A stretch of DNA of 64,000 nt. It comes from Parvularculaceae bacterium. GTDB lineage: Bacteria > Pseudomonadota > Alphaproteobacteria > Caulobacterales > Parvularculaceae. The notes below the pieces were generated by a model, which was given only the letters and a program-made list of their open reading frames with translations, was not told where the DNA came from and did not search any database. The stretch lies in the NCBI GenBank assembly GCA_021776475.1, contig JAJFFV010000006.1:558001-622000 (forward strand), given 5' to 3'. Shown here piece by piece: positions 1 through 64,000 of the stretch (positions are counted from its first letter, which is position 1; every line of letters starts with the position of its first letter). The translations under genes and the position numbers were made by a program.

Positions 1-1
1 G

Positions 2-592
2 AGTATACAAACTAAATTCACCTATCCGGTAAAACTCGCGGCCTTAACTGTGTTGGGTTTGGCCGCTGCCAATTGGTACTATGCGCCCGATAAGGCCGGT
101 CTGTGGGCAAGCCTCATGGTCGCGGCGCTGGCAGCCATCGGCGCAACAATCTTGCTCTCGAGGCGCAGGAAAACACCGCCTGACGTTGGAGAGGGCAAGA
201 TACCTGCAGCACTTTTCGGTGCCTCGCTGATCTTGGCTGGCTCACTTGCGGCGGGCCTCGCCAATGAGGTGGGCCTCATCAACGCTGACGCCGAAGAGCG
301 CGCCTCTGGAATAATTATGGGAATGGTACTGATCGTTACCGGTAATTTCCTGCCAAAAGTTGTCCGGCCGTTGAACAAGGGCGCGTGCGATCAAGCCAGG
401 GCAAAGGCAGCGGAGCGCTTTACCGGATGGGCATTTGTTATTGCCGGAATATTTTACGCGCTGGTATGGATGTTTGCCCCTGTAGATCACGCCAATTCTA
501 TTTCGTCTCTAGCTGCTGTTAGTGCCTTCATCTCGGCTTTCGCTGCTTGGGTGTGGTTGGTGCGGGGTAAGCTAATCCGAAATCAATATTAG
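2..592 (+). CDS. multi-pass membrane protein, SdpI-like GNFLPK motif (5' end probably outside the window)
   Basis: ORF track starts at a GTG at 50, but the frame is open to the window edge (SIQTKFTYPVKLAALTV...). Several hydrophobic segments; 'MGMVLIVTGNFLPKV' resembles SdpI-type proteins. Confidence 0.55.
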   Translation, partial: SIQTKFTYPVKLAALTVLGLAAANWYYAPDKAGLWASLMVAALAAIGATILLSRRRKTPPDVGEGKIPAALFGASLILAGSLAAGLANEVGLINADAEERASGIIMGMVLIVTGNFLPKVVRPLNKGACDQARAKAAERFTGWAFVIAGIFYALVWMFAPVDHANSISSLAAVSAFISAFAAWVWLVRGKLIRNQY

Positions 593-604
593 GGAGGGTT
601 TTTA

Positions 605-803
605 ATGCGTAGCGCAATCTTCCAGATCTTACACGCCGTTCTGTGGATTTTTCGCCATGTTCCTCGCCGCTAGTCTCTCGGGTGATGCTGCCTGTGCGGT
701 CGATTTGATACCCTGGATGGCGGTGGCTTATGTCATCACAAACGGGTTTTACTTGCGTCAAAGCACTCCGCTAAATAGCCGATCGATGGCGACAAGCTGG
801 TGA
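605..803 (+). pseudogene. possible frameshifted small membrane protein gene
   Basis: ATG at 605 after GGGAGG; MRSAIFQILHAVLWIF then stops at 671. Another frame continues FAMFLAASLSGDAACAVDLIPWMAVAYVITNGFYLRQSTPLNSRSMATSW to 803. Confidence 0.3.
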
Positions 804-1115
804 GGCAAGTCGTTTTGCTGGGATGCACAAATCCATAGGGACGATTTTCGGTATTTCAGAACGACCGAGCTAAAAAGGAATTTAGCACCCCTTGAAATCG
901 GAACAAAAAGGAAATATAAAGAGGGCAAAACATGAACAAATAGGAACTCCAGATGTCAAACACCCTGATAATTCGTGACGCAATGGGTCTTGCGGTCCTC
1001 ATCACCATAATCGCTACCGCTAATATGTGGAGCGGGTTGCTCGGTGCTTGATCTTCATCTCAGTTGTGGGAAAAAGTGCGGCGCTGCCGCTTCATGACTC
1101 TGATAAAAAGGTCAC

Positions 1116-4100
1116 ATGCAGCCCTTCATTCATCTTCACCTTCATTCTGCTTACTCACTTGCTGAGAGCGCCATCCATGTCAGTCGGTTGAGGGATCTTT
1201 GTATCCAGCACGAAATGCCTGCGGTGGCGGTGACTGACACCAATAATCTGTTTGGCGCGCTGGAAGCATCAGAGACACTGAGTGAAGCCGGCATCCAGTC
1301 AATCACTGGCCTTCAACTGGCTATTTTGCCGACAGATTTTGACCTGCCGGAAAACAGAACTGAAGTACTGCCGTCGCTGGTGCTGTTGGCGCGCAACGAA
1401 ACGGGTTATAAAAATCTGATGAAGCTGTCCAGTGCAGCTTTCCTGACTACAGGTGGGGAAGGGGCGGTTCACTCATCTCTCACTATGATTGAAAGGCAAG
1501 CCGAAGGGTTGATTTGCCTGACTGGCGGGCTAAACGGACCTGCCGATCGGCTTTTGAAAGATGACAGATCGGCGGAAGCAAAAGTTTTACTTCGGAAACT
1601 TTCCGGTATTTTCCCCGACAGTCTCTATGTCGAGCTGCAAAGAGTGGCCGATGCAAGAGCTCACCATAAAACTTCGTATGAAAACGAGTTGTTGCTGATC
1701 GCCTATCAGCTTGAGTTACCTCTGATCGCAACGAATGAACCTTATTATCCGGTACAGGATGATTACGATGCGCATGACGCGCTGCTTTGCATTTCTGAAG
1801 GTGCATATGTTCAGCAGGATGACCGCCGTAAAGTGACGCCAAACCATTATTTCAAATCGTCGGAAGAAATGCGCAAGCTCTTCGATGATCTGCCGGAAGC
1901 GATCGAAAATACTTATTTTGTGGCGCAGCGCTGCGCCTTCCGGCCGCGAACCCATCCCCCGATACTGCCGAGCTTTGTCGAAGGCGACAAAGATGCCGAG
2001 GCGGTCGAACTAGAACAACAGGCGCGGGACGGATTAAAAGCGCGACTAGTGGAAGTTGAACTGGTCGCGCCAGAAGAAGACTACTGGAAGCGGCTGGAAT
2101 TGGAAATTGGCGTCATCAACCGTATGGGTTTCCCCGGTTACTTCCTAATCGTTGCTGATTTCATTAAATGGGCCAAACAACACGGTGTCCCGGTCGGACC
2201 AGGTAGGGGGTCCGGTGCTGGCTCGCTCGTCGCCTGGGCGCTAACCATTACCAATCTTGATCCGTTGCGTTTCGGTCTCCTGTTTGAGCGGTTCCTCAAT
2301 CCTGAGCGGGTGTCGATGCCGGATTTCGACATCGATTTCTGTCAGGATCGGCGCGACGAAGTGATTACATACGTTCAGGAAAAATACGGAAAAGACCGGG
2401 TCGCCCAGATCATCACCTTCGGAAAGCTGCAAGCGCGGGCGGTGTTGCGGGATGTTGGGCGTGTGTTGAACATGCCGTTCCCGCTAGTTGACCGGTTGTG
2501 CAAAATGGTGCCGAATAACCCCGCAAATCCCGTCACTCTTGCGGAAGCTGTTGCAACCGAACCGCGTTTGCGTGAAGAGCGCGATAACGAACCCCAGGTT
2601 GCCAATTTGCTGACGAAAGCCCTGAAGCTTGAGGGCCTTTACCGACACGCCTCCACGCATGCTGCCGGCGTAGTCATCGGTGATCGCCCGCTTGATGAGC
2701 TTGTTCCCCTTTATCAGGATCCTCGCTCGGGCATGCCGGCGACCCAATTCAACATGAAATGGGTTGAACCCGCAGGCCTCGTAAAATTCGACTTTCTGGG
2801 CTTGAAGACATTGACTGTCATTGAGCGGGCTCTTCAGCTGACAGAAAACAGAGGCGTTACGATAGATATTGATGCCATTCCGCTTAACGACCGGAAAGCC
2901 TACGATATGCTCGGCGAAGGTGCGGCGACCGGTGTGTTCCAGCTGGAAAGCGCCGGCATGCGCTCGACCCTCAAAGCGATGAAACCGGATAATCTTGACG
3001 ATATTATCGCGCTTGTTTCTCTCTATAGGCCGGGACCGATGGAAAATATTCCGACCTATATTGAACGGAAATGGGGTCGCGAGCAGCCGGACTATCTTCA
3101 TGATAAGCTGACCGGCATTCTGAAAGAAACATACGGCGTCATCATCTATCAAGAGCAGGTGATGCAGATTGCCCAGGTCCTGTCAGGCTATTCGCTTGGC
3201 GAAGCCGATCTTCTCCGTCGTGCCATGGGCAAGAAGAAAAAAGTGGAGATGGACAAGCAGAAACGCAGATTTGTCGATGGGGCAGAAAAAAATGGCGTCG
3301 ATAAGGCCAAAGCTGAATCGATCTTTGAGCTTGTTGCCAAGTTTGCCGGCTACGGTTTCAACAAATCGCATGCGGCGGCTTATGCCTTAATTGCTTATCA
3401 GACCGCCTGGTTGAAAGCTAATCATCCGGCGGAGTTTTTTGCTGCCTCAATGTCGCTCGATAGGGCCAACACCGACAAGCTCGCGATTTTTATGAAAGAT
3501 GCAAGTCGCTGTGAAATTGATGTTAAAGCACCCAGCGTAAATCTGTCGGAAGCCGATTTCACAGTGCTTGACGGCGCAGTCATTTACGCCCTTTCAGCAA
3601 TCAAGAATGTTGGCGAACAGGCAACGGCTCATATTGCTGAGGTTAGACATCAAGGTGGGCCGTTTACGGATATTTTCGATTTCGCGGAACGGGTTGACGG
3701 ACGACTGGTCGGAAAGCGGGGTATAGAAAATCTGGCCCGGGCAGGGGCGTTTGATGCCATCCACCCGAATCGTGCACAAATATTGGAACAAGCAGACTTT
3801 CTGATGCGGTACTCGGCACGAGCAGCCGAGGAACGGATCAGCGACCAGGTTGGGCTTTTTGATCTCAACCCGGCGACGGCTCTTGATCGGCCGATTCTCA
3901 GGAAAGTGGAGACCTGGCTGCCGCAGGACCGGTTGGACCATGAACTTGCAGTGATCGGGTTTTATTTCTCAGGCCATCCGCTTGATGATTATGCAGCCGG
4001 TCTCGAAAAACTAGGTGTGACACCCTTCAATGAAGTTGCGGCGCAGGCCGAGAGCAGCCGAGTGTTTTTGAAGCTCGCGGGTGTCGTCCGGACTTTTATG

Positions 4101-4577
4101 CCACGTCGTTCCAAAACGGGTAAACCGTTTGCCTGGGTTGCACTTTCAGATCAGAGCGGGGAGTACGAAATTACCGTCTTTTCAGAACTCCTTGATAATG
4201 CGCGTGATCTATTGCAACCGGGTAACTTGGTTCTGGTTTCGGTAACCGCCGAAGACCGCGATGGAGACATCAGGCTTGCTGGAGAAAGCATAAAGCTACT
4301 GGAAGAAGCTGCGGCTTCGTCCAGGGCGGAGCTTCGTATTCGAGTTGAAAGTATCGAGGCGTTGTCATCGGTGCGTAAGCGTCTGTATGAACTTGGTGCT
4401 GCCACAGCCGGAAATAAGAAATCAGGGCAGGCAAATGGGGCTGCGTCACTTCTGTTTTTTCTCGCGGACAACGGATGTGAGGTTGAATTGAAATTGCCGG
4501 GGGATTTCCAGACCACTGTCGCCTTGAAAGGTGCCCTCAAAACCATCAAAGGTGTGTCAGATGTCGAATTGTTGTAA
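1116..4577 (+). CDS. dnaE: DNA polymerase III subunit alpha
   Basis: 1153 aa; PHP N-terminus (HLHLHSAYSLAESAI), GPGRGSGAGSLVAWAL and PDFDIDFCQDRRDEVI motifs. Confidence 0.97.
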   Translation: MQPFIHLHLHSAYSLAESAIHVSRLRDLCIQHEMPAVAVTDTNNLFGALEASETLSEAGIQSITGLQLAILPTDFDLPENRTEVLPSLVLLARNETGYKNLMKLSSAAFLTTGGEGAVHSSLTMIERQAEGLICLTGGLNGPADRLLKDDRSAEAKVLLRKLSGIFPDSLYVELQRVADARAHHKTSYENELLLIAYQLELPLIATNEPYYPVQDDYDAHDALLCISEGAYVQQDDRRKVTPNHYFKSSEEMRKLFDDLPEAIENTYFVAQRCAFRPRTHPPILPSFVEGDKDAEAVELEQQARDGLKARLVEVELVAPEEDYWKRLELEIGVINRMGFPGYFLIVADFIKWAKQHGVPVGPGRGSGAGSLVAWALTITNLDPLRFGLLFERFLNPERVSMPDFDIDFCQDRRDEVITYVQEKYGKDRVAQIITFGKLQARAVLRDVGRVLNMPFPLVDRLCKMVPNNPANPVTLAEAVATEPRLREERDNEPQVANLLTKALKLEGLYRHASTHAAGVVIGDRPLDELVPLYQDPRSGMPATQFNMKWVEPAGLVKFDFLGLKTLTVIERALQLTENRGVTIDIDAIPLNDRKAYDMLGEGAATGVFQLESAGMRSTLKAMKPDNLDDIIALVSLYRPGPMENIPTYIERKWGREQPDYLHDKLTGILKETYGVIIYQEQVMQIAQVLSGYSLGEADLLRRAMGKKKKVEMDKQKRRFVDGAEKNGVDKAKAESIFELVAKFAGYGFNKSHAAAYALIAYQTAWLKANHPAEFFAASMSLDRANTDKLAIFMKDASRCEIDVKAPSVNLSEADFTVLDGAVIYALSAIKNVGEQATAHIAEVRHQGGPFTDIFDFAERVDGRLVGKRGIENLARAGAFDAIHPNRAQILEQADFLMRYSARAAEERISDQVGLFDLNPATALDRPILRKVETWLPQDRLDHELAVIGFYFSGHPLDDYAAGLEKLGVTPFNEVAAQAESSRVFLKLAGVVRTFMPRRSKTGKPFAWVALSDQSGEYEITVFSELLDNARDLLQPGNLVLVSVTAEDRDGDIRLAGESIKLLEEAAASSRAELRIRVESIEALSSVRKRLYELGAATAGNKKSGQANGAASLLFFLADNGCEVELKLPGDFQTTVALKGALKTIKGVSDVELL

Positions 4578-4760
4578 ATGCCGACATGTGGGCTTGAAAA
4601 TCCGGGCAGACATCCAACTTTTTTGAATTGAAATAGCAGATAGCTATTGAGTTCCGGCCACAAAAGGCGTAATGCCCGCCGCTATCAAACACATGGGACC
4701 AATCTTCGGTGGCCTGTAAAGGCTGTCCGGTCTCGTGGAAGCTAAACCGAGGAGTTAATG

Positions 4761-5654
4761 ATGGCGCTTCCTGAATTCTCAATGCGTCAGCTATTGGAAG
4801 CTGGCGTACACTTTGGTCACCAGACCCACCGCTGGGACCCTAAAATGAAATCGTACATTTTCGGTGACCGCAACGGCATTCACATAATAGATCTGTCGCA
4901 AACTGTACCGCTATTGCATCAAGCACTCGTTAAGGTGCGTGATGTCGTAGCCGGTGGTGGCCGGGTCCTTTTCGTCGGCACCAAACGGCAGGCACAGGCA
5001 CCAGTTGCTGAAGCTGCGGTACGCTGTGCGCAATATTACATGAATGTCCGCTGGCTTGGCGGCACAATGACCAACTGGGAAACCATTTCCAAGTCGATCA
5101 AGCGCATGAAATCCATGGAAACAACACTTGGTGAAAATGCTGCCGGGTTGACTAAAAAAGAGCTGCTGCAGATTTCCCGCGAAAAAGAAAAACTGGACGC
5201 ATCGCTTGGTGGAATCCGCGACATGGGCGGCGTTCCCGATTTGATGTTCGTAGTGGATGTAAAAAAAGAGGCCATTGCAATTAAGGAAGCCAAAAAGCTT
5301 GGGATTCCGGTGGTAGCCGTTGTCGATACCAATTGTTCCCCAATTGACATCGACTACATCATTCCTGGTAATGATGATGCCTCACGCGCGATCTCGCTAT
5401 ACTGCAATTTGGTTGCAGATGCTGTACTTGATGGTCTGTCCGCAAGCCAGGCGTCACTCGGCATTGATATTGGCGAAATGGTGGAAACGCCGCAGGAAGC
5501 TGCAATTGCGGTCGAGCCCGTCACAAAAGTGCCGGCTGAAGCCGAAACAGAAGTGCCGGTTGAGGCCGAAATTGAAGTGCCGGCTGAAGCCGAAGCGAAG
5601 CCTGAGGCCAGTGACAAAAAACCTGACGAGACCGAACAGCGCCCCGAAGCGTAA
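4761..5654 (+). CDS. rpsB: 30S ribosomal protein S2 with acidic repetitive C-terminal extension
   Basis: [24 protein letters not shown]; synteny with tsf, pyrH, frr. Confidence 0.97.
5529..5600 (+). repeat. three tandem 24-bp units in the rpsB 3' end ([24 protein letters not shown])
   Basis: gtgccggctgaagccgaaacagaa / gtgccggttgaggccgaaattgaa / gtgccggctgaagccgaagcgaag. Confidence 0.85.
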
Positions 5655-5757
5655 AGTCGGTTTTTTCACTGAACTGTCAAGATCAGGGCCATGAGCCCGC
5701 TCAACATGTTTTGACGATGTTCTATTATCGATCATGACTGAAAGTTAGGAGAAAGAA

Positions 5758-6687
5758 ATGGCTGCGATTACTGCTGCAATGGTGAAAGACCTGCGCGATA
5801 AAACCGGTGCAGGCATGATGGATTGTAAGGGTGCACTGAAGGAAACTGATGGCAATGTAGAAGCTGCGGTCGACTGGTTGCGAAAAAAAGGCCTGTCCAA
5901 GGCCGCTAAGAAGGCCGGCCGTACAGCGGCGGATGGTCTTGTGGCTGTTGCAACTGCAGGCACAAAAGGTGTTATGGTTGAAGTCAACGTCGAGACCGAT
6001 TTTGTCGCGCGCAATGAGCTATTTCAAAAAATGGTAAGCGATATTGCCAATGTTGCCCTGGAAGGAAAAGGTGACATTGATGCTCTCAAATCCGCGACTT
6101 ATCCGGGATCGGATAAAAACATCGAGGAATATATCACCTCGATGGTTGCGCAGATTGGAGAAAATATGAGCTTGCGGCGATCGACAGGTCTGTCTGTCGA
6201 TGATGGGGCAGTGGTACCGTATATCCATACCCAGGTATCTGACGGTGCCGGCAAAATCGGGGTGATGGTAGCGCTTAAGTCTTCAGGCAATAAAGAAGCG
6301 CTTGGTGTCCTCGGCAAACAACTGGCCATGCATGTGGCCGCCACGCGCCCGTTGTCGCTGAATATATCTGATCTTGATCCGGAAATCGTGGCGCGCGAAA
6401 AAGATGTTCTGTCTGAACAAGCCCGCGCATCTGGCAAGCCAGAGAATATCATTGGGAAAATGGTCGAGGGCCGGTTGCGCAAATTCTATGAAGAATCCGT
6501 CCTGATGGAGCAAATTTTTGTCATTGATGGTGAAACAAGAATTTCCAAGGTTTTGGAAAATGCCAACAGCGTCGTTGGTGCCGACGTGACAATGACTGGA
6601 TTTGCCCGGTTTGAACTTGGTGAAGGCATCGAGGTCGAAGTAGATGATTTTGCCGCAGAAGTGCAGGCAATGGCGGGCAGTAACTAG
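5758..6687 (+). CDS. tsf: elongation factor Ts
   Basis: [20 protein letters not shown] motif; follows rpsB. Confidence 0.97.
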
Positions 6688-6713
6688 GTCACCGTGCGAG
6701 CATGACGAGCAAG

Positions 6714-6742
6714 AAGCGCATCCGTAAGGGGTGCGCTTTTTT
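6714..6742 (+). terminator. intrinsic terminator after tsf
   Basis: aagcgcatccgtaaggggtgcgctttttt hairpin plus T tract. Confidence 0.75.
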
Positions 6743-6887
6743 GCATCAGAGGCGTGATTGGCGCTTTTTCTAAAAAAAAGCCGCTCTTACGACATAATTT
6801 GGCATAAAATGCCTGTCACCAGCAGGCCTCGGGCTGGTTGGAATCAACCCCCGGTGCTATGCGGTACGCACGCGAGGATTACGTAAC

Positions 6888-7652
6888 ATGAGCCAGCCGG
6901 CCAAAGTACACACAGTTGAAATGACCACATCAAACAAATCCAGATCTTCTTATAAACGAGTACTTTTGAAAGTATCCGGCGAAGCACTTATGGGCCCCGA
7001 TTCATTTGGGATTCACCAAAAAACCGTCGAGCGGATGGCTGCCGAGGTCAAAGCCGGTGTTGATCTTGGAGTGCAACTTTGCTTGGTCATCGGTGGCGGT
7101 AACATTTTTCGCGGCCTTTCAATGGCTGAAAACGGCATGGAGAGAGCCGGGGCGGACTATATGGGAATGCTCGCAACGGTGATGAATGCGCTCGCGATGC
7201 AAAACGCGCTGGAGAGCATCGGCGTTCAAACGCGTGTCATGTCAGCGATCGAAATGACATCCGTGTGTGAGCCCTACATCAGGCGACGTGCCTTGAGGCA
7301 TATGGAGAAAGGGCGTTTGGTTATTTTTGCAGCCGGCACCGGTAACCCGTTTTTTACGACAGATACGGGCGCTGCGCTTCGAGCTGCAGAGATGGGCTGC
7401 GACGTTTTAATGAAGGGAACACAAGTCGACGGTGTATACTCTGATGATCCAAAAATAAATCCCGGTGCTGAAAGATACGACACCCTCACCTATATGGATA
7501 TTTTGAAGAATGATTTGCGTGTCATGGATCAAACAGCCATCTCGCTGACACGGGAAAACAAGATTCCAATTATTGTATTTCCCATTGCAACAGAAGGCGG
7601 CGTTGCTGGGGCGCTGACAGGCAAAGGCAAGTTCACAATTATCAAGGACTAG
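6888..7652 (+). CDS. pyrH: UMP kinase (true start may be downstream of 6888)
   Basis: [23 protein letters not shown]; synteny. Confidence 0.96.
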
Positions 7653-7679
7653 GGCCACGTAAGAAAATGAGGATCAAAA

Positions 7680-8240
7680 ATGGCAGATGCTAACAATGCG
7701 GCAAACATGGCGGATTTGAATCGTCGAATGGAAGGAGCATTGGACTCGCTCAAGACCGAGTTTAACGGCCTGCGAACAGGCCGGGCTTCTGCGAGCTTGC
7801 TTGATAACATAACAGTCAGTGCCTATGGCTCATCAATGCCGTTGAACCAACTGGGAAACGTCAATGTGCCGGAACCGCGCATGCTCTCGGTTCAGGTTTG
7901 GGATCAGGGATTGGTTGCCTCCGTAGAAAAAGCAATTCGCGACTCCGGTTTGGGCGTCAATCCTGTCACTGATGGACAAAATGTGCGCGTGCCTCTGCCA
8001 GCTCTTACAGAAGAGCGACGCATTGAGCTTTCAAAGATCGCCGGCAAATATGCCGAACAGGCAAGAGTTGCAATTCGCAATGTAAGACGTGACGGTATGG
8101 AGGCACTGAAAAAATCAGAGGGTATGTCGGAAGATGAACAAAAGAAGCTTTCAGAAGAAGTGCAGAAGCTCACGGATGAAAAAGTAAAGCAGGTCGATTC
8201 TGCGTTGCAGACAAAAGAACAGGAAATAATGCAGGTCTAG
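7680..8240 (+). CDS. frr: ribosome recycling factor
   Basis: [28 protein letters not shown]. Confidence 0.97.
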
Positions 8241-8281
8241 GATTTATTTCAAGCATTCTCGAGGAAGGAGTTAATCAAGAA

Positions 8282-9148
8282 GTGTCGATTAAGAGTACAA
8301 CAGGGTTAGCGGAGGGAATCGTCAGTACAATGTCGGGCGTGAAACCGCAGCTTGTTGAAGGTGTCCGGAACCTTCAGGCAAAAGTCACATCTTTTGGTGA
8401 GCAACTGGAATATTCGGAAGACACGACTGTCAAGGAAGCGAAGCCTCCAATAAAGCACGTTGCGATCATCATGGATGGTAATGGGCGTTGGGCTGAAGAA
8501 CGCGGGCTGCCCAGAACAGCTGGACACCGGGAAGGGGTGGCTGCCGCGCGCCGCGCGATAGAAACAGCCCAGGACCTAGGGCTGACCCACCTCACATTAT
8601 ATAGCTTCTCGACTGAAAACTGGGGCCGCCCCGAGTCGGAGGTTCGTGATTTGATGGGGTTGATGCGAAGCTACATCGAATCCGATTTACCGCGCCTGAT
8701 CAAAGAAAATGTTCGTGTAAAAATAATTGGAGACAAGAAAAATCTCCCAACAGATATCAGAATTTTGGTCGAACGCGCCGAGCGCAAAACCGCTCACAAT
8801 ACCGGTCATTTTCTTCAGATTGCGTTCAATTACGGTGGTCGTGATGAGATTTTGCGCGCTGTCCGGTCTATGGCCAGGGAAGTGCGTGACGGAAAGCTTT
8901 CTATCGAAACAATAGACGAAACTGATATTGCTTCTGCGCTGGATACAAACGGCATACCGGATCCCGATCTTGTGATCAGAACAAGCGGAGAGCGCAGGGT
9001 TAGCAATTTCCTTTTGTGGCAGGCTGCTTATTCTGAGTACGTGTTCCTTGACGAATACTGGCCAGACTTCACACGTGACGTGTTTGTCAAAGCTATCGAG
9101 GAATACTACGCGCGGGACCGTCGTTTCGGACGTCGAAACACCGGGTAG
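8282..9148 (+). CDS. uppS: isoprenyl (undecaprenyl diphosphate) synthase with about 55-aa N-terminal extension
   Basis: HVAIIMDGNGRWAEERGLPRTAGHREG; RTSGERRVSNFLLWQAAYSEYVF. Confidence 0.96.
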   Translation: MSIKSTTGLAEGIVSTMSGVKPQLVEGVRNLQAKVTSFGEQLEYSEDTTVKEAKPPIKHVAIIMDGNGRWAEERGLPRTAGHREGVAAARRAIETAQDLGLTHLTLYSFSTENWGRPESEVRDLMGLMRSYIESDLPRLIKENVRVKIIGDKKNLPTDIRILVERAERKTAHNTGHFLQIAFNYGGRDEILRAVRSMAREVRDGKLSIETIDETDIASALDTNGIPDPDLVIRTSGERRVSNFLLWQAAYSEYVFLDEYWPDFTRDVFVKAIEEYYARDRRFGRRNTG

Positions 9149-9154
9149 TTACTC

Positions 9155-9991
9155 ATGGCGTCAGCAAACCAAATTGACTGGCGCGCGGTATTTGCGAGCA
9201 AATTATTCAAGCGTATCATTATGATAGTTCTGCTGGCACCGATTGCGTTGGCGATTGTCTGGTATGGCGGCCGGTTGTTCTCGGCGTTGATCGCCTTCGC
9301 AAGCATCATGTTGATTTTTGAGTGGACACGGATAGTCGAGCGCACTGAGTTTTCGACGGCGTTTTATGTGCTGTCATTCACAGCAATCTTTTCGATCTTT
9401 TTGGCTGCTGGTGGATTTTATGAATTGGCTTATGGGGGGGCACTCCTTGGCGGCGCTGTCAGTGCTGTTTCAGAAAAACTAAAGGGACGCTCGTCCCAGT
9501 GGCCGCTGATTGGTGTTTTGTATCTGATCATCCCATGTATCGCATTCGTCTGGATCAGAAATGGCCCGGCTGCCGGGCGCAGCCTGAGCCTGCTGCTTTT
9601 GATAGCGGTATGGGCAACGGATATTGGCGCGTACATCTTTGGAAAGCTAATCGGTGGTCCGCGCATGGCACCGTCTATTTCACCCGGCAAAACCTGGGCC
9701 GGAACGTTTGGCGGAATCCTTACCTCAATGACTGGATGCGCGATGTTCGCCTTGTTTGCCTCCGATAATTGGCCGGTGTGGATTCTGGCGCTTATCGGGA
9801 TCAGCCTGTCAATTGCAACGGTCGTCGGCGATTTTGCGGAATCTGCGCTCAAACGATATTTTGGGATCAAGGATTCAGGCGGCTATATACCCGGCCATGG
9901 TGGTTTATTGGACAGGCTGGATGGTATGCTTTTCGCGACGGTAGCATTGGCATTGGTGCTCTACGTCTATAGTTTCCATGTCACGGGGTAA
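9155..9991 (+). CDS. cdsA: phosphatidate cytidylyltransferase
   Basis: Hydrophobic; SPGKTWAGTFGG and GDFAESALKRYFGIKDSGGYIPGHGGLLDRLDGM signature. Confidence 0.95.
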   Translation: MASANQIDWRAVFASKLFKRIIMIVLLAPIALAIVWYGGRLFSALIAFASIMLIFEWTRIVERTEFSTAFYVLSFTAIFSIFLAAGGFYELAYGGALLGGAVSAVSEKLKGRSSQWPLIGVLYLIIPCIAFVWIRNGPAAGRSLSLLLLIAVWATDIGAYIFGKLIGGPRMAPSISPGKTWAGTFGGILTSMTGCAMFALFASDNWPVWILALIGISLSIATVVGDFAESALKRYFGIKDSGGYIPGHGGLLDRLDGMLFATVALALVLYVYSFHVTG

Positions 9992-11250
9992 TGAGGCACA
10001 ATATGACCGCTACACTGCAGCAAACAGAGCGCGAATTGGCGCCTCAGTTAAAAACGATCAAACCTCGCCGCGTGAGCATCCTGGGTTCCACCGGTTCTGT
10101 CGGTGTGAGCACACTTGAGCTGATCGATTTTGCCTGTTCAACTGGTAGTGCGCAACTGGAAATTGTGGCACTAACCGCCAATAGCAACGTCGAGTTGCTT
10201 GCACGGCAAGCGATCAAATATCGGGCGGCCTTTGTTGCCATCGCGGACGAAGGCCAATTTGCCGAGCTGTCCGAGTTGCTTTTTGGTACTGGGATCAAGT
10301 GTGGTGCTGGCACCACCGCGCTGATCGAAGCAGCTTCTTATCCAGCAGATTGGGTCATGGCGGCCATTGTGGGGGCCGCAGGTTTGCAGCCAACGCTCAC
10401 AGCGGCTCGAAGTGGTGCCGACATCGCGTTTGCCAACAAAGAATGTCTGGTTTGCGCTGGCGGCGTGTTCTTGGCAGCGATGCGAGAGGGCGGCGGACGG
10501 TTGCTCCCGGTGGACTCAGAGCACAACGCTATCTTTCAGGTTTATGATTTTGAGCGACCTGAGCGCATCACACGACTGTTACTGACTGCGTCAGGGGGCC
10601 CGTTCAGAACATGGACGCAGGCTCAGATGGCTAACGTTACAGTTGAGCAGGCCGTTGATCATCCGAACTGGTCTATGGGCGCCAAGATCTCCGTCGACAG
10701 TGCAACGATGATGAACAAAGGGCTGGAAGTCATTGAAGCTGCTAGGCTTTTTCCAACCCCAGCCAACAAGATAGAAGTAGTGGTTCACCCCCAGTCAGTT
10801 ATTCATTCGATGGTTGAGTATGTGGATGGTTCGGTGCTCGCCCAGATGGGCACACCAGATATGCGTACGCCAATTGCCTCAGCCTTGGCATGGCCCGATA
10901 GAGTAGAATCGCCTAGCACCAAGCTTGATTTTGGATCGCTTGGTGAACTCAGTTTTGAGATTCCCGATGAAACAAAATTTCCCGCGTTAAGGATCGCACG
11001 TCAGGCCTTGGACATTGACGGGCTGGCACCGACGGTCCTGAATGCCGCTAATGAATTGGCGGTGGCGGCCTTTCTGAATCGTCATCTAAAATTTCTGGAC
11101 ATTAGCCATGTCACAGAGCAGGTTTTGGCATCGTTTGACTTCGGCTCCACAGCAGCTTTCGGTGCCGAGCTGTTACTGGAGGATGTTCTGGAAACTGACA
11201 CAGAAGCACGCCATAAAGCTGCTGAAGAAATCAGAAAACACATGATCTGA
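9991..11250 (+). CDS. dxr: 1-deoxy-D-xylulose 5-phosphate reductoisomerase
   Basis: ILGSTGSVGVSTL, LPVDSEHNAIFQ, NKGLEVIEAARLF. Confidence 0.96.
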   Translation: MRHNMTATLQQTERELAPQLKTIKPRRVSILGSTGSVGVSTLELIDFACSTGSAQLEIVALTANSNVELLARQAIKYRAAFVAIADEGQFAELSELLFGTGIKCGAGTTALIEAASYPADWVMAAIVGAAGLQPTLTAARSGADIAFANKECLVCAGGVFLAAMREGGGRLLPVDSEHNAIFQVYDFERPERITRLLLTASGGPFRTWTQAQMANVTVEQAVDHPNWSMGAKISVDSATMMNKGLEVIEAARLFPTPANKIEVVVHPQSVIHSMVEYVDGSVLAQMGTPDMRTPIASALAWPDRVESPSTKLDFGSLGELSFEIPDETKFPALRIARQALDIDGLAPTVLNAANELAVAAFLNRHLKFLDISHVTEQVLASFDFGSTAAFGAELLLEDVLETDTEARHKAAEEIRKHMI

Positions 11251-11293
11251 CTTTGTGGTAACCTAAACCTGATCAGGACCGGACGGGATCTTT

Positions 11294-12568
11294 TTGACTA
11301 TGATTGTTAGCCTGGCGATTACCATCATCTCATTTCTGGTGCTGTTGTCCTTCATCGTATTTTTTCACGAGTTGGGTCATTTTCAGGTCGCGCGCTGGTG
11401 CGGCATACGCGTAGATGTGTTTTCTATCGGATTTGGTCCGATTTTGCTCAAACGGACCGACAGACATGGAACAGAGTGGCGGATTAGTGCCCTGCCGCTT
11501 GGTGGATTTGTCAAATTTTTCGGAGATGCCGGACCGGCGTCAAACCCGTCCGCGGAAATCTCAGAAGAAAAAAAACACGGGAAAGAAGCCGACAATGACG
11601 GCGCTGGCCCGGGAATGACCCAGTTTCCCAAAGTCAGCGAAAAAGACCGGTTGGTGTCAAGCCTAACTGAAGAAGAAAAAGCCGTCTGTTTTCACTTCAA
11701 ACCGTTATGGCAGCGAGCAGCTGTTGTCGCAGCTGGCCCGATCGCAAACTTCATCTTGGCGATTGTTATCTTTGCCACGCTCCTCATGGCCGTTGGCAAA
11801 ACGATAGCTGAAGCTAAAATATCAGATATCACAGAAGGATCGCCCGCTGCCGAAGCAGGATTTATCCCGGGCGACAAAATCGTTAGTATCAACGGCAAAC
11901 AGGTGAACGATTGGAGTGATCTCACCCAGACGGTGAAATTGAGTACCGGCGAAGAGTTGGCATTTATGGTCGAGCGTGACGGCACCTTGTTAACTCTGAT
12001 CGCAACACCCGTCCGCAAGGAATTGCCGGACAGGTACGGCAACCCAGTCAGCGCCGGCTACTTAGGAGTGAGTTCTACCGGCGATTACACGTTTGAGCGG
12101 TACGGACCCATCAAAGCCGTTGGAACCGCAACCGTAACAGTGGGTGAGATGATCGGTCTGACGGTCAAGTTCCTCGGACGCATTATTCGCGGGAAAGAGG
12201 ACTTGTCTCAGCTCGGCGGCCCAGTCAAAATAGCTAAATATGCCGGACAGTCGTCAATGTCAGGGTTTGATGAAGCAATACCAAAAGAGGTCAGTCTTGG
12301 ACGCCGACTTTTGATCAGTTTGGTAGATTTCGTTCAGATTGCCGCCATGATCTCCGTAAGCGTTGGCTTCCTGAATTTGCTGCCTGTGCCAGTTTTGGAC
12401 GGTGGTCACCTGGTATTTTATGCCTATGAGGCCGTTGCAGGTCAGCCACTCAGCGAAGGTTTACAAGCTGTAAGCTTCAAAATCGGGATTGTTCTTTTGC
12501 TGTCCTTGATGGTATTCGTGACTTGGAATGACGTAACCCAGGAATTTTTCTCGAAGATGACCGGGTAG
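11294..12568 (+). CDS. rseP: site-2 protease RseP-type zinc metalloprotease
   Basis: HELGH zinc motif, PDZ region (SPAAEAGFIPGDKIVSINGK), NLLPVPVLDGGHL. Confidence 0.95.
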   Translation: MTMIVSLAITIISFLVLLSFIVFFHELGHFQVARWCGIRVDVFSIGFGPILLKRTDRHGTEWRISALPLGGFVKFFGDAGPASNPSAEISEEKKHGKEADNDGAGPGMTQFPKVSEKDRLVSSLTEEEKAVCFHFKPLWQRAAVVAAGPIANFILAIVIFATLLMAVGKTIAEAKISDITEGSPAAEAGFIPGDKIVSINGKQVNDWSDLTQTVKLSTGEELAFMVERDGTLLTLIATPVRKELPDRYGNPVSAGYLGVSSTGDYTFERYGPIKAVGTATVTVGEMIGLTVKFLGRIIRGKEDLSQLGGPVKIAKYAGQSSMSGFDEAIPKEVSLGRRLLISLVDFVQIAAMISVSVGFLNLLPVPVLDGGHLVFYAYEAVAGQPLSEGLQAVSFKIGIVLLLSLMVFVTWNDVTQEFFSKMTG

Positions 12569-12595
12569 TAGCGTTCAAAACAAAAAGGGTATGAA

Positions 12596-15148
12596 ATGAG
12601 TTCAATTGGGTGGGGCAAATCAATGCAGCCAGGTAAAGTAGTCAAAGCAGCCTTTTCAGGTGTTCTGGCCGCGACCGCTGCGCTGTCTTTTGCAGCTATA
12701 AATGTTGGAATTTCAGGCGTCGCTTACGCGCAGGCGCAAGGCGGCATTCTCATTCAGCAGGTTCTCGTTCGAGGTAATCAGCGCATCGAAGCTGATACTG
12801 TGCGCTCTTATCTTGTTGTTCAGCCCGGATCACGGGTTGACCAACAATCTCTGGACGTTGCTCTAAAAACGCTTTTCGGTACCGGGCTTTTCGAAGATGT
12901 CAATGTCAGCTTGAATGATGCAGTCTTGCTCGTTGAGGTGAAAGAAAACCCCATCGTCAACAGGGTGATATTTGAGGGCAACAAGCGCACAAAAGAGGAC
13001 AAGTTCACAGAAGAGATTCAACTTGCGCCGCGCGCTATTTACACCAAGGCCAAGGTCCAATCGGATTTGCAGCGCGTTATCGAAGTTTATCGGCGGTCAG
13101 GTCGTTTTGCTGCAGCCGTAACTCCAAAGATCGTTGAGCTCCCGCAAAACCGCGTCGATGTTATTTATGAAATAGACGAAGGTCCGGTCACTGGCGTTGC
13201 CAAAATCAATTTCTCCGGCAATGAGAAATTTTCGAACTCGCAACTGAATGACGTTGTTCTTACTGCCGAAAGCAGGTGGTGGAACATCTTTGAGAGCAAC
13301 GACAATTATGATCCGGATCGCCTGGAATATGATCGCGAGCTATTGCGTCAATTCTACACAAAACAGGGGTATGCTGATTTTCAAGTAGTGTCTGCGATCG
13401 CCGAGCTGACGCCGGACCGCGAAGATTTTTTCATTACGTTTCAGGTTGAAGAAGGCCCAGAGTACAATTTTGGCAAAATAGACGTCAAAACGACACTTTC
13501 CAAAATCAATTCCGAACTTCTTGAATCAAGCTTGCCAATCAGGCCGGGTTCCACGTTCAACAGCGAGCTAATCGAAAACGCGACTGAGTCGATCACCTAT
13601 GCAACGGGTATTTCAGGTTACGCTTTTGTTGACGTTAACCCAAGATTGAAGCGCAACGTTGAAGCAAAGACGGTCGATATTACCTTTGAAGTGAACGAGG
13701 GACCGCGCGTTTACGTTGAACGGATCAATATTGGTGGCAATACAAGGACGCTCGATACTGTCATCCGCCGTGAGATGCGGGTAGCCGAAGGAGATGCGTT
13801 TAACCGTGTTCTCGTCGATCGTTCACAGCGGCGGGTCAATGGTCTTGGTTTCTTTGGTCAAGTCGAAATTAATGAATTAGCCGGTTCAGCGCCGGATCGC
13901 ACGATCCTCGATGTTCAGGTCCAGGAACAGTCAACCGGTTCCTTCTCCGTTGGTGCGGGGATTTCCTCGACCGACAACTTTATTGCCAACCTCGCGATTT
14001 CCGAGAGAAACCTTCTCGGTCGCGGACAATTTTTGCAATTGGATCTAAGGGCGAGTTCACGAACACGGCAAGCAAATCTGCGTTTCCGTGAACCTTACTT
14101 CTTGGGGCGCAACCTAGCGGCAGGTTTTGATATTTTTAACAGCAATGTCGATTTTCAGGAATCTGGGTTCGTCAGAGATAGTTTGGGTGCAGGCGTTAAC
14201 GTCAGTTTTCCTGTATCTGAATCCGGCCGTCTTGGACTTAATTACACGATCCGCAACGATGACGTTTTAATTGAAACAGGTGGCAACCAGTTTGTGAATG
14301 TGAACCTAGATCCGACCTCTGTTCTCATTCCAGGCGCCACCCCCCGGTCCGTGACCTTGGACGGCTCCGGCCAAAACCTTGTAGTTGCTGATTTCTGCGA
14401 TTTCATCATCAATCAGCTGGAATCGACTTGTGAGTCCAGAGGCCAGTTTTTGACGTCGGCGCTTGGCTACAGCCTTTCGTACAACAAATTGAACGATCCG
14501 TTCTTCCCAAGCCGCGGCTGGCGAGTGGGTTTCAGCCAGGTGTTTTCCGGGTTAGGAGGAGATGTCCAAAATCTCAAATCTCAGCTCCAGGCCGCATACT
14601 ACAGACCGTTGCCCTTCGATATGGTAGGGACCGTGAAAATGGACATTGGTTATGTCGATGGCTGGTCCGATGACAATGTGCGCATTTCGGATCGCTTTTT
14701 CCGGGGCGCCTCATCTTTCCGTGGTTTCGAAGTTGCTGGGGTCGGCCCACGACGGGTTTTTGATCAAAGTGTTCCAGGTGGCTCCAGAGGCCGGGCCTTG
14801 GGCGGCAAAGCTTATGCCGTCGGTACGCTTGAGGCTCTGGTGCCGCTGCCGTTGCCGGAAGAGTATGGGATCCGAACAGCATTATTCACAGATTTTGGTA
14901 CCGTCGGTATTATCGACGAGGCGAGCAAAGGGCTGAATAATGATGTTACTCAGTTCGTTGATTTTGATGGGGATGGAATTTTTGATGCACCGGTTCAGGA
15001 CGATCTGTCGATACGCGTTTCCGCCGGTCTTTCGATCAATTGGCGCTCGCCATTTGGGCCGGTTCAAATCGATTTATCTGAAGTGTTGATTAAGGAAGAT
15101 TACGATCAAGAAGAGGGTTTCAGGTTTAGTGCCGGGGGCCAGTTCTAA
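12596..15148 (+). CDS. bamA: outer membrane protein assembly factor BamA
   Basis: 850 aa, signal sequence, POTRA repeats, C-terminal FGPVQIDLSEVL...FRFSAGGQF. Confidence 0.96.
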   Translation: MSSIGWGKSMQPGKVVKAAFSGVLAATAALSFAAINVGISGVAYAQAQGGILIQQVLVRGNQRIEADTVRSYLVVQPGSRVDQQSLDVALKTLFGTGLFEDVNVSLNDAVLLVEVKENPIVNRVIFEGNKRTKEDKFTEEIQLAPRAIYTKAKVQSDLQRVIEVYRRSGRFAAAVTPKIVELPQNRVDVIYEIDEGPVTGVAKINFSGNEKFSNSQLNDVVLTAESRWWNIFESNDNYDPDRLEYDRELLRQFYTKQGYADFQVVSAIAELTPDREDFFITFQVEEGPEYNFGKIDVKTTLSKINSELLESSLPIRPGSTFNSELIENATESITYATGISGYAFVDVNPRLKRNVEAKTVDITFEVNEGPRVYVERINIGGNTRTLDTVIRREMRVAEGDAFNRVLVDRSQRRVNGLGFFGQVEINELAGSAPDRTILDVQVQEQSTGSFSVGAGISSTDNFIANLAISERNLLGRGQFLQLDLRASSRTRQANLRFREPYFLGRNLAAGFDIFNSNVDFQESGFVRDSLGAGVNVSFPVSESGRLGLNYTIRNDDVLIETGGNQFVNVNLDPTSVLIPGATPRSVTLDGSGQNLVVADFCDFIINQLESTCESRGQFLTSALGYSLSYNKLNDPFFPSRGWRVGFSQVFSGLGGDVQNLKSQLQAAYYRPLPFDMVGTVKMDIGYVDGWSDDNVRISDRFFRGASSFRGFEVAGVGPRRVFDQSVPGGSRGRALGGKAYAVGTLEALVPLPLPEEYGIRTALFTDFGTVGIIDEASKGLNNDVTQFVDFDGDGIFDAPVQDDLSIRVSAGLSINWRSPFGPVQIDLSEVLIKEDYDQEEGFRFSAGGQF

Positions 15149-15212
15149 AGCTGGCATGAAATTTTCAATTAATTGGAGTGGGGCAACCTTTTTGGGACAG
15201 GTAGGTGACAAG

Positions 15213-15812
15213 ATGAGTAGTAAATCAGTGTTTAATTTCGTGGGGCTTGGGGCAGCAATCCTGTTCGGAGCGGTAGGCGTATTTCAGTACTTTGCACCGG
15301 CTGTGGCGCAAACCGACAGCAATGGGCCGGTTATCTTGATTGTTGATCAAGCTCGTCTCATTGGCACGTCGAAAGCTGGCAAGTCCATCGCGGAGCAAAT
15401 GAAAAGTCTGCAGGACACTGCAAACAAACAACTGGAATCCGAGATTGGTCGTATTATTAAAGAGACCGAAGAGTTGAAATCCAAACAAGGCTCGATGGGA
15501 GACAAAGCCTACCTTGATCAGGCTAAGAAACTGGCGCTTCAGCAAAACAACATTCCTGTTCTGCGAGACATCAAAGTTCGTGAGCTTAGCCTGTCCGAGC
15601 AAAAAGCGATCGGCGAGGTATCAAAAGTGATGCGTCCCATCCTGGAAGAAATTGTTAATGCGCGCGGTGCGACGGTCCTGCTGGACAGATCCGCTGTGAT
15701 GTATGCCTCAACCGATACTGATATTACCGACGAAGTTTTGACCAAACTTGATGCGAAAATCACATCAGTAAAAGTAGAACAAGTGTCCTTGGTTAAGGAT
15801 CAACAGAAGTAA
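15213..15812 (+). CDS. skp: OmpH/Skp-family periplasmic chaperone
   Basis: Follows bamA; signal-like N-terminus, VILIVDQARLIGTSKAGKSI. ATG at 15213 is more plausible than the ORF-track start. Confidence 0.88.
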   Translation: MSSKSVFNFVGLGAAILFGAVGVFQYFAPAVAQTDSNGPVILIVDQARLIGTSKAGKSIAEQMKSLQDTANKQLESEIGRIIKETEELKSKQGSMGDKAYLDQAKKLALQQNNIPVLRDIKVRELSLSEQKAIGEVSKVMRPILEEIVNARGATVLLDRSAVMYASTDTDITDEVLTKLDAKITSVKVEQVSLVKDQQK

Positions 15813-15829
15813 TAACTGAAAATTCCTAG

Positions 15830-15861
15830 AAAAAAGCCCGTCAACTCTGACGGGCTTTTTT
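15830..15861 (+). terminator. intrinsic terminator after skp
   Basis: aaaaaagcccgtcaactctgacgggctttttt: perfect stem plus T tract. Confidence 0.9.
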
Positions 15862-15903
15862 GTCGCACTGGCTTTCGCGCACCAAAATATTGTACTAGGA
15901 CTT

Positions 15904-16959
15904 GTGAACTCGATCGGAAGCTTCTCCGTCATGATTGACCCACGGTTTTACAAAACAAACGCGCCTCTACCGATTGCGGATATTGCGACTCTCACGTCTT
16001 CGGTCGCTCTGGGTGAGATCGATTCGGACAGGGTGATCACGACAGTTGCGTCTCTTTCGGACGAAGATCTGAGCTCTGCTGCAGTATTCATGACTGATGC
16101 AAAATACCTCGATAAGAAGGTAAATAGTCATCCGGCAGTTTGCTTTGTTTCTTCCAAAATAAGCGAGCAAGCGAAGTTAGCTCCCATTCTGTCACAGTCT
16201 ATTATTTTTGAAACCAAAAATCCCAAAGCAGGGTTCGCTCTGATCGCTGATTATCTGCACTGGAGCATTTCTGAAAAAATTGGGTACGGCAATCAGGACA
16301 ACTCTGATGTTGATGATAACGCGGTCCTTCATGAGTCGGTCGTCGTTGGTGCTGGTGCATATATTGGTCCGGAGGCAACTATTGGTCCAAACTCAGTAAT
16401 AGGGCCGGGGGTGATTGTTGGCGAGCGAACCTGTATTGGTGCCAATGTCACGATTACACACGCGATTATCGGCAAAGACTGCCGGGTACTGGCCGGTGCA
16501 ACTATCGGTGAGGCAGGTTTCGGATTTACTTTGCATGAAGGTAAACAAATTCGTGTACCCCAGTTAGGTCGCGTCATTCTTGGAGACGAAGTAGAAATCG
16601 GTTCTAATACAACAATCGATCGTGGCACCCTTTCGGACACCGTCATTGGCAATCAGACAAAAATCGATAATCTGGTTCAGATCGCCCACAATGTGAAAGT
16701 CGGGGAGAGGTGCGCGTTTGCCTCGCAAACTGGGATATCCGGCAGCGCGATCATAGGTGATGACGTGCAGATGGGTGGCAGGGTTGGTATAATGGATCAT
16801 ATGGTTGTAGGAGATGGCGCTACTATCATGGCACTTTCGGCGCCGCTGAAAAATGTTCCGCCCAACGAAAAATGGGGGGGGATCCCGGCGAAGCCGGCAC
16901 GCCAATGGTTCAGAGAGCTGGCGGCGATCTCAAAACTTGGAAAAAGCAAGCGCGGATAA
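15904..16959 (+). CDS. lpxD: UDP-3-O-acylglucosamine N-acyltransferase
   Basis: Hexapeptide repeats, GTG start, synteny with fabZ-lpxA. Confidence 0.95.
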   Translation: MNSIGSFSVMIDPRFYKTNAPLPIADIATLTSSVALGEIDSDRVITTVASLSDEDLSSAAVFMTDAKYLDKKVNSHPAVCFVSSKISEQAKLAPILSQSIIFETKNPKAGFALIADYLHWSISEKIGYGNQDNSDVDDNAVLHESVVVGAGAYIGPEATIGPNSVIGPGVIVGERTCIGANVTITHAIIGKDCRVLAGATIGEAGFGFTLHEGKQIRVPQLGRVILGDEVEIGSNTTIDRGTLSDTVIGNQTKIDNLVQIAHNVKVGERCAFASQTGISGSAIIGDDVQMGGRVGIMDHMVVGDGATIMALSAPLKNVPPNEKWGGIPAKPARQWFRELAAISKLGKSKRG

Positions 16960-16977
16960 GTTTATTGGAGCAAAAAT

Positions 16978-17454
16978 ATGCCCGACACTGACAAACATGA
17001 TTATCTGGAGCCGATGGATATACTCAAATTGATGGATATATTGCCACATAGATACCCCATGCTTTTGGTCGATCGAATTATCAATATCACGGAGAATGAC
17101 GGGGCGACAGGGATCAAGAATGTGACCATCAACGAGCCGTTTTTCCAGGGACATTTTCCTGGTAAACCAGTTATGCCAGGTGTGCTGATTATCGAATCAA
17201 TGGCACAAACAGCCGCTGCCTATACCGCTTATGCTGGTAATGTAAATACTGAAGGAAAAATAATTTTGTTCATGGGGCTCGACAAAGTGAAATTTCGCAA
17301 GCCTGTGATACCCGGCGATCAGCTCAAAATTCATGTCTCTATCACACAAAAACGGCCACCCGTTTGGAAATATGAGAGCAGAGCAACTGTTGATGGCCAA
17401 GTCGTCGCCGAAGCAAGTTACAAGGCCATGTTGGCGGATCCGGAGAGCGTTTGA
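16978..17454 (+). CDS. fabZ: 3-hydroxyacyl-[ACP] dehydratase
   Basis: LPHRYPMLLVDRI; FFQGHFPGKPVMPGVLIIE. Confidence 0.97.
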   Translation: MPDTDKHDYLEPMDILKLMDILPHRYPMLLVDRIINITENDGATGIKNVTINEPFFQGHFPGKPVMPGVLIIESMAQTAAAYTAYAGNVNTEGKIILFMGLDKVKFRKPVIPGDQLKIHVSITQKRPPVWKYESRATVDGQVVAEASYKAMLADPESV

Positions 17455-17456
17455 TA

Positions 17457-18251
17457 ATGCCGACCGGTAATATTCATGCAACCGCTATTGTTGAGGAAGG
17501 CGCAAAAATAGCGCCGTCTGTCGTTATTGGGCCATACTGTCAGGTTGGTGCAAACGTTAGCCTAGAGGAGGATGTTCTTCTGACAAGCCATGTTGTGATT
17601 GATGGACACACGACGGTAGGTGCACGAACAAAAATTTCACCTTTTGCTGTCTTGGGTAGCCCGCCCCAACATCTTGGTTACAAAGGCGAGGACACCAAGC
17701 TCATCATCGGTGCTGACAACACTATCCGCGAACATGTGACGATGAATCCTGGAACCGTCGCCGGACGAGGGCAGACGATTATCGGCAATAACTGTTTGTT
17801 TATGGCTGCTACACATGTAGCGCATGACTGTATTGTCGGAAATAATATAATCATGGCAAATAATGCTACGCTTGGCGGGCACGTGATCATCCAGGATTTT
17901 GTTTTCATGGGTGGGATGTCTGCAGTACATCAATTTTGCCGCGTCGGAATTTTTTCGTTTGTTGGCGCGGCCGCCCTCGTAACGGCTGATGTTATTCCGT
18001 ACGGTTCGGTTATTGGGAATCACGCCCGCCTTGAAGGACTAAATATAGTTGGCATGAAGCGACGCAACACGCCGCGGCCTGTCATTCACGATATTCGGGC
18101 CGCGTATCGGTTGCTGTTTGCTCAAGAAGGAACCTTGCAGGAACGAATTGAGGACGTCGCTGAAATGTTCAAACACCGTTCGGAAGTTATGACAATAATC
18201 GATTTCATTAAAACCGACAGTTCCAGGCCGCTTTGTATACCAAGAGGATAG
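17457..18251 (+). CDS. lpxA: acyl-[ACP]--UDP-N-acetylglucosamine O-acyltransferase
   Basis: Left-handed beta-helix hexapeptides; HVAHDCIVGN, GGMSAVHQFCRVG. Confidence 0.96.
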   Translation: MPTGNIHATAIVEEGAKIAPSVVIGPYCQVGANVSLEEDVLLTSHVVIDGHTTVGARTKISPFAVLGSPPQHLGYKGEDTKLIIGADNTIREHVTMNPGTVAGRGQTIIGNNCLFMAATHVAHDCIVGNNIIMANNATLGGHVIIQDFVFMGGMSAVHQFCRVGIFSFVGAAALVTADVIPYGSVIGNHARLEGLNIVGMKRRNTPRPVIHDIRAAYRLLFAQEGTLQERIEDVAEMFKHRSEVMTIIDFIKTDSSRPLCIPRG

Positions 18252-18253
18252 CT

Positions 18254-19120
18254 ATGCAGCGTTGGTCAAAACTGGGGATCGTGGCCGGTGGTGGTCAGTT
18301 GCCATTGAAGCTTGCGCAAACATGCGCAACTGCCAGTTTGCCGCATTTTGTTGTACGCCTGAGAGGATATGCTGATCCAGCGCTGGAGTCGTTTGACAGC
18401 GAGGAATGCGGGTTAGCCGAACTAGGCAAATTGATACGTACGCTAAAACAACAAGGATGTGATGCCGTTGTCATGGCGGGCCTCGTTCCAAGGCCAAATT
18501 TTTCCGCTCTGCGGCCTGACTGGCGCGGCGCTGCGCTTCTTCCCAAAGCAATTTCAGCTGCCCGAAGGGGAGACGGTGCCATTTTGAACGTTCTGGTAGA
18601 AACTTTTGAGGCAGAAGGCTTTCTCGTAATTGGTGCAGAAGAGGTGTCTGAAGATCTGTTGGCGCCAGCAGGTCGGGTGGGGTCAATTGCACCAACAGCC
18701 GTAGATTTTGTTGATATGAGGAAGGCTGCAGAACTTGTTCGGGCGATCGGCCCCTTTGATATCGGTCAGGGAGCTGTCGTACGTAATGGCCTAGTACTCG
18801 CGATTGAAGCCGTGGAGGGCACTGATGCTATGCTCCACAGATGTGCGATTTTGCCCGATGATGTCAAAGGGTACGAACCAGATGAGCCGCCGGGACCGCG
18901 CGGCGTATTATTGAAAAGGCCGAAACCCGGACAGGAACTGCGGGTTGATCTGCCAACGATTGGTGTCGAAACCGTCAGGCGCGCTGCCGGAGCGGGCCTC
19001 GCGGGCATCGCGGTAGAATCTGAGGCAGCCCTGATCCTTGAACGGGACGCGGTAGCCGCTGCGGCTGACGCAGCGGGGATTTTTGTTTTCGGCTTTAAGG
19101 ATAGTGACTTGCTGCCATAA
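18254..19120 (+). CDS. lpxI: UDP-2,3-diacylglucosamine pyrophosphatase LpxI-type
   Basis: KLGIVAGGGQLPLKLA start, GRVGSIAPT; between lpxA and lpxB. Confidence 0.92.
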   Translation: MQRWSKLGIVAGGGQLPLKLAQTCATASLPHFVVRLRGYADPALESFDSEECGLAELGKLIRTLKQQGCDAVVMAGLVPRPNFSALRPDWRGAALLPKAISAARRGDGAILNVLVETFEAEGFLVIGAEEVSEDLLAPAGRVGSIAPTAVDFVDMRKAAELVRAIGPFDIGQGAVVRNGLVLAIEAVEGTDAMLHRCAILPDDVKGYEPDEPPGPRGVLLKRPKPGQELRVDLPTIGVETVRRAAGAGLAGIAVESEAALILERDAVAAAADAAGIFVFGFKDSDLLP

Positions 19121-20307
19121 TGACTCCAACCAAATTAAAACCCCTGAAAATATTACTGGCGGCGGTTGAGCCATCCGGGGATAGTTTGGGTGCTGCTCTT
19201 TATCGGCAATTGAAAAATAAAACACCGGAAGGAACTGAATTCTTTGGGTGCGGTGGATTGCTCATGGAGCAGGAAGGTTTTCATAGCGCCTTCCCGACCG
19301 ATGCGTTCGCGATCATCGGATTAACCGGTTTTTTAAAAGCCATTCCCGAAGGCCTAAAACGCGCAAAAGAAATCGGACAGCTGGCAGCAGTAAATGGCAT
19401 TGACGCCGCTGTTTTCATCGACGGTTGGGCGTTCAGTTGGCGAAGTGCCAGATACACAAAAATGTATTCCCCAAAGACATTGACCGTGAAGTATGCAGCT
19501 CCCCAGGTGTGGGCGTCACGGCCGGGCCGGGTCCATACAGCGAAGCAGCATTTTGACTCGGTGCTGACATTGCTGCCTTTTGAACCGCCGTATTTCCAGG
19601 GCATCGGGATGAAAGCGGAGTTCGTTGGCAACCCAAATTTCCAGTCTGTATATAATCAGGCTGTCGACAAGAATGCGTTCATTGAGAGATACGGTCTGAC
19701 GGGCCAGAAGATATTGGTCGTTTTGCCAGGCAGTCGAAAAAGTGAGGTATCATATCTGGCCAAACCTTTCGGCGAGACAATCGAAACCCTCACAGACCAG
19801 ATTGACAATCTAAGAGTTATTATCCCTCCGGCACCGGTAGTGTCTAACCTCGTTAAGGAGTTATTCGCTCCTTATAGTGACAAAATTACATATATTGAAC
19901 CGAACGAACGCTTCGCCGCATTTCATATCGCCGATGCAGCGCTGGCCGCCTCCGGCACCGTTTCAACCGAACTGGCTATTACGGGCACCCCAATGATTGT
20001 TGCCTACAAGCTCGATCCATTGACATATTTCTGGGCGCGCAGTGTAGCAACAACGGAGTATGTTTCAATTCTCAACAATGCTGCACAAAAGGAGATCATC
20101 CCTGAGTTGCTTCAAGACGATTGTACACCGGAATTGTTGGTGCCGGCTGTCCGCGATTTGTTGATGGATGAAGACAAGCAAAACTTACAGCGCTCAGCTT
20201 TTACAAAGCTTTTGGACGACCTTGCTATCAACGAAGCACCAGCTGCGGAACGCGCAGCCGAAGCCGTGTTGGATCTTCTTCGATCAGCAGAGCAAATTAG
20301 CGTTTAG
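19120..20307 (+). CDS. lpxB: lipid-A-disaccharide synthase
   Basis: [42 protein letters not shown]. Confidence 0.95.
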
Positions 20308-21625
20308 TTCGGTCAATAAAATCTCTTTGTGCGGCGCCCGTGTAAATTTGACGCGGGCGTCCAATGCGCTGGCTTGGATCTTCAATCATCTCGCGCCATT
20401 GGGCAATCCAACCAACCGTTCTTGCCAGGGCGAAGAGAACAGTGAACATGTCGGTTGGGAATCCGAGTGCGCGCAAGGTTATGCCGGAGTAAAAATCAAT
20501 ATTCGGGTACAGTTTTTTGCTGACGAAATATTCGTCCTCGAGGGCGATCTTCTCCAGCTCCAAAGCAATATCGAGGAGCGGTTCATCCCGGATATCCATC
20601 GCTTCAAGCACTTCATGACACGCTTTTTGCATCACCTTGGCGCGCGGATCGTAGTTTTTGTAAACGCGGTGACCGAAGCCCATCAACCTGAACGGATCAG
20701 ACTTGTCTTTCGCTTTCGCCACATATTCCGGAATACGGTCGACCGAGCCGATTTCGGCGAGCATATTGAGGGCCGCTTCGTTAGCGCCGCCATGAGAAGG
20801 TCCCCAAAGACAGGCAATACCGGCGGCGATGCAGGCGAAAGGATTAGCGTTCGATGAACCAGCCAACCTGACGGTGGAGGTGGAAGCGTTCTGCTCATGG
20901 TCCATATGGAGAATGAAGATTTTATCCAGCGCACTCGCCAGAACTTTGTTTACTTCATAGTCCTCGGCCGGGACCGCGAAACACATCCGCAAAAAGTTTT
21001 CAGTGTAGTCGAGGTCATTTCTCGGCGCGACGAAAGGCTGACCCGAGCTGTATTTGTAGGCCATAGCCGCTATGGTCGGCATTTTTGCGATCATTCTATA
21101 CGTCGCAATCCGGCGTTGCTCAGGGTCCGTGATGTCTGTTGAGTCGTGATAGAAAGCTGAAAGCGCCCCTACCGCGCCGCACATGATGGCCATCGGGTGA
21201 GCGTCCCGGCGGAATCCATTGAAGAAATTCTTAAATTGTTCGTGTACCATCGTATGGTACGTGATATCGTGGCGGAACTCACGGTATTGAGTTTCTGTCG
21301 GCAACTGCCCGTCCAGAAGCAGATAAGCGACTTCGACAAAATCCGAATTCTCGGCCAACTGGTCAATCGGATACCCACGATACAGTAATACGCCTTCGTC
21401 CCCATCGATGAAGGCGATTTGTGATTCGCAACTTGCAGTGGAAGTGAAGCCCGGATCCAGTGTGAACATGCCGGTTTCTTTGTATAATTTTGTGATATCA
21501 ATGACATTTGGCCCGTGTGACCCACTGTAAACGTCAAACAGCACTTCTTTGCCATCAACGTTCAGTGACACATTGCCGGCGGCCTTCATTTTGCTTTCCA
21601 TTCTCTTCTCCATTGTGCAGCGCAT
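20297..21625 (-). CDS. gltA: citrate synthase
   Basis: [45 protein letters not shown]. Confidence 0.97.
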
Positions 21626-21726
21626 CGTGTTAAATTATCACGCGGTAGCCAGCACTAAGCTGAAATTATTCAGTCTCTCCACCAATACATTTAGCATGAA
21701 CCGGCCCCAAAAATACAGGCCGAACA

Positions 21727-23130
21727 TCAGGATATTTGGTCACCAAGGCGTGCAAGCGCCTCTATTTTCCCCAGGACAAAAAGGGTTTGCCCCAGAGAAG
21801 GAGCGGGGTTTCCTGCCGTGAGTGCGGCCCGCAATGGCTGACCTATCTGGCCGAAGCTAACACCTTTTTCATCAGCGATACTTTGTAGTAACTTCTCCAG
21901 CTTGTCTTCGGTCCAGTCGCTGACAGCGGCCAATAATTCATGCGCTTCACGAAGGATCTCAGTTGCGCCGTCCCTCCGAATAGGTTTGGAGGTCTTGCCG
22001 CTGAGTTCGAACGGACGGGAGATCAAAATAAACGCAGCGGCAGATGGCACCTCGGCGAGGTTTTTTGCGCGCTGTTTTAGAAATGTGGTCGCCCGCAGCA
22101 ATTGCTCGGTTTGCGGTTTCGAAATATTGGGTGCATCCTGCTTAATGAATGGCATTGAAAGTTCGATAAAGGCGTCATCGCCGAGCTGGCGCATATAATG
22201 GACATTCACACTATCAAGTTTGTCCGTATCAAGACGGGAAGGCGCCTTGCCTATTCCCTTCAGATCAAACCATTGCTTAGCCTGGAGTAAAGGAATAATT
22301 TCATCATCGCCATGTGACCAGCCGAGACGCAGTAGGTAATTCGACAGCGCCTCCGGCAGATACCCAAGATCCCGATAGGCATCTACGCCAAGATCACCGT
22401 GGCGCTTGGAGAGCTTCGCGCCGTCAGCTCCGTGAATCAGGGGAATGTGGGCAAATGCTGGTGTTGGCCATCCGAGTGCTTTATAGAGCTGTTGCTGGCG
22501 GGCCGCGTTGATCAAGTGATCATCCCCCCGGATAATATGACTGATCGCCATATCATGATCATCTACAACGACAGCCAACATGTAGGTTGGCGTACAGTCT
22601 GATCGGAGAAGCACCATGTCATCAAGGCTAACCGACGAAAACCTGACATCATCTTGTACTAGATCACTGACAACAATCTCGCCTGACTGGGGCGCTTTCA
22701 ATCTTATGACGTAAGGCTCGTTTGGTGTCTTGCCCATATGGTCACGCCAGGGGCTTTCAAACCGCGTCTGGTTGTCTCTCGCCTGTTTTTTGGCCGCGGC
22801 AAGTTGTTCCCCGGCGAGCCAGCAGCGATAGGCATGTCCGGCATCAAGCAATTGATGAGCGACCGCTACGTGACGTTCGGATCTCGAGAATTGAGAAATT
22901 GGGTCTCCGTCCCAGTCGATCCCGAGCCACGACAAACCATCAAGAATAGCGTTGACGGCCTCTTCATTGTGGCGGGCACGATCAGTATCCTCGATTCGCA
23001 GAAGGAATTTACCCTGTTTGGTTACACTCGTGCGCCGTGCATAAAGCCAGTTAAATAAAGCCGTACGCGCACCACCTATATGGAGGTATCCTGTGGGAGA
23101 AGGAGCAAAACGAGTAACTATCTGGTTCAT
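21727..23130 (-). CDS. gltX: glutamate--tRNA ligase
   Basis: RFAPSPTGYLHIGGARTALFNWL; KLSKRHGDLGV. Confidence 0.96.
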   Translation of the reverse strand: MNQIVTRFAPSPTGYLHIGGARTALFNWLYARRTSVTKQGKFLLRIEDTDRARHNEEAVNAILDGLSWLGIDWDGDPISQFSRSERHVAVAHQLLDAGHAYRCWLAGEQLAAAKKQARDNQTRFESPWRDHMGKTPNEPYVIRLKAPQSGEIVVSDLVQDDVRFSSVSLDDMVLLRSDCTPTYMLAVVVDDHDMAISHIIRGDDHLINAARQQQLYKALGWPTPAFAHIPLIHGADGAKLSKRHGDLGVDAYRDLGYLPEALSNYLLRLGWSHGDDEIIPLLQAKQWFDLKGIGKAPSRLDTDKLDSVNVHYMRQLGDDAFIELSMPFIKQDAPNISKPQTEQLLRATTFLKQRAKNLAEVPSAAAFILISRPFELSGKTSKPIRRDGATEILREAHELLAAVSDWTEDKLEKLLQSIADEKGVSFGQIGQPLRAALTAGNPAPSLGQTLFVLGKIEALARLGDQIS

Positions 23131-23232
23131 GGCTGTGATATATTTCCTTACGCAACCAAAGGTCGCCCATCTTAAAAAGCGCGACTTAACACGTTACAGG
23201 AAAAGTCGCCACGCCTGAGCGTTTGAGATTTG

Positions 23233-23650
23233 AGCGTTTTCCACAAGCGCAATCAACGGCGGCGCCACACAGTGGCTTGACCGGGAGCAAAGAAAATCTC
23301 GCTTTGCGCGTCGCGGTACTGATCGGCATTTGTAGCGGAATATATTTTGGCTTTCAAAAGAACAAATCGTCTGGCTGACAGCATCTTGCGAATTTGCGGC
23401 CTATTTATTGTCGGCGGATTGTTTTTTGTCTTTTGCGGAGCTCTTTGAGGGTGCCTGGTGCAGAAATTCTGTTAGGTGCCCTTCATGGGTACGCCTGTGA
23501 GGCAAAAAAATATATAGACCTTCAGGATTGAAACTGATCAGGGGGCTGAGTACAGGCTTTGCTAAGCAGGGAAGGCATCGCAAGCATTATTATCAGGCGC
23601 AACAAGGTGATATTAACGCTCTATCGCGGGGTAACAGGCCGTAGGCGACC
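23233..23650 (+). pseudogene. probable comEC relic (N- and possible C-terminal fragments; frameshift, stops and a large internal loss)
   Basis: No intact ORF. Frame at 23270: QWLDRE; frame at 23286: SKENLALRVAVLIGICSGIYFGFQKNKSSG*; further GLFIVGGLFFVFCGAL in another frame; ...INALSRGNRP(TAG) near 23615-23644. Located between gltX and lexA. Confidence 0.45.
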
Positions 23651-23683
23651 AGAACTGACCAAGGGACGTAACCCCAAGCCTCC

Positions 23684-24406
23684 CTAATACTGCCGCATCA
23701 GCCCGACGAGTTTGCCTTGGACCTTGACCCGGTTCGGGCCGAATATCCGTGTCTCATAGGCTGGGTTAGCTGCTTCCAACGCAATAGAGGCGCCCTTCTT
23801 GCGCAACCGTTTCAAAGTCGCTTCTTCTTCGTCGACTAACGCCACCACGATATCGCCTGAGCCCGCATCGTCGGATCGCTGGATCAAGACCACATCACCA
23901 TCATGGATCCCGGCTTCAATCATCGAGTCACCCTGTACTTCCAGGGCGAAGTGCTCGCCCGATCGTAGCATGGATTTGGGGACAGAGAATTTGTCCTGCT
24001 CATGCTGGATCGCACTGATGGGCGTGCCGGCCGCGATCCGGCCCAACACGGAAATTTCGACAACATTCTCGTTTGTGTTGACAGGCAGTTCTTCAACATT
24101 GCCTTTCTTGCCTGAAGCTTTTCCGCGGCTGCCTTCGATAACAGAGGGAGAAAATCCTGTTGCCCGACCTGAAATTGCCTCCACCGTTACGTCGTCCGGC
24201 ATTCGAAGGACTTCCAGCGCCCGGGCACGATGGGCAAGGCGGCGGATGAAGCCGCGCTCCTCGAGCGCTGTAATGAGCCGGTGGATGCCGGACTTGGACT
24301 TCAGATCAAGCGCCTCCTTCATTTCGTCAAAAGAAGGAGAAATACCGCTCTCGCTGATACGTTGATTTATATAGACCAACAGTTCGCGCTGTTTGGCTGT
24401 CAGCAT
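23684..24406 (-). CDS. lexA: LexA repressor (SOS)
   Basis: [60 protein letters not shown] at 24406 preferred over the ORF-track start at 24460. Confidence 0.96.
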
Positions 24407-24469
24407 GGTTTTACCTTTCTGGCTGTCCACCCTCAGGAGGGTGCAACCACTTGAGAACAAATCATATAC

Positions 24470-24484
24470 GTTCTACTGATGTTC
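24470..24484. promoter_or_regulatory. alphaproteobacterial-type SOS box upstream of lexA
   Basis: GTTC-TACTGAT-GTTC, exact GTTC-N7-GTTC, about 64 bp upstream of the lexA start. Confidence 0.88.
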
Positions 24485-24551
24485 ACCCCGCGCGTCAATC
24501 TGGATTGCCAGAAAACCTAATCGAATCAATCGCCAAGGGAGAAAAAGGCGG

Positions 24552-25334
24552 TCAAGCCAGCAAATTGCGGGTTGCGGCTTCGACATCCTCTTGCCGCATC
24601 AGACTTTCGCCGATCAAGAAGCAGTAGATGCCGGAGTGGCTCATACGCTGGAGATCAGTCGGAGCGCAAAGGCCACTTTCGCTGACGACCAGCCGATCAT
24701 CGGGGCACAGTGCCGCAAGTCGCTCGCTTGTCTCCAACGACGTCTCAAAGGTGTTAAGGTTGCGGTTGTTGATCCCGATAAGCGGGCTTGAGAGCCCCAA
24801 AGCGCGCTCAAGTTCTTGTTCGTTGTGAACCTCAACCAGCACATTCATGCACCAGTGTCTTGCTGCATCGTCAAGTTCGGCCAGTTGAGGGTCTGTCAGA
24901 CAGGCAACGATCAGCAAGATGCAGTCAGCCCCAAGAACTCTCGATTGCACGATTTGATATGGGTCGATGATGAAGTCCTTGCGCAAGACGGGAAGTCCAG
25001 TGGCACTGCGGGCTTGCCCGAGATATTCGGGTGCCCCTTGAAAACTCGGTTCATCTGTCAGGACCGAGAGGCACGTCGCACCCCCTTTCTCGTAGGCCTG
25101 GGCCAGGGCAGGTGGGTCAAAATCAGGCCTGATGAGACCCTTAGAAGGGCTTGCCTTCTTGATTTCAGCAATTAATCCGTATCCGGTTTTCGATGCGGCG
25201 CGCAGCGCTTGGGCAAATGGTCTGACCGGCCCCGCTTCGGTTGCTTGGCCTTCGAGGTCACCTAATCCAATTGCTCTCCTCGCCGTCGCCACCTCTTCTT
25301 TTTTGTAGAGGATAATATCTTCGAGTATGGTCAC
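24552..25334 (-). CDS. trpC: indole-3-glycerol phosphate synthase
   Basis: [29 protein letters not shown]. Confidence 0.96.
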
Positions 25335-26347
25335 AGGTTGGTCCGTTCAACCAGTTGCTCGAGTTTTTTGAGGGCGCTGCCAGTATCAATCGCCTTGGCT
25401 GCGATCTGCGCGCCGTCCTCTAGGTTTTGAGCTTGACCGGCGACGACCAAGCCTGCTGCCGAGTTCAAGAGAACAATATTTCTGTAGGCAGAAGATTTGC
25501 CCCCGAGAAGTGCGCGCAAGGCGGCGGCGTTGTGGGTTACGTCGCCACCTTTGATCGCAGCGGGCGCATCCGTTCCGAGCCCCGCGTCTGCCGGCGACAC
25601 TTCAAAGTGTTTGATATCACCACCAGACAACGCCGAAACATAGCTGGGTCCAGTGGTCGTCAGTTCATCGAGGCCGTCAGATCCGTGCACGACCCAAGCT
25701 GAGAGCGTGCCCAGTTTTCTTAAAACTTCGGCGACTGGTCCGGTCAACGAATGGTCATAGACACCAAGAAGCTGGTAGCGTGCTCTGGCCGGGTTGGTCA
25801 ACGGGCCAAGCAAGTTGAATATTGTACGCACCCCCATATCGGTGCGCACCGGCGCCACATGGCGAACGGCCGGATGATGGCGCTGCGCAAACAGGAAAGC
25901 AATCCCGATTTCGTCAAGACAGCCTTTGACGGTGTCCATCGGCGCCATGAGGTTGACCCCAAGCTCCGCCAGCACGTCCGAAGAGCCTGACTGGGAGCTC
26001 ACGGCCTTGTTGCCATGCTTGGCGACGGGAACACCGCAACCGGCGAGAACAAAGGCAACAGCTGTTGAAATGTTGTAGGTTTGTGCGCCGTCGCCTCCTG
26101 TGCCACAGGTGTCAAGACAGTCAGATGGTCCGCTGATTCTGGTCGCTTCAGCCCGCATGGCCTCAGCCGCTGCAGCAATCTCCGCCGGAGTCTCGCCGCG
26201 CATTTTGAGCGCCGTCAGAAGAGTTGCGATTTGCACCGGCAGCGCATCGCCGTTCAGCATTTGCTGCATGGCGGTGGTGATCTCGGCGCGGCTCAGGATT
26301 TGACCGTCAGCCGCCAACTTTACAATATCTGGAAAGCTGTCACTCAT
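25331..26347 (-). CDS. trpD: anthranilate phosphoribosyltransferase
   Basis: [39 protein letters not shown]. Confidence 0.96.
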
Positions 26348-26937
26348 ACCGCTGACCGTGACGGCAGGGCCGCGTTAAAAAAATTCTGAATCATTGTGGC
26401 ACCATATTCTGTAGCGATACTTTCAGGGTGGAACTGAACACCATAAATTGGTTTGTCCATAATTCGAATAGCCATGATTTCCTGATCATCACCCGAAGCC
26501 GCGATTGGTACGATGCTGCCCGGTACACTTTGTTTTTCGACCACAAGCGAATGATAGCGCGTGGCTATGAAACCGGATGGAATATCGTGAAAAAGGCCTG
26601 TCCCATCATGTATGATCTGGCTGGTTTTGCCGTGCATCAAATGGTTAGTTTTGACGATCCGCGCCCCGAATGCCTGAGCAATCGCCTGATGTCCAAGACA
26701 CACACCGAGCAGCGGTACACTCTGCTTGGCGGCTTCCCTGACGAGATCAACGCAAATACCGGCATCATCTGGTGTACACGGGCCAGGTGACAGAACAATT
26801 GCATCAGTAGCGAGGTTAAGGGCGTCTGCGACAGTCAGTTTGTCGTTCCTACGCACTTCAAGATCGTTGCGGATTTGGCCAATCAGGTGGACAAGGTTGT
26901 AGGTAAAACTGTCATAATTATCGATCAATAGAATCAT
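26344..26937 (-). CDS. trpG: anthranilate synthase glutamine amidotransferase subunit
   Basis: LIDNYDSFTYNLVHL; LLGVCLGHQAIAQ; GVQFHPESI. Confidence 0.96.
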   Translation of the reverse strand: MILLIDNYDSFTYNLVHLIGQIRNDLEVRRNDKLTVADALNLATDAIVLSPGPCTPDDAGICVDLVREAAKQSVPLLGVCLGHQAIAQAFGARIVKTNHLMHGKTSQIIHDGTGLFHDIPSGFIATRYHSLVVEKQSVPGSIVPIAASGDDQEIMAIRIMDKPIYGVQFHPESIATEYGATMIQNFFNAALPSRSAV

Positions 26938-26984
26938 GAAAAGCTCCGCTCGACTTACTTACCGATGATCGGGCAACACGCAAG

Positions 26985-27992
26985 ATGCGTCACTCTCCTA
27001 ACTTACTCAAACGGATGACCAGCGGCTTTTCATCACGGTTTGGCCAGTACTGCATCTCCGGTGCAGCGCTCGTCTGCGGTGTTACCGTCGGTGCTCTGAT
27101 GGCGAACGTGACCGGTTTTGGCAGTCAACTCTTTGCTGATTCGGGTAGTCCCGAACAAAACTACCTCGCCAAACCACTTGATCCGTTTGCCCAGGAGTTG
27201 AGATCGGTGGCACGCCTGCCACTTGAGCTGGGTCAGCAGGCATTGGGTCCGGTGCTCACAAGAGAAAGGCTGGAAGCAAGCTCAGGCCCCAGGATCGTCA
27301 TTATATTTGACGATGTCGGATTTGACGGCGCCGCCTTCGATCGCATCCGCGCTTTGCCAGGGCCACTCACCCTGTCTTTTTTGCCATATGCACCAAATGT
27401 CAATCAGATGGTCGAGAAGGCCAAAAGGGACGGCCACGAGATTTTGCTGCACTTGCCGATGGAACCAGTAAGGAAGGCAAATAATCCCGGGCCAAATGCC
27501 CTGACTACGGCTGACAGCGACGCCCAGCTAAAGCAAAAATTACAGACAAATTTGCAACTCTTTAATGGCTATGTCGGCGTCAACAACCATATGGGCAGTC
27601 GGCTTACTGCCAATAAACGCGCCATGAAACTTGTCCTTGAGGAAATAAACCGTCGAAACCTATATTTCGTCGATTCGGTCACAACAGGGCGCACGGTCGC
27701 CTCAAAGGTAGCAGAAGAGATTGGCGCGAACGCGTGGAACAGAGATGTGTTCCTTGACGCGGATCACGGTGATACGGGCGCACCGAATGTAAAGGCCCGG
27801 CTTGACGAACTCGAGCAAAAGGCATTGGCAAATGGATACGCAATTGCGATTGCGCACCCTTATACATCCACGATTGAAACGTTGGAGGTGTGGCTCTTGT
27901 CGGTCGAATTGCGCGGGTTCAACCTAACGACTATAACCAAATTACAGGCTGAATTTGAAAGTGGCACTCAAGCTTTGGCCGCATTTAGGTAG
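26985..27992 (+). CDS. divergent polysaccharide deacetylase family protein (YibQ-like)
   Basis: IVIIFDDVGFDGAAFDRIRALPGPLTLSFLPYAPN; HEILLHLPMEP; GVNNHMGSRLT. Confidence 0.88.
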   Translation: MRHSPNLLKRMTSGFSSRFGQYCISGAALVCGVTVGALMANVTGFGSQLFADSGSPEQNYLAKPLDPFAQELRSVARLPLELGQQALGPVLTRERLEASSGPRIVIIFDDVGFDGAAFDRIRALPGPLTLSFLPYAPNVNQMVEKAKRDGHEILLHLPMEPVRKANNPGPNALTTADSDAQLKQKLQTNLQLFNGYVGVNNHMGSRLTANKRAMKLVLEEINRRNLYFVDSVTTGRTVASKVAEEIGANAWNRDVFLDADHGDTGAPNVKARLDELEQKALANGYAIAIAHPYTSTIETLEVWLLSVELRGFNLTTITKLQAEFESGTQALAAFR

Positions 27993-28011
27993 CACGTATA
28001 GCGGGCGTGTT

Positions 28012-29529
28012 TTAGAATGCCATCTTGGCTGCCATGACTAATGCATTCGCCTTGTTTCGACACTCTATATTTTCAGCATAACCATCTGAATCTGCTACTA
28101 TTCCTGCACCAGCTTGAATGTACATCATACCGTCTTTTACCGCAGCAGTGCGGAGTGCTATACAAGTATCCAAGCTGCCATCGGCTGAGAAATATCCGAT
28201 GCAACCGGCATAGGGGCCGCGTTTGTCTTTTTCCAGTTCGGCGATAATTTCCATCGCCCTAATCTTGGGCGCGCCAGATACTGTACCAGCTGGAAAGCCA
28301 GCCATCAGAGCGTCAACAGGATCAATTCCTTCTGCCAATTCGCCAGCTACATTGGAGACAATGTGCATCACATGACTGTAGCGCTCGATTGTAAATTCCT
28401 CAGATACTTTGACGGAGCCAAGCGATGCAGACCGGCCAACATCGTTCCTGCCGAGGTCAAGAAGCATAAGGTGTTCAGCAATTTCTTTGGCATCGACCAG
28501 CAGTTCTGCTTCTAGCGCCTTGTCCTGTTCTGGCGTGTCTCCTCTGGGCCGGGTCCCTGCGATGGGTCTGATTGTGATCTCGTTATTTCGTACCCTGACC
28601 AGTATCTCCGGGCTGGAGCCGACCAAAGCACAGTCCTCAAAATTCAAATAGAATAGAAAAGGCGAGGGATTCAAACGGCGCAGCGCCCGGTATAGAGCGA
28701 AAGGTTCTGCGGCAAAAGGCGTTGAAAACCGCTGGCTGAGAACAACCTGAAAAATATCACCGGCGCGGATATATTCCTTCGCCGTTTCGACCATTGCGTT
28801 GAACTCGCCGTCGTTAAGATTCGAGCGAATATCGATGACCTCGTCCTTGCTCATCGGCTTTGGAGCCTCTTTTGGTGAATTGGTCAGGGCCTCGATTGCT
28901 GTGTTGAGACGGTCTGTCGCCTCCTGGTAGGCGGCATCTGCTGTTACACAAGCTTTTGGGCGTACCGGGGTAATGAATGTAATCTCCCGGCTGATATTGT
29001 CGAATACGGCGAGAATTGTAGGCCTGATGAAAATAGCGTCATAAAAATTGAGTCCGTTATCAGCATTTGCCGGCAGCTTTTCCAGCTGGTTGACCGTATC
29101 ATAGCCAAAATATCCGAAGACGCCGGCGAACATAGGGGGCAACTCTTGTGCGATAGTTGCAGGCAGGTCGATCCGCGACTCCGCGAGTAGTGCTCTCAGG
29201 CTGTCGAGCATAGGATAGTTTTCTGTTTTGAATTGACCGCCGCCGGCGTCAGCTTCGCGATTGATTTCGACAACGTCATCCTTGGCCCGCCAGACGATGT
29301 CCGGATTGATGCCGATGATGGAGTAACGCCCAAGATTTTCTCCACCCTCAACTGACTCGAGGAGAAAAGCATTTGTGCTGGTACCGGCCAGCTTCAGATA
29401 TGCCGAAACGGGCGTATCGGTGTCATTCACTGATTTTCGCCAGACAATTTGAGGTCGGTTTCGTTTATAGGTCGCGTCAAACGTTAGTTCGTCAGGCCGT
29501 GTTGAGGCGGGATCAAAATCCTGCGACAT
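28012..29529 (-). CDS. trpE: anthranilate synthase component I
   Basis: IRPIAGTRPRGDTPEQD; LDLGRNDVGR; GTVSGAPKIRAMEII. Confidence 0.96.
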   Translation of the reverse strand: MSQDFDPASTRPDELTFDATYKRNRPQIVWRKSVNDTDTPVSAYLKLAGTSTNAFLLESVEGGENLGRYSIIGINPDIVWRAKDDVVEINREADAGGGQFKTENYPMLDSLRALLAESRIDLPATIAQELPPMFAGVFGYFGYDTVNQLEKLPANADNGLNFYDAIFIRPTILAVFDNISREITFITPVRPKACVTADAAYQEATDRLNTAIEALTNSPKEAPKPMSKDEVIDIRSNLNDGEFNAMVETAKEYIRAGDIFQVVLSQRFSTPFAAEPFALYRALRRLNPSPFLFYLNFEDCALVGSSPEILVRVRNNEITIRPIAGTRPRGDTPEQDKALEAELLVDAKEIAEHLMLLDLGRNDVGRSASLGSVKVSEEFTIERYSHVMHIVSNVAGELAEGIDPVDALMAGFPAGTVSGAPKIRAMEIIAELEKDKRGPYAGCIGYFSADGSLDTCIALRTAAVKDGMMYIQAGAGIVADSDGYAENIECRNKANALVMAAKMAF

Positions 29530-31421
29530 TATTCATCGCCCAAGCCGAACGCTTGCGCCAGCTGAGCATCGTTTTGCTTCACACCAACCTCTTGCTGGAG
29601 CGTGACAATGTAAGCGTCCGATAGTTCTTGAGTAATCAGTTGACCTGCATTTGCCTGGTAGAGCTGTAGCAACAAATCAGCCTGCAGCATTGGCGGGAAT
29701 CGGGCATCCTTGATTGTGACAACATAGGAAGATAGGTCGCTAACGCTTTTACCGGAGATTGAACCACCGATGTTGCTCAGAAAGATCTCATCAACCAGCA
29801 ATACAGGCAGTTCAGCCGCTTCATTCTGTTTTGTCAGGGCGACCGATTTTGTCTCCAGTCCGGCTTCTGCCGCGAGACTGGCCAAAGATATTTCGGCAGT
29901 AATATTGCGAAGAATTTCCTGCTCCTTGTCGCTGATCGTTTTTCTGATTTCCGCGGCGATCCAGCTGTTTGCGACGTCGTCGCGCACAGTTTCGAAATCC
30001 TGGAGAGCGGGGCTGGTGATGTCTTCGACAACCAGCATGAAGTAGCCGCTGCCATCTTCCAATTCGACAACGTCTGACTCATCTCCTTGTTGCAGTGCAA
30101 ACGCTTCCCTCAAAATCCCTGCCTGCAAGTCATTGATGATTGCGCCTTCCGGTGTAATCAAATTCACATCGACCGGGCCGAATGTAACCGCGCTTGCTTC
30201 GTTCACGCCGGCGATCGCTTCGCTGATCGTGGCGCCTTCATCGCGGGCGACTTCGATAGCCTCGATTGCGTCGAGCAATCTTCTCGTCGTCTCGTCTTGC
30301 AAAAGCTCCGCGACCAATGTTTCACGTTGGTCCTCAAAGTTAGTTTCTTGCCCTTGCGTGATACTGACAACGGTTGCGATCACATAATTGCCGAACAAAT
30401 CCGCGATAGGTCCGACGACGCTGTCGACTTCGGCCTGAAAGACCGCTTCAGCCACTCTCGCATCGGCCAAGTCTGACGCGCTGAGGTCCTGATATGTCAC
30501 ATTCTCGATTTTGAAGGATTGTTCGCGTGCTAGCTCTACCCAGGTCGCGCCAGTGTTAAGTTTGGCGATGGCGCCTCTTGCCTCGGCTTCATTTGAATAG
30601 GATATCTGAATAATTGTGCGTGTTTCCGGCACATCGAGCCTGCTTTTCCGGATCTCGAACAATTTGCGGATATCTTCTTCGTCGACTTGCAGTTCGGTTT
30701 GGAAATCGTCTCTCTTAAGGATGACCACTTGAAAAGTCCTGTATTCAGGGTCGGTATAGGTCGCAGCGTTCGTCTCAAAATAGGTTCGCAGCGCCTCGTC
30801 AGTTGGTTCTCCGGGAGTACCAACATCATCGGCAGTTATCTTTATGAAATCAATGTCGCGGGTTTCAGCAGCGCGTAAGAGGAGGGGGGTAACAAACGCC
30901 TCCGGTGCATTCATGCTGGAGGCAACCGAATTGAATATTTGTTGGCGCACCAGATCGGACCGCACGTCTTCCCGAAACTCAAGGATATTGATGCTGTTTT
31001 GCCGGAGTATTTGATCGAGAATAAATTGATCGAATTTTCCTGTACGAGGATTTTTTAATCCGTCCTGCGACTGGAGAAAATCCGCAACCATCTCTTTCGT
31101 TGAAGTAAGGCCCAGCGTTCTTGCATCTTCGGTGATCGCCGCTCTCGTTTTCATGATATTCAACGTTCGTGTGAGCAGACCTGATGAAATCGCTTCTTGA
31201 CGGTTGATCTGTTCCCCTGACTGCCGCCGCAAATCAAGCTGGCGATCAAATTCGCGCTGCACTTCAACGGTTGAGAATTTCGCCTTCCCAACCTCCAGCG
31301 CATTGCTTTGGGCAAAGTTGCGCAGGTCCGGCACGCCAAAAAAAGCAAACGCGAGTATCATTAGCGCGACGATAAACCAGGCAACCACTCCTTTTAGGGA
31401 ATTGCGAACTTGAGTCAGCAT
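29529..31421 (-). CDS. ppiD: PpiD/SurA-type peptidylprolyl isomerase, membrane-anchored
   Basis: N-terminal TM segment; SurA_N-like and rotamase-like regions; ALEVGKAKFSTVEVQREFDRQL. Confidence 0.85.
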   Translation of the reverse strand: MLTQVRNSLKGVVAWFIVALMILAFAFFGVPDLRNFAQSNALEVGKAKFSTVEVQREFDRQLDLRRQSGEQINRQEAISSGLLTRTLNIMKTRAAITEDARTLGLTSTKEMVADFLQSQDGLKNPRTGKFDQFILDQILRQNSINILEFREDVRSDLVRQQIFNSVASSMNAPEAFVTPLLLRAAETRDIDFIKITADDVGTPGEPTDEALRTYFETNAATYTDPEYRTFQVVILKRDDFQTELQVDEEDIRKLFEIRKSRLDVPETRTIIQISYSNEAEARGAIAKLNTGATWVELAREQSFKIENVTYQDLSASDLADARVAEAVFQAEVDSVVGPIADLFGNYVIATVVSITQGQETNFEDQRETLVAELLQDETTRRLLDAIEAIEVARDEGATISEAIAGVNEASAVTFGPVDVNLITPEGAIINDLQAGILREAFALQQGDESDVVELEDGSGYFMLVVEDITSPALQDFETVRDDVANSWIAAEIRKTISDKEQEILRNITAEISLASLAAEAGLETKSVALTKQNEAAELPVLLVDEIFLSNIGGSISGKSVSDLSSYVVTIKDARFPPMLQADLLLQLYQANAGQLITQELSDAYIVTLQQEVGVKQNDAQLAQAFGLGDE

Positions 31422-31555
31422 TTTCAGGCTCCAATATCAGACAGGCATTTCAGGACGAAGCGATACGTCATCACGGGCGATATTGGCAAGAGACTTGTGT
31501 TTCATGATGGCTTTGCTCAGAAGAATGCCCAGCCAAGTGCGAGAAGGAGAACTGA

Positions 31556-32269
31556 ATGCGACATCTGATTGCCGGCAACTGGAAAATGAACGGTCTGCGC
31601 TCCTCGCTGAACGAAATCACGAAGCTCAAATCCCTTCTCGCTGCATCCCAGCGTGCAGTTGATGTGCTTGTCTGCCCGCCGGTTACATTACTGGAACGGC
31701 TGGTGGTGGCAGCCAAGGGAACGGTTGTGAAATGTGGTGCTCAGGACTGTCATGCCAGCGCATCAGGGGCGCATACCGGAGACGTCAGTGCCGAAATGCT
31801 GAGCGAGGCCGGTGCCGAGTTTGTGATCGTTGGTCATTCCGAGCGGAGGGCAGATCATGCAGAGGCGGATGTTCTGGTCAAGGCAAAAGCTGAAGCCGCC
31901 CAACGTGCTGGGATGATGCCCATCATATGTGTCGGTGAAACCCAAAACGAGCGTGAAAACGGTCGGGCGATAGACGTTGTGACCAACCAGCTTTTAGGAT
32001 CCCTACCTAACTCTGGCGAATTTGTGGTCGCCTATGAACCGGTCTGGGCCATCGGGACAGGACTGGTGCCGACGCTCGCGGACATCGAGGAAATGCATGG
32101 CGTCATTCGCGGCAAAACCGCACCCGCAGTTCGCTTATTATACGGTGGCTCAGTGAAACCTTCGAATGCTGGCGATATTCTTCAAGTAGCCAACGTCAAT
32201 GGTGCCTTAGTTGGTGGGGCGAGTTTGAAAGCAGATGATTTTCATGGCATCATTGATGCCTATAAATAA
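31556..32269 (+). CDS. tpiA: triosephosphate isomerase
   Basis: [39 protein letters not shown]. Confidence 0.96.
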
Positions 32270-32290
32270 GAAAAACACAGCAATACCAAC

Positions 32291-33235
32291 ATGATATACG
32301 TGATTCTTATTTTAATTATTGTCATTGTTCTGGCGATCCACGGCTTTATATATTCGCGCGAGGCGGAAAGGAATAATCCGCCTATCGGGCGCTTTGTATT
32401 CGTCAATGAAGTCAAAATTCACTATTTGGATTTAAACCCTGCTGCCGCAGGTAGGCCACTTGTTTTGATACATGGTGCCAGCACGAACATCCTCGACATG
32501 CAGGTCGCGCTCGGTGCCCTGGCAGAACGTCGCCGGGTCATTTTGGTTGACCGACCCGGTTTCGGATATTCAGATCGCTCTGAAACAGGCACTACGCTCT
32601 CAAGCCAAGCAACTTGTATTGAGGGGGTGTTGCAGCAGTTGGGTGTGACTGCGCCCATTGTGATTGGCCAAAGTTTTGGCACCGCCGTTGCGCTGGCTTA
32701 CGCCCTTAAATATCCTGTCAATCTCGCTGGTCTACTGTTGCTGGCGCCGGTTAGTCATCGCTGGCCGGGCGGTGTCGCTTTGTACAACCATTTGGTGTTG
32801 AGTCCGGTCGTCGGTCCGTTTTTGCTGTACTGCCTTATTCCTCTGTTTGGCCGATTCGCGGGCCGTCAGGCTGTGAGTGCAGCTTTCTGGCCCTGTACCG
32901 CGCCTGAAGGCTATTTCGATCAGTCCGGGATGTCGTTGCTTTTCAGACCCGCTACATTCAGGTCAAATGCCGAAGACCTTGTCTCCTTGTACGATCAGGT
33001 AACCGAAATGGAAGACCACTATCACGAGATCAAAGTCCCCCTTCGGATGCTTGCTGGCACACACGATACGGTTGTCCTCTCCACCATCCATGCATTTTCA
33101 CTTGAACAGAAGGTCGCAGATGCAAGCCTCAAGTATCTGCCCCAGATTGGACATCCTTTGCATCACGGGGCTTTCGCAGAAATTGAACAGGAATTGAAAT
33201 TACTCGAGGTCGAAATAGAACGAAGGGCAAGCTAG
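32291..33235 (+). CDS. alpha/beta hydrolase, N-terminally membrane-anchored
   Basis: LVLIHGAS oxyanion region; GQSFG nucleophile elbow; GHPLHHG; hydrophobic N-terminus. Confidence 0.85.
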   Translation: MIYVILILIIVIVLAIHGFIYSREAERNNPPIGRFVFVNEVKIHYLDLNPAAAGRPLVLIHGASTNILDMQVALGALAERRRVILVDRPGFGYSDRSETGTTLSSQATCIEGVLQQLGVTAPIVIGQSFGTAVALAYALKYPVNLAGLLLLAPVSHRWPGGVALYNHLVLSPVVGPFLLYCLIPLFGRFAGRQAVSAAFWPCTAPEGYFDQSGMSLLFRPATFRSNAEDLVSLYDQVTEMEDHYHEIKVPLRMLAGTHDTVVLSTIHAFSLEQKVADASLKYLPQIGHPLHHGAFAEIEQELKLLEVEIERRAS

Positions 33236-33312
33236 TGCTTGGCATAACCCACTGCGTTGCCTATATGCAGTCTCTTTGACGCCCGAAGCTTCCAGAACCA
33301 AAGACCAGACCC

Positions 33313-33768
33313 ATGATAACCATTGTTCTAATCATCCACGTATTTATCGTGCTCGCCCTTGTTGGTGTCGTGCTGATGCAACGTTCTGAAGGCGGTGCAC
33401 TTGGTATTGGCGGCGGCGGCGGCGGCGGAATGATGTCTGGCCGAGGCGCAGCAAATGCGCTTACGCGCGCCACGACCGTTTTGGCGGGCCTGTTTTTTAT
33501 GACATCGCTCGGCCTTGCGATCTTTGGCGAGAAACCGGTTTCTGTCCAGGATATCACAGAAGAGTTGACGGGTATCGAGAGCGCCATTCCCGGAACGCCA
33601 GATGATGGCGAGGTAACTGCTGACGATCTTCTGGAAAGTTTTGGCACTAGCGAAGAAACACCTGCCGATGCAACCTCGGATGACCTTCTAACCCTCCCTG
33701 AACAACCAGTGGTGATGGACGAAGAGCAAACGGCCGAAGAACCTGACGAAACCGGCACGCCCCAATAA
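33313..33768 (+). CDS. secG: preprotein translocase subunit SecG
   Basis: ALVGVVLMQRSEGGALGIGGGGGGGMMSGRGAANALTRAT. Confidence 0.93.
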   Translation: MITIVLIIHVFIVLALVGVVLMQRSEGGALGIGGGGGGGMMSGRGAANALTRATTVLAGLFFMTSLGLAIFGEKPVSVQDITEELTGIESAIPGTPDDGEVTADDLLESFGTSEETPADATSDDLLTLPEQPVVMDEEQTAEEPDETGTPQ

Positions 33769-35933
<2,165 letters not shown>

Positions 35934-36136
35934 ACCACCTCCCAACGACAAGGAAGTTTTAGCATGATGAAGTTGCGGGGCGTTGAAGCGAAATCGTTCA
36001 ATTTGAACGGTCAACATTAACCAAGGGCTAGGCCACAGGTAAGATTTTATCCCCTTGCCAAAGCAAGTCCGATACGTTAGGCACCACCGTTCAAATCACC
36101 CGAATTTACAAGTTTAGAAGACATTGAGAAACTCAA

Positions 36137-36316
36137 ATGGCCGTACCTAAGAGCAAGATTACACGTTCGCGCAGAGGCATGCGCAGGTCGCACGACAAGC
36201 TGTCTCCGGCTGCCTACATCGAAGACAAGAAAACCGGTAATCTTCGCCGAAATCATCACATTGACTTGAAGTCTGGCGAATACAACGGCCGCCAGGTACT
36301 TGATCCCCAAGACTAG
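36137..36316 (+). CDS. rpmF: 50S ribosomal protein L32 (missed by ORF track, 59 aa)
   Basis: Translation [59 protein letters not shown]. Confidence 0.96.
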
Positions 36317-36382
36317 TAAAATAGGGGTCGAATCACCGCGCCCAGTCATCAACAAATCGATCAATTTCCGGTGAGCCTCATC

Positions 36383-36408
36383 GGCAGGCGTGCGGCTGCC
36401 CTTTTTTT
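36383..36408 (+). terminator. possible intrinsic terminator downstream of rpmF
   Basis: ggcag-gcgtgcgg-ctgcc followed by cttttttt. Confidence 0.55.
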
Positions 36409-36511
36409 GCCATTTCCGTCCCACACTGTCGTGCGCGAGGCGCTACATTAACTCTTTCGCGCTGGTTAGGGTTAATGCTTCTGTGTATGGTCAAAAAAAG
36501 GGTAGGTGGTC

Positions 36512-37237
36512 ATGAAAAAAAGAACCCGGAGCGTGCAATCAAATCATTCGTTTTGGAAATTCGGCTTTACCGCCCTCGGTGGGACAGTAGTTCTCGGTGC
36601 CTGCACCACATATGAAGACCAGTACGCGCGGCTTTACGATGCTTGCGATCAGCGTGCCGGCGTTTGTTATCAAAAATGCGATAGTTATTCTTACGAGCAG
36701 GGCAGGGATCGCTGCCAGAGCGACTGTTCTTACGAAGCAGACCGCTGTTTTGGCGACATAGCACGCCTGGCCGAACAGGATTCTGCCTATTATGCCCGGA
36801 GCAATTTCTACGGTCGCTATGGCGCATGGTACCCGTCGAGTGGCTACCGTTATGGTCCCCACGGGTATCCGTTTAGTTATTCATACGGGTCTAGTGGTTA
36901 TGGTGGATACGGCCGCGGCTATGGCGGCTATGGTTACGACCGTGATCGCGACCGCGACAGGGATCGCCGTGATGATGACGAAGGCGATGTTGTGAAGAGA
37001 AGCACGGGCAAGCCAAATAACCCGAATCCCAAGTCGCTGCCAAAGCTTCCGATTCCGTCCAGCGAGCCGCCGACGAAGCCCACGGGTAAACCAAACGCCC
37101 CGCAACCGTCGGTTGGTCCGAACAAACCAAATCCACCTCCCGCAACCAAACCACCATCAAAGCCGGCCGGGAAAACACCATCGAAGCCGCGCAAGCCGCT
37201 AACCAAACCAAACCAGCCGCCGAAACAAGACGATTGA
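36512..37237 (+). CDS. putative lipoprotein, Cys-rich then Tyr/Gly-rich, Arg-Asp run, Pro/Lys-rich C-terminal tail
   Basis: Lipobox-like VVLGAC; CDQRAGVCYQKCDSYSYEQGRDRCQSDCSYEADRCF; YDRDRDRDRDRRDDDE; C-terminal KPxxP-rich tail. Confidence 0.7.
   Translation: MKKRTRSVQSNHSFWKFGFTALGGTVVLGACTTYEDQYARLYDACDQRAGVCYQKCDSYSYEQGRDRCQSDCSYEADRCFGDIARLAEQDSAYYARSNFYGRYGAWYPSSGYRYGPHGYPFSYSYGSSGYGGYGRGYGGYGYDRDRDRDRDRRDDDEGDVVKRSTGKPNNPNPKSLPKLPIPSSEPPTKPTGKPNAPQPSVGPNKPNPPPATKPPSKPAGKTPSKPRKPLTKPNQPPKQDD
36938..36982 (+). repeat. low-complexity (RD)n-encoding run
   Basis: gaccgtgatcgcgaccgcgacagggatcgccgtgatgatgacgaa. Confidence 0.7.
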
Positions 37238-37336
37238 TGCGGCAGTCCGACCTGATCGCAATCAACCATTAAGGCGAAGCTGTTTTGGTTTTATCCGGGC
37301 TAATCGGTGGTTCTGCGTTAGATTAATCCAGCTTGA

Positions 37337-37696
37337 TCAATTCAAGTTGTGATCGGGGGCTAAATCTCCGATAGCCAGGCACAAGGCCTCCGCTTCACGC
37401 GCACTTCGGCATGGCAGGGCAGCCAGTTTGAATTCAGTCGGTTTCGAGTTGTGCGCCAGAGTGTTGAACAGGTCTTCGCCTTTGATGATGGCGCAGCCTA
37501 TTGGACTGGCTGCATTTTCTGTGTTCCAGACGCCAGCGACGATATTTTTGTCATCGACGAACTGTTTCACCTCACTGATGCCGGCCCCTCGAAGATTGGG
37601 AAGACTGTCATTTGCAAGCACGGCAAACATCTGGGTGATTTCGGATCGAGTCGCCGTGCCGTTCATGAGCTTGTTGAATATTTCGTCGATATTCAA
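37337..37696 (-). CDS. hypothetical protein, 119 aa
   Basis: Intact ORF MNIDEIFNKLMNGTATRSEITQMF..., not overlapping another credible gene. Confidence 0.55.
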   Translation of the reverse strand: MNIDEIFNKLMNGTATRSEITQMFAVLANDSLPNLRGAGISEVKQFVDDKNIVAGVWNTENAASPIGCAIIKGEDLFNTLAHNSKPTEFKLAALPCRSAREAEALCLAIGDLAPDHNLN

Positions 37697-37930
37697 AATT
37701 GCCTCCTTGTTAGAGGTTCGCCGGTAAATTTCGCATTATTCTCCAAGAAAGCACATTGTTGGTTTTCAACAACCAGGGCGTGCGATTGTCATGTACATTG
37801 GAACGGTACTGCGCGCGTTAAGCAGAATTAACCATATTGGACTGAAGTGTGACGGGGATCACAGCAGGCCAAGCTCAGGAGATTAGCCTGTCGAGGTTGG
37901 GTGGAATTGGGTTGATGGGAGAGGTGCACT

Positions 37931-38353
37931 ATGAAATTTGCGATCTTGGGGCTTGTTTTCTGTGTACTCTGCGGCTGCCAAAACGCGCAGAGCTATGCAC
38001 CACCGGGTGTGTCTGTTTTGAAATCAGCTGAAAAATACGCCGTCGTCACAGGGAAATATCAAGGTCCAATGACTATCGGCGGCAACGAATACAGCCGCGC
38101 CACAAGGGGCGAAGCGATGCAAATCGCGGTGGAAAACGACATTTTCGCCAACCTGAAAGAAGCGGAAAGTGCGTTTGAAAACCAATCATATGATTTTGTA
38201 TACGCGGTAATCTCAGAAGCTGTCGCGATCAAAGATGTTTATGCGAGCGCTGGGGAACTCAGAACGGATATTTTCGCAGGGTTGTCGGGGCCGCAGTTGA
38301 AGAGAAAATACGCCCCGTCTTTCAGATTAACTGTTGTTGCGCCTGAAAGGTAG
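37931..38353 (+). CDS. small putative lipoprotein, 140 aa
   Basis: MKFAILGLVFCVLCGCQNAQS lipobox; gggagaggtg RBS upstream. Confidence 0.65.
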   Translation: MKFAILGLVFCVLCGCQNAQSYAPPGVSVLKSAEKYAVVTGKYQGPMTIGGNEYSRATRGEAMQIAVENDIFANLKEAESAFENQSYDFVYAVISEAVAIKDVYASAGELRTDIFAGLSGPQLKRKYAPSFRLTVVAPER

Positions 38354-38669
38354 CCAGGCCTGGAAGGTCAGTTGATCTGTACAGAGATATATCTAAGGCG
38401 GCGGAATTCCACTGGACCGGGTTATCCTTCTCCTGTCGAACGGTGCTCCATGCGTTGTTTCTATCGAGGATTAGTCGGCGCGGCGCCCGCAGGTTCTACA
38501 CCAGCTGGCAAAATACCGCTCAGCTTGTCCACCGAAGCATAACAGCGAGCCGAACTGGACGTGACAGCGAGGGCGAAGATCGATGGCACCCTCTTTCCCG
38601 CTTGCGCGGTTGCGAAAGGCACGCATAGAAAGGCGCAGAAATTTTCATCTCGATCCACTGGAGAATTGA

Positions 38670-39944
<1,275 letters not shown>

Positions 39945-39951
39945 AAATCCG

Positions 39952-40428
39952 ATGCCTGATTTGCCAGAAGGATATTCAATCAGATCTGCAACCAGTGCCG
40001 ACGGCGAGCCGGTGCGAAGGCTTGTGAACGCGATATTACAGGAATACGGCATTAATCCTGATCCGGAACACGCGGATAAAGGGCTGAAAGATATCGACGC
40101 ATCTTTCACAAATGGCAGGCTGGATTTGCTGTTTAATGAAGCAGATCGACTGACTGGAACGGTCGGTGTGCTGCAGATCGACAACTCTGTTTGTGAGCTG
40201 ACAAAAATGTTCCTCGATAAATGCGAACGAGGGCAGGGGTTGGGACGACTGCTGCTTGAGCGTGCGCTGGGGTTTGCCCGGCAAAATGGTTACCAAACAA
40301 TGCAGCTGGAAACGGACACGAAACTGATCGAAGCGATCGCGCTTTATAAACGCTACGGATTTGTTGAAAACGAAGCTGAAAGTGACGCAACCAAACGCTG
40401 CAACACGGTGATGCGTTTAACGCTTTAG
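39952..40428 (+). CDS. GNAT family N-acetyltransferase
   Basis: CELTKMFLDKCERGQGLGRLLLERALGFARQNGY; ALYKRYGF. Confidence 0.85.
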   Translation: MPDLPEGYSIRSATSADGEPVRRLVNAILQEYGINPDPEHADKGLKDIDASFTNGRLDLLFNEADRLTGTVGVLQIDNSVCELTKMFLDKCERGQGLGRLLLERALGFARQNGYQTMQLETDTKLIEAIALYKRYGFVENEAESDATKRCNTVMRLTL

Positions 40429-40476
40429 TAACCCTGATCATCCCACTTTAGGCCATAGTTGCCCCGACCGGTGTTC

Positions 40477-40815
40477 ATGATCAGCTTGCGCCATTTCCTC
40501 GTTAACACGTTCCTCCCGGCGATATGTGTCCTGGGCATTATCTATAATTTCCTCATCGCCCTGAACGGAGAAGAAGGGATCCGTGCAAGAGAGCTGGTCC
40601 GCGAAAAACTCGTCGAAAAACGGGTCGAACTTGCGGATGCTAAGGTTCAGCACAGCCAACTCGAAAACAGGGCCACCCTTCTCTCGTTGCGAACCCTCGA
40701 TGACGACATGCTCGATGAAAGCGCCCGCAAGATCTTGGGCTACGCCGCTGAGGACGAGTATGTCCTGTCGATGAATGAACTTGAGCGCCTAATAAGGCGA
40801 AAAAGCCCTCAATAG
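40477..40815 (+). CDS. ftsB: FtsB/DivIC-like septum formation initiator
   Basis: N-terminal TM, coiled coil, between eno and pdhA as in related genomes. Confidence 0.78.
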   Translation: MISLRHFLVNTFLPAICVLGIIYNFLIALNGEEGIRARELVREKLVEKRVELADAKVQHSQLENRATLLSLRTLDDDMLDESARKILGYAAEDEYVLSMNELERLIRRKSPQ

Positions 40816-40996
40816 GTTAATATATTGAATTAAGTACATTACCTTAGATCGTACAAAAAGTCCGATTTCGTTACAGTATAATAAATTGCAGACATCCCTT
40901 CATAAATTACTTTAAGTTCCCTAAAAACTTCAGTTCTTTGTTCCCAATTCGGGCATATCGAGAGTATAGACTGTCCGAAGAGAGTAATTTTTCAGG

Positions 40997-42004
40997 GTGA
41001 CATCTATGGCTTCAGCCGACGCGACCACAAAGAAAACCAACTTGTCAGCAACTAAGGAAGAGCTTCTTACCTATTACAGAGACATGCTTTTGATCCGCCG
41101 ATTCGAGGAAAAGGCTGGTCAGCTTTACGGCATGGGTCACATTGGTGGTTTTTGCCATTTGTATATCGGTCAAGAGGCCGTCGTGGTCGGTATGGAAGCC
41201 GTCAAACAGGAGGGAGACCAGGTAATTACCGGCTACCGCGACCACGGGCATATGTTGGCCTGTGGTATGGACCCGAAAGGTGTAATGGCCGAACTAACCG
41301 GTCGTGTGGGCGGCTTGTCCAAAGGCAAGGGTGGCTCAATGCACATGTTCTCGAGCGAAAAAAAATTCTACGGCGGCCATGGCATTGTCGGGGCCCAGAT
41401 ACCGCTGGGTGCCGGGCTCGCGTTTGCGAATAAGTATAAGAATAATGGAAAAGTCAGCCTCACCTATTTCGGTGATGGGGCCTCCAACCAGGGGCAGGTG
41501 TTTGAAGCGATGAACATGGCTCAGCTGTGGAAATTGCCGGTCATTTTCGTGATTGAGAATAATCACTATGCCATGGGGACCAGTGTCAAGCGCGCGCACT
41601 CAGAAACGCATTTGTATCGTCGAGGTGCCAGCTTCGGCATTCCTGGTTCAGAGGTCGACGGGATGGATATCTTGGCGGTGCGCGAGGCGGGGCGGGCAGC
41701 CATAGAGCACGCGCGCACCGGAAAAGGTCCCTTTGTACTTGAGATAAAAACCTATCGGTACCGCGGTCATTCTATGTCGGATCCAGCCAAGTACAGGACC
41801 CGGGAGGAGGTCGATCAGGTGCGTGAGCACTCCGACCCGATAAAAAAATGTGAGGCTTACATACTCGATGGGGGCCATGCGACAGTCGAAGATCTCAAGG
41901 CGATCGATAAGGAATTAAAGCAGATCATAAAAGAAGCCGCTGATTTCTCTCTCGAGAGCCCTGAGCCGCAACTTAGTGAGCTTTACACAGACATTTACGC
42001 ATAA
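40997..42004 (+). CDS. pdhA: pyruvate dehydrogenase E1 component subunit alpha
   Basis: RRFEEKAGQLYG; GDGASNQGQVFEAMNMAQLWKLPVIFVIENN; RYRGHSMSDPAKYR. Confidence 0.96.
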   Translation: MTSMASADATTKKTNLSATKEELLTYYRDMLLIRRFEEKAGQLYGMGHIGGFCHLYIGQEAVVVGMEAVKQEGDQVITGYRDHGHMLACGMDPKGVMAELTGRVGGLSKGKGGSMHMFSSEKKFYGGHGIVGAQIPLGAGLAFANKYKNNGKVSLTYFGDGASNQGQVFEAMNMAQLWKLPVIFVIENNHYAMGTSVKRAHSETHLYRRGASFGIPGSEVDGMDILAVREAGRAAIEHARTGKGPFVLEIKTYRYRGHSMSDPAKYRTREEVDQVREHSDPIKKCEAYILDGGHATVEDLKAIDKELKQIIKEAADFSLESPEPQLSELYTDIYA

Positions 42005-42079
42005 ACCCCTGTATCTGACTGTTGTTCCGGCTGTCCTTTGCGCGTGAGTTCTCTAAGATCTCTGCAAAAGGAGAACGCT

Positions 42080-42886
42080 ATGGCTGACGAACGCAACGCA
42101 TCATTCACAAAAAACCTAATGGCCGGAAAAGTCTGTTTTATGGCTGGTGCCACAAGCGGCATCAACCGGCAGATCGCGCGGCGATTTTGTCTGGAGGGCG
42201 CGATAGTTTATGTGATCAGCCGGAGTCTTGATAAAGTGACAGCAACTGTCGATGAATTGTCCAGTCTCGGGACCGAGGCAGCGGGCAAAAACGTCGATGT
42301 GCGGTCCTACCCGGATGTCGAGGAGGCGGTCGGGGATTGCATCGCGAAATTTGGCAAGATCGACATGGTGCTGGCGGGTCAGGCAGGAAATTTTCCCGCT
42401 GGCGCAGCGCAAATGTCGTCTAACGCGTTCAAATCTGTGATCGACATTGACCTCTTGGGAACATTCAATGTGTGCCGCGCAACTGTCGAGCACCTTAACA
42501 AGACCGACGGCAACATCATTGCGATTACCGCGCCGCAGGGCAGCTCTCCGTGGATGTATCAGTCCCACGTGTGTGCAGCGAAGGCGGGGGTGAACATGTT
42601 GATCAAATGCCTGGCACTGGAATGGGGCCCTTCAGGTATTCGCGTGAACGCTATTTCTCCGGGTCCAATCGACGATACAGAAGGGATGCGCCGTCTTGCG
42701 GGAAGCACCGAACAACTCAAGAAAACCAAAGACAGCTTAGCGCTCAGAGATCTTGGCGCCAAAGATGACATTGCAGATGCAGCTCTGTGGTTGTGCAGTT
42801 CTGCCGCACGTTACGTCACCGGCACTATTATTGAAGTGGAAGGTGGCACATCCCTGGGGGATGCTTCTGGCGCCCTCAAATTGTGA
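42080..42886 (+). CDS. SDR family oxidoreductase, 2,4-dienoyl-CoA reductase-like
   Basis: AGNFPAGAAQMSSNAFKSVIDIDLLGTFNV; AAKAGVNMLIKCLALEWGPSGIRVNAISPGPI. No canonical YxxxK. Confidence 0.85.
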   Translation: MADERNASFTKNLMAGKVCFMAGATSGINRQIARRFCLEGAIVYVISRSLDKVTATVDELSSLGTEAAGKNVDVRSYPDVEEAVGDCIAKFGKIDMVLAGQAGNFPAGAAQMSSNAFKSVIDIDLLGTFNVCRATVEHLNKTDGNIIAITAPQGSSPWMYQSHVCAAKAGVNMLIKCLALEWGPSGIRVNAISPGPIDDTEGMRRLAGSTEQLKKTKDSLALRDLGAKDDIADAALWLCSSAARYVTGTIIEVEGGTSLGDASGALKL

Positions 42887-42893
42887 CCGAAAA

Positions 42894-43067
42894 ATGGAAC
42901 TCAACTTCCCAGAGTACAGTGAGTATCGGAAAGAACATGGCGTCGTGCGTCGCCCTGATCATGGTATCATTTTCTCAGTTTCAATTTCATCAGCGCCAAA
43001 ACAACAGATCCAGCACCGCAAGGCATTGAATTATGGTGATACTGGGATGACGATCCATTTTCTGTAG
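42894..43067 (+). CDS. possible 57-aa small ORF
   Basis: [57 protein letters not shown] between SDR and a terminator; weak RBS. Confidence 0.3.
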
Positions 43068-43095
43068 TTTGCATCCAGCAAACAAGCTGCTAATC

Positions 43096-43120
43096 AAAGC
43101 TCCCACAGGGAGCTTTTTTT
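43096..43120 (+). terminator. intrinsic terminator upstream of pdhB
   Basis: aaagctcccacagggagcttttttt. Confidence 0.85.
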
Positions 43121-43158
43121 CCTCCAAGTTCTACGGAAATCTACATAAGAGGCCAATT

Positions 43159-44532
43159 ATGCCCACACCATTCCTCATGCCTGCTCTTTCTCCAACAATG
43201 GAAGAAGGCACACTTTCCAAGTGGCTAGTAAAGGAAGGGGATACTGTAAGTTCCGGGGATATTATTGCAGAAATTGAGACCGACAAGGCGACGATGGAAG
43301 TGGAAGCCGTGGATGAAGGCACGATCGGAAAGATCGTCGTTCAGGAGGGGACGGAGAACGTAAAGGTCAACGATACCATTGCGATCATCCTTGATGACGG
43401 TGAGAATGCTAATGACATTGATGCTGCATCGATGAGCGCTGCCACCTCGGCACCTGAAATTCCTGGTAATATGCCCGCGGCCCAACCAACCATGGCAACC
43501 AAGCCATCTTTTGTGTCGGTTCCCGATATCGAAATTCCAGACGGAACACAAATGGTCGAAACAGTTGTTCGGGACGCTCTTCGTGATGCGATGGCGGAAG
43601 AAATGCGCCGTGATGAGGATGTCTTCGTGATGGGTGAAGAGGTCGCCGAGTATCAAGGTGCCTACAAGGTAACCCGGGACCTGCTACAGGAATTTGGTGA
43701 ACAACGCGTTGTCGATACGCCGATTACAGAATATGGGTTCGCTGGTCTGGGTGTTGGCGCCGGTTTCGCCGGCCTGAAGCCCATTGTGGAGTTTATGACC
43801 TGGAATTTCGCCATGCAGGCGATTGATCATGTCATAAACTCAGCCGCAAAAACCCGGTATATGTCTGGCGGTCAGATGGGATGTCAGATCGTTTTTCGCG
43901 GTCCAAACGCGGCTGCATCGCGTGTGGGTGCACAGCACAGCCAGGATTATTCCGCCTGGTATGGCAACGTGCCCGGGCTGATCGTAATTGCGCCTTACAG
44001 CGCTGCTGATTGCAAGGGATTACTTAAAGCTGCAATCCGTAATCCAAATCCCGTCGTATTTCTTGAACACGAGCTGTTATATGGCGACAAGGGCGACGTT
44101 CCAGACATGGATGATTTCGTATTGCCGATCGGCAAGGCAAAAGTTGTCCGGGACGGATCTGATGTGACAATCTCAACTCACTCACGAGGCGTCTTTTTCG
44201 CTCTTGCTGCTGCTGAAATTCTTGCTGACGAGGGAATTTCGGCGGAAGTTGTCGATCTAAGAACACTCAGGCCACTGGATGCAGAGACGGTCATTAACTC
44301 GGTCAAGAAAACAAACCGTCTCGTCACCGTGGAAGAAGGATGGGCACCGTTTGGGGTTGGCTCTGAAATCGGCTGGCAAGTAACACAGCACGCGTTTGAC
44401 TACCTCGATGCGCCACCTATGCGTGTGACGCAGGAAGACACGCCCCTTCCTTATGCTGCTAACCTGGAAGCGTTGAGCCTGCCAAACGCAGAGAAGGTTG
44501 TAGCTGCGGTGAAGTCGGTTATGTACCTATAA
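43159..44532 (+). CDS. pdhB: pyruvate dehydrogenase E1 component subunit beta with N-terminal lipoyl domain
   Basis: Lipoyl domain [19 protein letters not shown]...[47 protein letters not shown]. Confidence 0.96.
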
Positions 44533-44591
44533 CGGCGCTCGCGTCGTCATATTTGCCATGTTATGTTTGGTAAGCGCAGGGAGGTGGGGTC

Positions 44592-45794
44592 ATGGCGTTG
44601 ATCAGAATTATTATTGTTTTACTGGTTGTAACATTCGCTGGCTTGGTCTGGGTTAAACCTGACTTGCTGATCCGGTTGATTGACCCTGCGGCTGAGAAGT
44701 CCAAAGCTTGGCTCGAACAAAGAGCTGAGCAGAAAAATACCCAGGATACCGCTGAAAAAAAAACAACCGAAACAACGATCGAATCAGCCAGTGAAAGGTC
44801 TGGGAAAAACCCAGTTGTGCCAGACGAGCAGCCTGACCTACCGGTCGTGGAGCCGGCCATTGATGAAGACGCTGGTTCGACTGGATTTTTGCCCGGTCCC
44901 GATATACCTCAGGAAGTTCTGATCGATGCGCCTGAACTGCCGGGTAGTTTGCGCGAGGCGGGGTTTATTACAAATCATTCGACGAAACCCGATATTCCCA
45001 AGGTGGTCTCGGTCACCCCTGAAAATACCGAACTGTCGCGATCGCAGATACAGGCGATTGTCGGCGGGGTCGAAGAGGATATTGTAGAAGTACCCTGGCT
45101 TGTTGGCCTGCAGATTTACACTGAAATTGTATACCAGGGTGCCTTGGCTACGGCGGTTGAGATATGCGGTGGCGGCGTTTACGCTGATCGCTGGATTGTC
45201 ACTGCTGCGCATTGTGTTGAAGGCGACTATAACGAAATTGAGATTATAGCCGGCAGCAGCAGCCTGACCAGCGACAAAGCGGTGCGCAGGGTATCCCAAC
45301 GTACATTCATTCATGCCGGTTACGAGCGGGATGTGTTGCGCGAAGATATAGCCCTGATTGAGCTCAGTGAGCCGCTGCCAGGTTTTATCCCCATCGCCCC
45401 ATGGCCCACCGATGACCAAGCACTGCTAATCCCTGCCGTTACAAAAGTGACCGGCAGGGGGTTTGGCGTCACTGAAAGTGGCATGGCCGCTGAATCGCTC
45501 AAGAAAGTGGAATTGGAAGTTCAAGAATCAACGTTGCGCGTAATCCGGGTAGCAGATGGCGACGGACGCGTTCAGGGCATTTGTCAGGGAGACAGCGGCA
45601 CGCCCGTAACCGGTACTGTTGACGGTCAGACTTTTGTCGTGGGGATGGTTTCATTTACTGAGGCTGTCGCTGGTGCGAATAATTGTTCAACGCCCGGTTT
45701 TGTCGCCGGATTGGTAAGTCTCGAAGGCTACATTGATGATATTAAGAGTCTGGTAAATCTCTGTACAGCCGAACCGGCAAAATGTGATAGCTGA
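44592..45794 (+). CDS. membrane-anchored trypsin-like (S1) serine protease
   Basis: N-terminal TM, acidic linker, VTAAHC (His), EDIALIEL (Asp), GDSGTP (Ser). Confidence 0.9.
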   Translation: MALIRIIIVLLVVTFAGLVWVKPDLLIRLIDPAAEKSKAWLEQRAEQKNTQDTAEKKTTETTIESASERSGKNPVVPDEQPDLPVVEPAIDEDAGSTGFLPGPDIPQEVLIDAPELPGSLREAGFITNHSTKPDIPKVVSVTPENTELSRSQIQAIVGGVEEDIVEVPWLVGLQIYTEIVYQGALATAVEICGGGVYADRWIVTAAHCVEGDYNEIEIIAGSSSLTSDKAVRRVSQRTFIHAGYERDVLREDIALIELSEPLPGFIPIAPWPTDDQALLIPAVTKVTGRGFGVTESGMAAESLKKVELEVQESTLRVIRVADGDGRVQGICQGDSGTPVTGTVDGQTFVVGMVSFTEAVAGANNCSTPGFVAGLVSLEGYIDDIKSLVNLCTAEPAKCDS

Positions 45795-45863
45795 TTTAGG
45801 CTTGCACGCAACTTTTACGACGTTAATGTCCGCTCGCAATGATGCCAAACGGAGAGTAGGCCG

Positions 45864-47168
45864 ATGCCAACACCTATATTGATGCCCGCACTGTCGCCTA
45901 CGATGGAAGAGGGCACTTTGGCCAAATGGCTCGTCGAGGAAGGAGATGAAGTTTCTTCTGGGGACATAATTGCCGAGATCGAAACAGATAAGGCCACTAT
46001 GGAAGTCGAGGCTGTTGACGAAGGAAGGGTCGGCAAAATTCTGATAGGCGAGGGTACCGAAGGGGTAAAAGTCAACGCGATGATTGCTGTTTTGCTCGAA
46101 GAGGGTGAAACAGATTCAGATATCGACGAGGCAAGTTTTGCAAGCGCCGCTGACTCATCGACTTCTCCAACACCAACAGTTGAAGAGCCGACGCAAGCGT
46201 CAAAACCAAATGGGGCAGCGTCTGGTACCACCCAGGCCCCTGTGCAAAAAACGGCTGCCGGCCGGGTCTTTGCGTCTCCCTTGGCAAAAAGGCTGGCAAA
46301 AAACGAAGGCATGGATTTGTCCCTGGTCAAGGGCTCTGGACCGCACGGACGAATTGTCAAACGAGATGTTGAGAGGGCTCTGAAAGACGGAACTGCAGCG
46401 TCCGCGCCTGCAGCTGCGTTTATGCCGAGCGCAGCTCAGATTGATTCCCGACTTTATCCGGCCGACAGCTACGAAGCGATCAAGAACGACGGCATGCGCA
46501 AAGTCATCGCCAAGCGCCTGACCCAAAGCTTCAATGGCGAAGTTCCACACTTTCCGCTGATGGTCGATTGTGAGCTTGATGGCCTTTTGGCGGCGAGAGC
46601 AAAGATCAACGCTTTGGCACCCCCAAAAGGCGAGGATGGTTTCTTCAAGGTATCGGTTAACGACTTTATTATCAAAGCGTCTGCGATGGCGTTAATCAAA
46701 GTGCCTGCGGCGAATGCCTCTTATTCAGACGAAGCGATCCTTCGCCACAAACATGCAGATATTGGCGTCGCGGTTGCAATAGATGGTGGTCTGATAACGC
46801 CCATCGTATGGAAAGCAGAAGAAAAAGGTCTAGCGCAAATATCCAGTGAAATCAAGGATATGGCGGGAAGAGCTAAATCCAAAAAGCTGAAGCCGGAAGA
46901 GTATCAAGGGGGCACATTCTCCGTTTCAAATCTTGGCATGTTTGGGATCAAGAGCTTCGCATCGATTGTGAATCAGCCTCATGGCGCGATCATGTCAGTC
47001 GGCGCCGGCGAACAAAGGCCAGTGGTCAAAAACGGTCAGTTGGCAATTGCCACGGTGATGACGATAACGCTCACGTGTGATCATAGGGTCGTTGATGGAT
47101 CGGTCGGTGCGGAATTCCTCGGCGCGTTTAAACAATTCATAGAAGAGCCGTCGGCGATGCTACTCTAG
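45864..47168 (+). CDS. pdhC: dihydrolipoamide acetyltransferase (PDH E2)
   Basis: One lipoyl domain, E3-binding domain ([35 protein letters not shown]), catalytic [14 protein letters not shown]. Confidence 0.96.
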
Positions 47169-48106
47169 ACCAGATTAAAATGCTTGAGGGCTTTCCGAGC
47201 AATAGGACCACCCCATTCCTGGACAAAATGACCGGCCTCTTTGACGACCAGAGGCTCCGGGCAGTTTCGAATAACGCTTCGCAAGTGCAGCATCATTTCA
47301 GGGGTCATAACCGGATCCTGAGCCCCGATAACCATGAAACTATCGCCGGACCATTGCTCTGACAGGAACGTGAGCGCTTGCTTGCTTGTATCTATGCCAG
47401 CCATGCCGGGTTCATTCATCACAAGATTCGGGAAACGTCGGATGGCCGCTTTATAGGAGGCATCCGGAAAGGGCGCATCATACGCTGCTGCTTCTTCATC
47501 AGAAAGATCTGATTTCGCCCGCTGAAACAGCGGTGCTAATTGCAAGTCGTACTGCGAGTTGGAATACGCTTGCCAGGCTGCGAATCCAGACGGAGTTCCG
47601 GTGCCAACCGGCAAGCCAGTATTCATGACGATCATCCTTGTAAAAACATCAGGATAATCCATCGGCAGGGTAAGACCGAACAGGCCGCCCCAGTCCTGGC
47701 AAACAAGGCAGACATTTTTGAGGTCCATCTGATCAAGAAATGCAGTCAGACTGTCTCGATGAAAATGATAGTAGTGGGTGTCTTCGTTGACTGGTTTATC
47801 GGAACGACCAAAACCGAACATGTCCGGCGCTACCACACGGTGTCCGGCATCAGTAAAAACCGGGATCATGAAACGGAAAAGATAACTCCAGCTGGGATTT
47901 CCATGCAGGCAGAGGAAGGTGACCTGCGCATCTTTTGGTCCCGTGTCGATGTAGTGCATTCGAAGCCCGTCGTAACCCGGAAGATCCGCTACGTAGTTTG
48001 GCACATAGGGCCAGTTTATAAGGTTGTGAAAACGAGCATCGGAGGTGCGAAGAGCATCTACGGGCATATCAGTCTCCTTATCGACAGACAAATCTTGCGC
48101 CCTCAT
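47165..48106 (-). CDS. haloalkane dehalogenase-like alpha/beta hydrolase (HLD-I / DhlA-like)
   Basis: [71 protein letters not shown] at residue 14 is a likely alternative start. Confidence 0.85.
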
Positions 48107-48199
48107 TTCTTTGTCGGCAAAGCCTTTCAGCAGCTTGACTAAAACTTTGACCCGAAAGGCTCTCTATCTATAAGAAGGCTGAACAAGAAGGAGAGAGTA

Positions 48200-49618
48200 A
48201 TGGCTAGTAATAGCTTTGACGTCGTTGTCATCGGGTCCGGCCCGGGCGGCTATGTCGCTGCAATCCGCGCAGCGCAGTTAGGCATGAAAACAGCCATCAT
48301 TGAAAGAGACGCGTTAGGTGGGGTTTGTCTGAACTGGGGGTGCATTCCAACCAAAGCCCTTCTGCGAACCTCTGAAGTTTATACGAATATGAAGCATGCG
48401 GAGGCTTTCGGCCTGAAAGCTGAAAATATCGGTTTCGATATCGACGCCGTGGTCAAGCGCTCCCGCAACGTAGCCGGACAGCTCTCAGGTGGCATCGGGT
48501 TCCTGATGAAAAAGAACAAGATTGCCGTCATTGAAGGAGAAGCTAGCCTCAAGAGTAACAATGGATCTACACCCGTCGTTAATGTCAAGACGAAGGATGG
48601 AGAGAAAACTGTCTCTGGCAAACATGTTATCGTCGCGACGGGCGCGCGAGCGCGAACGATCCCCGCAATCGGACTTGAACCTGATGGTAAATTCATTTGG
48701 ACAGCGAAAGAAGCGATGGTACCGGACGTTATGCCGAAGTCCCTGCTGGTGATCGGATCCGGCGCGATCGGCATCGAATTCGCCTCGTTCTATAACGCGC
48801 TTGGCGCCGAAGTGACCGTCGTTGAAATGCTCGATCGCGTTGTACCTGTGGAAGACAAAGAAATTTCGGCTTTCGCCGAGAAATCTTTCAAGAAGCAGGG
48901 CATGACGATCATGACCGGTTCAACTGTTGAAGGGTTGTCGAAAGGTGACAAGTCGGTCAAGGCAACCGTGAAATCCAAAGACGGCAGGACATCTGAAGTA
49001 GAAGCCGAACGGGTTGTCCTGGCCATTGGTATTACCGGAAATGTGGAGGACCTCGGTCTTGAAAACATCGGTGTCAAAGTCGATCGTGGTCACATCGTTA
49101 TCAATGAATGGATGGAAACCGGCGTTAAAGGCGTCCATGCAATCGGTGATGTATGCGGACCGCCATGGCTTGCGCATAAAGCATCTCATGAAGGCGTCAT
49201 ATGTGTCGAAAAGATTGCTGGCCTGAACAACGTCCATCCGCTTGATACGGCGTTGATTCCGGGATGTACTTATTGCCAGCCACAAATCGCTTCAATTGGC
49301 CTGACCGAAGAAAACGCCAAGAAAGCAGGCCACAAGATTAAGGTTGGAAAGTTTCCGTTTCAGGGAAATGGAAAGGCAATTGCCCTTGGAGAGCCGGAAG
49401 GTCTGGTCAAGACAGTCTTCGATGACGAGACAGGCGAGTTACTTGGTGCGCATCTGATTGGTGCTGAGGTAACTGAGCTAATTCAAGGGTTTGGGATCGC
49501 AAAAACCCTGGAGGCGACTGAGGAAGATTTGTTCCACACGATCTTCCCGCATCCAACATTATCAGAAATGATGCATGAGAGCGTCCTTGATGCGTATGAC
49601 CGGGTCATACACAGCTAG
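48200..49618 (+). CDS. lpdA: dihydrolipoyl dehydrogenase
   Basis: FDVVVIGSGPGGYVAAIRAAQLG; GGVCLNWGCIPTKALL. Confidence 0.97.
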   Translation: MASNSFDVVVIGSGPGGYVAAIRAAQLGMKTAIIERDALGGVCLNWGCIPTKALLRTSEVYTNMKHAEAFGLKAENIGFDIDAVVKRSRNVAGQLSGGIGFLMKKNKIAVIEGEASLKSNNGSTPVVNVKTKDGEKTVSGKHVIVATGARARTIPAIGLEPDGKFIWTAKEAMVPDVMPKSLLVIGSGAIGIEFASFYNALGAEVTVVEMLDRVVPVEDKEISAFAEKSFKKQGMTIMTGSTVEGLSKGDKSVKATVKSKDGRTSEVEAERVVLAIGITGNVEDLGLENIGVKVDRGHIVINEWMETGVKGVHAIGDVCGPPWLAHKASHEGVICVEKIAGLNNVHPLDTALIPGCTYCQPQIASIGLTEENAKKAGHKIKVGKFPFQGNGKAIALGEPEGLVKTVFDDETGELLGAHLIGAEVTELIQGFGIAKTLEATEEDLFHTIFPHPTLSEMMHESVLDAYDRVIHS

Positions 49619-49703
49619 GGTCTGAGGCAAGACTGCATAGGCTGATAGACAGAAACTCATGGACCACATAGAAAACACGCAGCCTGAACATAAGGAGACA
49701 AAG

Positions 49704-50003
49704 ATGGCGGATTTTAACGGTTCATGGAACATAGAAATAAATACCCCGATGGGGAAACAAGAGGGTAACCTGACGCTTGCACAAAATGGTGACAACGTAT
49801 CTGGCACCATGGCGTCTGGCGGCGACAGCGCTGAGATTGAGAACGGTTCCGTAGCAGGTGGTGAGGCAACCTGGGATGTGAAAGTAACAAAGCCTATGCC
49901 TTTGACTCTTGGGTTTTCTGCAAAAATTGACGGAGGAAACATTGGCGGGAAAGTTAAACTTGGTGCCTTTGGTGAAGCTGATTTCAGCGGCACACCTGCA
50001 TAA
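49704..50003 (+). CDS. hypothetical beta-rich protein, 99 aa
   Basis: aaggag RBS then ATG at 49704, MADFNGSWNIEINTPMGKQEGNLTL...; followed by a terminator. Confidence 0.7.
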   Translation: MADFNGSWNIEINTPMGKQEGNLTLAQNGDNVSGTMASGGDSAEIENGSVAGGEATWDVKVTKPMPLTLGFSAKIDGGNIGGKVKLGAFGEADFSGTPA

Positions 50004-50033
50004 GCGTTACACAAAACATTGATATTGAATGAT

Positions 50034-50064
50034 AAAAGGGTCGGTGCTTGATCGGCCCTTTTTC
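50034..50064 (+). terminator. intrinsic terminator after the 49704-50003 ORF
   Basis: aaaagggtcggtgcttgatcggccctttttc. Confidence 0.8.
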
Positions 50065-50182
50065 TAACTGTAGGAGTCCAAAGGACATATTGCCGAAATC
50101 CTTAGACTTTGGACATGGCAATTAACCAGCTAAATACGCTTCTGTGCGATAAAAGTCCTCAAGCTAGTCGAGTTAGAGTTCA

Positions 50183-50905
50183 ATGCTTACTGTCGCCGAA
50201 GTCGATTTACCTCAATCTTTACAGAAGCGATTGCGCGAAGAAGCGGCGTTCGCGGAAAGCTTTTCCCAATTCACGCGCGAAAACCTAATTGGGTTTCGTC
50301 GACCTGCTGCAATTGCTGCGGCAATTATCGGTCCAATCCTTTTCGCTTTTGTGTACCAAGTCGCCGGGTTTTTGACCTTACTCGAAGTCGGTCTGACTTT
50401 CAGCTTATCGGCAACCATGTTTTTGTTGGGCGGTTGGTACGTGAACCGCAGGCGCATCCGTGAGTTGTATGTGCGTCAAACACGCGCCCGAAAAGAAGCC
50501 AAAGCTGATCTTCGGGCGGGTGTGGGGCAGGCAGTTTCTTTGACGATGAAAACCCAACCAGTGTTCTATGAACACGAGCACGGCGTCATTTGTCTTGCCG
50601 ACGCCGGCGACGGGCGCACGATATATTTCGATGTCGATAGTTTTGATAATGACCCTCGTTGGTTTTTATACATTAACGGCGATATGCACCGGGTAAACTG
50701 GTCATGGATCAAGCTAATGGGTTCTGGCGCGGTCGCTGACTTCAAGGCAGACGGGCAACGCCTCGCCAAGATTGGCGATACGCCTTATGTCGAGGCGCCT
50801 GACGCATGGGAAGCGATTTCGATCGCTCTAGGGGAACCCCGGGACGGTGACATTGTTGATAAGTCGGTGAGCGAGGTCGAAAACACTATTTCGCGCCTCC
50901 TATGA
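50183..50905 (+). CDS. hypothetical membrane protein, 240 aa
   Basis: Two adjacent TM segments and a soluble C-terminus; no family recognised. Confidence 0.65.
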   Translation: MLTVAEVDLPQSLQKRLREEAAFAESFSQFTRENLIGFRRPAAIAAAIIGPILFAFVYQVAGFLTLLEVGLTFSLSATMFLLGGWYVNRRRIRELYVRQTRARKEAKADLRAGVGQAVSLTMKTQPVFYEHEHGVICLADAGDGRTIYFDVDSFDNDPRWFLYINGDMHRVNWSWIKLMGSGAVADFKADGQRLAKIGDTPYVEAPDAWEAISIALGEPRDGDIVDKSVSEVENTISRLL

Positions 50906-50945
50906 AATCTCTTTAGCTCTACCAAAAGGTGACCATGATTGCTAA

Positions 50946-51893
50946 ATGCCAAGCATGGTAGTTTTAATTGACAGTTCTGTGGCCAAACCGCGGCATCCCG
51001 AAAAACAAAAAAATACTGATACGCCAATCCTGCGTAAGCCAGATTGGATCCGGGTAAGGGCGCCTGTTTCAGAGGGCTATAGAAAAACCCGGGAAATTGT
51101 ACGGTCGAAAAACCTGATCACCGTCTGTGAAGAAGCGGCGTGCCCAAATATAGGTGAGTGCTGGGATAAGAAACACGCAACCATGATGATCATGGGCGAC
51201 ACTTGTACGCGTGCGTGCGCCTTTTGCAATGTGAAGACCGGCTTGCCGTCCGCTCTGGATAACAGGGAGCCGAATAATGTGGCTCTCGCAGTTGCTGAAA
51301 TGGGGCTCAATCACGTTGTGATAACCTCGGTTGATCGTGACGACCTGAACGACGGCGGCGCACAGCATTTCGTTGACGTTATCACAGCCATCAGAATTGA
51401 GGCTCCGCAAACGACGATTGAGATATTGACTCCCGATTTCTTGAGAAAAAACGGCGCTGCAGAAAAAGTGATCGACGCCAAGCCGGATGTGTTTAATCAC
51501 AACTTAGAGACGGTACCGCGATTATATCTAGAGATAAGGCCCGGCGCCCGATATTACCACTCTCTGCGGCTTCTTGAGAAGGTCAAGGAACGTGATCCAA
51601 AACAGTTCACCAAATCCGGGATCATGGTTGGCTTGGGAGAAAGCCGTGAAGAGGTAATGCAGGTGATGGACGATATGCGGTCCGCCGGAATCGATTTTAT
51701 CACAATCGGTCAGTACCTACAGCCAACTAGAAAACACGCACCCGTTGATCGATTTGTGACACCTGACGAGTTTCGATCTTATGAAAGCCTGGCGAGGGCA
51801 AAAGGATTCCTGATGGTGTCGGCAAGTCCGCTGACCAGATCCTCTTATCACGCGGATAGCGACTTTGCTCGATTGCGGGCGGCGCGTACATAA
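50946..51893 (+). CDS. lipA: lipoyl synthase
   Basis: [21 protein letters not shown] radical-SAM motif. Confidence 0.97.
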
Positions 51894-51905
51894 TCGAGGG
51901 CCGAC

Positions 51906-52364
51906 TTGCCATTTCATCATGATATGAGGGAAGTGCCTTTTTCTGCACTACAGATGTATGATCTGGTCGCCGATATCGATCAATATCCTTCATTCATCCC
52001 TTGGTGCAAGGCTCTTAGGATCACCGAGGAGAATCTGATAGAGGGGCGAAGGGAGTTGGTGGCCGATATGGTTGTCCGCTACAAACTCTTTTTGGAAAAA
52101 TTTCAAAGCCGCGTTTTGTTGGAACCTACCGAGTTAAAGATTTCTGCTCATTATCTGAAGGGACCGTTTGAAACACTCGAAAATCACTGGTCTTTCGTCG
52201 ACAAACCTGATGGTGGAAGCGTCGTTGATTTTTCGATCGACTTTCAGTTTAAAAATAAACTTCTCCAAACGGTCGCGATGGAGGTATTTGACAGAGCTTT
52301 TAAAAAAATGTCCGGCGCGTTTGTTGATCGAGCGCATGCGGTCCATGGCCCGATTAAGACATAA
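51906..52364 (+). CDS. RatA/Coq10-like START-domain protein
   Basis: MYDLVADIDQYPSFIPWCKALRI; downstream of lipA. Confidence 0.9.
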   Translation: MPFHHDMREVPFSALQMYDLVADIDQYPSFIPWCKALRITEENLIEGRRELVADMVVRYKLFLEKFQSRVLLEPTELKISAHYLKGPFETLENHWSFVDKPDGGSVVDFSIDFQFKNKLLQTVAMEVFDRAFKKMSGAFVDRAHAVHGPIKT

Positions 52365-52863
52365 CACCCAGGATCAATCTCAAAGCGTGTTCGACAGCAC
52401 ACCTCCTGGTCAGTTCGCGCGTTGGTTCATCAAAGACAATCTTTTCGTGTGTCGTTGATATTGTATTTTGCTTTAATGTCTGGCCGATACCGAAATAAAC
52501 CAGACCAACGGGTTTTTCCGAAGTGCCGCCGGTTGGGCCGGCAATCCCGGTCACTGCAACACAAACATGCGCTCGTCCGCTCATATGGATCAACGCACCT
52601 CGCGCCATCGCTTCGGCCACTTCTCCGCTTACTGCCCCCTTTTTTGTCAGAAGATCCCAGGGAACGTTCAAAATGTCTCTTTTTGCTTCGTAGGAGTAGG
52701 TGATAAAACCGCCCTCGAACACGTCAGAGGATCCTGAGATATCGGTCAAGGCACCGCTGATTAATCCACCAGTGCAGGATTCAGCGGTTGCGATCCCAAT
52801 CCTCTTTTCGGCACCTAGCCTGATGATTCGAGTCGCGAGGTCAAAAATAACGGGATTACTCAT
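52354..52863 (-). CDS. CinA C-terminal domain (nicotinamide-nucleotide amidohydrolase) protein
   Basis: IGIATAESCTGGLISGALTDISGSSDVFEGGFITYS; GIAGPTGGTSEKPVGLVYFGI. Confidence 0.93.
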   Translation of the reverse strand: MSNPVIFDLATRIIRLGAEKRIGIATAESCTGGLISGALTDISGSSDVFEGGFITYSYEAKRDILNVPWDLLTKKGAVSGEVAEAMARGALIHMSGRAHVCVAVTGIAGPTGGTSEKPVGLVYFGIGQTLKQNTISTTHEKIVFDEPTRELTRRCAVEHALRLILGVMS

Positions 52864-54064
52864 CGCAAAACGGCTCCGGCAGTTTCACAGTTGCAGTTGC
52901 TACGGCAGATATGCCTTCTTGACGACCTGAAAACCCCAATCCCTCAGTGGTGGTGGCCTTAACCGAGACTCTGTCTTTCGAAATCTTTATTATTTCCGCC
53001 AGTTTTTGCCGCATCGCGTTACGGTGTGGTGTAATTTTTGGAAGTTCACATATTATCGTTATATCACAGTTAGTTATGAAGCCATTTTGCAATTGAACCA
53101 GGTCACATGCACGCTCCAGGAAAATTTGTGAGGAAGCGTCCTTCCATTGATTCTCTGATGGTGGAAAATGCGTGCCGATATCTCCTTTACCGATCGCGCC
53201 CAGAACTGCGTCAGTCAAAGCGTGCATCGCAACGTCCGCGTCGGAGTGGCCTTTCAATCCATGAGTGTGAGATATCTTGATACCGCACAGGGTGATTGAA
53301 TTACCAGGTTGAAAGCGGTGAACATCAAGCCCCTGGCCGGTTCTGAATTCAAAATTAGTTTTTTTCATAAGCAATTCTGCAAGTTCGAAGTCTTCGGGAT
53401 GAGTGATTTTGAAGTTACGCCTGTCACCCGTGCATAGGGCGACTGGTAACCCAGCGTGCTCATAGAGTGATGTGTCGTCAGTCAGCTTCATTAATTTGAA
53501 CTTCTCGTGCAAGCGATTGATCGTGTCATAGTCAAATCCTTGTGGTGTCTGGACAGACCATATTTTTCGCCGATCTATATTTTTTTCAATTATATCAGCA
53601 TCTTCAGAAGATTGTTTAAGCGTATCAGTTTGTGGAATTCCAGTTACCGCTCCGGCGCTCGTTTTGAGCGCCGATAATATATCATCAATAATCCGCGTTG
53701 AGACAAAAGGTCTTGCCGCGTCGTGAATAAGAACATTTTTCACCCCTTTGGATGCAAAAGCTGCGAGCCCGTTTCGAACCGATTGCTGCCTGGTCGCGCC
53801 GCCGAAAATGGGCTCACGTAACTTTGGATGGCCGAGAAGGTTGAGCGTCGAAGAATAAATCTCAAGCGCATCTTTGGCGATAACCGGAACCACGATATCA
53901 ATATTTGGGTGCCGAAGCAGCGTCTCTAACGACCAGGCGATGACGGGTTTTCCGGCAAGTAGCTGGTATTGTTTTGGCAAATGAGATGCGCTATCAACAC
54001 CGGCTCTGATCCCCTGACCGCCGGCCACAACAATTGCAGCTGTCTTATCTCTTGTCTTGTCCAT
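52856..54064 (-). CDS. ispDF: bifunctional IspD-IspF
   Basis: IspD: AAIVVAGGQGIRAG, HDAARPFVS. IspF: GQGLDVHRF, GHSDADVAMHALTDAVLGA, GLGFSGRQEGISA. Confidence 0.95.
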   Translation of the reverse strand: MDKTRDKTAAIVVAGGQGIRAGVDSASHLPKQYQLLAGKPVIAWSLETLLRHPNIDIVVPVIAKDALEIYSSTLNLLGHPKLREPIFGGATRQQSVRNGLAAFASKGVKNVLIHDAARPFVSTRIIDDILSALKTSAGAVTGIPQTDTLKQSSEDADIIEKNIDRRKIWSVQTPQGFDYDTINRLHEKFKLMKLTDDTSLYEHAGLPVALCTGDRRNFKITHPEDFELAELLMKKTNFEFRTGQGLDVHRFQPGNSITLCGIKISHTHGLKGHSDADVAMHALTDAVLGAIGKGDIGTHFPPSENQWKDASSQIFLERACDLVQLQNGFITNCDITIICELPKITPHRNAMRQKLAEIIKISKDRVSVKATTTEGLGFSGRQEGISAVATATVKLPEPFCDE

Positions 54065-54130
54065 TAGGCCATGTAATCCGGTCAGCGATACCTTGCAGCT
54101 TTATTCAGAAAACTGACCGATACACAAGAC

Positions 54131-55168
54131 ATGATCCAAATCGGTGATATCAAACTTCGAAATAGCGTGTTTCTCGCGCCCATGTCGGGCGTGTCCGATC
54201 TGCCTTTTCGAAAGGCAGCCTTTGATCTGGGAGCTGGCTTGGTCATCACGGAAATGGTCGCCAGCGAGCAGTTGGCCAAAAGCTGTCCGGACGTTTTACT
54301 GCGTGCTTCCGATGATGGCAGCATATCGCCTTTTGTGGTTCAGCTCGCCGGACGAGAACCGAGATGGATGGCCGAAGGTGCCCGTATCTCAGAAGCGGCT
54401 GGTGCAGATATTATCGATATCAATATGGGTTGTCCTGCAAGACACGTGACGGGTGCACTGTCTGGTTCCGCTTTAATGCGAAATGTCGATCATGCTCTGG
54501 ATCTGATTAAGGCAACGGTCGATGCAGTTCAGGTGCCGGTAACCTTAAAGATGCGGTTGGGTTGGGACCATTCTTCTTTGAACGCCCCCGAGATCGCTGC
54601 CAAAGCTGAAGCCATTGGAATCAAGATGTTCACCGTGCACGGCCGAACTAGGCAACAATTTTATAAGAATATCGCGGACTGGTCTGCCGTGAAGGAGACC
54701 GTCAACGAAGTATCAGTGCCGGTGATTGTAAATGGTGACATTACCAGCGTCGAAGATGCGAAAATGGCTCTTAGTGAATCTGGTGCCCAAGGTGTGATGA
54801 TCGGTCGCGCATGCGAAGGACAACCCTGGCTCCCAGGGCAAATCGCAACGCAGCTTTCGGGTCAAGCCCATAGTCCGCTGTCTTTGGCGCAAATGGCAGA
54901 AATAGCGATCGCGCATTACACAGCTACAATTGATCATTACTCTTACGGCGATGGGCGTGGGCCCGAGCTCGGACGGGCGCGTGGCATCCGGATGGCGCGA
55001 AAACATCTTGCAGCGTACATCGCCAAGCTAGATCGCCCAATGAGCGGAACTATCCGGCGATCCTTGTGTCGGACAGTTTGCACGCTAAATGAACCGACCG
55101 AAATCGTAGGTTTACTGAAAACAGTTTTTTGTGGTGAAATCGAAGAATTGACAGAGTTGGCAGCATGA
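54131..55168 (+). CDS. dusB: tRNA-dihydrouridine synthase
   Basis: LAPMSGVSDLPFRKAAFDLGAGLVITEMVAS; INMGCPARHVTGALSGSALM. Confidence 0.94.
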   Translation: MIQIGDIKLRNSVFLAPMSGVSDLPFRKAAFDLGAGLVITEMVASEQLAKSCPDVLLRASDDGSISPFVVQLAGREPRWMAEGARISEAAGADIIDINMGCPARHVTGALSGSALMRNVDHALDLIKATVDAVQVPVTLKMRLGWDHSSLNAPEIAAKAEAIGIKMFTVHGRTRQQFYKNIADWSAVKETVNEVSVPVIVNGDITSVEDAKMALSESGAQGVMIGRACEGQPWLPGQIATQLSGQAHSPLSLAQMAEIAIAHYTATIDHYSYGDGRGPELGRARGIRMARKHLAAYIAKLDRPMSGTIRRSLCRTVCTLNEPTEIVGLLKTVFCGEIEELTELAA

Positions 55169-55204
55169 TGATCTTCGGTTCGACGCCTGACTGAGCTATT
55201 TTCA

Positions 55205-55235
55205 CAACAATTGTGTTGATATTTTGCAACAATTG
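55205..55235. promoter_or_regulatory. paired CAACAATTG motifs upstream of ntrY
   Basis: CAACAATTG at 55205 and 55227 (22 bp apart); the first overlaps the inverted repeat CAACA-ATTG-TGTTG. Confidence 0.35.
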
Positions 55236-55251
55236 GAGCAGATTTGCTTGA

Positions 55252-57606
55252 TTGTCTGCAGGCACGCCTTTCAGTGCTGGTGGGTTTTGGTGGTTCAATC
55301 TCATGGTTCAGGCTGAAAATAGCATCAGTATGTCGGCAGCTGGCAGTGACAAGCCGAGGCAATCGAGGCTGTCCGTGCTTGTTACGGTTGCGTTGATCGG
55401 ACTTGCAATACTTGTGTTTGGGCTAACGGCCTTTTTCTTCATGACATTCATCGACGGTGCGCCGCCCTTCATCGCCGTGATCTTTTCAATCGCGGTGCTG
55501 TTTGTCGCCCTGATGACAGTCATTGTTTTTGGGCGACTTTGGCAGGTCTGGCGTAACCGCCGGGTCGGAATTGCCGGATCGAGAATGCATATTCGCTTGG
55601 TCGGCATATTGTCGGCGGTTGCAATCGTTCCAGCGGTGATAGCGTTTTTTTTCTCAGCATTCATTCTGCAAACGTTTTCGCAGGAGTTTTTCGTTGATCG
55701 GGTTGATAATGCCAATACAACAGCTCGCAATCTCGCCAATACCTATTTTGACAGCAGATCTTCGGAAATGGGTGATGACCTCCTGCGCGTCGCCTTAGAT
55801 CTGAGTGTTCTCGAGCAAACGGGTCGTGGTTTGGGAGATAATCCGATCGGCTTTCGGCAGTATCTTTTCGGACAAGCGCTAATCCGGGATTGGGCAGCCC
55901 TCTATCTGCTAGATGGAGATAAACGTATCTTGGCGCGGGTTGAGACCGTTCCGGGCGATTATTACTCTCTTCCAGAAGCGAAGATATTCGATCTCTTGGA
56001 TATGGGAGCCGATGTTGCTTCGCGCTTTAATTTTGACGCTCAGGATCGCGCAAAACTAAATTTGTGGCGGGCCACCTTCAAAATCAAAGATTATGAGGGA
56101 GGGTATCTAATCGCTTACAAGGGCGAGAGGCCAATCATGTCCCGGGAATTGCTGGAGGTGAGAGAGTTTAGGGACAGCACTTTTAGTTTCAATGATCGGC
56201 TGGACAACCTGCGCAGTGCCTTTACGACAGGCTATAGCCTGCTGGCTCTGATAATATTGCTGCTTGCTGCATGGATGGGTCTTTTGATCGCGACGACTAT
56301 TGTCGCCCCGGTCGGCAGACTTGCCGCCGCTGCCGAAAGGATTTCTTCAGGCGACCTGACCACACGTGTAGAGGTTGAAGACGGTGATGGCGAATTGGGT
56401 GATCTTGGTCAGGCCTTCAATCATATGGCGGGTCAGCTGGAGACCCAGCGTGATGATCTTATCTCAGCCAACAAACAATCTGATGGTCGCTTGCGTTTTA
56501 TTGAAGCAGTGTTGTCGGGGGTTTCCGCCGGCGTACTTGGTGTCTCAGAAGGCGGCAAAATAACCGCCGCCAATAAATCTGCGGCTGAGTTTCTTGGTGT
56601 CCAGATAACACGGATGACCGGTGTGCTTCTGCGCGATATCGCACCAGAGTTGGATGCCCTATTTATCGAGGCGAAAGACAGTAAAACACATGAAGCCAGC
56701 GGGCAACTTGAGCTTGGTGTGGCAGGCCAGGCCAAAATTCTGAATGTGCGAGTCGGCGGTGATACAACCGAAGATACCGTAAACTACGTAGTGACATTCG
56801 ACGATATTTCAGAATTAATCTCTGCTCAGAGAAATGCAGCCTGGGGTGATGTTGCTCGGCGGATTGCCCATGAGATCAAAAATCCGTTGACGCCAATACA
56901 ACTTTCGGCGGAAAGATTGAAACGAAAATATGGAGCAGAGATCGTCTCCGACCGTGAAGTTTTTGACAGATGTACTGATACGATCATCCGTCATGTAAAC
57001 GACATCGGACGTATGGTGAATGAATTTTCATCCTTCGCAAGGATGCCGGAGGCTGTGATGAGATCTGAAAATCTTAGGGAGGTAGTTAAAAGCGCGGTAT
57101 TTCCATTTCAGGTTGCGCATCCTGATATAGATTTTATTCTTGAGTTGCCAGAGGAGCCTATTATTGCAAGTTGCGATGGACGTTTGCTGGTTCAGGCGTG
57201 TACTAATCTGGTCAAGAATGCTGTCGAAGCGATAGAAGAAAAATGCACTCAAACTTCTTCAGGTTATGTTGGCAAAATTCTTGTCACCCTTGCTGAAGAC
57301 GACAAGGTGGCCCGACTTTCGGTAACCGACAACGGTGTCGGCTTACCTGACAGCGCTAGGCATAGATTGACCGAGCCATATATGACGACCCGTGAAAAAG
57401 GTACTGGTCTTGGCCTTGCAATCGTCCGGAAAGTTATCGAGGAACATCGGGGCAAGATTATTTTGAATAATGATACCACGCTTGGTGAAACCGGTGCATG
57501 TGTCAGTCTGATTTTCCGTAAGGGCCTGGAAATTGATAATGAAAAAACTGATCGTACCAGTATTAAAAATACTGCCCAAAAAGAAAATATACAGAGGGTT
57601 AGTTGA
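55252..57606 (+). CDS. ntrY: NtrY-like sensor histidine kinase (start may be internal, e.g. ATG near 55303 or 55330)
   Basis: N-terminal TM segments, HAMP, PAS, RRIAHEIKNPLTPIQLSAERLKRKYG H-box, GTGLGLAIVRKV. Confidence 0.94.
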   Translation: MSAGTPFSAGGFWWFNLMVQAENSISMSAAGSDKPRQSRLSVLVTVALIGLAILVFGLTAFFFMTFIDGAPPFIAVIFSIAVLFVALMTVIVFGRLWQVWRNRRVGIAGSRMHIRLVGILSAVAIVPAVIAFFFSAFILQTFSQEFFVDRVDNANTTARNLANTYFDSRSSEMGDDLLRVALDLSVLEQTGRGLGDNPIGFRQYLFGQALIRDWAALYLLDGDKRILARVETVPGDYYSLPEAKIFDLLDMGADVASRFNFDAQDRAKLNLWRATFKIKDYEGGYLIAYKGERPIMSRELLEVREFRDSTFSFNDRLDNLRSAFTTGYSLLALIILLLAAWMGLLIATTIVAPVGRLAAAAERISSGDLTTRVEVEDGDGELGDLGQAFNHMAGQLETQRDDLISANKQSDGRLRFIEAVLSGVSAGVLGVSEGGKITAANKSAAEFLGVQITRMTGVLLRDIAPELDALFIEAKDSKTHEASGQLELGVAGQAKILNVRVGGDTTEDTVNYVVTFDDISELISAQRNAAWGDVARRIAHEIKNPLTPIQLSAERLKRKYGAEIVSDREVFDRCTDTIIRHVNDIGRMVNEFSSFARMPEAVMRSENLREVVKSAVFPFQVAHPDIDFILELPEEPIIASCDGRLLVQACTNLVKNAVEAIEEKCTQTSSGYVGKILVTLAEDDKVARLSVTDNGVGLPDSARHRLTEPYMTTREKGTGLGLAIVRKVIEEHRGKIILNNDTTLGETGACVSLIFRKGLEIDNEKTDRTSIKNTAQKENIQRVS

Positions 57607-59003
57607 TGGCAGTTGATGTTCTTGTTGTAGATGACGAACAGGATATCCGGGAACTTATTGCGGGTATTCTTGAAGATGAAGGTTTTTCGCCACGGACTGC
57701 GGCGAACAGCGACGACGTTTTCTCTGCTATCAGCACGCGGTTACCGTCCCTGGTTGTCCTTGACATCTGGCTTCAGGGAAGCCGCCTTGATGGATTAGAG
57801 ATACTGGAAGAGTTGAAAAAGCTGCATCCCATGTTGCCCGTTCTAATAATTTCCGGTCACGGTAATGTTGAGACAGCAGTCGCGGCTATTAAGAAGGGTG
57901 CTTATGATTTTATCGAGAAACCCTTTAATGCGGAGAAACTTCTGCTTGCAGCGACTCGCGCCCTCGAAACAGCAATGCTCAAACGTGAAAACAGCGATTT
58001 GCGCAATCGCGCGACAGAACTAGGTCTTGTTGGAAGTTCAACAATCATTACGCAGTTAAGGTCTCTGATACAAAGAATAGCTGACGCGAGATCAAGAGTT
58101 CTTATTTGTGGCCCCGACGGATCCGGAAAAGAAATCATCGCGCGGACGATTCACAATCAATCCAATCGGGCTGATATGCCATTTGTTGTCGCGAGTGCGG
58201 CTACGATAGCGCCGGACAAGATGGAACAGGAACTATTCGGAACTGAAGATTCTGACGGCAGACCCAAAAAAATTGGACTCATGGAAGAAGCGCATGGCGG
58301 CACGCTGCTCTTTGATGAGATCGGCGACATGCCGCTGGAAACACAAAGCAAAATTCTCAGGGTTCTGGTCGATCAGCGTTTCACAAGAGTAGGTGGATCA
58401 AGGTCAGTTGAGGTGGACGTTAGAATTGTCTCAACGACAGCTAAGGACCTATTGGCTGAGTCGGAACGCGGAAATTTTCGTTCGGATCTTTATCACAGGC
58501 TCAATGTTGTTTCGATTGCAACGCCGTCTCTTGCTGCGCGCCGGGAAGATATAGCAGAATTAGCTGAATACTTTATCGACAGCATTTCGAAACATGGCGG
58601 ATTACAGCGGCGCCCGTTGTCGCAGGAGGCCCTGGCCGCTCTGCAGGCTTACCATTGGCCAGGCAATGTCCGTCAGTTGCGCAATGTGCTCGAGCGAACT
58701 CTCATTTTGATGGGGCGGGACCCTGATCCTGATATCACAATTGACAAGCTGCCGGTTGACATTGTGAACGCTGGTCCAACGCTACCTAGTAGTGATAATC
58801 TCGAGCAAATCATCACGTTGCCGCTGCGAGAGGCACGCGAGAAATTCGAGCGAGAATACCTATTGGCTCAGATTAACCGATTCGGTGGTAATATTTCCCG
58901 CACGGCGAACTTCATCTGCATGGAAAGGTCCGCTCTCCACAGAAAGCTCAAGGCGCTCGGCATTACACCACATGTCAGGCCAGAAAATAATCTTGTCAGT
59001 TAG
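57603..59003 (+). CDS. ntrX: NtrX-like sigma-54-type response regulator
   Basis: Receiver (VVDDEQDIRELIAGILEDEGF), AAA+ domain, C-terminal HTH; overlaps ntrY stop. Confidence 0.95.
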   Translation: MMAVDVLVVDDEQDIRELIAGILEDEGFSPRTAANSDDVFSAISTRLPSLVVLDIWLQGSRLDGLEILEELKKLHPMLPVLIISGHGNVETAVAAIKKGAYDFIEKPFNAEKLLLAATRALETAMLKRENSDLRNRATELGLVGSSTIITQLRSLIQRIADARSRVLICGPDGSGKEIIARTIHNQSNRADMPFVVASAATIAPDKMEQELFGTEDSDGRPKKIGLMEEAHGGTLLFDEIGDMPLETQSKILRVLVDQRFTRVGGSRSVEVDVRIVSTTAKDLLAESERGNFRSDLYHRLNVVSIATPSLAARREDIAELAEYFIDSISKHGGLQRRPLSQEALAALQAYHWPGNVRQLRNVLERTLILMGRDPDPDITIDKLPVDIVNAGPTLPSSDNLEQIITLPLREAREKFEREYLLAQINRFGGNISRTANFICMERSALHRKLKALGITPHVRPENNLVS

Positions 59004-59074
59004 ACAGACACGCTGAATAATTCGATGTCAGTGTTTGCGTACAACAACAAAAATCGAAACCCGAGTATGGACAC

Positions 59075-60448
59075 ATGAGAGTCATTGTTTGCGGTGCTGG
59101 TCGAGTTGGATATGGGATTGCCTCCCGACTTGCTCAGGAAAAATTCGATGTAACTATCATAGATCAGAACAAGGAGCTTGTTCGCGGTGTTACAGAGCGC
59201 ATAGAAGTCCGTGGTGTCGTCGGCAACGGATCATACCCAGATGTGTTGGCCGAGGCTGGAGCCAAGGACGCAGACATGATGATCGCGGTCACGTATTCTG
59301 ACGAGGTCAACATTGTTGCTGCGCAAATCGCTCATTCCGTCTTCAATGTGCCAACAAAAATTGCCAGAATCCGTGCGCAAAGCTATTTGGACACCAAGTA
59401 TGCGGATCTGTTTAGTAGAGCGCACATACCGATTGATGTCATTATTTCGCCGGAACAGGAAGTCGCGGAAACTGTATTGCAGAAATTGAGCACGCCAGGT
59501 GCTTTTGAGATCAAGTCCTTTGCTGATGGGCGGATCTGGGCCGTTGGAGTTCGGTTGACTGAGGATTGCCCAATCCTCAGCACACCTCTCCGCCATGTGG
59601 CTGAGCTGTTTCCTGAATTGAATATTACAATTGTCGGGGTGCAGCGCGGTGATAAGGTGTTTCGCCCTCACTCGGATGATCAGCTTGAAAGCAAAGACAA
59701 CATTTTCTTCGTTGCTGACCGGGCGAAGGTAGAAAGGGCGCTGCAAATTCTTGGAGACTCTTCCACAAAGGCACGACGTGTTATCATCGTCGGTGGTGGC
59801 AATATCGGTTTTCACGTAGCCCGCTCTCTTGAAAAAATGGGCAGTATGAAGATCAGGATTATTGAGAAGAATCAAAAGCGAGCTGGCCGGATAGCAGAGC
59901 AATTGGAGCGAACCGTTGTTCTGCACGGTGACGGTCTTGACCGGGAAGTGTTGAGGGAAGCGGGCGCACAAGATGCTGAAACGATAGTGACGCTTACAAA
60001 CAATGATCAAACGAATGTGTTAAGCGCGGTTATTGCTAAAAGGGAAGGGACTCGCCGCGCCATGGCTTTGATTAACGAGTCAGATTACGGACCACTAACG
60101 CGATCTGTCGGTATCGACCGTTATATCGACCCACGGGCAACAACTATTTCAACGATCCTGCAACATGTCAGGAGAGGACGCATCAAGGGCATATTCACGC
60201 TCCTCGATGGTCAAGCAGAGCTGATTGATGCCATCGCGCTTGAGACATCACCGCTTGTCGGAGAGCCTCTAAGAAAAGTTGCTCTTCCTTCAGGTGTGGT
60301 TATCGGCGCTATCCTCCGAGGACAAGAAGTTATGCTCCCCAACGCTGAAACCGTCGTCGAACCTGGTGACCGGGTTGTTCTGATGGCGTTACGTGAGAAC
60401 GTAAAAGACGTTGAACAAATGTTCCGTGTTAGTTTGGAATATTTTTAG
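59075..60448 (+). CDS. trkA: Trk system potassium transporter TrkA
   Basis: Two RCK units: MRVIVCGAGRVGYGIASRL; VIIVGGGNIGFHVARSLE. Confidence 0.95.
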   Translation: MRVIVCGAGRVGYGIASRLAQEKFDVTIIDQNKELVRGVTERIEVRGVVGNGSYPDVLAEAGAKDADMMIAVTYSDEVNIVAAQIAHSVFNVPTKIARIRAQSYLDTKYADLFSRAHIPIDVIISPEQEVAETVLQKLSTPGAFEIKSFADGRIWAVGVRLTEDCPILSTPLRHVAELFPELNITIVGVQRGDKVFRPHSDDQLESKDNIFFVADRAKVERALQILGDSSTKARRVIIVGGGNIGFHVARSLEKMGSMKIRIIEKNQKRAGRIAEQLERTVVLHGDGLDREVLREAGAQDAETIVTLTNNDQTNVLSAVIAKREGTRRAMALINESDYGPLTRSVGIDRYIDPRATTISTILQHVRRGRIKGIFTLLDGQAELIDAIALETSPLVGEPLRKVALPSGVVIGAILRGQEVMLPNAETVVEPGDRVVLMALRENVKDVEQMFRVSLEYF

Positions 60449-60451
60449 TCC

Positions 60452-61864
60452 ATGAATCTTCCCACGGTTCTTTGGTGGTTGGGGATGGCCGTTTTGGTCG
60501 TTGGTATTGCCATGTTAGCGCCAGTATTGGTGGCGGTGTTTTCTGACGAATCGCGAGCGCTTCCAGCATTCGTTATCAGCGTCATCATATGTACTTTTCT
60601 GGGTGCCGCGCTCGTAGTTGCATCTGCTGTTCGGACAGAAAAGAGTCATGCAAAGAGTGGTATCAGAGAAGTAGTCCTGTTGTTGCTTTTGTGGTGGCTG
60701 GCTGTCCCGATTCTTGCCGGGTTGCCGTTTTTATTTACTGGTCTCAATTTGATCGATGCCTGGTATGAATCCGTAAGCGCCATGACAACGACCGGTGCCT
60801 GGTTGTCATGGGAGAACGCGACCTCGTCGGCGAGTGGGATGATTTGGCGGGCGGAGTTGCAATGGTTGGGCGGGCTCGTGTCCATGTCAGCGGCGGCCGC
60901 GGTATTTGTGCGACCAGAATTTATAGGTATCGCCAGCATCTCAACACCATTTTCACGCGGTGAGGAAGAGTCTTACTTGCTTGCATTCAGGTCGGCGATG
61001 ATCAATTTTGCCCCCTTGTATGCTGCCATTACTGTCATTATCGCGATCCTTTTTTTGTTGTTTTCAACACCGTTGACGGATGCGTTGGTGATGGCACTGT
61101 CTCTTCCAGCTTCCGGTGGGTTTCTTCCGGCGGGTGTGGATTTTAACAACTATTCCGCGCCCGTACAGATGATCAGCTTTTCGGCGATGGTATTAAGTGC
61201 CGTCAGTTTCATTTCAGTCGTGAATACGGTCCGCTTTTCCGGTCAAAAAATACGAGTCAAAGAAGATATTGAAACACCCGCGCTTTTATTCTGCATTCTT
61301 TTAGTCGGATTTATATTTCTTTTGACATCGGACAATCCACAGCTAAGCGCTCTTCCCAACCAAGTCCTAAACGCGGCGTCCATTCTTTCAACAAACGGAT
61401 TTCTATTCCCTGAGTTCCCTGCTCTGGTACCGGTGCTCGTGACCACTGTTATTGGGGGAGCGGCTGTTTCCACCGCTGGTGGATTGAAGCTGATCAGGTG
61501 GATTGTGACTTTTCGACGAGCGGGGCAAGAGGTCTGGAAATTAATCCATCCAAGCGGTGTTTCTGGTCGGGATCGTGCGGCAAACGAGCTGGCTGTTTGG
61601 ATACATTATATCTCATTTACAATTATCTTGGCGCTGCTGGTTCTTGTTATAAGTGTTTTTGGCCATCCATTGGAACTAAGCGTAACCGCAGCAGCGGCGG
61701 CAATTAGCAATGCTGGTCCGACCATTGCTATCGCGGCGGAAAATTCTGACTATCTTGTTTTCGAGCCGTCGCTCCGCGTCGTTCTAGCTCTTGGTATGAT
61801 TGTCGGACGGCTTGAGATGGTTGTCGCGCTTGCGTTATTCAGCAGCTATTTTTGGAGATCATAA
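60452..61864 (+). CDS. trkH: TrkH-family potassium uptake protein
   Basis: SAMTTTGAWLSWE selectivity-filter-like motif, many TM segments, GGAAVSTAGGLKLIR. Confidence 0.88.
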   Translation: MNLPTVLWWLGMAVLVVGIAMLAPVLVAVFSDESRALPAFVISVIICTFLGAALVVASAVRTEKSHAKSGIREVVLLLLLWWLAVPILAGLPFLFTGLNLIDAWYESVSAMTTTGAWLSWENATSSASGMIWRAELQWLGGLVSMSAAAAVFVRPEFIGIASISTPFSRGEEESYLLAFRSAMINFAPLYAAITVIIAILFLLFSTPLTDALVMALSLPASGGFLPAGVDFNNYSAPVQMISFSAMVLSAVSFISVVNTVRFSGQKIRVKEDIETPALLFCILLVGFIFLLTSDNPQLSALPNQVLNAASILSTNGFLFPEFPALVPVLVTTVIGGAAVSTAGGLKLIRWIVTFRRAGQEVWKLIHPSGVSGRDRAANELAVWIHYISFTIILALLVLVISVFGHPLELSVTAAAAAISNAGPTIAIAAENSDYLVFEPSLRVVLALGMIVGRLEMVVALALFSSYFWRS

Positions 61865-62038
61865 TTTTGACACCAACGTGGGTGATTGTCATACGAGCGA
61901 TTGGAGAGAGTACACCACACCAAAAATAGCCATACATTATGACGAAATCTCTTGTCAGAACGACTAGAGTAGGGGAAAGTGTTTGGTGCGCTGCAACATA
62001 AAAGTGCGCATGTCCTTTAAGACCCATCAGAGAATAAA

Positions 62039-62287
62039 ATGAACGATAAAAAGCAGAACCTTCAGGATACCTTTCTTAACCAGCTTCGAAAAAGTAAAAC
62101 ATCGGTCACTATTTTTTTGGTGAATGGTGTGAAATTGCAGGGTATCGTGACGTGGTTTGACAACTTCTGTGTATTACTGAAACGCGATGGACATGCTCAA
62201 CTTGTCTACAAGCACGCTATTTCTACGATCATGCCGGCGGGCCCCATCCAACTTTATGACGACGACAATGGTTCTTTGTCGGAATAA
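62039..62287 (+). CDS. hfq: RNA chaperone Hfq
   Basis: [58 protein letters not shown]. Confidence 0.97.
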
Positions 62288-62293
62288 TTCGCT

Positions 62294-63649
62294 TTGACTG
62301 ATACAATCTTTGCTTTTGTGATTCATCCCGTTTTCCAGGAAGATAACGATTCTTTGAGGAATCCGGACACTTGCCTCAGGGAAGCTGTCGGGCTCGCAGA
62401 GGCCATTGGATTATCGGTATCGCACGCTGAAATTATCCGCATAAACAATCCCAAACCTGCCACCTTGTTTGGTCAAGGAAGAGTCGATGGAATCCGAGGT
62501 CGTTTGGCTGAATTTAACGGCAAAGTCGAGCTGGTGATTGTGGATGGAATACTTAGCCCGGTGCAGCATCGGAATCTTGAAAAAGAATTGGACCTCAAGG
62601 TTCTGGACCGCACAGCGCTGATCCTTGAGATATTTGGTGCACGGGCACAGACGAAGGAGGGCCGTTTGCAGGTGGACTTGGCGCATCTGACTTATCAACG
62701 CTCACGCCTTGTCCGCTCATGGACCCACCTGGAGAGGCAACGTGGCGGGGCGGGATTTCTGGGAGGCCCGGGTGAAAGGCAGATTGAATCTGACCGACGG
62801 ATTCTTTCCGACAAAGTTGCAAGATTGCGCCGGCAATTAGACGATGTCCGGCGGACACGCGCGCTACAAAGAAGAAAACGCCAACGCGCGCCTCACCTGG
62901 TTGTCGCCCTCATCGGTTATACAAACGCCGGCAAGTCTACCCTGTTCAACCGGTTAACAGATGCTTCGGTAATGGCTGAGGATCAGCTGTTTGCAACACT
63001 TGATCCGACAATGCGTGCGCTAGATCTGGCAAGCGCCACTCGAATTATTTTGTCCGACACGGTCGGCTTTATTTCCAATCTGCCGACCCAGTTGGTTGCG
63101 GCTTTCCGGGCAACGTTGGAAGAAGTTTTGGAAGCGGACCTTATTTTGCACGTTCGCGATATATCCCAGGAAGATACTGAAGCCCAGAAACAGGACGTTC
63201 TCTCCGTGTTGGACGAGTTGGGTATAGATGATGAATATGATCGGCCGGTAATTGAAGTTTGGAACAAGACAGACCTGATCGAGACAGAAAGTGGAGCGGT
63301 GTTGAATCAGCTTGCGCTGAGCAAAAAACAGGAAGCTAAGGGTACATTGGTTGATCCTAATGTCGTCCCTGTGTCGGCTTTGACAGGGCGCGGTCTTGAT
63401 TATCTGTATGAAGAAATGGATCGTATACTTACAGCCCATCATCGTGTGTACTGCGGTTCAATAGAACACGCTGAAGGCGCAGCGTTGGCCTGGCTTCACG
63501 AAAATGGAGAAGTATTGGAAGTCACAGAACAGAACAACACTCAAGCAATTTCGGTGCGGCTCTCTGAAAAGACGGCGGGTCAATTTGAAAAACAGTTTTC
63601 GATTTTGCTACAGAGCGAGAAATCTGTTGATCTCAGTTTGAGTGCCTAG
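62294..63649 (+). CDS. hflX: GTPase HflX
   Basis: TLFGQGRVDGI; GGAGFLGGPGERQIESDRR; GYTNAGKSTLFNRLT. Confidence 0.96.
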   Translation: MTDTIFAFVIHPVFQEDNDSLRNPDTCLREAVGLAEAIGLSVSHAEIIRINNPKPATLFGQGRVDGIRGRLAEFNGKVELVIVDGILSPVQHRNLEKELDLKVLDRTALILEIFGARAQTKEGRLQVDLAHLTYQRSRLVRSWTHLERQRGGAGFLGGPGERQIESDRRILSDKVARLRRQLDDVRRTRALQRRKRQRAPHLVVALIGYTNAGKSTLFNRLTDASVMAEDQLFATLDPTMRALDLASATRIILSDTVGFISNLPTQLVAAFRATLEEVLEADLILHVRDISQEDTEAQKQDVLSVLDELGIDDEYDRPVIEVWNKTDLIETESGAVLNQLALSKKQEAKGTLVDPNVVPVSALTGRGLDYLYEEMDRILTAHHRVYCGSIEHAEGAALAWLHENGEVLEVTEQNNTQAISVRLSEKTAGQFEKQFSILLQSEKSVDLSLSA

Positions 63650-64000
63650 TCAAAACGTTTTGCATCCTGCCAAAACTCTTCCAGTTCCTGTAGCTTAAAG
63701 TCCTTAAAATTTTCCCCTGACCTCGCAAGTTTTCGTTCTATCGCGGTGAAACGTCTACGGAACTTTTCGTTAGTACGTCGAACGGCATTTTCCGGATCGA
63801 TTTTTAGGTGGCGGGATAAGTTTGCGATTGTGAATAGCAGATCACCAAATTCATCTTCTATTCTATCATCATCTCCGATAGCTATGGCTTCGGTCAATTC
63901 CGCAGCTTCTTCACCAATCTTTGCGACAACGTCCTTAGCATTCGGCCAATCGAAGCCAACTCTGGCAGCACGCTTTTGCAGTTTGACTGCGCGGGAAATG
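63646..64000 (-). CDS. mazG: MazG nucleotide pyrophosphohydrolase (5' part outside the window)
   Basis: Frame open to the window edge: ISRAVKLQKRAARVGFDWPNAKDVVAKIGEEAAELTEAIAI...EDEFGDLLFTIANLSRHL. Confidence 0.92.
   Translation of the reverse strand, partial: ISRAVKLQKRAARVGFDWPNAKDVVAKIGEEAAELTEAIAIGDDDRIEDEFGDLLFTIANLSRHLKIDPENAVRRTNEKFRRRFTAIERKLARSGENFKDFKLQELEEFWQDAKRFD

Follow-up and report, generated by a model that had tools for sequence, protein, structure and literature searches.

We conclude with high confidence that the spacer between gltX and lexA in the 64,000-nucleotide stretch of DNA analysed here (the window) is a comEC pseudogene in an advanced state of decay, and the orthologue of the gene at the gltX-comEC-lexA locus. 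The comEC product is an inner-membrane channel for single-stranded DNA that serves both natural transformation and the reception of DNA from gene transfer agents (GTAs). The intact system with which we compare the relic is the ComEC/Rec2 DNA internalisation channel (Pfam families PF03772, Competence, and PF13567, DUF4131), at the alphaproteobacterial gltX-comEC-lexA locus.

The gltX-lexA locus

The spacer (window 23131-23683) contains no intact gene and no open reading frame (ORF) longer than 60 aa, in agreement with a preliminary description of this DNA. The features of the locus are as follows, with residue numbers taken from the 730-codon open frame of the congener G001, so that the numbering may begin ahead of the true start.

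21727..23130 (-), gltX (glutamyl-tRNA synthetase), intact left neighbour, 467-aa ORF
23190..23362 (+), comEC relic, N-terminal piece (profile residues 1-59), from frameshift-tolerant alignment
23407..23471 (+), comEC relic, end of the Competence-domain region (residues 538-559), with a frame change near 23420
23562..23603 (+), possible comEC piece (weak), residues 697-710, LSREGIASIIIRRN versus IERSGALSIKLKKR
23615..23644 (+), comEC relic, C-terminal RGxRP motif and then TAG (NALSRGNRP-stop; residues 717-725 are 23615-23641)
23684..24460 (-), lexA, intact neighbour on the right; coordinates are those of the longest ORF, and the gene probably begins at an ATG inside it

A comparison with sister loci, as the preliminary description had proposed, places the spacer in the orthologous position, flanked by gltX and lexA as in congeners. 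All five congeners examined have the gltX(-)/comEC(+) arrangement, and in four of them lexA(-) is directly next. The window gltX is 65-70% identical to the comEC-adjoining gltX of the five congeners, and the window lexA is 79-85% identical to the comEC-adjoining lexA of congeners. Among 80 further loci, 56 hold both genes and 43 of these 56 are ordered lexA-comEC-gltX, so the synteny given in the preliminary description holds. The distance from gltX to lexA is 553 bp in the window versus ~2.26 kb in G001 and G003 (both Aquisalinus bins), a loss of more than 1.6 kb from the spacer.

Homology of the spacer to ComEC

Plain tblastn and blastn searches of the spacer against congener comEC gave only matches at E of about 0.002-0.003, and we therefore turned to profile alignment and shuffles. 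An Rfam search of 23000-23800 gave no match at E up to 1. A profile was made from ComEC proteins of relatives, the five congeners included, and the spacer was aligned to it by a DNA-to-profile dynamic programme in which frame changes and large gaps are permitted. At gap cost 20 the chain score is 70.6, with the pieces collinear and on the same strand. This is beyond chance: dinucleotide shuffles have a mean of 34.5 (sd 5.6, maximum 59.3) and none of 1000 reaches it, nor does any of 448 other window tiles (maximum 61.2), and the reverse strand (39.4) and reversed profile (27.9) are low. Gap costs of 10, 15 and 30 give concordant results; the loosest penalty (G=10), at which spurious short words were chained, was excluded from the anatomy, and the segment 23374-23403 (residues 272-281) was likewise left out. 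The anchored N-terminal piece by itself is matched in score by 0/5000 shuffles and 0/912 tiles and is decisive for ComEC homology. The C-terminal piece is weak alone (112/5000 shuffles), and its position relative to lexA and its RGNRP motif support it.

The N-terminal piece changes frame near 23264, 23291 and 23350, and includes TQWLDREQ (residues 28-35; the G001 counterpart is EWLREEQ) and ENLALRVAVLIGICSGIYFG (residues 36-55). In the middle piece IVGGL followed by VFCLLRSSLRVPGAEIL is aligned to IAGGLILCLLRSPMRLAGAFLI, where VFCLLRSSLRVPGAEIL (residues 543-559, 23421-23471) is in a different frame from IVGGL. The fragments named in the preliminary description were all found on the plus strand in the frames it gave; of GLFIVGGLFFVFCGAL, which it had also read as comEC, only IVGGL stands, and the rest does not, the homology continuing in the other frame as VFCLLRSSLRVPGAEIL. 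Likewise, the relic span had been put at 23233-23650, which does contain comEC fragments, but the relic is wider, running from about 23190 to 23644. The weak piece at 23562-23603 appears at looser gap penalties only. Directly after RGNRP is the TAG codon, at a position where 73 of 73 aligned ComECs have the Trp that had been expected there, and so the RGxRPW motif at the C-terminus of these alphaproteobacterial ComECs is not complete in the relic.

What is lost is the middle of the protein, about residues 60-537, and the greater part of 560-716, and with them nearly all of the Competence domain; no PF03772 match in an open frame is found, the genome being without a match and the relic frames interrupted. 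Deletions took away about four fifths of comEC, including nearly all of that domain, and small indels and a nonsense change scrambled the remainder. The earlier proposal of a large internal deletion plus point decay is thus supported by congener synteny, above-chance homology, the lack of another comEC and the central loss, except that at least two deletions are needed. The relic resembles ComEC/Rec2 at the gltX-comEC-lexA locus in position, strand, order, N-terminal region, the segment near residue 540 and RGxRP, but about four fifths is missing, there are several frame changes, and a stop replaces the last conserved Trp; unlike ComEC/Rec2, it is not functional.

Alternative explanations

Single fragments of the relic are short, its C-terminal fragment is weak alone, and Pfam has no relevant match in the three short spacer ORFs, all of which would fit a chance resemblance to ComEC in unrelated non-coding DNA left by a clean comEC deletion. 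We consider this extremely improbable, since neither shuffles nor tiles reach the chain score, no shuffle equals the N-terminal piece, and order, strand and position with respect to gltX and lexA match those in congeners; for the N-terminal and middle pieces chance is refuted. It is only slightly less improbable that the spacer has come to encode a small membrane protein derived from the ComEC N-terminus. A 51-aa ORF at 23223-23378 is indeed open and has one hydrophobic stretch, a likely transmembrane helix, but it begins with TTG, its frame shifts against that of ComEC to either side of the helix, and it has no Pfam match above cut-off.

That comEC is intact in the organism and broken by an assembly or sequencing error deserves next to no credence, even though the genome is a draft in six contigs. 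The flanks and all comEC pieces lie within one contig, such an error would need more than 1 kb of missing sequence together with a stop and frame changes, and dprA, comM and comF are missing too. A decayed comEC orthologue remains by far the best account of the spacer.

Other DNA-import genes in the window genome

The genome that contains the window is 99.5% complete, and we found no comEC elsewhere in it either with the Competence HMM, which detects comEC in 57/61 genomes (congeners included), or with the G001 ComEC protein as query. Neither of the outcomes that the preliminary description had named as counting against it, a lack of ComEC similarity or an intact comEC elsewhere without synteny here, was therefore observed. 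The search that it had suggested for comF and comM was similarly empty, and the loss goes beyond comEC: dprA (PF02481), comM (TIGR00368) and comF (TIGR00201) were not found in the window genome and are present in all five congeners. For comM and comF the loss is an absence of HMM matches, and the weak matches in the window genome are of a low-scoring kind also seen in other genomes. The marker of gene transfer agents, GTA_TIM, is absent as well, GTA presence being judged here and below from this one domain.

The dprA locus of congeners reads rimK, an AstE/AspA-like gene, dprA, topA. In the window genome about 270 bp separate rimK from topA. This interval contains a 44-bp stub that shares 82% identity with the AstE/AspA-like gene in G001, together with the leader of topA, which is conserved; no dprA remnant was found. 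Given the stub and the leader, the absence of dprA is a true deletion with a legible scar rather than an assembly gap. The scar lies at about 4410-4640 of L138 (G000:C1), and dprA and nearly all of the AstE/AspA-like gene are gone from it.

Because dprA, comM and comF are missing too, the comEC relic is part of a lost DNA-import pathway, and the cell is almost certainly unable to import DNA by the ComEC route, which is intact in most of its relatives. DNA import would no longer have been under selection, perhaps through loss of the GTA, and the import genes would then have decayed together. Pseudogenes are common and the decay of a gene is nothing unusual; that comEC, dprA, comM, comF and the GTA marker are lost together in one species is moderately interesting. 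Since the recipient genes and the GTA marker are missing here and congeners keep most of them, this lineage offers a natural way to test whether the "competence" genes of alphaproteobacteria serve GTA receipt or transformation by free DNA.

comEC loss in relatives and across the order

In the congener G005, an insertion that carries two IS3-type transposase genes interrupts comEC, and residues 603-729 resume beyond it, followed by lexA. Both this comEC and the window relic are broken genes at one locus within one genus, in genomes without GTA_TIM, but G005 has the two transposase genes inside comEC and retains dprA, comM and comF, which makes the order of gene loss testable also. In a tree of gltX+lexA the window genome is the sister of G001+G003+G005, and thus it lost comEC in an event distinct from the G005 insertion. 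The split gene of G005 occupies L119 1-3100, with L035 5386-7416, and both parts are otherwise readable.

A second comEC relic lies between lexA and gltX in G024, of the same family and another genus (L125 2212-3550; score 370 versus a shuffle mean of 53). It has in common with the window relic its locus, an internal deletion, frame changes, and the lack of dprA and GTA_TIM, but is less decayed, lexA and gltX still being about 1.34 kb apart. It is an independent loss, at an earlier stage of the same decay.

Across the order, 9/219 genomes have no Competence match, and eight of the nine lack GTA_TIM. The exception, G026, is not a secure loss, since its lexA sits at the end of a contig and the genome has both GTA_TIM and dprA; its lack of comEC is probably an assembly gap. 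Six genomes with split or partial comEC were added (G005, G036, G064, G092, G114 and G158; the two comEC parts of G036 sit at the ends of two contigs) and G013 (78% complete) was excluded. GTA_TIM is then absent from 12/15 genomes with absent or split comEC versus 11/69 with intact comEC (Fisher p about 3e-6, which ignores kinship and uses controls that are not a random draw). The corresponding figures for dprA missing or present as a fragment only are 7/15 and 1/69, that one genome being 66% complete.

ComEC, ComF, ComM and DprA act in the receipt of RcGTA DNA, as cited in a passage of Kogay and Zhaxybayeva (2024; PMC10883770), and comEC, comF and dprA co-evolve with GTA genes (Kogay and Zhaxybayeva 2024). 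Our order-wide comEC/GTA_TIM pattern is in line with that co-evolution, and GTA loss may have preceded competence-gene loss. It is possible, although we rate it at somewhat less than even, that comEC, dprA, comF and comM are kept in this order mainly as the receiving side of the GTA system, with GTA loss removing selection on them. If so, loss of the GTA, recurring independently in several genera, would be expected to leave comEC relics behind.

In three genomes (G011, G045 and G050) the comM matches are divided between two places on the same contig, about 4-14 kb from each other, which suggests insertions into comM.
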